From NCBI GenBank assembly GCA_943737045.1, contig CALSFV010000452.1, positions 1 to 64,000 of the forward strand: a stretch of 64,000 nucleotides of DNA. The letters run 5' to 3'. This DNA comes from Parapristionchus giblindavisi (Eukaryota; Nematoda; Chromadorea; Rhabditida; Diplogasteridae). The position numbers and the translations under genes are program-made. Below the pieces are notes generated by a model. That model was not told the origin of the DNA and made no database searches. It worked only from the letters and a program-made list of their open reading frames with translations. Below are positions 1-64,000 of the stretch, piece after piece. The stretch's first letter is position 1. Each line of letters begins with the position of its first letter.

Positions 1-690
1 GAACGTGAGTTGAGGGAGAGGGAGAGATGGAGAGGGAGAGAGAGAGGGAGATGGAGAGGGAGAGAGAGAGGGAGAGGGAGAGATGGAGAGGGAGAGGGAG
101 AGGGAGAGGGAGAGGGAGAGGGAGAGGGAGAGGGAGAGGGAGAGGGAGAGGGAGAGGGAGAGGGAGAGGGAGAGGGAGAGGGAGAGGGAGAGGGGAGAGG
201 GAGAGGGAGAGGGAGAGGGAGAGGGAGAGGGAGAGGGAGAGGGAGAGGGAGAGGGAGAGGGAGAGGGAGAGGGAGAGGGAGAGGGAGAGGGAGAGGGAGA
301 GGAGAGAGAGAGAGGGAGAGGGAGAGGGAGAGGGAGAGGGAGAGGGAGAGGAGAGGGAGAGGGAGAGGGAGAGGGAGAGGGAGAGGGAGAGGGAGAGGGA
401 GAGGGAGAGGGAGAGGGAGAGGGAGAGGGAGAGGGAGAGGGAGAGGGAGAGGGAGAGGGAGAGGGAGAGGGAGAGGGAGAGGGAGAGGGAGAGGGAGAGG
501 GAGAGGGAGAGGGAGAGGGAGAGGGAGAGGGAGAGGGAGAGGGAGAGGGAGAGGGAGAGGGAGAGGGAGAGGGAGAGGGAGAGGGAGAGGGAGAGGGAGA
601 GGGAGAGGGAGAGGGAGAGGGAGAGGGAGAGGGAGAGGGAGAGGGAGAGGGGAGAGGGAGAGAGAGAGGGAAAGGGAGAAGAAGAGGGAG
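1..690. repeat. (GGGAGA)n simple-repeat array
   Basis: Almost pure GGGAGA/GAGAGG hexamers, with irregular variants at both ends. All frames stay open only because the repeat has no stop codon, so nothing here codes. It lies inside the intron upstream of the first visible myosin exon. The same hexamer (or its complement CCCTCT) recurs near 37.0, 39.2, 52.7, 52.9, 56.65 and 57.0 kb. Confidence 0.97.
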
Positions 691-1283
691 AGATGGTCAC
701 GTTTTGTTGTTCTGGTCTTCTGAGAATCTTGCGAGAGCCACTGACAACTGCATAGACGACCGACCAAACACCAATGTGATATGATCAGAACAGAGACTCG
801 ATAGAATATCGATTGATTATTGGTTGATTTTCGTTTGATTATCGATTTATAATTCAATTTCTCGTCAGTCTTACGATGAAATTAACAAGAGTACTGTAAG
901 CGATAATATCGATTGGGCTATCAGTGAGCCTACATTGAGAACATGCAAACTAACAATAAGCCAAATTGATCCAAATAATGCTTGAGCATCAATTAAGATC
1001 AAAGATATAGCTACAAAAAATCTGCAAAAAAAACAATTTCGAAAAAAAAAACAGTATTCATGAGCATTTCTCATATGTTTCACAGTAACGATAAGACCAG
1101 TAAGTCCAGATTGATAATGATGTTACAACACTTATTTGTTAAAAAAAAAATAAATAAAAAAATAGTTCAATAGTTATAATAGAACACTTCAGAATATATC
1201 GAATATTTCTGAGTGAAGCCGAAACTAGACAAGACGAATTATTTAAATTATTTATTTAAACTATTTATAATTGAACCCTGCAG
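691..1283 (+). other. Intron sequence, no gene seen
   Basis: AT-rich sequence between the hexamer array and the first visible myosin exon, ending in a CTGCAG acceptor at 1278-1283. I looked for the missing N-terminal myosin residues (the stretch ending in a WIPDPE-like motif) and found none, so the first coding exon or exons lie left of the window. Confidence 0.7.
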
Positions 1284-4200
1284 GATTCATCGCTGCCGAG
1301 ATCACTGCCGTGAAGGGCGACCAAGTGACCGTCGTGACCTCCCGAGGCAATGAGGTCACCGTGAAGAAGGTACGCAGTGTTAAGTCAATTGCTAGGTTGT
1401 TAAGTCCCTAAGTCCCTAAAGTTGACTCATTCCTAGGTCAAGAGGGTCCCCATGTCCCTAAGTCAAATCATTGTTAAGTCAACTGATAAGTACTTAAGTC
1501 CCTAAGTCGCTAAGTCGACTCATTGCTAAGTAATTTCTTAAGTATTTAACTCCCTAACAAGGGAAGTCTAGTGCGTCGGTCCCGGACTTCGGGATGGGAC
1601 ATATACCATTCGATAGGTCTCCAAAATAGAAGACTACCATGCTAAGGATTTTGGCAACGTACCCTTGGGGACCGAGTAATTTGCATATTTCTGACTCTCT
1701 CTTTTTTCGCCCTACAATAACAACCGGTCACTGTGACATCAAAGAAGAGCAGTGGTGGCCGGATGGATAAGAGGATTGTCTGTAAATCTTTCGCATGCAA
1801 GTTCGATTCCCACTAAGTCAAATCATTGTTAAGTCAAACGCTAATTATTTAAGTCCCTAAGTCGACACAGGGTACGCATTCATTGCATCTAGAGGTGATT
1901 TATTCATCCTTAAAATCTCGCAAAATGTTCAACCTCTGAACAACCCCAATAAATCTTTAAAAAAATGTTTCGTATTGATCGATGAACTGAAATAATCCAC
2001 GAAATCAATTAATAATCTCTCCCAATCAATCAATAATCTCTTCCAATCAATCAATAATCTCTCCCAATCAATCAATAATCAGGATGAGGCTCAAGAGATG
2101 AATCCCCCCAAGTTCGACAAGAGTGAGGACATGGCCAACCTCACCTTCCTCAACGAAGCCTCTGTCCTCACCAATCTCAAGGAGCGTTATGCCGCCATGA
2201 TGATCTATGTATGATCTTTGATCTTTGTAGTTTGATCTTTGGTCATCGCAGTTTGATCTTTGAACTTTTGATCTTTGCAGACCTATTCCGGTCTCTTCTG
2301 CGTCGTAATCAATCCCTACAAGAGACTGCCCATCTACACCGAGAGTGTGATCAAGCACTACATGGGCAAGCGGTGAGCTCGTTGATATTTGATCTTTGAT
2401 CTTTGTAGTTTGGTGTCTGAACTCTGGTCTAGGAAGCAGTTTGATCTTTGACCTCTTTCAGTCGTAATGAGATGCCCCCTCATCTCTTCGCTACCTCTGA
2501 CGAGGCCTACCGTAACATGGTTCAGGTACCGTAGTATTTCCTGTTCGGCATCAATCAATATCTACCGTAATCTATCAATATCTATCGGAATCAATCAATA
2601 CCTACCGTAATCTTCCTTGCAGGACAAGGAGAACCAGTCCATGCTGATTACCGGAGAATCAGGAGCCGGAAAGACCGAGAACACCAAGAAGGTAAAGAAA
2701 AAATCGATACTTGAAAATCAAAAATCAATATTAAATAATCGATATTCCAGGTTATCTCGTACTTCGCGATTGTCGGAGCCACGCAGTCGGCAGGAGCGAA
2801 GGGAGGAGATGGAAAGAAGGGAGTAAGTGCTCTTTTGATCTACTAATACCCAATTCTAAAAAATCTAATTCAATTCTTATTCTTTAACCAACCGAAAAGT
2901 TGTTTGAAATCGGATGAATGAGTATGAGTATAATCAATGAATGAGCATGTCTATTATGATCTATTTCTATTTTCATACAGCGATTAATTGTCAAAACCTT
3001 CAGCTGCTTTTTCAATGCCATAGCCTTATAACCGCTCAACGACGATACTCTAAATAACTTAAATATTCAGGGAACCCTCGAGGAGCAGATCGTGCAGACC
3101 AATCCCGTGCTCGAGGCTTTCGGTGATTAATTAATTACTCCTAATTAAGCGTAATTAACGTAATTAATTAATTGCAGGTAACGCCAAGACCGTGCGCAAC
3201 AACAACTCTTCTCGATTCGGAAAGTTCATCCGTACCCACTTCTCGGGCAGTGGAAAGCTCGCTGGTGGCGACATCGAGCACTGTTAGTTTCTATTTGATC
3301 TTTGATCCTTGATCTTAGATGTTATGATCTTATGATAATTGATTTTCATCTTATGATATTGATCTTTGATCTCATGATCTTATGATCTTATGATAATTGA
3401 TCTTTGATCTTTGCAGACCTTCTCGAGAAGTCTCGTGTAGTCCGTCAGGCGACTGGCGAGCGTTGCTACCACATCTTCTACCAGATCATGTCCGGCAACG
3501 ATCCCTCCCTTCGTGGAAAGGTACGAGACCAAAGATCAAAGATCAAAGATCAAAGATCAAACTACAAATTGCAGCTCAAACTCGACAACGAGCTCACCTA
3601 CTACCACTTCGTGTCGCAAGCCGAGCTCACCATCGAGGGCATGAGCGACAAGGAAGAGATGGGTCTCACTCAGGTTCGTGTAGTTTGATCATTATGATCT
3701 TTGTAGTTTGATCTTTATGATCTCTGTTGATTGTTTTCAGCACGTTGTAGTTCGACCTCTGATCCTTGTAGTGTGATCTTTGGTCTTTGTAGTTTGATCT
3801 TTGATCGTTCCAGGAGGCCTTTGACATCATGGGCTTCGACGATGCTGAGGTTATGAATCTCTACAAGGTATAGAATTTGTTTTTTTTATTTTTCAAAAAA
3901 AATATTATTTTTTTAAATAATATTAATATTTTAAAATTCAGAACTGCGCCGGTATCATGCACATGGGAGAGATGAAGTTCAAGCAGAGACCCAGAGAGGA
4001 GCAAGCTGAGGCTGACGGAGAAGATGGTACGGTAGATTACTGTAGATGATACGATAGTAGTATTACTGTAGATGAGACTACAATAGAAGGATTACTGTAG
4101 ATGAAGAAACGGTAGATTACTGTAGAGGATACGATAGTAGTATTACTGTAGATGAGGGTACAATAGAAGGATTACTGTAGATGAAGGTACGGTAGATTAC

Positions 4201-7200
4201 TGTAGAGGATACGATAGTAGTATTACTGTAGATGAGGGTACGCTCGAATGACTGCTGTGGATGAGAGTACAATAGTTATATAGATCAGAGTACGATTGTA
4301 TTATTATTATTGTAGATGTGACTATAATAGAAGGATTACTGTAGATGATTTCAATAGATAAAATGGCAAAAGACTCCTGGAGGTATGGGGAATCGAACCC
4401 CAGACTTCTCGCATGCAAAGCGAGCGCTCTACCCCTGAGCTATACCCCCACGTTTTGTCCTCGTTCTAAACACACACTCTCTCGCTCGGGTCAGACGATA
4501 GGCGGACAGGTGTGATGAGGGGGCGGTTGTGGCAGATGACTAGACCTCACTACACAAAGATCAAAGTTCAAAGATCAAAAATCAAAGACCAAACTACAGA
4601 TGCCAACAACGCCTGCTTCAACTTCGGCTGCAGTGGTGAGGAGTTCTTGAAGGCGCTGACCAAACCCCGCGTACGCGTCGGTACAGAATGGGTCAACAAG
4701 GGACAGAACCTTGAGCAGGTAAATTCAAAAGATCAAAGTTCAAAGATAAAAGATAAAAGATCAATGATCAAAGATCAATATTTGCAGGTCAGCTGGGCCG
4801 TGTCCGGTCTGGCCAAGGCCATCTACGCCCGTATGTTCAAGTGGCTCATCTCTCGCTGTAACAAGACCCTTGACGCGAAGGAGATCGAGAGAAAGTTCGT
4901 TTGATCTTTGATCTTTGATCTCTGTACTTTGCAGTTTATGTTGATCTTTGATCTTTATACTCTGTAGCCTAATAAAATTAATGGCAGGTACTTCATCGGT
5001 GTGCTCGATATCGCCGGTTTCGAAATTTTCGATGTACGTTATTGTTTGATCTTTGATCTTTGATCTTTGATCTCTGATCTCCGATCTTTGACCTTTGATA
5101 TGTTACAGTTCAACTCCTTCGAGCAGCTCTGGATTAACTTCGTAAACGAGCGTCTCCAGCAGTTCTTCAACCACCACATGTTCGTCCTCGAACAGGAGGT
5201 AAACCAGTTTCCCGGTTTCCCGGTTTCCCACTTTCGGAAACCCACTTCCCAGTTTTCCAGTTTCCCGAAACCCATTATCCATTACCCATTTGTAGGAGTA
5301 CAAGCGTGAAGGTATCGCCTGGACCTTCATCGACTTCGGTCTCGATCTTCAGGCCTGCATTGAGCTCATCGAGAAGGTAATTTACTGGTTTGCCGGTTTC
5401 CTATTTTCCTATTTCCCGTTTTCCAATTACTGGTTTACCAGTTTCCTGTTCCCCATTTTCCAAATACTTTTTACCTGTTTCCCATTTCCCGTTTTCTAAT
5501 GACTACCCACTTTTACTGGTTTACCATTTCCCGTTCTCCAATGATTACCCAATTTACAGCCTCTGGGTATCATCTCCATGCTCGACGAGGAGTGCATCGT
5601 GCCCAAGGCGTCGGATATGACCTACGTGCAGAAGCTGAACGACCAGCATCTGGGCAAGCACGCCAACTTCCAGAAGCCCAGACCACCCAAGGGCAAGCAG
5701 GTACAGTGATGACCAAAATAAAAAAAAAACAAAAACATCTTTTGGCTTTTTGTAGTCGATAACCTTACTTGTAGTTAACCATCCGTGTCTGTATGCGTTG
5801 ATATTACGTACAAAGTAGCCAACATTTTGTGGGCATACTCAAAGTTTTGTCAATTAGTCGTTTGATCAATCAAGAGAAATATCAATAAATAGAAATGAAC
5901 CAATCGATAATTTTTCCTAATATTTTGCAGGCCGAGGCCCACTTCGCCATCGTTCACTACGCCGGCACTGTGCGCTACAACGCCACCAACTTCCTCGAGA
6001 AGAACAAGGTAGATATTTGATCTTTGATCTTTGATCTTTGATCTTTGCTTTTCGTAGGGTAAAGTAATATGACCCTTAAAGGACCCCCTCAACGACACTG
6101 CTGTCGCTGTTCTCAAGCATGCCACTGACAACCAGCTCATTCTTGATATTTGGTCCGATTACGTCACTCAGGTACGGTAGATTACGGTAGAATAGAGGTT
6201 ACGGTAGATTACGGTAGGATGGAAGTTATGGTAGATCACGGTAGGACGGTGGTTACGGTAGATACGATCATAACTAAAGTAACCATGTTACAGGAAGAGG
6301 CTGCTGCTCTCGCCAAGGAAGGAGGCGGCGGAGGAAAGAGAGTGAGTACTGTAGTTCAATCGGATCAGATGCATCTTCCGATCGTCTCACAATGATCAAA
6401 GAACTCTGCCTATCTTGTTCAATCGTGTCACATTCATGATTTCAGGGAAAGTCATCATCGTTCATGACCGTGTCCATGATCTACCGTGAGTCGCTCAACA
6501 ACCTCATGACTATGCTCTACCAGGTACTGTCAGTCGATATTACGGTAGTTGAATCGGGTCAGATTCAACAGTTATTTGGAGATTACGGTAGTTCAATCTT
6601 GTCACACTTCCAGACTCACCCTCACTTCATCCGTTGTATCATTCCCAACGAGAAGAAGGCGTCCGGCGTGATCGACTCCGCTCTCGTGCTCAATCAGGTG
6701 AGTTAATGGTCTTGAGTGATAAAAAATGGCAAAAGATTCCTGGAGGTACGGGGAATCGAACTCCAGACTTCTCGCATGCAAAGCACTCCTGAGCTATACC
6801 CCCACATCAGGTCATTTAGGGGTCTATTTATAAGTACATCTACGTTCTTTAACGCAATCCCTTTCAGCTCACCTGCAACGGTGTACTGGAAGGTATCAGA
6901 ATTTGCAGAAAGGGATTCCCCAACAGGTAAAACTAAAAGTAATCGATATTTGATTGAACTAATCAATAATCTCGTTCTAGAATGATCTACCCCGACTTCA
7001 AGCACCGTTACGCCATCCTCGCTGCCGATGGAGCGAAGGACCCTGACATCAAGAAGGTACTGTAGGGGTACTGTAGGAATACTGTAGGGATTACTGTGAT
7101 ACTGTAGTGTCGCTCTAGGAGTACGGTGGAAATCCGTACGAGACCCTGATTCCTGATTACAGGCTTCCACTAATATCACCGACAAGCTGTGCAACGACGG

Positions 7201-10200
7201 AAACCTCACAGACGAGGAGTTCAAGATCGGTAGCACCAAGATCTTCTTCAAGGCCGGTATTCTCGCCCGTCTTGAGGACCTCCGGTGAGTGTGGTGTGCC
7301 TCGGTGGCGACGTTTACCAAATCGCAGAATGCCTAAATTACACCACGGACTTTCAGTGACGAGATCCTCGCTGTGGTGATGACCGGACTGCAGTCGCGCA
7401 TCCGCGGATACCTCGGACAGGTCGACATGCGCCGCAGAATGGACCAACGCGCTGGTAAATAGGCGAATTTGAATTTCGCGCCGACAATTTCGCAATCTGT
7501 CGATCTACAACGTAAAATGAACGATTTCTTTTAATTTTGAAAAAGAGCGAGAAAGTAAACCAAAAATCCAAAATTCGCGTATACAGCGAAAGGAGTGGGT
7601 TTCCAAAACCAGAAATATTTGCAATCGTTACAATTTGAAGAGGTATCCGAACCTCAAGGATGTGCATAAATAATCAATAGTTTACAACACTAAATTTTGA
7701 ATGGCAGGTCTTCTGGTCGTGCAAAGAAACGTGCGCTCCTGGTGCACCCTCCGCACGTGGGAGTGGTTCAAGCTCTACGGAAAGGTATACTGTACTTTTG
7801 ATTATTGATTTTTACATAGCTATCTCAGTTAATGTTTAGTCCTACCTTAAAGGGTCCAAGACTCGGCATCCACTTTCTCTTATCGATTTCGCATAGATTT
7901 CGATGATTATCTCCCCATTGTTACAATAATCACGTATATTTCATCATCGAGATATTTCTCGAAATCGAACTGCGTATCCCACATTCCTCAGTGTATCATC
8001 TGGGCTGCCCCCTCCTTGCCCCTTTTTTTCCAGTCCTCCTCATTCACTTGGTCCATAGTAATATCCAGATGCCGGAGGGATTGCTTCTCGTTTCTTCCTT
8101 GCCCCCGGGGCGCTTTCATTAACTGCCCCTTCTTTCTTCATCCTCTCCGCCTCTGCACTTACTTACTTTATCTTTCCGATTTCTATGACTCTCTGGCACT
8201 CTCCATGACTCATACACTCTCTCACACTTTGCCTCTATGTCTGCCTCTCCTGTCTATCGCTTGGATGAAACAGATGAACGCAAACGCTTTCAGTACCTTG
8301 ATAATTTGGACTTAACAATTTCATCCTCAATTCTTGAATACTTGGTGCTTCAGCCATTGGTCTTTGATTATTTGCCATTGATCTTACAATTAGACATCCA
8401 ACTATTGATCTTTGATCTTTAGTGTGCTTACATCAGTCATTGATCTCTAATATCTGATCATTTTTTCATAGATCTTAGATCATTTTATTGAAAATTAGTT
8501 TTATATATTTTATCTTTGACTGATCTTTGATCTTTAGTGTGCTTACATCAGTCATTGATCTTTGATTATTGATTTTATTGATCAATAATTTTATTGATCT
8601 TTGATCTCTCAGGTCAAGCCCATGCTCAAGGCAGGCAAGGAGGAAGAGGCCATGGGTGAGCTCGCGGTCAAGATCAAGGAGCTCGAGTCGTCTCTGGCCA
8701 ACGAACAGATCTGCAGGTGTGCATTTGGTGATACGCTCTGGCCACACTCTCTCGTTGGCAGCGACTGCGAGAGAGTATGGCCACAATGCAGACACGCAAA
8801 TTAGCCCCCCCCCCCACCTGATTACGTTATGATTATTGATTATTGCAGAAAACAACTTGAGACGCAGTTGACCGGCTTGATCGAGGAGAAGAACGCCCTG
8901 TTCACGTCGCTCGAGAAGGAAAAGGCCAACCTCCAGGTTTTTTTTGCTGAAATTCAATCAATAATATCTTTCTACGAAACTCCACCCATACAAATGACAT
9001 ATTAGTGTGTGTTTAAATCAATCAATAATCAATATTGAATAGAGTTAAATCATTAAATCAATAATCTGTACTTTGTAAAGCATAAATATAAATAATCTGC
9101 TCAGGAAGCCGAGGAAAAGAACACCAAGCTCGAGGCGATCAAGGCGGATCTTGACAAGTGAGCGCCTTAACCGATTCTTTGATGCAACTATTGATTTTTC
9201 GAGACAAAATATTCAGTAAATAGCTTGAAACTTAACAAAGAATAAACTAAAAAATCAATCCAATCAATCGATAAATCGATTTTGAGGCAATTGGGTGAGA
9301 TTTCCAACCGTCTGTCGAATATGGAGGAGAAGGCGAACGATCTCGCCAGACAGAAGAAGAAGGCCGATGGTGAGATCGATGGACTCAAGAGAAACCTTCA
9401 GGTGATTGATTTATTGATTTTTGATCTTTGATCTTTTGGTCTCGTCAGACATTTCATCATTCATTGATCTTTGCTTTGTGTAATCACAGATTCAAACAAA
9501 CTATAGTGTAACAAAGATTGCATGAAAAAGAATGATGAGAGAAGTCATGGAAGTTTTCGAAAAATCAATAATCGATCGATCAATAATCAATCGATATCTC
9601 TAGGACATGGAGTTGAGTCTTCGCAAGGCCGAGGGTGAGCGTCAGGCTCGCGAGCAAAACATTCGCGCCCTTCAGGTATTTAAAAATAATCAATCGATAG
9701 TCAATCAATCAATCGATAATCCAATCGATATTCAGGATGAGATGGCCTGTCAGGACGAGTCCGTGGGCAAGCTCAACAAGGAGAAGAAGTACCAAGAGGA
9801 GGTATAGTGTAATTGTCAAATATCGATCGATGAATCATAATATTGATTGATTTCAGGTAAACCGTAAGCTCATGGAGGACCTCCAGGCTGAGGAAGACAA
9901 GGTGAGTGGCTATCCCGGTTGATTAACCGGTGGTAAACTGTGTAATTTATTGATTCATCAAAAGTGGTTAACTGTGTATTTTGCGGGTTTTCCTAAGATG
10001 GTTAACTGGGTAATTTACGGGTTTACCATAAGTGGTTAACTGGGTATTTTACGGGTTTTCCAAAAGTGGTTAACTGGGTAATTTACGGGTTTACCAAAAG
10101 TGGTTAACTTTAGGTCAACCACATGAACAAGCTCAAGTCAAAGCTCGAGCAGCAAATGGATGAGCTCGAGAACACGATGGACAGAGAGAAGAGACTTCGT

Positions 10201-10841
10201 CAAGATCTCGACAAGAGCAAGCGAAAGGTATGGGTAACCCCGCGCGGGGTTAGCCAATATGGTTAACCAATCTGATTAGCCACTTCCCATTTCCAGGTCG
10301 AGGGTGAGCTCAGAATCGCCGCCGAGAACGTCGACGAGATCACGAAGCAGAAGCACGATGTCGAGCAGAACCTCAAGAAGTGAGCATCCGGAACCGGGAA
10401 GATATTAACCATTCCCATAATTGGTTAACCGGTTTCCCATATTCCAGGAAGGAGGCCGAGATGCACGAGCTCTCCGCCAAGCTCGCGGAGGAATCCAACC
10501 TCGTCGCCAAGCTCCAGAGACAGATCAAGGAGCTCCAGGCTAGAGGTAGCTATCGTTGGCGACGTTTACGAAATAGCCGAAATATCTACAGTAATCCGCA
10601 GCACGCACTAATATTTTGCAATTTTCAGTGGCCGAACTTTCGGAGGAACTGGAGAACGAGCGTCAGTCTCGTGGGAAGGTGATTACTGACGATGTTCCGG
10701 AAATTAAAATATTTAATTTTGAAAATATAAAATAAAATATATAAAAAATATATGTAAGTCTACTCTAGTCGTTCTTCCTATTTTATTCAATATTTATTAT
10801 TTACAAAATATCGTTACTTTCTCTTGTTCAAGAATCGATAA

Positions 10842-10885
<44 letters not shown>

Positions 10886-13800
10886 GATCGAACCATGATA
10901 GAATGCCTCTGAACTATGAGCGAAGCGATATTGCGTATTCTCAACATATATATTTATGAGACATATTCAGGCCGATCGTTCGCGTTCGGAGCTTCAGCGC
11001 GAGCTCGAAGAGCTCTCCGAGAGACTGGATGAGCAGGGAGGCGCTACGGCTGCTCAGGTTGGTGACCGAAACCGGAATTTCTTAAAATTATGATTGTAAT
11101 ATTGTTTTACCCGTTCCTGGAGTGAAGGTCTTTCCTTTGGACAGTTAAATAGTATTAATATTTAACATTTGAAGGAATAAAATATTATTAAGATTATTAT
11201 GATTATTATTATTAAATAAGTATAATTGTAGATTGAGCTCAATCGCAAGCGCGAGGCCGAGCTCGCCAAGCTCCGTCGTGACATCGAGGAGCAGACGCTG
11301 AACCACGAAATCCAATCTGCCGCCATGCGCAAGAAGCAGGTTGGTATAGTGGTGGTGTGCCCAGGGGCGACTTTTCCTAATCGACTGTTTTCTCGTTGTT
11401 TTAGACATGACGACGAATGAGAATTTTCAGGTCGACTCCGTTGCCGAGCTCACCGAGCAGCTAGAGATCGTACAGAAGCTCAAGGTCAAGAGCGACTCAG
11501 TAAGTGACGAAAGATCAAAGATCAAAGATCAAAGATCATTTTTTAGGATCGCTCGCAGCTCCAGCGTGAGCTTGAAAACTCCAACGCTCAGGCTGACCAG
11601 GAGGCGCGCGCTCGTGCTGATGTCGAGAAGGCCTTCAAGTCTCTCGAAATTCAGGTATACAACGTTGTATTCTTTTTTTTCATTTTAGCAATATAATACT
11701 TACTTACTTAGTTACTTAGTAGATCCTAAGTAAGTAAGTACTAAGTAAGCAATATAATAGCTTGTTCTAACTTCGCTCTGTTCACACTAAGTCGCATTTT
11801 AAAGCGCCTACAGATTCACAAAACCTATCAATACTGCATCTAGCGTTGCAGTATTCCTACAAACCTCTCCGAGAGTGGTAGATCAATCAATAAACCAAAT
11901 CAATAAATCAATCAATAAACCAATAAATAAATCAATAAATCAATAAACCAATAATCAATTTGTCGTTACAGTATGCTGATCTCCAGCAGAAGGCCGACGA
12001 ACAGGGCCGTCAATTGGTCGACTTTGCCGCGGTCAAGACCCGTCTGAACAACGAAAATGCCGATCTCGCTCGTCAACTTGAAGAGCTTGAGAACCAGGTT
12101 GGTTGATTGGTGGAACCGGTTTGGTTAGTTTGTGGAACCGGGTTGGTTGATTGGTGGAACCGGTTTGGTTGGTTTGTAGAACCGATTTGGTTGGTTTGCG
12201 GAACCATGTCGGTTTGGTAGGTTTGTGGAATCGGGTTCGTTGATTGGTGGAACCGGTTTGGCTGGTTTGTGAAACCATATCGGTTTGTTTTCTGGTACCG
12301 ATATGTCTGTTGTGTAAGTCATCTCGGAATCAGCTACTCATACATAAATCTATCCGAAATTCTATAGAGCGTGAAACCTATTCCACACATGTGTGCGGTG
12401 TGTACAAAGCATCATATGTAAATCATGCAATCACAATAATAATATTAAGAATAATAAAATAAATAAATAAATAAATCATAATCATACGCATCATTAGGTC
12501 AACTCCCTCCACCGTCTCAAGACCCAGCTCACCAGCCAGCTCGAGGAGGCTCGTCGCACCGCTGCCGAGGAAACTCAGTTAGTACAGTTTAAAGGGAGCG
12601 TAACCTCTCTCAATGGTCTCTACATTGTGCACACTATATCTCTGTTCTCGAACAACGAGAGAGCGTTGCGCGTCGAAGAGACCATTGAGAGAGGTTACGC
12701 TCCCTTTAATGACCTTTATCCAGCACAGAACCATTGGGGTGGGGGAATGGTTGCCGCTACACGGGCGTGCTGAGGTTCCTTACAAGGAGTACTTCTTTCA
12801 TAAATAATTCATCGTACACCTTCTTTTGATCAGCTATCGAAGACGATAGTATCAGATAGTAGAGACAGACGATATTGCGTGCGTATAAAATGTACTTGCA
12901 TAAGAAAATGACACTATGCTCTAAAGAACGGAAGTCTGAGCGAGCTAGATCGTCTGATCGAGCTAGGATAGATCTCGCCCCGCCTCTCGATTGTCTCTCC
13001 GCTGCCTCTCCCTAACCCGGATGACCTTCGCCGCGCGCTATGTGATATATAAAAGAGATCGGCATAGTTTCAGAACTATGCAAAACAAGAAATAGTCTCT
13101 TCTACAAATATAACAAGTGATTTTTATACGCTCAATATCAGTTAGTATCTAGAGTAGAATTGGATCGGTCTTAGACGATGATAGACCACCTGCAGGATTC
13201 TAGCCACTCGTTTCATCCTAATGGTGGCAACCTTTTTGTTTTCTGGTAGAATACAAAAAATATAATGCTATTCAATGTAATGTATATTATGAAAGAGCAT
13301 GCAAATATAATATGAACATGTTATATAAAAATAGTAATTTATCAAGCACATAATCATTTGAAATGGTTGCCGCTAAACGACTGTTTAGTTCTTTTGGTAA
13401 AATGCCACGTTTGAACCAAAGCATGTCACAGTATTCTGGTCCAAGCCATTTTTCTTCCAAAGCAAGACAAAGGAGAGACCATTGTATTCGAGAGAGTTTG
13501 TATGTTGAGCGGTCGTTCTTGCTTTGAAAGTCATGAGAACGCTGTGATGTGTCCATGCAACTATTCAACTATTCATGCTCATTCAGGGAGCGCCAGTCAC
13601 TCTCCGCAGCTCTCAAGAACTTCGAGCACGAAAATGAGACCCTTCGTGAGGCTCTTGATGAGGTAAAGATCAAAGTGCAAAGATCAAAGATCAAAGATCA
13701 TCGTTGATTTCAGAATGCCGACGGCAAGGCCGATCTGCTCCGACAGATCTCGAAGTTGAACGCGGAATGCCAGCAATGGAAGGCGCGCTTCGAAAGCGAG

Positions 13801-16800
13801 GGACTCGTCCGCCTGGAGGAAGTCGAAGAGACCAAGTTCGCGCGCTTTTTTTTGAATTTTTTTGAATTTAAAATTGGCGGGAACTTAGGGAATACTGTGA
13901 TTCAGGCGCAAGCTCCAGGCCAAGGTGCAGGAGCTCACGGACGTGAACGAGGCCGCCAACGCTAGAATCGCTTCTCTTGATAAGACCAGGTTAGCATAAT
14001 GATTTTCAAGTAAATTTAATATATGTATACATACGTATAATAAATTTTAAAACGCTAGTCATTTTAAAATTTGTATTTGAATGATCATCGTCATTTGTTC
14101 TTATGATCATTATCTTTTTACCGACTCAGACTAATAATAGCAATCTGAAACATGCTTAAACCAACTCCGGCCCTCTCATCGAGATGAGAGTAAAAGATCT
14201 TAGTTCAAAGGTCAAAGATCAAAGATCAATAATATCAGAGCCAAGCTCACCTGCGACCTGGACGACGCCCAGATCGACGTCGAGCGTGCGACCGCCTACG
14301 CTGCTGCCCTCGAGAAGAAGCAGCGCGGATTCGATAAGGTACTGTAGCTCAAGATACGGTATCGGGTACCGTACCCTAGGTTATGGTATCTGGTACTGAA
14401 GCTCAGGTTACGGTGTCTGGTACCGTACCCTAGTACACAACAGTACTCATCGATTACATTATTGATGATTACTGTGGTTTACTTACGGTATCCATTGGTT
14501 ACGGTATAAGACATTGAAATCAATCAATATTCCTTCAGATTGTCGAGGAATGGGCGAAGAAGGTGTCCGATGTTTCCGCCGAGCTCGATGCCGCTCAGCG
14601 CGACAACCGCAACCTCACCACCGATCTGTTCAAGGTTTGAATCTCGCGCCAATCTTTGCGAGCGCGGGAAATTCAAAAATTCAAAATTTCAGTCGCGCAC
14701 CGCTCTCGATGAGATGACCGAGCACATGGAGTCGCTGCGTCGCGAGAACGCTGGACTCGCCCAGGAGTGCCGCGACCTCACCGACCAGCTCGGAGAGGGC
14801 GGACGGTAAGATGGTGGAACTTCTTCGGTTTCCGGGGGGGGGGGGGGGGGGGGGTCAGAAATTGAGGAAGTGCCAAGTTGGTTTGCCCATTGACGGGTCT
14901 ACGGGTTAAAGGATCCAGAGAGTGTTGAAACTTTCCGCTCTGCCAATGTTATCTCTGTCTACGAGAGAGCGTCGCCAGAGCGCAGAGTAAAATTAGCTCG
15001 GGGTGTGCCTTTAACAAGTTGGTAATCATTGAACCGTTCCAGTTCCGTCGCCGAACTCCAGAAGATCGTGCGTCGTCTGGAGAACGAGAAGGTATTGATC
15101 TTTGATCTTTGATCTTTGATCTTTGATCTTTTCAGGAAGATCTCCAGAAGGCTCTCGACGAGGCCGAGGCTGCGCTCGAAGCCGAAGAGGCCAAGGTGCT
15201 CCGCGCCCAGGTACGCACACACTTATCCAAGGGGGCGGGGCTACAGTATGCCGACAATCGTGGTGAGACCGGGTTTCGTTCAGATCGAAGTCTCGCAAAT
15301 TCGTTCCGAGATCGAGAAGCGCATCCAGGAGAAGGAGGAGGAGTTCGAGAACACGAGAAGAAACCACCAGCGCGCGATGGAGAGCATGCAGGTACACTTT
15401 TCCCGCCAAATTCAAAATTTAAAATTCAAAATCAGCGCGAAATTCAAAATTTTTATTTGCAGGCCACCCTCGAATCGGAGCTCCGCGCCAAGGAGGAGGC
15501 TCTTCGCATCAAGAAGAAGCTCGAGTCCGACATCAACGTGAGTTTTTTTTTTGAATTTTTGAATTTGGCGCCTAATATTCTTCAAATTTGAAATGCTCTA
15601 CATAAAAGGTATAGATTTTCGATAGTTAACGTAACCCTACCGTAAGCCGAAAACAATCGTTGTAGGAGCTCGAGATCGCGCTGGATCACGCGAACCGCGC
15701 CAACGCCGACGCGCAGCGCACGATCAAGAAGTACATCGAGAGTGTGCGCGAGCTCCAGCAGCTCGTCGAGGAGGAGCAGCGACAGCGCGAGGAGATCAGG
15801 TAGGGGAGCTCAGAGGAGCTCAGAGGAGCTAGAGGAGCTCCGAGGAGCTCCCGGAGAGCAGGGTTAGGCTAGGGATCACTGAACTCTACTGATGTACAAA
15901 ACAGCCCAATAAAAGGTAAAGGTAAAGGCACAACCCGTTATTCAAGGCACACGAAGTCCTGCGGGTGATACATGGAGTTTGAGCGCAATATATGGAGTTT
16001 GAAACTTATCTTTGATCTTTGCAGAGAGCAGTTCATCGCCTCCGAGAAGCGTGCCGCTGTCCTTCAACAGGAGAAGCAGCAGGCCATCCTCGAGGTGTGT
16101 ACTTTCGGCCTTGATCTTTGTAGTTTGATCTCTGATCTTTGTGTTGTATCTTGATATTTAATCTTTGTAGGCCGAAGCCGCTGAGCGCGCTCGCCGCAAC
16201 GCCGAGATCGAAGCAATCGAGCTCCGCGAACAAGTCAACGACCTCACCAACCAGGTTTGTAGCTTGATCTTTGATCTCTATCAATATTGTAGTCTGATCT
16301 TTGATCTTTGCAGGTCAACACCATCAACGGTATCAAGAGAAAGCTCGAGGGCGAGCTTCAAGCTCTGTCTGTGAGTTTATTTATTCTAATTTTAATAATA
16401 ATATTAATAATTATAATAATAATTATTATTATTATTTGCAGGTCGAACTCGACGAAACGCTTGCTGCCCTGAAATCCGCCACCGAGCTCGGACAGAAGGT
16501 ACTAATAAAATTGATTAAAGACTTGTGAAATACAATAATAATGATAATTTGCTCAAGCCATGGTTATTTTGCTAGCGCACATTGTCTACTGTGTAAATAC
16601 ACATCTGTTCTTCGCCTCCTGCGAAAAACAAGCGCCCGACTCCGCCCATGCGACTCTCTCCCTCGCAACACCAAACCCGCGTGGCCTCCGCCGCGCGCTC
16701 TACCTCTACTATTTGAACGCGCTCTCCCTCGTCTCTCTCGACCAGACAAGGAGAGCAACTGCTCCTTCGATGGCGGAGGCTCTAAAGAATTGGTCTAGAT

Positions 16801-18833
16801 TATTGTTAGGGTATTCTATTCGCTTGACCGATTTCCTAGGTCTTGAGTTTCCATGTGCTCACACATTTTATAATTACGTTAATCCAATTTTAGCGATCAA
16901 ACTACAAAGATCAAAGACCAAACTACAATTATTTTGTAGGCTTCCGCTGATGCCGCTCGTCTCGCAGAGGAACTCCGTCAAGAACAGGAGCACTCCCTCC
17001 ACATCGACAGAATCCGCAAGGTTTGTAGTTTGATCTTTAATCTTTGATCTCTTATCTTTGATCTCTGGTCTCATCACGATATCTCAGGGACTCGAAGCCC
17101 AGATCAAGGAGCTCCAGGTGCGCCTCGACGACGCCGAGGCCGCTGCCCTCAAGGTTAGTTGATTGATGATTGATCTTTAATCTTTGATCTTTGATCTTTA
17201 TAGGGAGGCAAGAAGATCATCGAGTCGCTCGAGCAGCGCATCAGACAGATCGAAATGGAATTGGACGGAGAGCAGAGAAGACATCAAGTAGGCGCATTTA
17301 TTTAAAATAAAATTAATGATATTAATTAAAATACAAAATCAAAACACATTAACGTAGAACGTATATGCAACTCCAAATTTCCTTTCCCAAAGCGAGTGAA
17401 AATCCTGTTTGGCTCTCATTGCAAGAGGAAATTGAATGAAACAAAATTACGTGGTCTACACCCACAGAAAAACCCTTGTCTATAAGGGAGTTATTCCCTA
17501 GTAACGTCTCTCTACGGAATTCTTCCCTTATAGATAAGGGAATTCGTCCCCTATGAAGGAATAATTCCGTAGAGAGACGTTACTAGGCAATTTTTTCTCT
17601 GTGTATGACAATTCTCAAATAGGTTTCAACTAATGCATATAACACTATTGTGATAGTCTCTGTAATGCATTTTCATCTACCCTTCAAAATCACCAAAATG
17701 AAAAAAAATATGAAAAATCTTCCAAAAAACCTTGCTTTATGATCTCTTTTCGATCGATAATCAATCAATAAACAAAGTTTTTCCATATATTTTTGAAAAT
17801 TTCAGGACACCGACAAGAACTTCCGCAAGTCCGAACGTCGTTGCAAGGAGCTCGAGTTCCAGGTACGATCTTTGATCTCTCAGTTCAAGATTGATCTTTG
17901 ATCTTTCGTCTCTATGATTGATCTTTGATCTCTGTAGGTTGATGAGAACAAGAAGGAGATGGAGAAGATGCAGGACGTGAACGATAAGCTGCAACAGAAG
18001 ATCAAGGTGTACAAGAGACAGGTACTTGATATTTGTAATCGATATTTGTAATCTATATTTTTCCAAAATTTTTTATAAGCACAGATAAATTGGTAAGTTT
18101 GAAAGGCAGTAGCATAGGATAGGTGTGCAAAAAATATTGGTACTCCCCGGGATAGTTTTGCATCCCGCTATAGGTGCACACTCTCTCTCGTAGACAATGC
18201 CTTGCTAGAGCGGAGAGTTTCAAATTAGCTCGGGGTGTGCCTTTAAAGGGACTGAAACCTTAGTCAACGGTCTCTTCAACGCTCTACGCTCTCTCGTTGT
18301 TAGAGAACAGAGAAATAATGTGCGCAATGAAGAGACTATTGAGTGAGGTCACTCTTCCTTTAACAAGATAAATGCGGATTTTCTTAGATTATCATGCACA
18401 AGATCTATTCATTTAGTCTGACGAGAACGAAGAGCTCGCCGCCACCAACCTCGGCAAGTACCGCCAGCTTCAGGTGCGTAGTCTGATCTTTGATCTTTCA
18501 AGTATGATCTTTGATCTTTGATCTCTTTAGGCCATGCTTGATGAGGCCGAAGAGCGCGCTGACAACGCCGAGAACTGCCTGTCCAAGATGCGCTTCAGAG
18601 CCAGGTGAGATTGATCTTTTTAGTTTGATCTTTGATCTTTGATCTTTGATCTTAGAACCGCCTCGATGGCTCCTCCCGTTGCTCCCCTTCCTCCCGGACC
18701 CAACGGGCTCACTAACCTCATGCCCGCTGCCAGCTCCTCCACCATCATGAGGTTTGTTTTTTTTATCTATGATCTTTGATCTTTGATCTTTAATCTTTGA
18801 TCTTCCAGATCGTCATCGTACAGGGACTTCTAA
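1284..18833 (+). CDS. myo-3: Myosin heavy chain A (MYO-3-like), 5'-partial, 69 exons
   Basis: Conventional class II muscle myosin heavy chain, the actin-based ATPase motor and thick-filament rod of body-wall muscle. The exons join in phase to 1929 residues plus stop; nematode MHC A is about 1970, so roughly 47 N-terminal residues are missing. Identity is to MHC A rather than MHC B (UNC-54): [60 protein letters not shown] and the tail start TASMAPP follow the MYO-3 pattern as I know it. The protein ends in SSSYRDF, then TAA. All introns are GT-AG. Most are 50-300 nt, and a few reach 0.4-1.0 kb because of inserted MITEs. C. elegans myo-3 has far fewer introns. No frameshift or internal stop is visible, so the gene appears functional. 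Ortholog naming rests on remembered family sequence, not an alignment run here. Confidence 0.95.
1378..1865 (+). repeat. TAAGTCCC-type short repeats in a myosin intron
   Basis: Degenerate repeats of TAAGTCCC and GTTAAGTC occupy 1378-1555 and resume at 1816-1865. An unrelated block with a tRNA-like sequence lies between the two stretches, which looks like an insertion into the array. Confidence 0.6.
1751..1815 (+). tRNA. Degenerate tRNA-like sequence (pseudo-tRNA)
   Basis: AGTGGTG at the start can pair with TCCCACT at the end (acceptor-like, 6 of 7). A 5-bp stem GGATT/AATCT encloses a 7-nt loop with a CTG anticodon position, and GTTCGATTCC resembles a B box. The T stem does not pair properly, so I read it as a remnant. 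It lies in sense orientation in a myosin intron. Confidence 0.35.
4030..4365 (+). repeat. TACTGTAGATGA-type minisatellite in a myosin intron
   Basis: About four diverged copies of an ~80-bp unit containing ATTACTGTAGATGA, ACGGTAGATTACTGTAGA and GATACGATAGTAGTATT fill the first half of the intron between exons 3942-4026 and 4600-4718. Confidence 0.8.
4378..4449 (-). tRNA. tRNA-Ala(TGC), antisense within a myosin intron
   Basis: The reverse strand folds as a full 72-nt tRNA. Acceptor GGGGGTA pairs with TACCTCC, with discriminator A. The A box is TAGCTCAGGGG, the anticodon arm is CTCGC-TTTGCAT-GCGAG with anticodon TGC, and the B box is GGTTCGATTCC. There is no intron and CCA is not encoded. No bona fide defect is visible. 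It lies in the intron between 4026 and 4600, transcribed against the myosin. Confidence 0.93.
5199..5559 (+). repeat. CCCGGTTTCC-type short repeats in two consecutive introns
   Basis: The introns on both sides of exon 5296-5376 consist of runs such as CAGTTTCCCGGTTTCCC and ACTGGTTTACC. Adjacent introns share a motif that is not seen in the rest of the gene. Confidence 0.7.
6741..6803 (-). pseudogene. Truncated tRNA-Ala pseudogene
   Basis: Copy of the 4378-4449 tRNA, including 5' flank AAAATGGCAAAAGA. It lacks 9 nt, which removes the 5' side of the anticodon stem and part of the D arm. The acceptor ends and B-box region persist with a few substitutions. It lies in the intron between exons 6614-6697 and 6868-6926, in the same orientation as the intact copy. 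Confidence 0.85.
7785..8612 (+). other. Long myosin intron, 828 nt
   Basis: Holds a pyrimidine-rich central part (8010-8240) and GATCTTT/ATTGATC repeats from 8370 to the acceptor. A 30-nt block containing GTGCTTACATCAGTCATTGATC is duplicated at about 8423 and 8537. No coding exon or RNA gene was seen. Confidence 0.6.
8734..8807. mobile_element. MITE family B, short copy
   Basis: Inverted repeat GCTCTGGCCACACTCTCTCG / CGAGAGAGTATGGCCACAA followed by CAAATTAG. It sits in the intron after exon 8613-8716. Confidence 0.7.
9930..10110 (+). repeat. 41-bp minisatellite in a myosin intron
   Basis: About four tandem copies of a unit with AAGTGGTTAACTGGGTA and TTTACGGGTTTACC, making up most of the intron between exons 9857-9901 and 10114-10227. 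Confidence 0.85.
10842..10884. repeat. (ATT)n microsatellite
   Basis: Fourteen uninterrupted ATT triplets in the intron between exons 10629-10678 and 10971-11057. Confidence 0.95.
12098..12300 (+). repeat. Minisatellite of TGGTGGAACCGGTTTGG units in a myosin intron
   Basis: Tandem ~25-35-bp units of the type TTGGTTGATTGGTGGAACCG start immediately after the donor of exon 11972-12097. Confidence 0.85.
12589..12709. mobile_element. MITE family A, copy 1
   Basis: Perfect-looking fold-back with arms AAAGGGAGCGTAACCTCTCT / AGAGAGGTTACGCTCCCTTT, bounded by TTAA on both sides. It starts 11 nt after the donor of exon 12498-12577. Confidence 0.9.
12873..13147 (+). repeat. Dispersed repeat with TATATAAAAGAG box, copy 1
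   Basis: About 260 bp that recur in inverted orientation at 63156-63415. The block holds CGCCGCGCGCTATGTGATA followed by TATATAAAAGAG, then a conserved stretch that ends in TTTTATACGCTCAATAT. It lies in the largest myosin intron (12578-13586). It could be a solo LTR or another promoter-bearing repeat; no coding sequence is seen. Confidence 0.65.
13429..13560. mobile_element. MITE family I, copy 1
   Basis: Weakly palindromic 130-bp element, CACAGTATTCTGG at one end and AACGCTGTGATGTG at the other. Related copies are at 31946-32072 and 40385-40505. It ends 26 nt before exon 13587-13662. Confidence 0.6.
14834..14854. repeat. G21 homopolymer
   Basis: Uninterrupted run of 21 G in the intron after exon 14693-14805. 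Its length may not be reliable in the assembly. Confidence 0.8.
14905..15015. mobile_element. MITE family B, intron copy
   Basis: Ends in CAAATTAGCTC-type right arm (here AAAATTAGCTCGGGGTGTGCC) and TTTAA; left arm GTTAAAGGATCC is diverged. It lies 28 nt upstream of exon 15043-15091. Confidence 0.75.
17463..17603. mobile_element. Fold-back MITE with CACAG ends
   Basis: Arms CCCTAGTAACGTCTCTCTAC / GTAGAGAGACGTTACTAGG, ends CACAGAAAAA and TTTTTTCTCTGTG, flanked by TA. It lies in the intron between 17287 and 17806. Confidence 0.8.
18137..18248. mobile_element. MITE family B, abutting a family A copy
   Basis: The right arm CAAATTAGCTCGGGGTGTGCC runs into TTTAAA, which is also the left TTAA of the family A copy at 18243. 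The two elements share the junction. Confidence 0.75.
18243..18363. mobile_element. MITE family A, copy 2
   Basis: Hairpin between TTAA motifs in the intron upstream of exon 18417-18473; arms diverged (GGGACTGAAACCTTAGTCAA / TGAGTGAGGTCACTCTTCC). Confidence 0.85.
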
Positions 18834-19370
18834 AGACCTGATCTTTGATCTCCGAGCTTCTTTGCACCTTTTCTCTCCCCTATATTATATCGACTGGTCT
18901 CTATCACACATGCTTTATCATTTATCATCTCTTTTCGATCGATAATCAATCAATAATCAAAGTTTTTTCCCGCTTTCCATATATCATTCACACTCTTTTT
19001 GCACTCGCACTGTTCACTATTTCTCATCTTTTCTTATAAAAACTGTATCAGTACCCGCTAGTCTCGCCACCTAACGGGCCCTGACTTATCTAACGATTTT
19101 CGGTAAAAGGAGCGGTCGCGGAAACGAACTCGCCACCCGTCAAGCCCCGCCCCTTTTCCTATATTTCCTATATTTTTTTTACTTTTCCGTTCTGCTGCCA
19201 TTGCTGAGTGTTGTCTCTAGTCACGACCTGGAAGAGGAAGGGAATGATTGATCCCGCGCCTCTTTCGTCTAGTTTTAAGCCCCTTTCCCATAAACATTTT
19301 TCCATAAGCTCCGCCCCCTTTTCACTGTATTCTTCCAATCAATCAATAAACTGTTCGCACCGTACTCGTT
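18834..19370 (+). other. Probable myosin 3'UTR
   Basis: Non-coding sequence after the TAA. It is pyrimidine-rich. The first canonical AATAAA downstream is at 19345-19350, giving a 3'UTR of roughly 530 nt if used. Confidence 0.55.
19345..19350 (+). terminator. Candidate poly(A) signal of the myosin gene
   Basis: AATAAA in CAATCAATAAACTG, followed by a T-rich stretch. It is the first perfect hexamer after the stop codon. Confidence 0.55.
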
Positions 19371-20186
19371 TGTCTGTTTTCTTACTTGTCTTACTGTAAG
19401 TGCCATCGATCGATTAAACAAATGTAATTATCGACTGAGTAGTTAGCATAGCGTATACAATACAGTATATCTTATCGTCACACTGTTCAGAAGAGAAATA
19501 GTGGGCTCGAAAACAACCTTATGTCTATTCAAGAAAAGGGATCGATCCATTTTGGTAAATCTTTATGAAAATAGCAAACAGTAAAAATAGAGAATTTCTA
19601 AATGTATCTCTTTCTTCTTCGTGGTTTAACTACTACTGTGTGTGTGGTTACACTACAGAACGGTTTACGTTGGAGTAGGCATACTAAGTTTCTGAAATTC
19701 GTGAATAAAATATTTCTGAAAAAAAAAACAAAATACCATATACTTTTGCCCTGTACTGTAGTATCGGAGTCATTATATAAACATTTGATTATATATATAT
19801 ATATTTGCAATAAAACATCAATACATTGGCTGGGAAATAAAATAAAGGCTATTAAAGAAGGAGACCCTTGAGTTGGTATGACTGACTCTCGCCACGATAA
19901 GCATGCTGGCTTTGGTTTATATTATATGGTAATTGGCGTAAGGGATAATAAGAAAATGAGAGAGAGCAAGTATGCAAATCGGATGGGCCCTCTCTACATG
20001 CCTTGAAAGTTGTACTTTCAATGCGCATAGTGAGCTTTAAACATGGCGGGAATCAATATGAGATATGTCTTTCGATTCGTGCGATGAATCTCTATTATTC
20101 TATCCGAACAGTCTTATTACGAAAAAACTCGAAGGTCTCCATCTTTAATATAGGCTATACACAAACACAAAATACCAGTTTAACGA
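19371..20186. other. Intergenic, nothing recognised
   Basis: AT-rich sequence between the myosin 3' end and the first downstream MITE. A short (TA)n at 19791-19803. No supported exon. Confidence 0.5.
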
Positions 20187-20300
20187 ACGCAAGGGCACAC
20201 CCCGAGTTCATTTGAAACTCCTCGCTCCGGCAACCCTCTCTCGTAGACAAAGAAAGCGATAGAGCATTGTCACAGCGTGTTTCAAATCAGGGGTGTGCCT
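20187..20300. mobile_element. MITE family B copy
   Basis: Opens GGCACACCCCGAGTTCATTT and closes CAAATCAGGGGTGTGCC, an inverted pair. The centre reads CTCTCTCGTAGACAAAGAAA, the reverse orientation relative to most copies. Confidence 0.85.
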
Positions 20301-20320
20301 TGAAAATGGTGATTATTATC

Positions 20321-21729
20321 TTATTTTACATTAAATGGATACTCTTTCAGATTGAGAAACATAAAGGTCGGTTCATCGTCTTCGACACCATAATCATTCC
20401 GATCCTTGACGCCTCGTTCGTAGAGCATCGCACGGTCTTCGTACTTTGGACTTTGATCTTTGATCTCTTGATCACTATTTGGTATTTCCCTCATTTGCGC
20501 CCTGTATCCACCTTGATGGCTCTGCAGCGCTTCTTGGTGTGGCGCATCCTCGCTCTTGGAGATGATGGTTCGAGTGATGATCGGGCTGTGTCGAGATTCT
20601 GAAGAGATCAAAGATCATTTTTTAGAATTATCAACACTTTGAAGAGGTCAAAGATCAAAGATCAATTGGAACCAGGGATGTGCGGAAAAAGATTTTCGAA
20701 AAAAATTCGAAAAACGAAAAATTTCCGAATTTCAAATTCGAAAAATTCGAAAAATCGAAAAAATCGCAAAATATTCTATATCACGTTTTATTCTCTTTAA
20801 AAAAATTTTTTGCTATCGATTTGATGAAAACGCAAGAATTGCAATTGTGTGATTCTCAATTGTAGCCGCATTCTAGAAAAAAATATTTTTGCTCAACAAA
20901 AATTGTAATTTTTGTTCCAAAATTTTCAATATTTTTCAAAAAAATGTCACTAATAATGATTAATTTTTGAAATTTTGTGCCTTTTTAAGTAAAAGCATTT
21001 TTCATTTTTTTCGAAAAATTTTCGAAAAATTTTTCGTGGAAAAAGTTATTCGAGAAAGTTAAAAAAAATCGAAAAAATCGAAAAATCGAAAAATCGAAAA
21101 ATGAACATCCCTAATTGGAACTATCACGAAGTATATTTAGCATCAATGTTATACGTGTGAGCTGCATTCAATCTATATCAGCTCACAGAAAAAATCAGCA
21201 AAGAAGATCAAAAGTTGCTTTCAGTGAAGCAGCTACACAGTGATATTTAAAGGTACCCAGAGCTAATTTGAAACCTCCTCACTGGCCACACTCTCTCACT
21301 TTCTTTTTTTGAGAGAGTATTACCAGAGCGGAGAGTTTAAATTTAGTTCTTAAAATGGATGATCAAACAATTCATCAAGCAATTGTTGACGAAGTATTGC
21401 GCGAGGACTTCTCTATCTCATTTTTCTCAATTCTGTTTCATGATTCACTATTCGAAAATGATCAAGTGTAGCGGATTTGATTCTGAAGAACTTCTTAATT
21501 GCTGATCAGAAGATGAAGAAGATGACCTCAGCACGCGAAGACTAATCTGTCGTTTAGTGGCAACCATTCCCTCCCCAATTGTTCTATGCTTGATAAAGAA
21601 AATCATTAAACTGCAACTGTAACTGTAAAATGGACGATGCTTGGAAGTGGACTCACCGCCTCGATCATATTCATATCCCGAATTGAATCCTTGACTATCG
21701 GAGTGTGGGGGACACGCGCATCCCATCAT
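20321..21729 (-). CDS. Small two-exon gene, function unknown
   Basis: Exons 21729-21657 and 20598-20321 on the reverse strand. The first starts at ATG (MMGCACPPHSDSQGFNSGYE) and ends CGAGGCG before GTGAGT. The second follows CTCTTCAG and completes the split GAA codon in phase, then runs to TAA (last residues LNLKEYPFNVK). The product is 116 residues, hydrophilic, rich in Ser, Glu, Arg and Tyr, with no signal peptide, membrane segment or domain I recognise. The intron carries GATCTTT repeats just before the acceptor, as the myosin introns do. An in-frame TAA lies a few codons upstream of the ATG, but an AG there (TTTTAAG) could be an acceptor, so this may be the C-terminal part of a longer protein. 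A 32-nt GATCAAAG stretch inside exon 2 stays in frame. Could also be a decaying gene. Confidence 0.5.
20673..21112. mobile_element. Non-autonomous hAT element, 440 bp
   Basis: Ends CAGGGATGTGCGGAAAAAG and AATGAACATCCCTA, filled with TTCGAAAAA-type repeats. It is flanked by a perfect 8-bp duplication ATTGGAAC (20665-20672 and 21113-21120), the hAT signature. No transposase. It lies in the intron of the small reverse-strand gene. Relative of the element at 60965-61775. Confidence 0.9.
21248..21345. mobile_element. MITE family B copy
   Basis: TTTAAAGGTACCCAGAGCTA opens; the arms CCACACTCTCTCAC / GAGAGAGTATTACCAGAGCGG follow. The right end is truncated. Confidence 0.75.
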
Positions 21730-21744
21730 GCAAAGAAGAGGATC

Positions 21745-21758
21745 TTAAAAGCATATCT

Positions 21759-21817
<59 letters not shown>

Positions 21818-21905
21818 TCCATCAGTTAAAAGCAAGAATAATGAATAGAATGAAGCAATAAGGGAGTGATGGAGTTCCGTCGCTTTAAGCGATTTCGGTA
21901 CAGGG
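21745..21905 (-). mobile_element. LINE-like 3' tail, copy with (TTTA)n
   Basis: Reverse-strand reading: AAATCGCTTAAAGCGACGGA, ACTCCATCACTCCCTTAT, then an (AAAT)n tail at 21757-21818. It matches the tails at 31445, 40775 and 47044 in the core CGCTA..GCGACGGACATCCATCACTCCC. No coding part. Confidence 0.65.
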
Positions 21906-22045
21906 TGATCAAAGTAATTTTGAACGACTCCACTCTATCAGCACTTTATCATAGACCAAGTTCGTTATCATTAGTTCATTTCAACCGCAGATGACTAGAA
22001 AGTTTCCAAAAATCATCCAGTTTTGCGCATTAGCTATAATATGAA

Positions 22046-22237
22046 CTATCGCAAACATGAAACCAACAAGGGATGTGTCGATTTGTCCTGGCCTAATTTA
22101 ACTGAAAATGTATGACTAGAATCAATTTTCGAGGCCAGATTGCGAACCTGTTCTTCTGAATCGACTTGAGTTTCGATAAAATCGATGAAGAAATTTTGTA
22201 AATTTCTAAATCGGGCCATGACGAATTGAGATCCCAA
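22046..22237 (-). other. Possible coding fragment
   Basis: Open reading frame of 63 residues with a protein-like composition (FRNLQNFFIDFIETQVDSEE). No splice partners could be joined in phase and no family recognised. It may be a fragment of an old element. Confidence 0.2.
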
Positions 22238-22497
22238 AAAATGATTACACTAGGCTAGAATGATCATATTACTCTTTGTAACCAATTTCTTGCTGGGATT
22301 TACGAAAAGAAATGCAAATAAAAGAAATGAGGGAGCGTGTTAAACTTTTTTTCGAGTTTTTCTGCTTTTTTCTTATTTTTCGCAAATTTTCAACAAAGCT
22401 TACTGTTAGAAAAATATTATTCTTACTTCTAATCGTTGCAATCCGCGTGAACGTTGGCCCTCTCACCGCCTCATAGTGTTTCCTTGTCATGAATACT

Positions 22498-22675
<178 letters not shown>

Positions 22676-23129
22676 ACATTGGGAACGTCAAATTCCAATA
22701 AAAACGATATTTCTTCAACAATTTAAAGCTGTGTGAATTGTGTGAAACTTTCTTTAAAGTTGCAATATGTTATATGTAGTCCACCGTTTCTTTTTGCGTT
22801 TGAAAAATATATTCAACGAAAAATATAAGAATAAATGAAATTTCGTTGAATTCAGGCTCACCCGCCGTATCTGCCGATTGAACGATAGCCAGTAGCAGAA
22901 TGGACCGTATGATCATTGCTCACATCAGATCTGGTAGTTACAATAGACAGATGAAGAAGAAGAGTTGAGGAGAGACGAGAGTTATTCAAGATTATGATGA
23001 GAACAGGGTGGATTGACCACTTTTTCCATGGCTCATTAACGTTGTAGTCACCACTGTCGCTCTTATGTATTATAGAACATGTTCTCGATTGCTAGCATGA
23101 CGTGCAACATGACAAACTCGAATTTATTT

Positions 23130-23218
23130 ATTTATTTATTTTATCAAATATATAATATATGTTCATAGAGGGAAGAGGAGAGAGATTTCGGATTAGGCTC
23201 GGTGGCAGTTTTCAAAGG
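23130..23218 (-). mobile_element. LINE-like 3' tail fragment
   Basis: Reverse reading CCTTTGAAAACTGCCACCGA..ATCCGAAATC, then ATTTGATAAAATAAATAAAT. The same order of motifs is seen at 49205-49345. Confidence 0.45.
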
Positions 23219-23231
23219 AAGGGGTTCAGGG

Positions 23232-23745
23232 CAGGGTTGGGATTTAACGTTAACGGTTTTAACGGATTTAACGGGTTTAACGGTATTCATCCGTTAAATT
23301 AATTTTTAACGGAATCCGTTATTTTTTTCCCGTTAAATCCGTTAAAAATAAAATTAACATTTTGAAGTAAAAAGGTAGAAAACATGCTATTTGAATACGT
23401 TTTATGCTTTTAAAATTTATATTTCGAGTACTCTGTTCTCACTATAGCGTTATACAAGTACTATACTCGAATTGATCTTCGAAAGCACTTCACTTTCGTC
23501 ACCGGCTCTTCTTCTTTAGTTTTCGTAGTTTTTGCATAATGCTTTATATTGATTATTTCACTTTCTGTTAGGAAATGTACTGTTGCTACTCCTAATATTG
23601 ATTTTTAAAAATGGAAAATATCAAAAATAGTCAATTTCAACAATTTCTTTGGTAATTTAACGGATTTAGCGGAATTTAACGGAATTTGAAATCGTTAATT
23701 TAACAATTTAACGGATTCGTTAAATGTTTTTAACGCCCAACCCTG
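23232..23745. mobile_element. Non-autonomous hAT element, 514 bp
   Basis: Ends CAGGGTTGGGATTTAACG and TTAACGCCCAACCCTG, with subterminal AACGGATTTAACGG repeats. A perfect 8-bp target duplication GTTCAGGG is at 23224-23231 and 23746-23753. No transposase ORF. Confidence 0.93.
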
Positions 23746-25415
23746 GTTCAGGGACGAATTTGAGAATCTTTAATGATGAGATTGGGAGTAAGAATTGAAA
23801 ACCATGCAGGGTTTTCTCGAATTTTCTCGAAGATATTTTTTAAACATGAGAGCGGACACTCCGTAGAGTAGAAATTAATGAATTTTTCGTTCCCCACAAT
23901 CATTGAGAGGGACACTATAATAGCGAATATTAGATCGAACTGAAACATGCAACGTACGAGTGTTCTCTCTACTCCCAAAGATCTCTCTAATGTCTTATAT
24001 GTAATTAGAGAGGTTCGTCATGTTAAAGTCTACAGAAAAATGCGACCAAATTCTTTATGCCCGGTATTTCAACAGCCATGTACAGTGATCGAGTAATCAC
24101 AATAGAAGATGAAGAAGATTCGAGGAGAAGCGACTGCTATTCAGTATGATGAGCAGAGTGGATTGGCATTTTTCGACGACACATTAACGTTGTAGTCATC
24201 TCAGAATTCTCTCTTGGTCTCTCCATCTCTCTCTATCTCTCAAGTCTATTATGCATTATTAAATTAATCATATTAATATATGTACAAGAATTAGTATATA
24301 TATTTAAATATTATTATTATATATATTATTTAGTATATATATATATATATATATATTTAAATGTATTTTTTACAGCTCGTTCATGGCTACTGGCGGAGCT
24401 TCACCGTCGTGCCGTGCGTTCGCGATACTAGTTTCGTTTGGCGAACGTACGACAAAAATCGGACACTCTGAAGGATAGAATATAATGGATTTGCAAACCT
24501 ATCAAAGGAGATTATTGAATGACACAGAATGACCATAGTTATCAGATATCACTGAAACATACATCGCACGGTCCACATTATTTTCTCTACTTCCAAAGAT
24601 CTTCATCTAATCTCATCTGATCCATCGATCAATATATGTATCATCATATATCATATCGTATATAATATATCCTCATTTCTGAATAAATGACTTGTCAAAG
24701 ATAAATCACTCAACTCCACAGTGTTCTTTCTACTTTTAATAAACACTAGCAAGGGAATACTGTGGAATAATACTTGTGAATACCGTGGCTCCGACCCACA
24801 TTGTTTCGGCGACTGTTTTGAACGACAGGTAGGTATCTCGTTTGGAACAAGGCCACGTTATGTGGTCCCCTTATTCTGTCCAAACTAGTCGGACAGAAAA
24901 TTGTGATGTATGCCACTATGGAGAGATACAGAGATAGAGAGATGTATGAACGGTAAAGAGGGTTTGTGTTTACGCGATCTCTACCTCTTCCTTTTCTATT
25001 TATTATATTACAAGTATGCTCAAATGAGAGCATTAAGGTCAAGTGTAAAATGTGTACTTTTGAGTACCTTTGAAAAAACGAAAAAATGGGAAGAGAGTGT
25101 GCAAAACGAGAAGTTTATTGTATGGTTTTCTTTTTTTCCAGAAAATTTGAACAGAACAGAATCATTTGTCTGTATGCATGTGTCACTCAAACTGTCATCT
25201 GCCATGGATATCAACTGCAACATGTTTAGCTATTCATTGTTCTCTTCTGACATGAACATTAATGCCCCATTTGTGATCGCAGGACCCCAATGACATCTCG
25301 GTTGCTACCTCTCTTTGATTATGAGTGACAGCCTAACAACTCTCCTCCGATTACCTCATTACAGCACTTTTTTCCTTCTAGCGCACGTAATTTTACATTT
25401 TTTGTAAACATTTTA

Positions 25416-25420
25416 AACAT
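25416..25420. repeat. 5-bp target-site duplication of the BEL/Pao element
   Basis: AACAT immediately left of the 5' LTR; the same AACAT follows the 3' LTR at 30123-30127. Confidence 0.8.
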
Positions 25421-25932
25421 TGTAGCGAAACCGCTACTTAAATCATAATTAATTAGCAAAGATTCATAAATAAAGTCAGAATGCGATAGTAAGTAGTCTG
25501 CAGCTGACGGCAAGTATACAGTAAGACAGTAAGATTCAAATTCATAAGCGTAGAGCGTCTCACACAGAATACTACAGTAAGATTCTCGCTCTCACAATTT
25601 CACTTCTGGCCTATGATTTCTCATTAATTCTACGTCAGCGGCCACGTTCACGCCGGTTTTTCCTTTAACTTATCTTACTTATTATTCCATATTTCCCTGC
25701 TATATTCATATCACATATTCTCGTCAGTACTCAGATTATTCCTGTTCGTTAGACCTCATAATCAGACAGAAAACATGTATGAAATCATGTCATCATATCT
25801 CAGAACTTTACCTCAAATCAGTCGACGTTATCCTTCTTTCCCTTCGTCGTCTTCCCCCATTTGCCCACTTCGCTCTCTAGTTATTTTGTTGTTTTAACGT
25901 ATATTTTTCGCTCACTTAACTTCGTTATATTG

Positions 25933-25954
25933 TGTTTAATTACCCAAGTTTGAG
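25933..25954 (+). promoter_or_regulatory. SL1 spliced-leader sequence inside the 5' LTR
   Basis: TTTAATTACCCAAGTTTGAG plus the G before it matches 21 of the 22 nt of nematode SL1; only the first G is replaced by T. GT follows directly (25955-25956), as the donor does in the SL1 RNA gene, but the sequence after that (CGCACGG) is unlike the rest of an SL RNA. Confidence 0.92.
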
Positions 25955-26131
25955 GTCGCACGGCGGATCCCAGACTGGACACCTATTCACCCCTATTCTC
26001 CCCCCGCAGAAAGCAGAATTCATACCCAGAGAAAGGTCACGGTCAGATCTCTGAGGTTTCATTCATATACTATCAGATTGATCTCATATAAGTGAATTCC
26101 CCATTGTAGTATATTCAGAGTAAACATAATT

Positions 26132-26137
26132 AATAAA
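26132..26137 (+). terminator. Poly(A) signal in the LTR
   Basis: AATAAA in TTAATAAATATTC, 195 nt after the leader start. In the 3' LTR the same signal would end the element's transcript. Confidence 0.6.
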
Positions 26138-26272
26138 TATTCTTTTGTTAATTCAATTTCTCGTTCTATCACACAACAGGGATCACAGAAGGGACAATTC
26201 TGTAGTATTTAATCATCTTTTCTTATCTTGAACCTAGACAAGTAGTCATAGTATCCCACGGGAACGACTATA

Positions 26273-26286
26273 TGGTGCATTGGTCC
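26273..26286 (+). other. Primer-binding site, tRNA-Gly-like
   Basis: TGGTGCATTGGTCC directly follows the LTR. TGGTGCAT matches the complement of a tRNA-Gly 3' end plus CCA exactly; 3 of the next 6 positions differ. Confidence 0.65.
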
Positions 26287-26476
26287 ACATAAGAATCCAG
26301 ATTCGGCCGAGTTATTAGTCTTACGCAGATTATAGCTTCATAAGAATCATATTGTTTCATCATCAGAATTCATTCAGATCTTGATATCCACGGATAAAAC
26401 AGATCAAACTTTTCATTCATTCTCTCATATCATCATTCATCATTCATATTAGACCCGCGTGGCAGGCAAAGTCAGT

Positions 26477-28891
26477 ATGAATACCGATCGAAGTGAATAC
26501 AGAGTTGACTATGAGCTAATTGAGACTACCAGAATACAACTCATAAAACATATTGACTTACTCACAGAGACTATCAGAGAGATCATAAGATGCAAAACTC
26601 GAAATGACCATCAAGATCTAAGTGAGAAAGTTGATGAGATTGATCTTGATATCAGAATAGAAACAGATGCTTATTCACATTTGTGGCAGAAATTGGAGGA
26701 TAAGGTAACATCTATCGATCAAGAAGAGCTACAGAGAAGGGAGCTAAGGACTTTCAATGCTGTGAAAGGTCATGTAGATGAAAGATCCAAACCCTCAGAT
26801 CCAAAGGCTCTTGATTCATTCTCGATTCGTATGCTCAATGCAGCAAAACTAGCACTCAATAATAACTCAGATTCAATCATCAGAGCACTCAAACTTCAAG
26901 CAGCGGCTGTCAAAGAAGAAGAAGTGTATCATGATGTACCAGAAGATCAGATTGTATCGTATGAGAAACCACCTCTTCCTGTACTCAGTGTGCCGATATT
27001 CGATGGATCAAACAGGTCAGAATATCATATCTTTATCAAACTATTCACATCACTGATCAAGGAAAGGAAAGGTCTTCAGAATACACAGAAACATCTATAC
27101 CTTGAAGGATACCTCAGAGGTGAAGCACTAAAGGTGATCAAACCCTATCCAAGAGATGGGTCATTTCTATCAGAAGCTCTAGAAGCGCTCAAAGATGAAT
27201 ATGGTAGTCAGAAAGAAACAGCTTCATACATCTATCAGACTATTCATAGAATAAGAGCCAATTCAGACAGAGCGAATGATCAGATAGACTTGGCCAGAGA
27301 GCTTCTCGCTTTGGCTCAACAGCTGAAGAACCTTGGAGAAGACACAAAAATCTCTTGCTTGATTCTCATAGACAAGTTCGCGCCAATATACAGACGCAAA
27401 CTGCATGAGGCAGATCAGAATAAGGAGGCCATACCTATGCTAAAATTCCTCATCAGTCATATCAGAAGTGAAATCCAACTGGATTTAGCTTCAGGTACAA
27501 CAGATCTCAGAGATATCAAAGATGCAAGGCAGAGTTGTTATGATAATTCCATGAACTCATACGATCATTCCTCTAATCAATATCATACATCATTTCAACC
27601 TCGTATCGATCCATTCATGAACAATGGTTATCTATCGAATCCTTCAATAACACCATCAAATCCATTTCATCCATCAAATACTTCCAATCAATCAGATCAA
27701 AAGAAGACAAATCGTCAACCATTATGTGTGTTCTGTGGGAAGCACCCCAACCCTAGTGTGTGTAGATGTGTCCCCATGATCAAAGCTAGACAGGAGATAG
27801 TACAACAGAAAGGACTCTGTCCTAGATGTCTATCCTCAGAACAACATTCAAATTGTAATCAGAGTTGCTCCCTCTGCAGTGGTCCTCATCATGATGCAAT
27901 ATGTTTCGCAAGTATAGCTAAGGTCACAGGACTAACAATATCAGTCAATCACACAGACAATCAGAACACACAAACATCCAGACTACTCACAGCAAAAGCA
28001 ATGATATCAGATAGTAGTCAAAGAACAGATCGAACGAGACGCAAATCAGAAGAAATCGATATTCTTCTAGATACTGGTGCTCAGATGAATCTCATTTCTA
28101 GAAGTGTCGTGCAGAAGATGGGAATCAAGCCTTCGGGAAGCAAGGTTCTCACGCTGTCACTGGCTACTGGAGTCGAGAAGGAGCCGCAGTGCTACGACAT
28201 CGTCAAGGTCAAGGTTCGTAAGATTGACAAATCTTATCATTGCATAGAGGCTGTGGTGCTGGATGGCCCTGTCACCAGCGCCATACAAGTACGTAGTCTG
28301 TCTACAGAGGATCTCAACTATATCAGAGTAAACAAATTCAGATTGGCTGATAATCCCAACAGAAATGGTACTATTAATCCTCAGTTGCTATTGGGTGTGT
28401 CAGATACTCTCTCATTGATTCATACTCTATCCAAGCATACTCTTCCGAGCGGTCTAAGAATCCATGATACAGCAATTGGATTGGTCATGGGAGGCACACA
28501 ATCAGAAAGTAGAGCTCAAGAAGAGCAACTCAGTATAAATCAAATAGCTATAATCAATACTATCAATCAGAGTCTGTCAGTTGGAAAAGATGAAATTGAA
28601 CCTCCTGAAAATGACCCAGAATTCATCAAACGAATGAAAGAACATCTCGGTATCGTAGATTGGTCAAAGACTAAGACCAAATCAAGTCAACTGAAAAGCA
28701 TGAACAAGAAGATTGACAAAGACTCATACAACAGAATCGAAACAGACAATATCAAATCAAGACCTCGATCAGATATCAATCACTCTCTCATCAACAAATA
28801 CAAGCATACTATTAAGGCACAGCAGAATCAAGAAGTGAATGTATCAGATCATGCAAGGGTGATGGCAGATCACGGAGTGCAGTCTGTATAA
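26477..28891 (+). CDS. Gag-protease polyprotein of BEL/Pao retrotransposon
   Basis: Uninterrupted 804-residue frame from the first ATG (an in-frame GTG lies 18 nt upstream). Order: an N-terminal helical segment; a Pao-type gag core (DUF1759-like) around residues 175-345, with PIFDGSNRSEYHIFIKLFTS and FLISHIRSEIQLDL; a cysteine/histidine zinc-knuckle region near 420-480 (CVFCGKHPNPSVCRC, CPRCL, CSLCSGPHHDAIC); and a retropepsin-like domain with active-site LLDTGA near 530 (DUF1758-like). The frame stops where full elements continue into reverse transcriptase. RT, RNase H and integrase are absent before the 3' LTR, so this copy can supply capsid and protease but not cDNA synthesis or integration. 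The codon use is AT-rich, unlike the C-ending codons of the myosin. Confidence 0.9.
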   Translation: MNTDRSEYRVDYELIETTRIQLIKHIDLLTETIREIIRCKTRNDHQDLSEKVDEIDLDIRIETDAYSHLWQKLEDKVTSIDQEELQRRELRTFNAVKGHVDERSKPSDPKALDSFSIRMLNAAKLALNNNSDSIIRALKLQAAAVKEEEVYHDVPEDQIVSYEKPPLPVLSVPIFDGSNRSEYHIFIKLFTSLIKERKGLQNTQKHLYLEGYLRGEALKVIKPYPRDGSFLSEALEALKDEYGSQKETASYIYQTIHRIRANSDRANDQIDLARELLALAQQLKNLGEDTKISCLILIDKFAPIYRRKLHEADQNKEAIPMLKFLISHIRSEIQLDLASGTTDLRDIKDARQSCYDNSMNSYDHSSNQYHTSFQPRIDPFMNNGYLSNPSITPSNPFHPSNTSNQSDQKKTNRQPLCVFCGKHPNPSVCRCVPMIKARQEIVQQKGLCPRCLSSEQHSNCNQSCSLCSGPHHDAICFASIAKVTGLTISVNHTDNQNTQTSRLLTAKAMISDSSQRTDRTRRKSEEIDILLDTGAQMNLISRSVVQKMGIKPSGSKVLTLSLATGVEKEPQCYDIVKVKVRKIDKSYHCIEAVVLDGPVTSAIQVRSLSTEDLNYIRVNKFRLADNPNRNGTINPQLLLGVSDTLSLIHTLSKHTLPSGLRIHDTAIGLVMGGTQSESRAQEEQLSINQIAIINTINQSLSVGKDEIEPPENDPEFIKRMKEHLGIVDWSKTKTKSSQLKSMNKKIDKDSYNRIETDNIKSRPRSDINHSLINKYKHTIKAQQNQEVNVSDHARVMADHGVQSV

Positions 28892-29274
28892 CCAGCCTCT
28901 CCGTGATTTCATGGTGATGACACATATTCAGTGTTACCCATTGTCATCCATTTGTATTTTGTTTTATCATATCCCATATCTATTCAGCATACATAATAAT
29001 CATACATATTCATCATAGAACCCAAACATATACCTATATCATATATCGTTCTCACAAAAGATCAAAGATCACCCACAACTATTTCTCCTCTTCAAAGAGG
29101 GGGAGGGAGTCCAACGACTCTCAAACTCATGAATCATACATACCATAATCAGACAATCAAACAACTAGACCATAATTTTTCGATTTCCAGATAGAATCAT
29201 AAACATCATAATATCCTTTCTTTCAAAATGCATCTTTTCAAACTCGCCGTAGGCGAGCTTCAGAAAGGCGGGAG
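28892..29274 (+). other. Internal 3' region of the retrotransposon with polypurine tract
   Basis: Non-coding sequence from the gag-protease stop to the 3' LTR. AGAAAGGCGGGAG (29262-29274) directly before the LTR is the likely polypurine tract. A second purine run, AAAGAGGGGGAGGGAG, lies near 29093. GATCAAAG repeats occur near 29060. Confidence 0.7.
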
Positions 29275-30122
29275 TGTAGCGAAACCGCTACTTAAATCAT
29301 AATTAATTAGCAAAGATTCATAAATAAAGTCAGAATGCGATAGTAAGTAGTCTGCAGCTGACGGCAAGTATACAGTAAGACAGTAAGATTCAAATTCATA
29401 AGCGTAGAGCGTCTCACACAGAATACTACAGTAAGATTCTCGCTCTCACAATTTCACTTCTGGCCTATGATTTCTCATTAATTCTACGTCAGCGGCCACG
29501 TTCACGCCGGTTTTTCCTTTAACTTATCTTACTTATTATTCCATATTTCCCTGCTATATTCATATCACATATTCTCGTCAGTACTCAGATTATTCCTGTT
29601 CGTTAGACCTCATAATCAGACAGAAAACATGTATGAAATCATGTCATCATATCTCAGAACTTTACCTCAAATCAGTCGACGTTATCCTTCTTTCCCTTCG
29701 TCGTCTTCCCCCATTTGCCCACTTCGCTCTCTAGTTATTTTGTTGTTTTAACGTATATTTTTCGCTCACTTAACTTCGTTATATTGTGTTTAATTACCCA
29801 AGTTTGAGGTCGCACGGCGGATCCCAGACTGGACACCTACCCCTATTCTCCCCCCGCAGAAAGCAGAATTCATACCCAGAGAAAGGTCACGGTCAGATCT
29901 CTGAGGTTTCATTCATATACTATCAGATTGATCTCATATAAGTGAATTCCCCATTGTAGTATATTCAGAGTAAACATAATTAATAAATATTCTTTTGTTA
30001 ATTCAATTTCTCGTTCTATCACACAACAGGGATCACAGAAGGGACAATTCTGTAGTATTTAATCATCTTTTCTTATCTTGAACCTAGACAAGTAGTCATA
30101 GTATCCCACGGGAACGACTATA
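29275..30122 (+). mobile_element. 3' LTR of BEL/Pao-type retrotransposon
   Basis: 848 bp, same ends as the 5' LTR. Contains the second SL1 copy at 29787-29808. AACAT follows at 30123. Confidence 0.93.
29787..29808 (+). promoter_or_regulatory. SL1 spliced-leader sequence inside the 3' LTR
   Basis: Same 21 of 22 match and GT context as the 5' LTR copy. Confidence 0.9.
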
Positions 30123-30293
30123 AACATTTTTTATCATTTGGTTTAGTGTTCTCTCAGCTGGGATGCCATGATCTCTCCATTCTCTTTCCCCCTATTGATA
30201 TCCTCAACTAGGCTCAGTCCATTATCACAATTTCATTCCATTCATTACTACTCTTCATTTCTTTGTTTCACACCATTTGTTCGCTAAATGTGA

Positions 30294-30296
<3 letters not shown>

Positions 30297-30363
<67 letters not shown>
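30297..30363. repeat. (TA)n microsatellite
   Basis: About 33 TA repeats directly left of the palindromic element at 30364; ATATATA also follows the element's right end. Confidence 0.95.
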
Positions 30364-30366
<3 letters not shown>

Positions 30367-31352
30367 GCCGCTTGCGTAAGAACCGAGTAAGTGCCGGCAC
30401 AGTGAAAAAATTAAATTTTTGGGATCGGGGTTCTCAAGGGTGCTGATGACGATGGTCATGTTCATTTTTCACCTAAAGCCACCGTTGAGGCCAGATGACG
30501 TCGCGTTGAAATCGCGTGTTCAGTCATTTCTCCTCAACCGGTGGTAAAAAAATTTGCAGGCTATGCACCTAGGGGCAGAATTTGATGACGATCACGCCTG
30601 TCTAATTCATTTTTCATAAAAAAGTTTCCGAAATTTTCAAAATTCGAATTGCTCTCAATGGCCAAAGTGTGTGAGTGAGATACATAGATCGGACCGTAAT
30701 GACTTCAGGACCTCATAGAAAAAATTTCAGCCAATTTGCGGAAGATGTTTTCGAGAAAATCAACTTTTAGTGGAGGCAAGAAGCGAGATAGTGTGGTGGT
30801 GCGAGAGAGCAGAGAGACACAATCCCGACCACTTCCCTTCCTTCCTATTCTGGTCGCCTCACCTGCCTCTCTGCTCTCTCGCACCACCACTCTCTCTCTC
30901 GCCTCTTGCCTCCACTTCAATGGCAAAATGATTACACTAAAAGTTGATTTTCTCGAAAACATCTTCCGCAAATTGGCTGAAATTTTTTCTATGGGATCCT
31001 GAAGCCATTACGGTCCGATCTATGTATCTCACTCACACACTTTGGCCATTGAGAGTAATTAGAATTTTGAAAATTTCGGAACCTTTTTCATGAAAAATGA
31101 ATTAGACAGGCGTGATCGTCATCAAATTCTGCACCTGGGCGCAGAGTCTGCAAATTTTAGTACCACCGGTTGAGGAGAAATGACTGAAAACGTGATTTCA
31201 ACGCGACGTCATCTGGCCTCAACGGTGGCTTTATATGAAAAATGAACATGACCATCGTCATCAGCACCCTTGAGAACCCCGATCCCCAAAATTTAATTTT
31301 TTCACTGTGCCAGATTTCACATATTTTAGTCGATTCTTACGCAAACGGCCTC
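30364..31352. mobile_element. Palindromic fold-back element, 989 bp
   Basis: Arms of about 430-480 bp. Ends GAGGCCGCTTGCGTAAGAA and TTCTTACGCAAACGGCCTC; the arms match closely to a short centre of GAGAGCAGAGAGAC-type sequence. No ORF. Inserted within a TA tract. Confidence 0.85.
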
Positions 31353-31444
31353 ATATATATTGCTTGCGATCGTGACGCGCGTCTTGGAGGAATATCAATT
31401 TCAATTTCAATTTCAGTTTAGTTTCAATTCACTTCCAACCCCCC

Positions 31445-31630
31445 CCCCTCTCATATTATACCTTATCTTATCTTATTTCTTATCTTATTCTTTATTCCAT
31501 CATAATATGCATAACAAGAAAAATAAAGACATAAAGGTAGTGATGGATGTCCGTCACTAATGTAGCGATATCGGTGAGGGTTCTTGGGTACAGTGGCAGT
31601 TTGGGAGCTATGGGCGAATCTTAGACCGTA
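31445..31630 (-). mobile_element. LINE-like 3' tail with TCTTA repeats
   Basis: Reverse reading: CTCCCAAACTGCCACTGTAC, ACCGATATCGCTACATTAG, GACATCCATCACT, ATGGAATAAAGAATAAGATA tail. Nearly identical to 47044-47205 over 150 bp, in opposite orientation. Confidence 0.7.
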
Positions 31631-31945
31631 TGTTAGTTATTGTGGTTCCATTCGGTTCCGGCAAAATAAAGAATTGCTGAAATAATTATGGACCGCGGAC
31701 CATAATTGGATTGGTAACTCTATCCGAGGAATGCACATCAACCTCCACATAAAATAGGAACATGACAGAACACATTCATATTTTATGGGGATCCCATCAG
31801 AATGTATACGCAAGTATGCAGGCCAAAAGAAACATACAATGTATTATTTACTTGTAAATTAGAGAAAAAAACCCTATCATTCTCACTCTACGCCTATCTA
31901 TCTATCCCGGTATATCACTCACTCCCTCACTGGGACAGTAAAGAT

Positions 31946-32072
31946 CACAGTATTCTGGTTCAAGCCATTTTGTTTCCATAGCCAGACAAGCGAAAGACGA
32001 TTGCATTTGAGAGAGTTTCTATGTTGAGCGGTCGTTTTGGCTTTCACAGTATATAGAACATTGTGAGATGTG
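31946..32072. mobile_element. MITE family I, copy 2
   Basis: CACAGTATTCTGGTTCAAGCC at one end, AGAACATTGTGAGATGTG at the other, about 85% like copy 1 by eye. Confidence 0.65.
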
Positions 32073-32400
32073 AAATGGCCTGTTTAGGAGATTGAGGTAA
32101 AAAAGGGGAATGGAGTAGGTAGGTTCAACCTCACAGAGGAGTGATGGAGAGGTAGGAAGTGAGAGGGGAGAAATGGAGAAGAAAGAGGGATGTAGGGACG
32201 AAAAAGGAGAGGTAGAAAGAGGGAGAAGAAGAGAGGGATGTAGGGACGAAAAAGGAGAGGTAGAAGGATGGAGAAGTAGAGAGGAAGAGAAGGAGAGATA
32301 GAATGTGGGAGAGGTAGGGATGAATAAGGAGAGGTAGAGAAAGGTGTTCATCTATCTCCCGTAACGATCTCTTTGGAGGCAGATGGAACATTCTTTCTTA
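32073..32400. repeat. GAGAGGTAG-rich stretch
   Basis: Purine-rich imperfect repeats, with a ~50-bp unit (AGGGATGTAGGGACGAAAAA) occurring twice. No coding support. Confidence 0.6.
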
Positions 32401-32718
32401 CACGAATTGAATGGGTACTTTTATACTATTCCTAGTAATCCCCTGATCTAGATCGGCATATTGATTGATTCATTTTATTGATTATTGATTATATTTAATT
32501 CATTAATTTTTTTGATTGATTGTTATTATTATTGATTTATTCATTGATTCATTGTTGTTCTTTCATTGTCCGTCGCTTCGCGTCATGATATTGAAGAATA
32601 ACCCTTGCAACTTTACGTTATGGTCACACGATCTCGTTTTTTATGCCAGCTAGAATGTTTCCAGAGAGAGAGTAATAAAAACACTCGGTGCTAATATTAG
32701 CTCCGGGCGTTTTTTTTT

Positions 32719-32925
32719 CTAATTCTGATGTTGTTCCAACGTGCATTTCCTTATCCTTGCCTCTCCCGGAACAATCGGGGAATGAGAATTTCCCACGGAG
32801 AAGTAGCCTCCACTCTGACTTCTAGTAGTTGTCTCAAAGTTTAGAGCAACTCTTGCGGTGGTCTTTTCAATATACAACACTCTAGCCTTGCCATAGTACT
32901 GTTCGAAAGTCCCCAACCCCCCCTC
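32719..32925 (-). CDS. Orphan terminal exon, unknown protein
   Basis: Follows a good acceptor GGTTTTCAG and stays open for 68 residues to TAG, with protein-like composition (GTFEQYYGKARVLYIEKTTA). The sequence just upstream on the reverse strand has a GTGAGG donor in phase, but that exon has a stop and no acceptor, and a MITE lies there. It is probably the last exon of a gene broken by insertions. No family recognised. Confidence 0.35.
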   Translation of the reverse strand, partial: EGGLGTFEQYYGKARVLYIEKTTARVALNFETTTRSQSGGYFSVGNSHSPIVPGEARIRKCTLEQHQN

Positions 32926-33048
32926 CTGAAAACCAATTAATTTTAGTCAATAAAATAATCGTAACTTATCATGAATCCCATTGATTAAATAAAAATATCC
33001 TTCGATCTCCTCACCGTTACAGCGGTCCGGGTGTCACAGAGAAATATT

Positions 33049-33376
33049 TAGAGAGTACGAAAAAGTGAGAGAGTGTAGATGCAAATGCTCTCTCACTTTC
33101 TCTATCTACGAGATCAGTGTCTCGAGAACTGAGAGTTAAAATACACTCAGAAAAATGAAGTGTTAATATGCACACCCATAGGTGTTCCGGGTGAAACTGT
33201 AATCCCCCCAATGTGCTCTAATTAACACCTTTTGGGGTGTAAATAGGGAAAAGGTGTAAATTGGAGCACATGGGGGTGTTCAATAGAACAATCTGATGTG
33301 TTCAATAAAACACATCAAAAAGCTGCATAGATTTTTTTACACATTTTTTTTCTGAGTGTAGCTCGGATGTACCTTC
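33049..33376. mobile_element. Degenerate MITE family B interrupted by another MITE
   Basis: The centre CTCTCTCACTTTCTCTATCTACGAGA and right arm GAGAGTTAAAATTAGCTCGG are recognisable once the insertion at 33144-33358 is removed. Confidence 0.65.
33144..33358. mobile_element. MITE family F, 215 bp, nested in a family B copy
   Basis: Ends CACTCAGAAAAA and TTTTTTTTCTGAGTG with inner arms CCAATGTGCTCTAATT / AATTGGAGCACATGG. TA duplicated on both sides (33142-33143, 33359-33360), as for Tc1/mariner-type elements. Confidence 0.88.
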
Positions 33377-33379
33377 AAT

Positions 33380-33600
33380 GTGAATATCTCTCCTGCAGTG
33401 TGGGATTTTCATGAATGTCATATTGACTCATACTGCCCTCATATCATAAATCATTTTTATTCACTACTAGTTTATCTCGATAGTGTTGCTCTTAAGCTTT
33501 TAAAAATCATCGAGCAGGAATGCAAATCACTTCACGGACCACATCCTGTGTACATCTCTTGGATGCTACACGAAACCACCGGGTCTTCCCGATTCATCTC
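33380..33600 (+). other. Possible exon remnant
   Basis: An acceptor-like CTCCTGCAG precedes an open frame with VWDFHECHIDSYCP and SLHGPHPVYISWMLHE. No donor or partner exons found; it runs into a minisatellite. Confidence 0.2.
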
Positions 33601-34010
33601 GATCGATTTGACTACTAGTTCATCTCTCTTTGCTAACTACTAGCTCATCTCTCTTTGCTAACTACTAGTTAATCTCGATCGATATGACTACTAGTTCATC
33701 TATCTTTGCTAACTACTAGCTCATCCCTCTTTGCTAACTACTAGTTAATCTCGATCGATTTGACTACTAGTTTATCTATCTTTGCTAACTACTAGTTCAT
33801 CTCTCTTTGCTAACTACTAGTTAATCTCGATCGATTTGACTACTAGTTCATCTATCTTTGCTAACTAGTAGCTCATCTCTCTTTGCTAACTACTAGTTAA
33901 TCTCGATCGATTTGACTACTAGTTTATCTATCTTTGCTAACTACTAGTTCATCTCTCTTTGCTAACTACTAGTTCATATCTCTTTGTTAACTATTAGTTA
34001 ATCTCGATCG
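33596..34010. repeat. 76-bp minisatellite with ~25-bp submonomers
   Basis: CTCGATCGATTTGAC recurs at about 33601, 33677, 33753, 33829 and 33905, roughly every 76 bp. Each unit holds three variants of CTTTGCTAACTACTAGTTCATCT. Confidence 0.9.
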
Positions 34011-34128
34011 TAAACGAACGATTTGAATGTGTATCAGATACAGACAATGGTATCGCCCATTCGTGTTGTGACATCGTCGTTGATGGATGGCAATTTGATG
34101 TGAATATGGAAGAAAATAGTATGCAGAT

Positions 34129-34130
<2 letters not shown>

Positions 34131-34165
<35 letters not shown>

Positions 34166-34400
34166 GGAGAGGGATAGAAGGAGAGAGTTGAGACACTCCT
34201 CTGTGAAGTTGAACCTACCCGATTTCCTTTTTTTGCCTGAATCGACTGAACAGTCTGTATTTTACATCCTCCCTAACTGTCCTAGATTGTAAGTCATAGA
34301 GCGGGCCAGAGACAGAGAAGTCGAGAGAGAGAAAGAGGCGAGTGAGGAATGGAGAGGAGAGAGAAGGGAGAGAGAGAGAGGTAGAGAATGGGGATATGCC
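34131..34400. repeat. GA-rich microsatellite
   Basis: (GA)n at 34131-34162 and looser AGAGAG runs to 34382. Confidence 0.8.
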
Positions 34401-34630
34401 AAGTGCCATTTCCGCTCCAGTGCTCCATTGCACTATCCCTTCATACCGTTCATTTGATCTCGCCGTAATCCTATTTTATCCTCTTTCTCTTCTTTTTCTT
34501 CTCTTGACTTTTCATTGTTCAAACTTTATTTCATTTTACTTGTATTTAGAAGACGCTACAGTAGTAACGTTGTGATCACACAATCATACTTTTTCCTCTG
34601 TCTTAGTCACATATTATGAGGGCGTTTTCT

Positions 34631-34743
34631 TATGCACTGTTACATTTGTCTTACGTGTCTACACCGTAAACCCCTCCGTGGCCTCTCCGACGTGGCGGAG
34701 GGGGGTTACGGCGTAGACACGTAACGCAAATGTAACAGTGCAT
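34631..34743. mobile_element. Fold-back MITE with ATGCACTGTTACATTTG ends
   Basis: Nearly perfect hairpin; inner arms TTACGTGTCTAC / GTAGACACGTAA and CCCCTCCG / CGGAGGGG. Single copy in this window. Confidence 0.85.
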
Positions 34744-35459
34744 TAATGTCGATTTTGTAAGAAATTATCTAATGTCAAATAAGCTGGTGGTATTTGAGGA
34801 TTCAAATAAGGAAAATGTGTAGCACCACCGAAACACAGTATTGCATTCCTTCTCTTTTTCAAATAAAATATAAACCCTGAATTTTTCGCTCTGTGATAAT
34901 TCGCGATCTAGGATTGTATCTCGCACATATCCATATCCACCCTATCTCCTGAAAATGAGAAAGTTCAACTCAATATTTGGGAAATATTCTTTCTCTTTTT
35001 TGGAAATAGTGTGAGAGATAAGGACGATTGTTGTTCATGATTGTGAAGTACTGTTGATTTGTTGTTTTGTTTTTTTTTTAGCATATTAGACGCAAATTCC
35101 GATGTGCTCGGTTCTAAAACAAACTATATACCCGATAAATAAATAGATAAATAAATTTATACCCTTTGGGCATGAAATGAGAGATGGGATAGGCACGACT
35201 ATGCACCTTTGATCTTCTTCTTTATTCATGCATAATTCACGCATATAGCCCTTACCGAGTAGCACGAGCGTATCCATTTCCTTGCATTCACCATCCTTCG
35301 CATAATTCCACATTACCATATTTTGGGTCTTTTCGTGACTATATCTTATTTTTTAAATAAATATACGGTGCAAAAATAGTATAATTGTTGGAAATGTTGT
35401 CGTGTTGAGGAAGGAATGCACCATCACAATTCTCTCTTATCCGACAATTCACTACAAAA

Positions 35460-35548
35460 ACGACACCCCAAGCTAATTTGACACTCTCCGCTCTAGCCAC
35501 TCTCTCTCTCGCTTTCCTTGTCTACGATAAAGTATGGCCAATGCGTTT
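35460..35548. mobile_element. MITE family B copy
   Basis: Left arm ACACCCCAAGCTAATTTGAC and centre CTCGCTTTCCTTGTCTACG are intact; the right arm is cut short. Confidence 0.75.
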
Positions 35549-35784
35549 ATAGAGCGCATGCACCTGTCTATATGTTCGTTCGTCTGTTTGTTTGTGCGTC
35601 TGTCTGTCTATTTCATCAGAGACATCCATCACTCTTCTGTACTCTCCGTTCACGAGATTCCACACATTTTTAATTTAATTTAATCGATCATGACAACGAC
35701 AACAAATGTGACAACAAGTGATGAATAAATAGTGCGAATTATGTTGAGGAGAGGGAAGGAGAGAGGGAGGGCTCACTGTTCACG

Positions 35785-35905
35785 TTAAAGGGGCAGAAAC
35801 CTTTGTCAACGGTCTCTTCAGCGCTCTACGCTCTCTCGTTGTTAGAGAACAGAGAAATAGTGTGCGCAATGAAGAGACCATTGAGAGAGGTCACTCTCCC
35901 TTTAA
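35785..35905. mobile_element. MITE family A, copy 3
   Basis: TTAA at both ends. Very like copy 2 in the middle (ACGCTCTCTCGTTGTTAGAG). Confidence 0.9.
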
Positions 35906-36102
35906 CATTCGCAATATGACCATACTCGTGAGAAAACAAAATATGAAACTAGCCTGGCTAATCCGAAAATGCGTTGGTCGCGAGAACGCTAACAAAGTTT
36001 CAAGAAACCCTTGAAAGCTGCACGGATGCCCCCTGGGGAGGTCTCCCCCGTGCAGAAAGAACGGGACCACAATGGAAATAGAAATTGAATGAAACCCATG
36101 AG

Positions 36103-36370
36103 GTTATAGAGAGAGAGAGAGAGAGAGAGAATGGGAAGGAGGGAGAGAGAGAGGGGGGAGGGGAGAGATTTAGAGTGAAAAACGAAATTGAAAGAATAGA
36201 AAAAGTTGAAGAGATAGAGAAACAGATGAGCTCTATTTTCCATGAGAGAGAGAGAGAAATGTGATCTACTAGGAAAGAGAGAGTGAGAGATAGGAGGAGA
36301 GGGAGAGAGAGGGAGAGTGGGAAGAGAGAGAGGGAGAGGGACAGAGACAGAGAGAGAGCGAGAGATAGAG
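36103..36370. repeat. GA-rich microsatellite cluster
   Basis: (GA)n at 36109-36130 and again 36243-36370. Confidence 0.8.
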
Positions 36371-37013
36371 TATTTCAAATTGTTCGAAGTTTCACTCTTA
36401 CCCTCCTGCTTTCGATTCTATAGTATTCATTATTTAAATCATTCTAAATTGTTTCTATTCTTCCTTTTCAGAGCATTTAATACATTTTTTAATACACGTT
36501 TATCAAGAGCAATAAAGGTATCTGATGTGCCACTGTGCTGCAAGAGCGTATTCGACTTGACCTCAATGTCAGCTCCGTTCATGACCTCCCATATTTCAAA
36601 TTAGCTTCTTTTTGGAACAATTACGTTTCTGTTATTGTGCTAGTGTACTTATTATTACTGGAGACTGTAATTTTCCCTGAAATAATATTCCCCAAAACGA
36701 AAAAGAAAAAAAGAAGAAAAAGCAAATTGCTGGCGCAGAAAGTAACCAAACCAATTTTGTCTGACCCACTGCCAATTGACTGAAAAGGAACGATTCGCTT
36801 CTCCAAGTTTCTCAAATATGAGGCAGTTGCTCTCTCTTATGTGAATCATGGAGTGAAAAATCTCTTATTTTAGAACCTTCAAATAGCGAATCCTGCGAAA
36901 TACTGAGACCATTCACTTTGAGTGCAGGAACAATCTTTTTTCGTATCTCCTATCTTGGTCTTCAATAAAATTAGCCCAATGTTTATTCTCAACCATCTTA
37001 CATGGATCCCACT

Positions 37014-37180
37014 CTCCGCCTCTGCTTCTCTCTCTCCCTCCCTCTCTCTCTCCCTCTCCCTCTCTCTCCCCCTCTCCCTCTCCCTCTCCCTCTCCCTCTC
37101 TCTCCCCCTCTCCCTCTCCCTCTCCCTCTCCCTCTCCCTCTCCCTCTCCCTCTTCCTTATCCAGAGAGAGAGAGAGAGGG
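37014..37180. repeat. (CCCTCT)n array
   Basis: Complementary-strand relative of the array at the left end of the window; ends in (AG)n. Confidence 0.9.
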
Positions 37181-37446
37181 AGAATGAATCGTAGTTGCAT
37201 ACACGTAGTACTTTCTCATCAACGTCAGCGGCCCAATCATCATCGCATTCGAATTATTACTACTATCTTTTCAAGCAATTTTTTTCCTAAATATGCTAAA
37301 AAATATGCTAAAATCAAAAATTTGCTCTACAATTCTTTAAGATTTTGCATCGTCATTGCTTTTAATTTCGTCAATGATCCCTTAATTCATCTCACGCACT
37401 TTTTATGTTCTCTGCAAACACTGCTAGTAGAAGAAGGATTGGATCT

Positions 37447-37548
37447 TTAAAGGTGCATCCTGACAAAATCTTACTCTCAGCTCTGGCCACACTCTCTCGC
37501 TTTCCTTGCCTACGAGAGAGTGTTACCAGAGCGGTGTGTGTACAATTA
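37447..37548. mobile_element. MITE family B copy
   Basis: TTTAAAGGTGCATCC left end; GCTCTGGCCACACTCTCTCG / CGAGAGAGTGTTACCAGAGC arms; ends at ATTAA. Confidence 0.8.
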
Positions 37549-38398
37549 AAACTGATTAACCCTGGAGCATGTCACATGACCAAGGAATGGCTGACATCAA
37601 TTCGCAATATTCTCGCTCGTATTTTGCACCTCAGCTTCCATCATCCACATTAGCATCTTCCGTCGCTTCCTCTCATCATCTTTCTGTCCCTATTTTTTCT
37701 ATTTCCATTTTAAAACGCTATCTTATGCTGATTATTGTACGCCTATTTATTGAGTATAATTACTGATTTTAATATTCATTTTAAGATACCCGTTGTTAAC
37801 ATGTTGTGCCCAAAACTTGTGAAAAAAAGAAAGGAAATGGAAAAGGTCCGAGAGACTGTGTAAAGTAAGGAGAGTTATGTTTCTTTTCTTTTCGCATCAA
37901 CTTTTAAAAAAAGGTTATTATTATTGATATGATTGTAATATATATTTTATTCAATCTGCATATTTCAATGTCAGCATAACCATAGTTGTTTGTGGGGATA
38001 CGACACGATACCCACGTCTCATCCCAATAAAATGCTATCCCCCCCCCCCCTCAATGTTAGGCCCTGCACCCAACAATTCGCATTATGGATTGGGCATTTT
38101 GCATTTTGGGGAAAAATATTTTGGGCGAAACTGTGTTCGATTTGATTTTTTGATTTGGGAGGTTTCTTTTTTAATTCGATTTGGGTTTGATTTTTAAACG
38201 ATTTTGGGCGAAACCTCGGTCTAGGAGGTTGTTCGCACTCCTCCCTCTAACGTCATGCGCTAGACGATGAAGATTTAGGATCGACAAACTTCAAAAATGG
38301 AATAAGAAAGGATAGATCGGATTCCACTCTGGGAAGGGAATAATCTAATCCCTGAAACTACTTGGATGCGTTGTTTATCATCAACGTTTCCTGGTTAA

Positions 38399-38508
38399 AA
38401 CGAGCTAATTTGAAACTCTCCGCTCTGGCTAAACTCTCTCGCTTTCTTTGTCTGCCAGAGAGTATTGTCAATGCGGAGAGTAAAATTAGCTTGGGTGCGC
38501 CTTCAAGA
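38399..38508. mobile_element. MITE family B copy
   Basis: GAGCTAATTTGAAACTCTCC to GTAAAATTAGCTTGGGTGCG. Confidence 0.85.
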
Positions 38509-38938
38509 GCTACCTACTCTTTTACGCTTGCGAAATATTGCAAATTTCTTTTAGCTCTTTGAAAAGAAAAGAAAAATTCTCCCGTTTTACTCTCTGGCCT
38601 CATTTTCGTTTCTTTTCATTACTCTCGAATTCCACTATTAATTCCACGAAAGATTATTTCTCTCGGAAACTTTTCTCGCTAAGGTCAATCTCAGTATATT
38701 TCCGTGCAAACTCGATGTTGTTGAGCTACAACCCAGTGTTGTTGTCTAGACTCAACGCGGTGTTGTTTGAGTACAACCCTGAGTTGTTGTCTGGTCTTCG
38801 GTCTTATCTTGCTGTTCCTGTTTGTGGGAAATGAACGTTGATCATGCATTTCTTATATCGTCCCACTATCGCATTATGTGAATGTTTTTTTCGTGTTTTC
38901 GTTCTTCATCTATGCTTACGGAAAATTCAGCCCGGTTT

Positions 38939-39054
38939 AAAGTTACCCTAGCTAATTTGACGCTCTCCGCTCTCGTCACACTCTCTCGTCTGCGAGATAA
39001 AATTGCCATAGCGGAGAGTTTCAAATTAGCTCGGTGTGTGCCTGTAAAGGAATA
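38939..39054. mobile_element. MITE family B copy
   Basis: Left arm TAAAGTTACCCTAGCTAATT; right arm CAAATTAGCTCGGTGTGTGCC then TGTAAAGG. Confidence 0.85.
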
Positions 39055-39193
39055 ATCCAGCGTTAGGAACCAGGAACTAATTATATCTCTTGAATACATG
39101 TGAATAATAGATAGGTTATGACAAAAGTAGCGTGACCACGTTTCCTCCTTCTATTTCTGTTCCTCATCTAATGGAGATGACGTCGGTGATGGA

Positions 39194-39403
39194 GAGGGTT
39201 GGGAATGAAGGAGAGGGAGAGGGAGAGAAGAGGAAGAGAAAGGGGAGAGGGAGAGGAAGAGAAAGGGGGAGAGGGAGAATAATCAGAAGAGGTAGATCGA
39301 GAGGGAGGGGTGCAGGAGAGGTAGAGGTAGAGGGAGAGGAGAAGGATTTAGATGTAGATCGAGAGGGAGAAGGAGAGGTAGAGGTAGAGGTAGAGGTAGA
39401 GGA
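39194..39403. repeat. GGGAGA/GGTAGA array
   Basis: Hexamer-based, with a stretch of four GGTAGA at 39376-39402. Confidence 0.9.
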
Positions 39404-39622
39404 GCATTCAAATGTAATGAAAGAAGGGCGAAGATACAAAACACAAACATAGATGCCAGGAATAGCCAACATTCAACATTCCAGAACGGAACACATTCCT
39501 AGAATATACTATTATAAGCGAAATATGTAATAGTTAAACATGCAAATGTACTCATAAAATTAGAAATTAATGTATCAAAAGTAGTTATTAGTTGGGGCGA
39601 GATTCACTGCACCTTTTATTGT

Positions 39623-39738
39623 TCAAGGAACACTTATTTGAAACTATCCTGCAGACAATATTCTCTCGTAGACAAGGAAAGCGAGAGAGCGCTGCCAGAG
39701 CGGAGAGTTTCATATTTTATGGGGTATCCCTTTAACAA
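39623..39738. mobile_element. MITE family B copy
   Basis: Centre in reverse orientation (CTCTCGTAGACAAGGAAAGC); right end TTTATGGGGTATCCCTTTAAC. Confidence 0.75.
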
Positions 39739-39799
39739 TCACCGATCGTGTGTGAAACGACTGTTATACGAATCCCTTTTCTTTTGCCAAATTTTATCA

Positions 39800-39872
39800 T
39801 TATTTGTCTGTCGCGCGTGTGTCGCTCAAACTGTCATCTGGTAAGTCTATCATGTTTAGCTATTCATTGCAC
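39800..39872 (+). repeat. Dispersed repeat, second copy near 25165-25235
   Basis: Both carry TCAAACTGTCATCTG and, a little further on, CATGTTTAGCTATTCATTG. Confidence 0.55.
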
Positions 39873-40384
39873 TCTCTCATATTTTAGTTGTATGTGGAAA
39901 TCTTTAGGTCAGTTAGTCCCCTTAGAATCTTTGCCTGACAATAAGCGAAGAGTGCGAACGCAGGGTTAATAATAATAATAATAATAAATATTTATCGCAT
40001 CTTTCAATTGGATGGCAAAGTTAAAAATAGTTGATAGTACACGTGATAAAATAAGAAGAAGCGAAAAGAACTGTAACAGCTAGGTCACAGTATTAAATTA
40101 CGAACATAAGAACTAAAGTACACAGGGTTTGCACAGTTACAATTGAATTATCTAAAGAGTTCCCTTGAAAAAGTTCCATGGTTGTTAAATCTTAAATCTT
40201 CTGTTAAATCTTCGTTGAATCTGTCCAATTTGCAATCTATCACTCCATTGTCTTATGTTGCCACAGTTGCGACATAGTATTTTATGTGCACTATAGATTT
40301 CACCCTATTTGTATTTGTTTTCCGCCACTGTCACCACATAAATAAATATTATTATGGTTCGTGGTTCTAATGGGGCTCCTGGCA

Positions 40385-40505
40385 CAGTGTTCTCTAGACT
40401 TTGAAAGCCAAATCCACCGCTCATCATAGAAAATCTCTCAAATACAACGGTCTTTCGCTTGTTTGGCTATCAAAGAACAATTGCTTGAATCAGAATACTG
40501 TGCTG
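40385..40505 (-). mobile_element. MITE family I, copy 3 (reverse orientation)
   Basis: Reverse reading begins CACAGTATTCTGATTCAAGC and includes ATTTGAGAGATTTTCTATG. Confidence 0.6.
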
Positions 40506-40774
40506 GAGGTCGTGGACCCTTGGTTCTCCTGTTCAAGCCGCCAACGATCACCTCATAGTCCCATGTCCTACTAGTGTCAATCAAAGAACATCGAAACCTT
40601 GTGCGATATTGGAAGGGCCCATAGAGTTTACGCAGATCTATTTAGCCAAGATCACACAGTTCAAATCACCTATTGTATGATTTCCCCCCTTGATCATAAA
40701 TCGAATTAGCGCCGATGATTGATTGCCTAACTCGAATTAGGATTCCATACTCTCATGATCTTTTCGCAAGTTGC

Positions 40775-40890
40775 CACTGTACTGTCAAACTGCCCCCACC
40801 CTAAACCGATATCGCTACCAACGCGACGGACATCCATCAACCCCTTTGATATTCGTTTTAATGTCAATACGATGGAATAAAGAATGAGAA
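40775..40890 (+). mobile_element. LINE-like 3' tail
   Basis: ACCGATATCGCTACCAACGCG, ACGGACATCCATCA and GATGGAATAAAGAATGAGAA; upstream GCCACTGTACTGTCAAACTGC matches the other tails. Confidence 0.6.
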
Positions 40891-41759
40891 GAAAGTTTTC
40901 AATTGCGATCCGAGGAAGCTCTCCTTGTTTTAGACGCTCTCTCGCCCATTTGCGTTATGTTGCTTTTCTATCCTCGATTTTTCATCCGCTGTTGTTTCTT
41001 ACTTGGCACCTGGTACCTGGTCTGCTGCTGTCGATTTGAAGCTTTCGATGAATGAAATATATTATAGTATAATTTCCCTACACCTTGTTAGTTGCTTGCC
41101 GTTGTTTTTTGATTGGCTTCTGTTCAAATGTTGCGAAATTAAAAATACAATATTCTTTCTCGACGTCATTATTTCTGTGGCTCAAAGGGCTTAGCATCAC
41201 ACGGTAGCTACTTTCTCCTTCTCTCACAATACTTCCCATAAATAATTCTGCGACATCCGATAGCCCTAGCACTCTCTCTTACTCCTCACATTCTTCTTAC
41301 AACTTGTACCGAATGTGTTTCTCTCCGTATTCGTAGTTGTGCTCCATCCGGATCGGCATCCGGCAATTAGTATTCCCACAGCCGGAGTTATGACGTATGA
41401 TGAGTGGAACTCATTTTTTCTCATTGTTACTGCTTTGTGTTGATTAGAGAGCACTATGTGGTCAACAAACGGCTTTCACCAATCGATATTCACATCCGGC
41501 ATATGGAACAACTCCGGCTGGCGATACGCTAATTGCCGGATGGTCGATATCTTGATTATATTATGTAGATCTTCTGCGTTGGCCGGTATGTTCCACTGAA
41601 AATTTTGGATAATAAATGGAGTTTGATTTTCGAAACTACTGTCCCTGAAAGTGACTTGACTCTCTACCCTGTAGAGTGTCATGACCATTTATGTTGACTT
41701 ATGTAAAAATAAGTTCAAAGACCACTCTACATCGCAATTCTTGTTACGTAGAGTGATTG

Positions 41760-41872
41760 TTGAACACTAGGAGATGCTACTTCTCCGCGCTCTGGCAACA
41801 CTCTCGCAGACGAAGAAAGCGTGCGAGGTTTTGGCCAAATCCGAGATTTTTAAACTAGGGTCTTGCCTTTAA
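41760..41872. mobile_element. MITE family B copy abutting a family A copy
   Basis: Diverged. CTCGCAGACGAAGAAAGCG centre; its right end CTTGCCTTTAAA shares TTAA with the next element. Confidence 0.65.
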
Positions 41873-41992
41873 AGGGAGCTTTCACCTCTCTCTCTACGGT
41901 TTCTACGTTGTACACACCATTTCTCTGTTCTCTAACAACGAGAGAGCGTAGACCGTTGAAGAGACCGTTGAAAAAGGTGTAAGCCTCTTTAA
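41869..41992. mobile_element. MITE family A, copy 4
   Basis: TTAA both ends; arms GGGAGCTTTCACCTCTCTC / AAAAAGGTGTAAGCCTC. Second case of a B-A tandem. Confidence 0.85.
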
Positions 41993-42159
41993 ACAACGCT
42001 CGATGATGAATTAGACTCTGCAAATCTTCTGCATTGCTCATTTCATTAGCCTGAAATCTCATATTATTTGCCACCTCCTCCCCTATCCCCATCATACTAC
42101 GACTCTATTCTTCTTCATTGTCTGCTATTCTTTTTTTCGCCTCTCCATCACCCTAGCTC

Positions 42160-42242
42160 TCTGAATCTCTCTCTGTCTCCTCTCTCTCTCTCCTCTATCT
42201 CTCCCTCGCGCGCTCTCTCTCTCTCGCTCTCTCGCTCTCTCC

Positions 42243-42277
<35 letters not shown>

Positions 42278-42288
42278 CCTCTCTCGCT

Positions 42289-42367
<79 letters not shown>

Positions 42368-42390
42368 CCTCGCTCTCTATTCTCCATCGC
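42160..42390. repeat. (CT)n microsatellite
   Basis: Pure CT for about 60 bp at 42299-42360 within a longer CT/CCCTCT tract. Confidence 0.95.
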
Positions 42391-42464
42391 CCCCTTCACC
42401 TTTCGTCCACAGGCCTATTATTGAGATTCTGTTCTATTATAATTGATGTCTTTTTTTCGTTTCA

Positions 42465-42535
42465 CCTTCTTTCGCTTTCTTTGTCAGCGAGAGAGTAATG
42501 CTAATCAGATAGTTAAAACTTACCTGTGCTTTCAA
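42465..42535. mobile_element. MITE family B fragment
   Basis: Only the centre CGCTTTCTTTGTCAGCGAGAG and part of the right arm remain. Confidence 0.5.
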
Positions 42536-42816
42536 AGAGATTTTTACATTTAGTTCGTCGTTTTGGGTAATTAAAAATCGTCTCCTGAGTTGCGTAGATC
42601 GCTGATTCCAGAAGAAAATGAGCAAAAATTGCGAACGGAAGCACTTTTGCCCTTGCGAACCCTTGTGAACCCTTAACATCGAGCAATAGAGAACGAGCGG
42701 GTGCGGGTGATCTTGAAGAAGGCTGGAGGAGAAGGAAGAGAATTGGAGAAAGAAGAGAGCAACGGGGAAGATGCGATCTATTATAGCTGAGAGGGTGCAA
42801 GAGAGCGGCGAATGGC

Positions 42817-43020
42817 CTCTCTCTGGTATTTTCAAACTAGTAGTTTACTTATCATTCCCACTAGCCGTAGACTTGCAAGTCTAGTTAAACGTAAGTTTAC
42901 TAGAAGTGGTGTATATACTGTAATGCATTTCGTCAAATATTCTTTCACTTCTAGTAAACTAACAGGAAACTGCTAGTCTGTGACGTCACGTAAGTAAACT
43001 AATAGTTTGGAAATACTAGA
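42817..43020. mobile_element. MITE family G, copy 1
   Basis: Fold-back from TCTGGTATTTTCAAACTA to TAGTTTGGAAATACTAGAG. Interior GTAATGCATTTCGTCAAAT is shared with the copy inside 50825-51357. Confidence 0.75.
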
Positions 43021-44418
43021 GCTGTTCATCGTGTTCTTCACTCGTTTTAGGTAGTTCCTGTCAACTATGTCTCTAGCTGTGTTTGACTCTCTCAATCTGT
43101 CTCATAATATGTTCATTCTTTATTATTTATATATTTAAATATTTATTTAATTATGTAATTAATCTATGTATTTATTTATTCTCTGTCTCATTCTCGATCT
43201 TTCATTAGTCAAAGGTGTAATAATTAGAAGTGCGTTCGAGGAGGTGAAAATAGTGAGGGGAAGAGCTATAAATATTAGCGATGATTGAGCTCACAGATCT
43301 TTGGGGAGGGAATCCCCAAGTTAAAACGCGCTCTCTGTAAGGGCGGAGGGGGAAGGGCACAAAGTTTCAAAATCATCCTAGACCATTCATATTTGGTGTT
43401 TAGAGTCCCTAGGGGTGGGATACACTTCAGCCAAAAAATTGAAACGAATTATCGATTTTTGATCTACCAAAAGCGAAAAAATCAAATTGATTTTTTCCTA
43501 TCGTGTCATATATCATTCGAAAGAGCGTTGAAAGTTATGTAAAACTGACAGGTTTCAAAAGATTTCGTTCATTAGTTTTTGAGAAAAATCCGATTTTTCG
43601 AAAAAATGCAAGATTTTCTTCCTTTCGTTAAATAGCAGACCACTTTCCAGAAATCTCTTGTTCCTGCCCCTGCTAAAATATTGTGTAAAAATAGCAGGGC
43701 TATCCGAATAACACACTCATTTTAAAAATCTGCGTTCCGGAATATGACATATTGGCAAAAAACTAACGCTTTTTAGCGTTACAATTCTCGACGCAGGTTC
43801 GATTCCGGCTGCGGGTCAAAATTTTTGCAACTTTTTTTTAGTTCCGTTTTGGCTCCTAATCATCTTTTTTCGATGTTCTAGACTGTTTTAATTGGTTTTC
43901 ACAATACGCCACATGATTTCTAGTTATTTCAGTTGTTGTTTTTCTGTGACGAGAACTTATTTTATAATGCAGATCACTCAAATCGATGAAAGTATTGATC
44001 GTATAAAATACACTTGTTCATTTGGTACGAGAGTAGCCAGCCAGAGCTACAATGAATTTATATGTTTAGAGAGAAAGTCCAGATACTACGCAGATCAGAG
44101 AAAGTATGTAGAAGAGAAGGGAGATAAACGGGTTGATCGATAGAATACAGCAGCAAGGCAATTACACAAGTACATTTTAGACCGATCGATAAGATCGTTT
44201 TGTAACATCGCAAAAACAAGAATGGACTTTAGATCCGAATAGGAATACGAATATTTTCGTGAACAGACAGTGAGGACAGAAAGATAGCAAAAGTTGTTCT
44301 GCACACCATACATAAATTATTTTATACTAATTCAGCTTATTGATCGCAAGAATCATGAATGAATTATCCTTGATCGTGCATGCAAAGGCGCGAAATTTTG
44401 AAAATTGGAAAATTTTGC

Positions 44419-44483
44419 AATAGGTTACGAACCCGCGACGTTACGTTAACTAGACAGCGCTTTTACCACTACGCCACGCGATT
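44419..44483 (-). tRNA. tRNA-like sequence (SINE-type remnant)
   Basis: Reverse reading has an A-box-like GGCGTAGTGG, then GGTAAAAGCGCTGTCTAG and B-box-like GGGTTCGTAACC. Related to 60853-60923. The stems are too imperfect for a working tRNA. Confidence 0.4.
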
Positions 44484-44644
44484 GATGAATCTTCGTGATA
44501 AATTCTTGTATATCACATGTCCCTTGCATATCAGATATGTTATATTTTTGCATATACATTCGATAGCCTCCATCTTTAACACAAAAAAAGAAAACAAAGT
44601 AGAATTAGAGCGAAACGTTCTACAATCGATGTGGATAGCGATAA

Positions 44645-44882
44645 AGTAAATTTCGATATAGAATTGAGGAATTTGCTGAACGAATTGGATAATAGCGAAG
44701 TTTGATTCAATTGACGATGATGTGTTGATATTTTATGAAGATCTAATGGTCACTTCCATCAGAAGTAAATTTCGATATAGAATTGAGGAATTTGCTGAAC
44801 GAATTGGATAGTAGCGAAGTTTGATTCAATTGACGATGATGTGTTGATATTTTATGAAGATCTAATGGTCACTTCCATCAGA
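44645..44882 (+). repeat. 119-bp tandem duplication
   Basis: Two copies beginning AGTAAATTTCGATATAGAAT at 44645 and 44764, differing at one visible position. Confidence 0.95.
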
Positions 44883-45696
44883 AACAACATGAACGAATTT
44901 TTAAGGACGAAATAATTGAATTGGAGAATTAACCAATGTTAATTCAGTAAAGAAATATGTATTCAAATGATGACGATGTATGTGCTTGATTTCACAAATT
45001 TATCATTTGATAAACATGTTTAAAAATAGTAACTTCCACTTTCAGAAATCGTCACAGAAAAACAACAACTGAAATATCTAGAAATCATGTGGCGTATTGT
45101 GAAAACCAATTAAAACAGTCTAGAAACGAGAAAAAAAGATGATTAGGAGCCAAAACGGAACTTTAAAAAAGTTGCAAAAATGTTGACCCGCAGCCGGAAT
45201 CGAACCAGCGTCGAGAATTGTAACGCTAAAAAGCGTTAGTTTTTTGCCAATATGTCATATTCCGGAACGCAGATTTTTAAAATGAGTGTGTTATTCGGAT
45301 AGCCCTGCTATTTTTACACAATATTTTAGCAGGGGCAGGAACAAGAGATTTCTGGAAAGTGGTCTGCTATTTAACGAAAGGAAGAAAATCTTGCATTTTT
45401 TCGAAAAATCGGATTTTTCTCAAAAACTAATGAACGAAATCTTTTGAAACTTGTCAGTTTTACATAACTTTCAACGCTCTTTCGAATGATATATGACACG
45501 ATAGGAAAAAATCAATTTGATTTTTTCGCTTTTGGTAGATCAAAAATCGATAATTCGGGTCAATTTTTTGGCTGAAGTGTATCCCACCCCTAGGCACTCT
45601 AGTCACCAAATATGAATGGTCTAGGATGATTTTGAAACTTTGTGCCCTCCCCATGTCGCTACCCCTCCGCTGTTAGGGAGAGTGCGTTTTAATCTA

Positions 45697-45925
45697 ATGC
45701 GGTGTTAAAATCTTGGAAAAGTAGATGGAAAAGTGAAAAGTAGTGCTTATTTTGTGATTGTAAAAGTAGCTGGAAAAGTAGTAATCCAACTCTCGCGTAA
45801 AGGGTTTTTATTGTAAAAGTTTGCCAATTATGAAGATATGCCACTTTTCCAACTACTTTTACAAACACAAAATTAACACTACTTTTCACTTTTCCATCTA
45901 CTTTTACAAGATTTTAAACCCACAT
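45697..45925. mobile_element. MITE family C, copy 1
   Basis: Fold-back of AAAAGTAGATGGAAAAGTG units; starts ATGCGGTGTTAAAATCTTGG. Confidence 0.8.
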
Positions 45926-45928
45926 TAT

Positions 45929-45990
45929 CGATGATTGAGCTCACAGATCTTTGGGGAGGGAATCCCCAAGTTAATCTAATGCGGTGTTAA
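45929..45990 (+). repeat. Unoccupied paralogue of the TTAA insertion site
   Basis: CGATGATTGAGCTCACAG through AATCCCCAAG, a single TTAA (45971-45974), then TCTAATGCGGTGTTAAAATC. It equals the left flank of the 2.36-kb element joined to its right flank. Confidence 0.9.
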
Positions 45991-46183
45991 AATCTCGGAA
46001 AAGTAGATGGAAATGTGAAAAGTAGTGTTAATTTTGTGACTGGAAAAGTAGTTTAGCTTCGTAATTTCAGTGTAAAAGTTTGTAAATTATGAAGTATGCT
46101 ACTTTTTCAACTACTTTTACAATCACAAAATTAACGCCACTTTTCACTGTTCCATCTACTTTTCCGAGATTTTAACACCGCAT
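45979..46183. mobile_element. MITE family C, copy 2
   Basis: ATGCGGTGTTAAAATCTCGG to CCGAGATTTTAACACCGCAT, near-perfect 20-bp terminal inverted repeats. Confidence 0.88.
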
Positions 46184-46189
46184 AAGCTA

Positions 46190-46245
46190 AGTTCCTCTCC
46201 ATGCCCCCCTTCTCTCTCGTGGATAGAGAAGGCGAGAGAGTATGG
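46190..46245. mobile_element. MITE family B fragment
   Basis: TCTCTCGTGGATAGAGAAGG and GCGAGAGAGTATGGC only. Confidence 0.4.
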
Positions 46246-46625
46246 CTAGTGGATAGGTGAGGAGTTCCTGGAAGAAGAACTGCAATAAGTGTTGGATTGT
46301 GAGGAAGATGCATGAGCGTGTCAGGTAGAGCATCACTGGAGATGAGAGATACGGAAAAGTGAGTGGAAGAGGAAGAGGTAGAAGGTGATAGAGAGATAGC
46401 CATAAAACAATCAAACTTTATCAGTTTCAAACATTGGTGTCGTGGGATACGGATAACCATTGCTTATATGATTTTACATTTAAACACTTAATCGAGATCA
46501 ACTAAGCGGTGGGTCACCGGATCTGTAGTGACATGATATGGTTCCATTGATCCGTGTTTCTGGCAACGTTCATAAAGCCGATATATGATTACATTCACCA
46601 TTCTCTTCCGATTCTTTTCCCGCGT

Positions 46626-46765
46626 TGTGTTAAACTCTTAGAAAGTAGATGGAACATTAGTGTTATTTTTTTAAATGTAAAAGTAGATGGTAGCAGAGCT
46701 TCACAATTGACAAAGTCTTACAAGGAGTTTTCGCAAAATTAACACTACTTTTCACTTTTCAGTCA
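46626..46765. mobile_element. MITE family C, diverged copy
   Basis: GTTAAACTCTTAGAAAGTAG at one end, AACACTACTTTTCACTTTTC at the other. Confidence 0.6.
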
Positions 46766-47043
46766 CATTCGATCATCGCCAGAGAGATATAGAGAGATAA
46801 AGATAGAGGTTGAGGATTGGATGAGGTACAAGAGTTCTGACAAGAAAAGTCAACAAACAGAGACACTTATCAGATGTACGGGAAGAGAGTTATTCACTGC
46901 TGGGTTTTACTCGAGATTTCCATGTGAATTATCACTGGCATAGCAGTGATCTCCACTGGTAGGACTTAATGTCAGTGTGTCTCGAATAACGGGACACACT
47001 GACACTATCGACACTATCTCCCCAGATATAATTATACCTTCTT

Positions 47044-47205
47044 CTAAGATTCGCCCATAGCTCCCAAACTGCCACTGTACCCAAGAACCCTCACCGATAT
47101 CGCTACATTAGCGACGGACATCCATCACTCCCTTTATGTCCTTATTTTTCTTGTTATGCATATTATGATGGAATAAAGAATAAGATAAGATAAGATAAGA
47201 TAACT
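47044..47205 (+). mobile_element. LINE-like 3' tail with AAGAT repeats
   Basis: CTCCCAAACTGCCACTGTAC, GATATCGCTACATTAGCGA, CCATCACTCCCTTTATGTCC, GATGGAATAAAGAATAAGAT and repeats of AAGAT. Close match to the reverse copy at 31445. Confidence 0.7.
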
Positions 47206-47283
47206 TTACCTTTGCCATTCGTTCGTGATAAACTGTTTTCACCTCCCGTTTATTTCTATCTATCCCACAAGCTCTTTTTATCT

Positions 47284-47347
47284 GTTATTTCAAATGTTGT
47301 CGCATCTTATTGATGTATGATAAATTAAATTAAATTAAATTAAATAA
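47284..47347 (+). mobile_element. Second LINE-like tail type with (TAAAT)n
   Basis: CAAATGTTGTCGCATCTTAT, GATGTATGATAAATTAAATT. Reverse-orientation copy at 48926-49005. Confidence 0.5.
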
Positions 47348-47559
47348 TCCAGATTTTTTCCTTTCATCGCGTTCACCATTTCACACGTTTTACTCCGTTA
47401 TCATCATTATTGCTTTGACCCTAACAAGAAGTCCTCGCCTTACTACTAAGTTTCTTGCTTCTACATTAGCCCTTAACGAAATCTTTAGTCATTGACAAAA
47501 TCCTTAAATCGTTAAATCCTTAAGTTCTTAAGTCCTTAATTCCTTAAATCCTTAAGGTA

Positions 47560-50285
47560 ATGACACTCGACGCGTGGTTCATCGGTCTTTCATCCGGAGT
47601 GGGCGTGTTCGCATTTGTCTTCTCGCTTCTCGCGTGCACACTCTTCTGTTGCAGACCGAGACCGCCTAATATCAGTCTGGTTGGTCAAAATTATTGATTG
47701 ATATCCGACAGATTTATTGATTGACAATGAGAGACAGACCGCCATATTTTCAGTATCTTCTCTTATATGACAACCTTTTTTTGTAATCGGAAAAAAGAAT
47801 GCGTTGGAGAAAGTGTATAAAATTCGAAAAAATGTTCAAAAACCAATTACAATCTTTTAATTTAATTTAAATTCAATATTCAGGAGGACAAGAATGACAC
47901 TCTGCCCGAGGCATACGTGGACGAGATCAAGAAGCTCATCACGAGGTTATCGATTTTATTGATTTTAACTTTTGTATTATTGACCGATCATATTGTGGAA
48001 ATTCTTTCCAAAATTGAAATGAAATGCAGTGCACGCTATATGTGTTAATTTATCGTTATGGTAGAGAAGTAATCAATAATTAATAATCAATATCAGGTGC
48101 GACTCAGTCGACAGCGAACGTCGAAATCGCAGCCAGGTATACAGTAGATCGATTATTGATTTTTGAATTATTTTATCACTTTTATTGAAGTTTTCAACAG
48201 AACATTTTGAACAATCATAATTTTTTTAAATATTTTCAGTTTCCATCGCGAAACGCCTCACCCTCGTTGCATCGAGCTTCGTCGCGAACGAGTAGAATGA
48301 TGAAGGTTCGCATGATCTTTGATCTTTGATCTCTGGTCTTTGATCTATAAACTTCGACAAACGATAATGCATACTCACAAATTCCAAAGATTGCTGATAA
48401 AAAAATTATTGTGTGTCTCTGTTCGACGTATCTCAATTCAGCAGGACACCAACACCATCGAGCACGCCGTGATCGACGAGGAATCCGAACACACTACCGT
48501 ACCTCCGCACGCACACCACGACGACGACACCATCACATCGTCCACGATAGTAACCTCGCCGGAGAAGCTGCCGCCACACCACTCGACTACCGTAGTGCTC
48601 ACCACCACACCAATCGCCGGATGCGGCTCTGCGGCCGGGAGTACGGTAGTCGTCTCACCACGACTGGTGCCGAAGTTGTCCGTGACGTCACCGTCCTTCA
48701 CGAATTTGGTGATTTTGGACGACGAAGATGATCGGGTACTATATGCAGACGAGAAGGTGAGCATCCGTGGTCAATCTTTGATCTCCCGAGCTGAATTTTT
48801 ATTTTACAACGCTCCGCGCTAATTTTAAAACACTCTAAATACCAGTATTCCCTCGCTTTTTTTCCTACGAGAGAGCGTTGCCAGAACGAAGAGTTTCAAA
48901 ATAGCTCGGGGTGTGTTCCGTAGATATTTATTTATTTATTTATTATTTATTTATTTATTTATCATACATCCAATAAAGATGTGACAACATTTGAAACGAT
49001 AGCGATAAGAATAATAATAATATATTTATTTCCTTATGCGATTAAAACAGATGAACGAAATATGGTAGATGGAGAATAAATAAATTAATAAGGGGAAAAA
49101 ATAAATACTATGAACATCTACGGTACTACGATAAACCCCTTGCAGGGTGATCAAGTCTCCCCTCCAACCATATTATTTAAGATTCTAGAATTCGTCGCTA
49201 ACATCCTTTGAAAACTACCTCCGAGCCAAAATCCGAAATCGCTTACACGCGACGAAAATCCAACTCCCCTCTTTCCATTTGCCAATAATGTGTTCATTAA
49301 TATATTTGATGGAATAAAGAAATAAATAAATAAATAAATAAATAATTACAGGTCTCCGATCAACCCGCGATGCGGCCAAAGAATCCAACGGAACAGCGAG
49401 AGGATACGACGACGTGGGAGGAGAAGCGGCGTACCTGGAGGTATCGAAAATAGGTTTTGGGCACAAAAAACGTTATTATCTCTCTACCCTTGATTTCTTG
49501 CAAAAAAAAGATTATTGGAAAATAGGTTGGCTAATGAAATGTTCGCACAATGAATTATTTCTTTATTTATGAACGCCGTGATAATAATAAAACTAATAAA
49601 TTGAAAAAATATAAAATTGAATCAGCGGTTCTACATGGCTCTCTTAATTAATTAATGTAATTATTCCTCTTAATTACTTAATTATAATTATTAATAATTA
49701 ATTATTTAACCATTAGAATTACAATTTAAAATTACAATTTAGAAATTTAGAATTACAATTTAGAATTACCGTTATTACATGGCTCTCTGGGTTTGATAAT
49801 CATCTCAATCAATTTAAAACACATTTCGTAGTCCTTGAATATGTTTTTTTTTATTAAAAGGGGTCTTGACACGATCGATGGTCCTGAAGAAATGGAGGAG
49901 TGCCTCCCAGCGAATGCGGCGATGAAGTCGCCGACTGCCGTAGAGGTTGGAGTGCAGACAAGGTTAGATGTTGTTTTAAAGCGGCACTAAAGAGGGCGTC
50001 TAAAAAATGGAAAGATCTTCACAATGAAAATCCCAGAATATACCATAGACCTTCCATAACAATAAGTAGTATTTGCAAAGTCTTTGATCGTTTGCTTCAA
50101 GTCACTTGGCGATTTTCTCAAATTTGTTCCAAAAGTTTCTCATATTCGAATCACAGCGTTCAATTGTATGATCTTACAATTAGAACTTGACTCAAGAAAA
50201 CCAATAATCCACCTTCTAACAACCTAATCCTTCCAGCATGACTCTCGAACGACGACACAAACCCCGATCCGAGACTGTTGTCTAA
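47560..50285 (+). CDS. Single-pass membrane protein with C-terminal PDZ ligand
   Basis: Eight exons joined in phase: 47560-47679, 47884-47945, 48097-48136, 48240-48305, 48442-48756, 49352-49440, 49861-49962, 50237-50285; 280 residues. Residues 8-31 (GLSSGVGVFAFVFSLLACTL, then FCC) form one hydrophobic segment, followed by RPRPP, so the long tail is probably cytoplasmic and the N terminus short and outside. The tail is Ser/Thr/Pro-rich with an acidic patch (DDEDD) and ends ETVV, which fits a class I PDZ ligand. No enzyme domain or named family recognised. Exon 48442 could start 3 nt later. TTAAG directly before GTAATG could be an acceptor, so an upstream exon is possible. The intron after exon 4 has GATCTTT repeats; the acceptor of exon 6 follows a LINE-like (AAAT)n tail. 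Confidence 0.75.
48806..48914. mobile_element. MITE family B copy in an intron
   Basis: CGCGCTAATTTTAAAACAC to CAAAATAGCTCGGGGTGTG, in the intron after exon 48442-48756. Confidence 0.75.
48926..49005 (-). mobile_element. LINE-like tail with (TTTA)n, reverse orientation
   Basis: Reverse reading CAAATGTTGTCACATCTTTA, GGATGTATGATAAATAAATA. Confidence 0.5.
49180..49345 (+). mobile_element. LINE-like 3' tail ending at an exon acceptor
   Basis: CCTTTGAAAACTACCTCCGA, AAATCGCTTACACGCGACGA, GATGGAATAAAGAAATAAAT, then (AAAT)n up to ATTACAG at 49351. Confidence 0.6.
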
Positions 50286-50374
50286 CCCCCTCTACTTCTA
50301 CCCTAGATAACGATCGCCCACAACTGGTTTTAATAATAGTCAGTTGATGATTTCTTTCATTACTAATTACAGTA

Positions 50375-50545
50375 ACTTTGAATGCTCCTCCTCGCTGGAA
50401 ACACTATCGTTCTCTTAATCCGTAAAAAAGTGTTATAAAGTACAAAATTAACGCAGAGTATTTCTTCAATTAGTTTAGAGAGTTCAAGAATAGCATAGGG
50501 TGTTCTAGCGCGGAGAGTTGAATAATAACTCCGGGTATTTTTCAA
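50375..50545. mobile_element. Degenerate MITE family B
   Basis: GTGTTCTAGCGCGGAGAGTT and TAACTCCGGG recall the right arm; the left arm is poor. Confidence 0.4.
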
Positions 50546-50824
50546 CTGCTATTTTATTGTATGGTTTCACTATTGCATTCCAATTCTTCCATCCACAATA
50601 TTTGGGGAGGAATGTCATAATTGCCGGTCGGCCTCATTCGTCCAGACCTATAATATAATAGAAACCGATCACGCATGAGCATTATTTATTTTGTGTTCCG
50701 CCTATCTTCTCTTACCGGTTTACATTTCTTCATGACGTTCGCTTTTGCAATCATTACATATTCCTGGTCTCAACAAACGTTTGGCGCGCTTCCCACCAGC
50801 TCATTCCCTTCTTTTTCTAACACT

Positions 50825-51357
50825 AATGGCTCGTTAAAACATAGTGGAAAACCGAACTCGGCGACTTTCCACCCGTTAAAAAAAAAGTACACGGAAAGTC
50901 GAAAATGGAAACACGAAATTTGAATTCGCGCGCGCGCAAAGAGGTGCGGGAATTCAAATTCACACTTTCCGAGTTGAATTTCCATTTTAACTGCTAAAAA
51001 TTGATGAAGTAAACTCTTAATTTGAATTCCCGCACCTCTTGCGTTCGCGAATTCAAATTTCGTGTTTCCATTTTCGACTTTCCCTCTGGTATTTTGCCAC
51101 TTAAAGTCTACTTAAACTACGTCACAGACTTTAAGTAGACTTTAAGTAAACTTTAAGTGAAAGAACATTTGACGAAATGCATTACAGTATACCACACCAC
51201 TTTAAGTAGACTTACGTCTCACTTTAAGTTTACTTAAAGTCTACTTAAAGTGGGAAAGTTTAAGTAGACTTTAAGTGGCAAAATACCAGAGCCGGGGACA
51301 TTTTTAACGGGTGGAAAGTCGCCGATTTCGGTTTTCCGCTATTTTTTAACGAGCCAT
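50825..51357. mobile_element. Fold-back element with a nested family G MITE
   Basis: Outer ends ATGGCTCGTTAAAA and TTTTTTAACGAGCCAT, then GGCGACTTTCCACCCGTTA / TAACGGGTGGAAAGTCGCC. TAACACT flanks both sides (about 50818 and 51357). Inside, a hairpin TTTGAATTCGCGCGCGCGC / GCGTTCGCGAATTCAAA at 50918-51060, and at about 51087-51292 a second palindrome GGTATTTTGCCACTTAAAGT / ACTTTAAGTGGCAAAATACC. Confidence 0.85.
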
Positions 51358-51644
51358 AACACTCATTCCATTTTTAATTTTATTTTTCCATTTCATTTCA
51401 CCAAAGTCATTATTAAATATCCTTATTCATTAGTCAATAGTAGTTTGAGTAATTTGATTCACATTTGAGAGTCAATACTTCCCCAATATATCTCCTGATA
51501 AATTTGTCGTTCCAGCTATTCTTCTTATTCTTCTTCTTCCCTATATATCGTGTGCATCTTCTTCCTCTCCTCATTCGAACATATCAATCGTTCATCCGCC
51601 CCTCTCCTCCTCTCATATCGCATGCATTACTATAGACTCCACAG

Positions 51645-52330
51645 ATGGATGAGGGCGGTCCTCCTCACACATCTCTTTTCGCTTACTATCTATTTCTTAT
51701 TGCTATTGCTGGCGCATACCGTATCTGTGTCTTACTGTATCTTACTATAATTTCCTTTCCATTGGTATACTGTAATCGATCGATTATCGATTTATCGATA
51801 TTATTAAAGTTTTTTGTCAAATTAAGAAACTATAAATGATTGAGCTGGAGTAATTAAAGGCATACTTCGAGTTAATCTGAAACATTCTCTGCTCTGACAA
51901 TGCTCTCTCGCTTTCTTCGTTTACGAGAGAGCGTTGCCAGAGCGGAGAGTTCCAAGCTCGCCCGGGGTTGTGGCTTTAGGTGCCGTGCCAAGTATAGTCA
52001 TAATCATCTTATAATAATAATTTATCTACGCCCGAGGCGCAACAGCAATTGAATGAACAATGGGTGGTAATATATGATTGAGGACTCTCCGGATTCATTG
52101 AGAAAATGATAATTCGACGATATTGGGGTGGGCTTCCAATCGACTGTTCTTTTGGCTGTTCGGATAATAACAGGTAATTGGGAGTGTAGTCTGAATTGAA
52201 ATGACTGCTTTTGATATTTTGTCTGATTTGTTTTTGTTTTTTTCGGTGTTTGTGACGATGCCGCACACGGAGCCTTTCACCACATCTTACCTATGATCAA
52301 TCATTTCTCCCTCTCCCTCTCTCTCTCTGC

Positions 52331-52366
<36 letters not shown>

Positions 52367-52510
52367 CTCTCTCTCCCTCTTCCTCTTCCTCTCCATCCAT
52401 CTCTCTATTCTTCCTCCTTCCTTCTTCATCCTCTTGTCTTATAGGTCTGACAGCACCCCCAGAAGTCGACAACGACACCGTCACCCCATTTCTCATCCAT
52501 GCCAAATTAG
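51645..52510 (+). CDS. Possible two-exon fragment of a small membrane protein
   Basis: 51645-51720 follows CCACAG and reads MDEGGPPHTSLFAYYLFLIA, then IAGAY, before GTATCT. 52445-52510 follows TCTTATAG and, completing the split codon as Arg, reads LTAPPEVDNDTVTPFLIHAK with C-ending codons like the other genes here. The phases agree. The first exon is a hydrophobic segment. No donor follows the second piece, which runs into a CT repeat, and no 5' exon was found. The intron holds a family B MITE. Function unknown. Confidence 0.3.
51852..51978. mobile_element. MITE family B copy, long
   Basis: ATTAAAGGCATACTTCGAGTT to GCCCGGGGTTGTGGCTTTAG; both arms and the centre CGCTTTCTTCGTTTACGAG are intact. 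Confidence 0.88.
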
Positions 52511-52524
52511 CCCTCTCTCTCTCT

Positions 52525-52576
<52 letters not shown>

Positions 52577-52740
52577 TCTCCCTCTCCCCCTCTCTCTCTC
52601 TCTCTCTTCTCCCTCTCCCCTCTCTCTCTCTCTCTTTCTCTCTCTCCCTCGCTTTTTTGGCTACTTCTTATGAGAGAGCCAATGACTTTGCGATATCCTT
52701 TCTACCTCCCTCTCCCTCTCCCTCTCCCTCTCCCTCTCCC
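52307..52740. repeat. (CT)n / (CCCTCT)n tract
   Basis: Two CT blocks separated by 52430-52510, ending in CCCTCT hexamers. Confidence 0.9.
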
Positions 52741-52914
52741 CTCCTGCCAGACAATCCTCCAGCAATTCTACTTTGTCTTCCTCTTCTTCTTCTTCAGATA
52801 ATTAAAAAGCGACCACACTAGGGTAATAGAGAGAATAGACAGAAAGAGAAGAAGATGAAGATGGAAATATTATTATGCCCCCGGGCCACCAAAGCCACCA
52901 CCCTTATTGGGCAA

Positions 52915-53037
52915 CTCTCCCTCTCCTTCTCCTTCTCTCCCTCTCCCTCTCCATCTCCATCTCCCTCTCCCTCTCCCTCTCGCCCTCTCCCTCTCCCTCT
53001 CCCTCTCCCTCTCCCTCCCTCTCCCTCTCCCTCTCAT
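52915..53037. repeat. (CCCTCT)n array
   Basis: About 20 hexamers with TCCATC variants. Confidence 0.9.
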
Positions 53038-53363
53038 CGTCATTTCTAATATCGAAATTGCTCTGGTATGTTTCTTCATATACATTCTGTCCTTTCTCTC
53101 TATATTATCTACCTCTGCCCTGACCCTCCACACTTCCGCATATTTCCTGTAGAAAAACGCTCGCCAGCGCGAATAGACTCCGCCCACTTTTTTGGGTCTT
53201 GTCTTTGGTTCTGAAATCTGATCTTGTGTGATAGGTATTCTTGATCTTTGATCTTTGATCTTTGACCTGTTCATCAGGATCTTGTCCGTATTTTGCTTAT
53301 CTATCCACCTTTTGGAAAACATAACTAATTTTACAAAAATATGGATATAAATAATGGTAAAAG

Positions 53364-53577
53364 GATATAGGACAGAGTATTTGAAATTTTTGGCAATTCT
53401 TGTCAAGCAAAAAAAATGGCAAAATCATTTTCCCTTTATTCTCGACTTTTTTCTCTTCCCGGTCTTTTGTGTGCACCGCAAAAAAGTGAAAAACACCGCA
53501 AAAATGCAAAGAATGATTCTGGCATTTTTTTGCTTGACAAGAATTGCAAAAAAATTTCAAATACTCTGTCCTATATA
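53364..53577. mobile_element. MITE family K, TA-flanked
   Basis: TATAGGACAGAGTATTTGAA to TTCAAATACTCTGTCCTATA. Inner arms GGCAATTCTTGTCAAGCAAA / TTTGCTTGACAAGAATTGC. It touches the hAT element to its right. Confidence 0.85.
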
Positions 53578-53582
53578 TACAG

Positions 53583-53896
53583 TAGAGTTGGCAATAACGC
53601 ACTATTCATTGCGGGCCCGCAAACTCGAATAGTGCGGTGTAAAATCATTACGGGCCCGCAATGGCATTGCGGGCCCGCAAAGTCCTTTTCCTCTCCGAGA
53701 GAATGAAGAGAGAAGGAAGAGGAGAGGAAAATGACTTTGCGGGCCCGCAATGCCAATGCGGGCCCGCAATGATTTTACACCGCACCATTCGAAATTGCGG
53801 GACGCAATGATTTCACACCGCATTGCGGGCCCGCAATCACTAGCAATGAAAAGCCAATTTCTTTGCGGGCCCGCAACGTCCAAATTGCCAACTCTA
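53583..53896. mobile_element. Non-autonomous hAT element with seven GC palindromes
   Basis: TAGAGTTGGCAA and TTGCCAACTCTA ends; perfect 8-bp duplication ATATACAG at 53575-53582 and 53897-53904. The interior carries seven copies of GCGGGCCCGCAA-type palindromes (one has ACGGGCCCGCAA) and a central inverted repeat around AAGTCCTTTTCCTCTCC. Confidence 0.9.
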
Positions 53897-53900
53897 ATAT

Positions 53901-55480
53901 ACAGTACCGTCCAAAAGTATACCAAAAAGTACATTTCTCGTCATAACTTTTTTCAAACTCAACCGATCCTGTCCAGCTTTTCAGCGATTATTTTGAGAGT
54001 GTTTTTACGCATTTTCCACAAATAAACACCCCGGTTGAATTCTTACGGTAAAATTTATTTCGAATTTATCAATTGTCGAAAAAAGGAGATTTTCGATTTT
54101 TTCGATTTCTTCTGAGTTTTCCCATTCATTTCGCTACCAATGTGTGTTATATCGTTGTAAAACTATTATACGGCCTCTTTGGAGCAAGAATCTACCGATA
54201 TCTGAGCGAGCATTCATTCGTCGTTGACGTCAGATGGGGCTGTCCGCAGTCACCCTCTCACAGGATTTCCCGGTGTCTGTTTCGACCATCCACAAGGTCA
54301 TCATAGCTCCAATCTATGCTCAAACAATGAAGAAGATTAATGAACGACCTCGCAAGGCGACTACGACCTCTGATCGTCTGATTGCCCACATCCTAAGGGA
54401 GAATCCGACGCTCAATGCAACGGACACCAAGCAAGAAACGCCGGAATTTCAACAAATTTGGATACCTAAAGCTTCTAAACTTGGCTGAAACGATGTTTGA
54501 GGAAAGGAAATGGGTCTCCAGGATATTGACGTACTCGTCCTTCTTTACAATTCCCTTCATATGGTCTAGGGGACCAACCCCATCTACAGAGAAACAATTC
54601 CACAACATCGAAGATCTGAATTGGACCCCACAACAGTGGTAGTAGGTCGTATTCTCAGACGAAAACAAGTTTCTGATGATTGGTACGGTGGGAATAGATC
54701 ATTTTCGTCTTCCGGTTAACACTAGATTTGATGGGGACTACCAGCTGCTGACCTTGAAGCTTGGAGGAGTATCGTTGATTTTGTGGGGTTATTTCTCGGC
54801 AGTTGGGGTTGCTCCCCTGGACCATGTGAAGGGAATTATGGGGAAGGAAGACTACACTGATATCTTAGAGACCTATATCCTTACTTCAAACGTCTTTTCA
54901 CTCAAATTAGAAGCTTCACATATCTCAATTTGGTGAACTTCCGCAAGTTCTTGCTTGGTGTCCATTGTAGTGAGCCTCGAGTTCTCCATCGCGACGCGGG
55001 TAATAATATGATGAGATGTCGTGGTCGTCTTGAGAGGTCGTCCATTAGTCCTTTTCATTGTTTGGGCACGGAGTGGAGTTCTAATGACCTTGGGGATAGT
55101 CGAAACAGACATCCGGAACAGCTGCGACAGGGGGCTGCGGACGGAGCCATCTGACGTTCACAACGAAAGGATTCTAGTACGGATGTCGGTGGAATATTGC
55201 TCCCATGAGGCAGTGGCATGGGTTTAAAATGATATAACACACATTGGTAACGAAATGAGTGAAAAACTCTGAAGAAAACGAAGAAAACGAAAATCTCACT
55301 TTTGTGACTTTTGATAAATTCGAAATAAATTTTACCGTAAGAGTTCAACCGGAGTGTTTATTTGTGGAAAACGCGTAAAACACTCTCAAAATAATCCCTG
55401 AAAAGCTGGATAGGAAAAGCTGAGTTTTAAAAAAGTTATGACGAGAAATGTACTTTTTGGCATACTTTTGGACGGTACTG
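53901..55480. mobile_element. Degenerate Tc1-type transposon, internally palindromic
   Basis: CAGTACCGTCCAAAAGTAT ends in inverted orientation, ~180-bp terminal repeats, TA on both sides (53899-53900, 55481-55482). It holds rearranged transposase fragments. Confidence 0.9.
54180..55240. pseudogene. Rearranged Tc1-type transposase fragments
   Basis: Plus strand 54234-54450: helix-turn-helix part (VSVSTIHKVI, NERPRKATTTSDRLI). Minus strand about 54600-54490: a later part (GVGPLDHMKGIVKKDEYVNI). Plus strand about 54615-54900: LNWTPQQW, two stops, VVFSDENKF (the first catalytic Asp of the DDE/D set) and GVAPLDHVKGIMGKEDYTDI. Minus strand 55112-54930: a second helix-turn-helix copy (VSVSTIPKVI, NGRPLKTTTTSHHII). 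Each half thus starts with its own DNA-binding part facing inwards. No intact frame. Confidence 0.85.
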
Positions 55481-55636
55481 TAGCTTGCGCATAGTTATTT
55501 ATTTTTTATAATTTATTTTTAAAATTTTCAGTCTTTCTTCCTCTCTGAATATTGATTCATTCTTATAATTACTAGTTTTGTTTTCATTTCTGTCAAGCCG
55601 TCAATAAATTATTACTATTTTCCATACAGTGACGGT

Positions 55637-55718
55637 AATCGTCACTTCTCTCGCAGACAACGAAAGCGAGAGTGTGTCGCCAGAGCGGAGAGTAAATCAA
55701 GCTCGCTCTGTGCCTTCT
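55637..55718. mobile_element. MITE family B, partial copy
   Basis: CTCTCGCAGACAACGAAAGCG centre and right arm GAGCGGAGAGTAAATCAAGC. It ends at the next element's GAGGCCG. Confidence 0.7.
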
Positions 55719-55846
55719 GAGGCCGTATCGATGAATGTCGGCAAACCGTTTGCCGACAAACGTGAAGTCACTGGCAATCGCCTCCGCCTACGATTGTGAC
55801 GTCACGTTTGCCGGCAAACGGTTTGTCAACGTTCATGGATACGGCC
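55719..55846. mobile_element. MITE family D, copy 1
   Basis: GAGGCCGTATCGATGAATGT to ACGTTCATGGATACGGCC; inner arms GGCAAACCGTTTGCCGACAA / TTGCCGGCAAACGGTTTG. Confidence 0.88.
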
Positions 55847-56644
55847 ACTGGTCTGCCATCGTCTTAATATTGCTTCATTCTTCTAATTATTGGTGCCGCG
55901 TCGTCTTCTGTTTTTACACAGTACTGTCATGGCGTAGACAAATTATTGTTATACTAAATTATGATTAAATATTATAAATTATAATTAAATTATTATTATT
56001 ATTCTCGATAAATTATTACTATTTTTAATACAGTCACTGTCACTTCTAATTTATCGTCACGCCTGATATATTTCATTCTTGACTACGCACTCGCTATTGT
56101 TTTCCAGCATGGAATAGCGAGAGTGAGTAGACGGTCACTGGGACAGATGTTATTTTTTTATTTTAGATTATTAGTAATATTACTATTGCGAATTATATAA
56201 GTGCTATCGGTGTTACTGTAAAGGACTTGTGATGTTCAAACCTCGAGAAATAGAACTTTTCTTTCATTTCTACCCAAACTTCCAGTATGCCTACCTAATC
56301 GATCTAGTTAGACAGAGGAAAAAATGCCATGAATCCCTCACCTATGGGCAACGAAATCATTCCCTGATAAGTTAGGGATGTTGTCTGGGTTTAACCAGTT
56401 CGTTAGTTACCTTTGTAGTGCCCTTTCTAGTTAGTTAGTTACTTACCTAGTTACCTTACCTTATTTAGCAACCTTAGTCATCATTTCCCCAATATACCCC
56501 TTGATGTACGTATCAGTTACCGACTTTTCACCTGCCCTATTCATCCTCAAGACGAAAATATAATATATACCTATTATAGATGTCTTCCTATACGTCTATT
56601 CATCCCCTCCCCTAGGCTCGTCTGAATAGCCCTACGTATGCTCT

Positions 56645-56725
56645 TTACCTCTCCCTCTCCCTCTCCCTCTCCCTCTCCCCTCCCTCTCCCTCTCCCCCTC
56701 CCTCTCCCTCTCCCTCTCCCACTAC
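56645..56725. repeat. (CCCTCT)n array
   Basis: Short hexamer array; further CT/GA-rich blocks at 56820-57050 and 57183-57480. No gene seen between 55.9 and 57.8 kb. Confidence 0.85.
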
Positions 56726-57182
56726 CGCTCCTTTGAATATGCTACATATCCTTTCAACATAGATTCCCGAGTTTCCCCGGGTTACTAATACCCCTCCTCC
56801 TATTGTGATAATGAAATCAAGCGGTGTTTCTACCTCTCCATCTCGGCCTCTACCTCTACCTTCATCCATCTCCTTCTCCCTCTCTCTCTCTCGCACTGTA
56901 CAGATTTCTAATAAAATTTCCAAGATCGAGATATAAGGTGGCGAGGGAGAGCAAGATTTGGAGATGGAGAGGTAGAGGTAGAGGGAGAGGGAGAAAGAAA
57001 AGAGAGAGGGAGAGGGAGAGATAGAGAGGTAGAGATGGAGGGTGAGACTTCGAGAAACCGAATTTTCCCAGGATATGTCTCATATCGTCAACGTGTACTC
57101 TTACTGCTTAATAGCCTCTCTGCCGTTGTGTATATGTTATCAGAGAATTCAGGAGCCTTTTATAGTCTCGAAATGACCATTC

Positions 57183-57215
57183 TCATCTCCCTCTCTCTCT
57201 TCCTCTGTCTCTCTT

Positions 57216-57265
<50 letters not shown>

Positions 57266-57480
57266 TCTCTCTCACTCTCTCTCTCTTAATCTCCCTCTCT
57301 CTCTTCCTCTGTCTCTCTTTACCTCTCTCTATCTCTCTCTCTCTCACTCTTTCTCTCTCACTCTCTCTCTTAATCTCCCTCTCTCTCTCTACCTCTCCCT
57401 CTCCCTCTCTACCTCTACCTCTTACTCTCTACCTCTACCTCTTACTCTCTCTCTACCTCTCCCACTCCCTCTCCTTCTCC
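57183..57480. repeat. (CT)n tract with internal duplication
   Basis: TCTTCCTCTGTCTCTCTTTA occurs twice about 100 bp apart (57198 and 57302). Confidence 0.85.
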
Positions 57481-57858
57481 CTCTTCGTTCCATGGTCTCC
57501 TAATATCATTCTCACTTCGAGACGAGAACAGCCGAAGTAAAGAAGTAGTGTAATGAGGAAGCCTCTTTGTCTCAGTCATTATTATGTTCCGTATGTACTC
57601 TCTCTTTACACGACTCACGCATTCTGCAAATTGACTCTCAAGAACTTCTTTTTGTCTTAGGCGCGAACGAGCCCTTCCGAGTTTAAGTGTGCGCCCTCCC
57701 ACTCACCTCTCCGCGTTTTCCACCTCTCCGTGTTTTTTTCACACCGTAGGTCGTAGTGATATTGTAGATGAGTAGCTCTCCACTGCACGAATGCCTCTGT
57801 TCTGAACCTTTTCTAATTTTGGACGCTTGTTGTATTTATCGAAATAGTCCTGAGAAAT

Positions 57859-58010
57859 GAGGCCGTATGCATGAACACCGCCGGCAAACCGTTTACAGAC
57901 AAACGTGGTGTCAAAAGCGTAGGCGGAGAGTTATCGGCAAACGCCTCCGCCTACGGTTGTGACGTCACGTTTGTCGGACAAACGGTTTGCCGGCGTTCAT
58001 GCATACGGCC
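57859..58010. mobile_element. MITE family D, copy 2
   Basis: GAGGCCGTATGCATGAACA to CGTTCATGCATACGGCC; central GCGTAGGCGGAG / CTCCGCCTACG hairpin. Confidence 0.88.
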
Positions 58011-58086
58011 TATGGTTGTCTTGTTTTTTCTCCTCATATAGAGCAATAATTATCCAAACCGGAGTAAAAAGTAATTTATGGCGCAA

Positions 58087-58207
58087 TTAAAGGGAGCGTT
58101 CCCTCACTCAATGGTCTCTTCATTGCGCACACTATTTTTCTGTTCTCTAACAACGAGAGAGCATTGCGCGTCGAAGAGACCATTGAGTGAGATTACGCTC
58201 CCTTTAA
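58087..58207. mobile_element. MITE family A, copy 5
   Basis: TTAAAGGGAGCGTTCCCTCAC to GTGAGATTACGCTCCCTTTAA. Closest to copy 1. Confidence 0.9.
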
Positions 58208-59002
58208 ATTTATCTTGGGTTTTCATCAGCATCTGTGAGTGCTTTTTTTTCCAAAACCAAACATTTACACCTGTCTAGTTATATATTCTTGGCACATTAT
58301 CATCTAACTTATAAGGGTATATAATTTTACATTTATTGGGCATGCTTATCTTTAATTGTACATCTACATAGTATATTATTAAATTTAATTAACTGTTCCA
58401 TAGTTACGATAATTCCACCTGATTTCTATTCGATCAATGTATGAACAAAGCGTCACCGGCGTTGTTGTGGGCTTCGAACAAAGAACTTGGCAAAGTATCG
58501 AAAAAAATACGTCATGGTGCAATTACTTTAACCGTCCGCGTTCTCTTTTTTTGCTCTACATTTTTCTCTGGCACACTACGACCGCCCTCGAAACGCAGCG
58601 TACCACTCTGGTCGTTGTCTTAATCACAATATCCTATTTCTCTATTTTGCACCCCGATAATGGCCTATACCTCTCGTCTTAATCTTATGAAATTGAACTT
58701 TGATCTCTCCCAATACTAATTAAGCTTCCGAATTAAAGTACACATATCCATTGGCAGACATCGTCATCTCATTTCATATAACATGTACCGCTGCAGTCCT
58801 GGTCGATGAGACTCGAATTTCCAAAATATGCCCTGCCCCCCCCCTCCCAACTAGACCTTACCCAGTAATAAAATACGCTCATTAAATGGACGTAACTTCT
58901 GCATCGTCACGATATTTCTGTCTATCGCTGGGACCGGCGCAAAAAAATTCGTGAAGAAATCCTCACGTTAGTTCAGAGTGTACAATAAGGGATGAAGTGA
59001 AA

Positions 59003-59050
59003 TCTCCGGTCGGGATTCGAACCCGTACACTTTGGGAGGAGAGGCGGCCA
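59003..59050 (-). tRNA. tRNA 3'-half-like remnant
   Basis: Reverse reading ends ACGGGTTCGAATCCCGACCG with a perfect B box and T stem. No A box found upstream. Confidence 0.35.
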
Positions 59051-59230
59051 TATATTTCTTACACAATTATTTATGGTGTAATAATTCCTATTTCCCGGTT
59101 TATTGTACATACTCTATTATGATTGAACTAACGTGTCCCATCTATCATTAGTGTTTGCGCATCTTTTTACACTTATCTTTCATGAGCATGTGATATGTAT
59201 AAATCATGGAAGTGCGCTGCATCCATTTAA

Positions 59231-59350
59231 TGGCACACCCCAAGCTAATTTTAATCTCCGCATTGGCAATACTCTCTCGTAGACAAAGAAAGCGAGAGAG
59301 TGTGGTCAGAGCGGGGAGTTGCAAATTAGCTTGGGGTGTCGCTTTAAAGG
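59231..59350. mobile_element. MITE family B copy
   Basis: GGCACACCCCAAGCTAATTT to AAATTAGCTTGGGGTGTCGC, then TTTAAAGG. One of the best preserved copies. Confidence 0.9.
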
Positions 59351-59457
59351 TGGAGACCCGCGAATGATCATGCAAATCTCTTACATCACGCATATGCAAG
59401 TGTCTAGTGATATGCAAGAAGATAGATCACGCTATCTTAGAAAATCGACATATGTGA

Positions 59458-60792
59458 GGTATCGATGAAAAATGAATTTTCCTGTTTTATGTGTGATAAT
59501 TACAGGCTCCATGAGTAAAGTACACTGGTACTTGGAAATTGCTTCCAATTGAAAATTCGCTGCAGGGGGTGACCACACAACGGTTTGGCGCCTTTTCCTA
59601 AAAAGTTTATTTCGAATCCAATCGAAGCGGGAGTGGGCGCAATGCACTCCTTGGGTAATTCTAAGAAACTATTGTCTAGGTGAGTTTTTCGATCAACGGT
59701 CAACGAAGGCTGGAATTGGGAATTTTCGAAAAAAATTTCACATTTAATTAATTTTCACTATTTTACTATAACAAGCCTACAACTTTTTATTTGCTCAATC
59801 GCTTCTGCATATCATAACACATCTTCAGTTTGAAAATCATAATTTTTTTAAAATACGTATAATACGAAAAAATCGTTTTTATAACGAGAATCGTAATTAT
59901 GGTGTGCACCCACAGTAATCCATAATCGGTTAATTTGGAAATTTGGTAGTTTTAAACATATTCCACCGCTGTTCTTGACATGACTGAGGTATACGACTAC
60001 TCCTCGTCTTCGGAGTGCATCTATTCCCAGGTGCTGAGTTCGCTGAAAATTGACATTTTTCGTAAATTGATCACTATTTCGTTGTTTGTTATCCATAATC
60101 GATAAAAATTGGATCACTATACCATCTATACAAACATACTAAAAAATGAAGAGAAACGGTTGACTTTGAAGAAAGTTATTGCTGAAAAACCAAAATATCA
60201 TAAAATATTGACCACCATTGAACCGTGCAGGTGCACTCGAAGACGTGGAGTAGTTATATACCTCAGTCATGTCAAGAACAGCGGTGAAATATGTTTAAAA
60301 CTACTAAATTTCCAAATTAACCGATTATGGATTACTGTAGGTGCACACCATAATTACGGTTTTCGTTATAAAAACGATTTTTTCATATTATACGTATTTT
60401 AAAAAAATTATGATTTTCAAACTGAAGATGTGTTATGATATGCAGAAGCGATTGAGCAAATAAAAAGTTGTAGGCTTGTTATAGTGAAATAGTGAAAATT
60501 AATTACATGTGAAATTTTTTTCGATAATTCCCAATTCCAGCCTTCGTTGACCGTTGATCAAAAAACTCTCCTTAGCAATAGTTTCTTAGAATTAGCCAAG
60601 GAGTCTATTGCTCCCACTCCCGAATCGATTGGCATCGAAATAAACTTTTTAGGAAAAGGCGCCAAGCCGTTGTGTGGTCACCCCCTGAAGCGAATTTTCA
60701 ATTAGAAAGAATTTCCAAGTACCAGTGTACTTCACTCATGTAGCCTGTAATTATCACACATAAAACAGAAAAATTCATTTTTCATCGATACC
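59458..60792. mobile_element. Large palindromic element, 1.34 kb
   Basis: Arms of about 580 bp from GGTATCGATGAAAAATGAA to TTCATTTTTCATCGATACC around a ~180-bp centre. Both arms keep the open piece NRLWITVGAHHNY, but it lacks a start in one arm and looks incidental to arm conservation. Confidence 0.88.
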
Positions 60793-60852
60793 AAAAAATA
60801 TTCCAGTTGTTGAATTCTCTCAGATAGTGTTTTATAGGGAGACTACTAATCG

Positions 60853-60923
60853 TTCCCTTAGCGTAGTGGTAAAACTTCTGTCTAGAAAGCGCATTGTCGC
60901 GGGTTCGAATCCTATTGCCGAAC
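60853..60923 (+). tRNA. tRNA-like sequence with A and B boxes
   Basis: TAGCGTAGTGG fits the A-box consensus and GGTTCGAATCC is a perfect B box, 40 nt apart. The acceptor arm does not pair. Shares GTAGTGGTAAAA, TGTCTAG and GTCGCGGGTTCG with 44419-44483. Confidence 0.45.
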
Positions 60924-60964
60924 TTTCCTATTTTCAAAAAGCGCGTCTTTGCCTGAGTTTGCTA

Positions 60965-61775
60965 CAGGGGTGTGCGAGAAAAGATTTTCGAAAAAAATTC
61001 GAAAAACGAAAAATTTTCGATTTTGTATTTCGAAAAATTCGAAAAATTCGAAAAAATTCGAAAAAACTTAAATGAAGTAGGAAACGAGCTGCAGAAGATT
61101 TTTATTATCGATCTTTTTTATTGTTTTCTATTTCTATTGAGTCAAGGCCAGTCTTGACAAAATATGAAAGGAAATACTGAGTTCTGAATAATTTATTTTT
61201 CAATTCAAAAAAGAAAACCGTGCAATTTTTGCGCTGTAAGATCTATCGATATGATGGAAATACAAGAATTGCAACTGTGAATTCCTCTTGCAACCCCAGT
61301 TGAAGAGGAATTCACAGTTGCAATTCTTGTATTTCCATCATATCGATAGATCTTACAACCCCAGTTGCAAGAGGAAACAAGGTCGCCCAGTTAAGAGATG
61401 GAGGGATGATTTCGTGAAGTCAGCTGGACCACAATTCTTGCAAGTGGCGAGGTACAATCGTTCGGAATGGAGAAACCTCATGGCAACCCAGCTACGAAAC
61501 ACCCATTAAAGCTGATAAAGTTGATTAAATGTAAAAAATGTAAAAATGCAACTGTGTGATTCTTAATTGCAGGGGCTTAAATGAAATTGTTATTTTTGTT
61601 CCAAAATTTTAAAATTTGCTATTAATTTTTGAATATTTTGAGTTTTTTTATGTAAATTTATTTTTCGAATTTTTCGAATCTTTTTCGAAAAATTTTTCGT
61701 CGAAAAAGTTTTTCGAGAAAGTATCGAAAAATCGAAAAAATCGAAAAATCGAAAAACGAAAAATGCACACCCCTG
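60965..61775. mobile_element. Non-autonomous hAT element, 811 bp, with LINE insert
   Basis: CAGGGGTGTGCGAGAAAAG and AAATGCACACCCCTG ends. Perfect 8-bp duplication GTTTGCTA (60957-60964, 61776-61783). Flanks rich in TTCGAAAAA as in 20673-21112. The middle holds foreign sequence. Confidence 0.93.
61366..61509 (+). pseudogene. C-terminal fragment of a non-LTR retrotransposon protein
   Basis: QGRPVKRWRDDFVKSAGPQF and QVARYNRSEWRNLMATQ, then stop. This matches the conserved C-terminal end of LINE reverse-transcriptase proteins (GRP-RWRDD...AG--W...A..R.EWR). It sits inside the hAT element beside a ~70-bp inverted repeat (61236-61356). Confidence 0.85.
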
Positions 61776-62050
61776 GTTTGCTATCATGATTCATTGATGA
61801 TTCTAGCGATCAATAAGCGGAATTAGCATAAAATAAATAGTGTACTGTATGTAGAATAACTTTTGCTATAATTCTGTCTTCACAGTTTGTTCACGAAAAT
61901 ATTCGCGGTAGTCCACCTTTAAATGAACATCCGCGGCCCATTTCAATCGGTGATCACCTTTCGCTATGTACAAGATCGTGTTCCTTCAACCAATAATATT
62001 AGAATAACTTATACAACTTTCCCAAAAAATAATATATTTTATAAAACAAA

Positions 62051-64000
62051 ATGATTCAGGTGATGTCCTCTCCTCAACACGGGTTGCTCTTCTCTTCTCA
62101 CTCTTCATTACCTCCCATTCATTCCTCACTCCTCCTCCTCCTTCTCCTCCTCCATCTCCCCGCCCTCTCTCTGTCGCTAGAATGCCATGTGCAACAGCCG
62201 GTCGACAAAGGTTTGTTAACTACAAGCGGGTTAACTGGTTAACTATTACTGGTTAACTTGGTTAACTACTTTTTTAGGGTTCAAAAATTATTAGATAGCA
62301 AAATTTATTATCTATTCGCGGGGTAGACAGATACAATAATTCTTCTAGATCCGACTACGCCCACCTAATGTTCGATAAATTAGTTAATTTTGCCGTAGAT
62401 TACCATTAACAATCCTTTGGGCTCACCATAAACCATCTTCTGGTTTACCGTAAACCAGTTAACCATTAATCATTCTTTGGTTTGACATAAACCAGTTTAC
62501 CATTAACCATTCTTATGTTAACCATAAACCACATTCTAGGTCCACTCGGTCACAGATCATATTGCACCACGGCATCGATCGGTTACTGTGTCTGGAGGGA
62601 GCAAGGAGGACACATCCTCGAGCGAAACTGTGACGGCAACGGTGTACAACAAGTAAACCACACAGAGAGCAAATTTGCCCAAATATGGGCAATAAATTTG
62701 CCAACCTACACCACTTGTGCAAACGATTTGCCCACATTCGGGCCAAAAGCCAGCGATTTGCCCATATACAGGCTAGCATTTGTCTGAATATGGACAAATC
62801 GTTCGCCAACTAACGCCATTCGGGCAAATTGAATCTCTGTGCAATTTCCGCATTAGCGTTCCAGTAGACAGTTATTAGTCAGTAGTTGATCTTTAGTCGT
62901 TATTTTCTGATGAGAAAGCTACTAGTCAGTAGTTGATCTTTAGTCGTTATTGTCTGATGAGAAAGCTACTAGTCAGAAGTTGATCTTTAGTCGTTATTGT
63001 CTGATGAGAAAGCTACTAGTCAGTAGTTGATCTTTAGTCGTTATTTTCTAATGAGACAGTCTCTGGTTTACCAAAAGTGGCTACTGATAATTGATACTAT
63101 CAGACACAATTCGACGAAAAACTAGTTAACCAAAAAGTCACTGATTAATCATTAGGGTTAACTCATATTGAGCGTATAAAATCACTTGTTTTATTTGTAG
63201 AAGAGACTTTCTTGTTTTGCATGGTTCAGAAACTATGTCTGATCTCTTTTATATATCACATAGCGCGCGGCGAAGGTTAACCGGGTTAGAGAGAGGCAGC
63301 GGAGAGACAATCGAGAGGCGGGGCGAGATCTAAAGCGGAGAAATCCTTTGAGCGACTTCCGTTCGTTAGCACCGTTTGTCATTTTCTTATGCAAGTACAT
63401 TCTATACGCACAATAGTCAACCAAAATTCATCAATGGTTAATCTTCCAGCTGTCAATGTGCCGTAGCATCACCAAGCAAGTGACGATCAGCCGAGAGACG
63501 ATCATCGATCACGGTTCCAGATCCGGGAGTTCCGGAATCGCCCGTGGTTCACCATCTTCCGGCTACGGCGCCGGTGGACGACCCGCAACCGGGGTGGCCT
63601 TCGCCGGCACAGTATCGGAAAATGTGAGTCTTGGAAGGGGTATCAATCACAAAAAAAAACATTTAAAAAAAAAGTTATTTGAATTGTTGTTCATTTCGAT
63701 AACTCATTTTGTCATTGCTTTCTCACTCTGCGTTTTTTCAACATAGGGATCGGTCATTGTACACCTGGAGGAAAAAACAAATTACGGTATTGTGCATCAT
63801 GGTGGACTTTAACCGTCTGCGCTCACTCACTCTCTCTCTCTCTTTCTCGCTCTGCGTTTTTCTCTATCACATCCGTCTATCACATTTCTCTATCCGTCAA
63901 ATTCCAGATCCGGCAATCTCCCTCGCGTCACCCGTCGTCCGGCCAGCTGCACTCCGTCGCCATGTACACCTCGGACTACGGTAGCAGACGGTCTCTGCCG
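62051..64000 (+). CDS. Secreted Ly6-like protein, 3'-partial
   Basis: Four exons in phase: 62051-62210, 62540-62652, 63450-63623, 63908 to the window end. MIQV start (or the second ATG, four codons on), then a leucine-rich signal peptide ([17 protein letters not shown]) and ECHVQQPV. Exon 2 has YCTTASIGYCVW and GGHILERNCDG, a C-x6-YCV...R-x-CD spacing seen in nematode Ly6/activin-receptor-like small extracellular proteins; exon 3 adds MC, then a Ser/Gly-rich low-complexity region. Family assignment is inference from cysteine spacing. The second intron contains a MITE, a 47-bp minisatellite and the inverted copy of the 12.9-kb repeat. The C-terminal part lies beyond the window, so a membrane anchor cannot be judged. 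Confidence 0.65.
62661..62841. mobile_element. Fold-back MITE with CACAGAG ends
   Basis: CACAGAGAGCAAATTTGCCC to GGGCAAATTGAATCTCTGTG in the second intron of the Ly6-like gene. The ends resemble 17463-17603. Confidence 0.8.
62874..63055 (+). repeat. 47-bp minisatellite, about four copies
   Basis: AGTAGTTGATCTTTAGTCG at 62881, 62928, 62975 (AGAAG variant) and 63022. Copies are nearly identical, without variable spacers. Confidence 0.95.
63156..63415 (-). repeat. Dispersed repeat with TATA box, inverted copy
   Basis: Reverse complement of 12873-13147 with scattered differences; TATATAAAAGAG is retained. Ends 34 nt before exon 63450-63623. Confidence 0.65.

Follow-up and report, generated by a model that had tools for sequence, protein, structure and literature searches.

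In the genome of Parapristionchus giblindavisi, the nematode spliced leader SL1 lies within the long terminal repeats (LTRs) of several BEL/Pao families. It is present there in many copies, is followed by GT, is conserved against changed flanks, and coincides with a breakpoint between the sequences on its two sides. Judging from these sequence comparisons, we consider it reasonably probable that the leader is a start/leader module derived from an SL RNA, with its own 5' splice site, which lies at the start of R and is kept by selection.

Structure of the SL1-bearing element

The window, i.e., the whole stretch of 64,000 nucleotides that was analyzed, contains an insertion of about 4.7 kb on the forward strand (25421-30122), which was recognized as a young-looking, non-autonomous LTR element of the BEL/Pao type from its LTR pair, its target duplication, and the domains of its open frame. 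The sequence AACAT flanks both ends (25416-25420 and 30123-30127). Alignment of the LTR pair delimited a 5' LTR of 852 bp (25421-26272) and a 3' LTR of 848 bp (29275-30122), which were 99.53% identical over 852 columns; the sole difference was one 4-bp indel, and the insertion therefore looks young. Paired LTRs of 0.2-1.2 kb with a short target duplication are expected of BEL/Pao elements, as are gag, protease, and a tRNA-Gly or tRNA-Arg primer site. The primer binding site TGGTGCATTGG (26273-26283, forward strand) fits the 3' end of tRNA-Gly(GCC) of the same genome with one mismatch, and that of another SL1-bearing element (L023), TGGTGCATCGG, matches it exactly.

The open frame (26453-28891, forward strand; first ATG at or near 26477) contains DUF1759 (gag) at 7.8e-10 and an aspartyl protease at 2.2e-08, but RT and A17 gave no match in it at E up to 1, indicating that this is a non-autonomous copy. 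A relative with SL1 in both LTRs, the C3 element, has both RVT_1 and Peptidase_A17. The preliminary description had called the element BEL/Pao; this holds for the group; the window copy itself has no pol with RT (A17 region). No gag homologue was found at E <= 0.001 among 7993 scored candidates. A purine-rich stretch, AGAAAGGCGGGAG (29262-29274, forward strand), noted by eye before the 3' LTR, is a possible polypurine tract. In addition, a CCGCGTGGCAGGC-type motif (26455-26467, forward strand) is complementary to the anticodon arm of tRNA-Gly. Such a complement to tRNA-Gly(GCC), besides the primer site, was observed at 10 of 20 sites examined (the window's, L010, L012, L014, L017, L027, L029, L051, L058, and L071) and is possibly an extended primer contact. 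The same complementarity makes it less likely that the CCGCGTGGCAGGC motif, which precedes gag, serves as a 3' splice site.

The leader, TGTTTAATTACCCAAGTTTGAG, occurs at 25933-25954 in the 5' LTR and at 29787-29808 in the 3' LTR (both on the forward strand), at the corresponding place in each. It matches 21 of the 22 nt of SL1, with T for G at position 1 as the one mismatch, and both copies continue with GTCGCAC; the GT right after the leader (25955-25956 in the 5' LTR) may act as a 5' splice site. No match was obtained in 100 shuffles of the window, even at up to three mismatches. The preliminary description was thus right about the match in both LTRs and in placing it beyond chance for 64 kb. 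It had also seen no evidence of the remainder of the SL RNA gene, and we agree: the window LTRs have the leader and the GT of an SL1 RNA gene, but not its Sm site and 3' stem-loop. Searched over 25850-26300 with E values of up to 10, the Rfam SL1 model gave no match, and no Sm-like AAATTTTGGA was found between 22201 and 30626 at up to one mismatch. The boundary between U3 (25421-25933) and a proposed R start at 25934 was placed by the break in history described below, and AATAAA at 26132-26137 (forward strand) is a possible poly(A) signal ending R. In the whole window, Rfam gave a single match at the gathering threshold, a tRNA-Ala(TGC) gene (4377-4450, reverse strand).

Distribution of SL1 in the genome

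A 20-mer of the leader, searched at up to two mismatches, matched 792 sites in the genome versus 1 for the reversed pattern. Listed among these were 100 exact places, ordered by contig number and hence not a random sample; the 87 sites read comprised 84 of these 100, the window's two sites, and one site with three mismatches. By context, 50 of the 87 lay in LTRs, 8 in SL RNA genes, and 21 at the heads of short repeats, and 8 were unclassified. The LTR sites belonged to families A (13), B (13), C (15), D (3), E (3), F (2), and G (1). The possibility, raised in the preliminary description, that only a single copy carries the leader therefore does not hold. A 23-mer searched against a viral contig database gave 0 matches.

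SL RNA genes formed three array types (L062, L032, and L115), whose units contain an Sm site and a 3' stem-loop and recur about every 2.9 kb, 1159 bp, and 800 bp, respectively. These types scored 34-40 bits with Rfam SL1, below the gathering score of 75. A whole-genome search with RF00198 gave no match, but none was obtained in any control either, and Rfam gave no gathering match on 20 loci. GT followed the 20-mer at two of the eight unclassified sites, some of which may be mRNA retrocopies. L019, L049, L053, L054, L057, and L059 had the exact 20-mer without GT after it and are possibly retrocopies of trans-spliced mRNAs or fragments. Three elements with SL1 in their LTRs (L022, L023, and L027) adjoin or sit inside tandem arrays, with a period of about 912 bp at L022/L023 and about 233 bp at L027.

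A search for the Peptidase_A17 domain returned 66 rows, which were compared with exact SL1 sites, so that mutated or unlisted leaders escape these counts. Among the 31 elements whose frames span 1600 aa or more, 19 had exact SL1 on at least one side; this number leaves out C1:1086534, whose SL1 sites on both sides possibly belong to neighbours. In 15 of the 31, SL1 was found both before and after, at similar distances (3.4-4.1 kb and 3.5-5.7 kb, respectively); C33:357767 had it on one side. When 11 small stretches at guessed places of other long-frame elements were read, SL1 was found in three (C149, C211, and C217, followed by GT, GT, and GC) and not in eight. Shorter frames with a full-length A17 match (14 elements) had SL1 on both sides in no case and on one side in one, while those with a partial match (20 rows) had it on both sides in 15, on one side in one, and on neither in four. 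SL1 is widespread but not general among the BEL/Pao elements of this genome.

Conservation of the leader and the following GT

G preceded the 20-mer probe at all 50 LTR sites, and GT followed it at 48, with GC and GG at one site each. The letters at -2/-1 were TG (40), GG (9), and CG (1). GC, a known minor 5' splice site, takes the place of GT in a family represented by L040 and L108.

One copy was compared from each of eight families (A-H), which are not fully independent because A and F are visibly related upstream. G and the 20-mer were invariant, although the 20-mer was the probe in seven families and its identity there is ascertained; outside the probe, G was found at +1 in eight families and T at +2 in seven. 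Flank identity between the families was 0.31-0.33 at -60 to -3, 0.39 at -2, and 0.23 at +3 to +20. The leader is thus conserved against its flanks between families, with the reservation that the 20-mer itself served as probe.

For family A, a search with R-U5 DNA lacking SL1 gave 40 matches, 39 of which reach the SL1 position (30 read directly and 9 taken from exact-pattern positions). The exact 20-mer was present in 38 of the 39, and L089 had one mismatch, so the neutral drift that the preliminary description had envisaged as an alternative is not seen. Over 32 rows (21 distinct), the 21 columns of the leader had a mean pairwise difference of 0.003. Upstream, the value was 0.057 from -50 to -8 and, leaving length changes out of account, 0 from -7 to -2; downstream, it was 0.237 from +3 to +30. 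The upstream flank close to the leader has thus also changed little in this young family. Seven further copies of family B were all exact, but they weigh little because the query included SL1. Selection on the leader relative to its flanks, as the preliminary description had suggested, is supported between families; within family A, the near upstream flank has changed little as well.

Breakpoint at SL1

Relatedness upstream of SL1 was compared with relatedness downstream using all rows. The correlation across SL1 was r = 0.04 in family A, 0.24 in B, and 0.29 in C; it was 0.95 between two adjoining upstream intervals in both A and B, and 0.15 (A), 0.38 (B), and 0.71 (C) between two adjoining downstream intervals. 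For example, L018 and L027 were 1.00 alike upstream and 0.70 downstream, while L018 and the window element were 1.00 alike downstream and 0.87 upstream. Four-gamete conflicts were counted for site pairs within 150 bp, leaving out L072 (A), L015 and L017 (B), and L056 and L033 (C), as in the gap scan. Conflicts were found in 148/155 (A), 112/144 (B), and 207/369 (C) pairs across SL1, compared with 7/575, 77/308, and 51/210 upstream and 123/467, 63/574, and 424/1096 downstream. As a breakpoint, the SL1 gap ranked 1 of 66 (A), 1 of 56 (B), and 2 of 61 (C), these gaps (-33 to 24, -2 to 22, and -3 to 37, respectively) being wider than most. In families A, B, and C, the parts before and after SL1 differ in their history. 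Sliding correlation showed other low spots in U3, near -385 to -355 and -220 to -160 in A and near -336 in B, which indicates exchange at places other than SL1 as well.

Template switching during first-strand transfer joins sequences at the RNA 5' end and within R, so that the breakpoint fits SL1 as the start of R. We infer from this that R, and hence the element RNA, starts at SL1, although homologous exchange inside the identical leader could also have made the joints. In L017 (4911-4934, oriented), SL1 is preceded by about 20 nt that stem from near the presumed end of R, and these in turn by a truncated U3; the joint shares 7 nt. This single case is likely a template-switch scar, as a faulty transfer would leave. 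On the other hand, the LTR sites L078 and L079, 4.9 kb apart, were 1.00 alike in U3 and 0.78 in the downstream part, a pattern that the R-start model leaves unexplained if both belong to one element.

AATAAA was found 189-197 nt after SL1 in 5/5 listed sites of family A and 140-147 nt after it in 5/5 listed sites of family B. No clear poly(A) signal was found within 400 nt in most listed C sites and both listed E sites. No shared upstream promoter element was found among the SL1 LTRs. Of 23 LTR sites listed, only the window's and L071 had a TATA box about 30 nt upstream of SL1, which was therefore dropped as a candidate; a TATA-like box was seen in 2/5 listed sites of family A.

Short repeats headed by SL1

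SL1 with GT also heads short repeats of about 125-165 nt, as estimated from pairwise matches, whose upstream flanks are unrelated; GT followed SL1 in 19 of 21 such sites. These repeats suggest that RNAs starting with SL1 exist in this genome. In 6 of 20 repeats examined (L039, L050, L063, L064, L068, and L074), a direct repeat of 11-14 nt ended 0 to 3 nt before the 20-mer, as when an RNA beginning with SL1 is inserted; in the remainder, direct repeats were shorter, displaced, or absent.

The short repeats also contain a hammerhead-like core, CTGATGA-hairpin-GAAACG (L013, L034, L036, L038, L039, L046, L047, L060, L063, L068, L069, L070, L073, L074, and others). It was present in 18 of 20 examined. 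In 14 of the 18, the stem reached 4 bp or more, against a mean of 3.64 and a maximum of 9 with shuffled stems (1000 shuffles); several of the real copies are near-identical. The Rfam hammerhead models gave no match at E up to 2 in eight loci.

Origin and possible function of the leader

The GT after the leader is what an SL RNA has and not what the end of a spliced exon would leave. The LTR sequence would thus have come from an SL RNA gene (leader plus the GT of its intron) rather than from a spliced mRNA. Under the model we favor, SL1 would form the 5' end of R, and thus the RNA start, in a set of BEL/Pao LTR families; RNA polymerase II would start at the leader's G, and SL1 would be an encoded exon of the element RNA, with a 5' splice site at its end. 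Transcription of SL RNA is said to need internal elements. The genome would be the unspliced RNA, with SL1 taking part in first-strand transfer, whereas an RNA in which cis-splicing has joined the encoded SL1 to an acceptor near gag would resemble a trans-spliced host message. We infer from sequence where the RNA starts, that the leader acts as a promoter, and that cis-splicing occurs; no proven 3' splice site for this cis-splicing was found. The preliminary description had offered two options, and its "own 5' leader" gains indirect support from the G, 20-mer, and GT shared by families at the expected U3/R recombination boundary.

An alternative is that the RNA starts upstream, that host SL1 is spliced onto the AG ending the encoded leader, and that reverse transcription rewrites SL1 in each cycle. 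This requires no promoter role and accounts for a leader that stays exact beside changed flanks, as well as for the breakpoint at SL1; the variable -2 letter would fit copying that stopped one letter before the cap. However, it does not require the GT kept at 48 of 50 sites, and the nematode splice acceptor is TTTTCAG, which TTTGAG matches poorly. In the accessible part of PMC3315495, Cer1 RNA of Caenorhabditis elegans is partly SL1 trans-spliced, but full-length Cer1 RNA is not. On balance, such renewal appears unlikely.

It also seems improbable that the leader is kept for a role in the mRNA, in translation or self recognition, with the promoter elsewhere in U3 and the GT used or merely inherited. 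The whole leader is kept, beyond what a splice site alone would need, and a nematode eIF4E/G complex reportedly works with the leader's stem-loop; against this, SL1-headed repeats with unrelated upstream flanks suggest that the leader has its own start signal. Passive capture, in which the leader was picked up when an ancestral element copied a trans-spliced transcript and has hitchhiked since, is the reading given for Brugia malayi, where the available text of PMC7181701 infers capture from 60 of 120 non-array SL1 sequences lying within 1 kb of PAO elements. It is very improbable here, and the other option of the preliminary description, acquisition from a trans-spliced transcript, is likewise not supported, because 48 of 50 LTR sites have GT where exon sequence would be expected and the leader stayed exact while flank identity fell to 0.23-0.39.

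Returning to an SL-RNA-derived start module, we put forward a bolder version only tentatively. SL1 might be a portable, transcribed start module common to unrelated retroelements (BEL/Pao LTRs and the short repeats with a hammerhead-like core), giving them a self-encoded, cis-spliced leader that mimics host trans-splicing. With its promoter within the RNA, SL1 would be copied along and thus be portable. If this is true, LTRs near genes could provide SL1 in cis, so that a gene whose message is otherwise trans-spliced would become cis-spliced. The role of the leader itself in the message is still argued. An exact leader amid drifting flanks offers a natural test of which SL1 letters matter, separate from the SL RNA's own needs (Sm site and stem-loop), which these elements lack, and the elements would provide a route to SL1-bearing messages without trans-splicing. 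Conversely, SL1 reads or genomic SL1 sites need not mean trans-splicing or retrocopies.

Comparison with known systems

Like the nematode SL1 RNA gene (Rfam RF00198), the LTRs have the leader followed by GT; unlike it, they have no Sm site or 3' stem-loop. The elements resemble Tas of Ascaris and other BEL/Pao elements, as described in the available portions of PMC8742986 and PMC3118150, in their DUF1759 gag, protease, tRNA-Gly primer, and LTR length, and in the A17 and RT that are found here in relatives of the window element; those portions mention no leader in the LTR. Cer1 of C. elegans is likewise a nematode LTR element whose spliced mRNA can carry SL1, but according to the part of PMC3315495 at hand it belongs to Gypsy/Ty3 and obtains the leader by trans-splicing, apparently not from its LTR. 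Pr77 of trypanosomatid retrotransposons, in the excerpted account of PMC8190864, is similarly a short promoter at the 5' end that is common to different retroelements within a single genome and is copied with the RNA; it differs in not being a spliced leader and in being carried by non-LTR elements.

The closest parallel is B. malayi, in which, according to the available text of PMC7181701, SL1 sequences outside the gene arrays lie beside Pao-type elements, sometimes on each side and on the same strand. That text infers that leaders were spliced onto expressed elements and then integrated, and it does not treat LTR position, GT, between-family conservation, or a breakpoint. We found no other report of SL1 with Pao elements in the open-licence literature. 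The association of SL1 with Pao elements was therefore already known; its position in the LTR, its conservation, and its place at the R boundary are added here, and we favor another origin for SL1 in the LTRs of this genome than the one proposed in PMC7181701.
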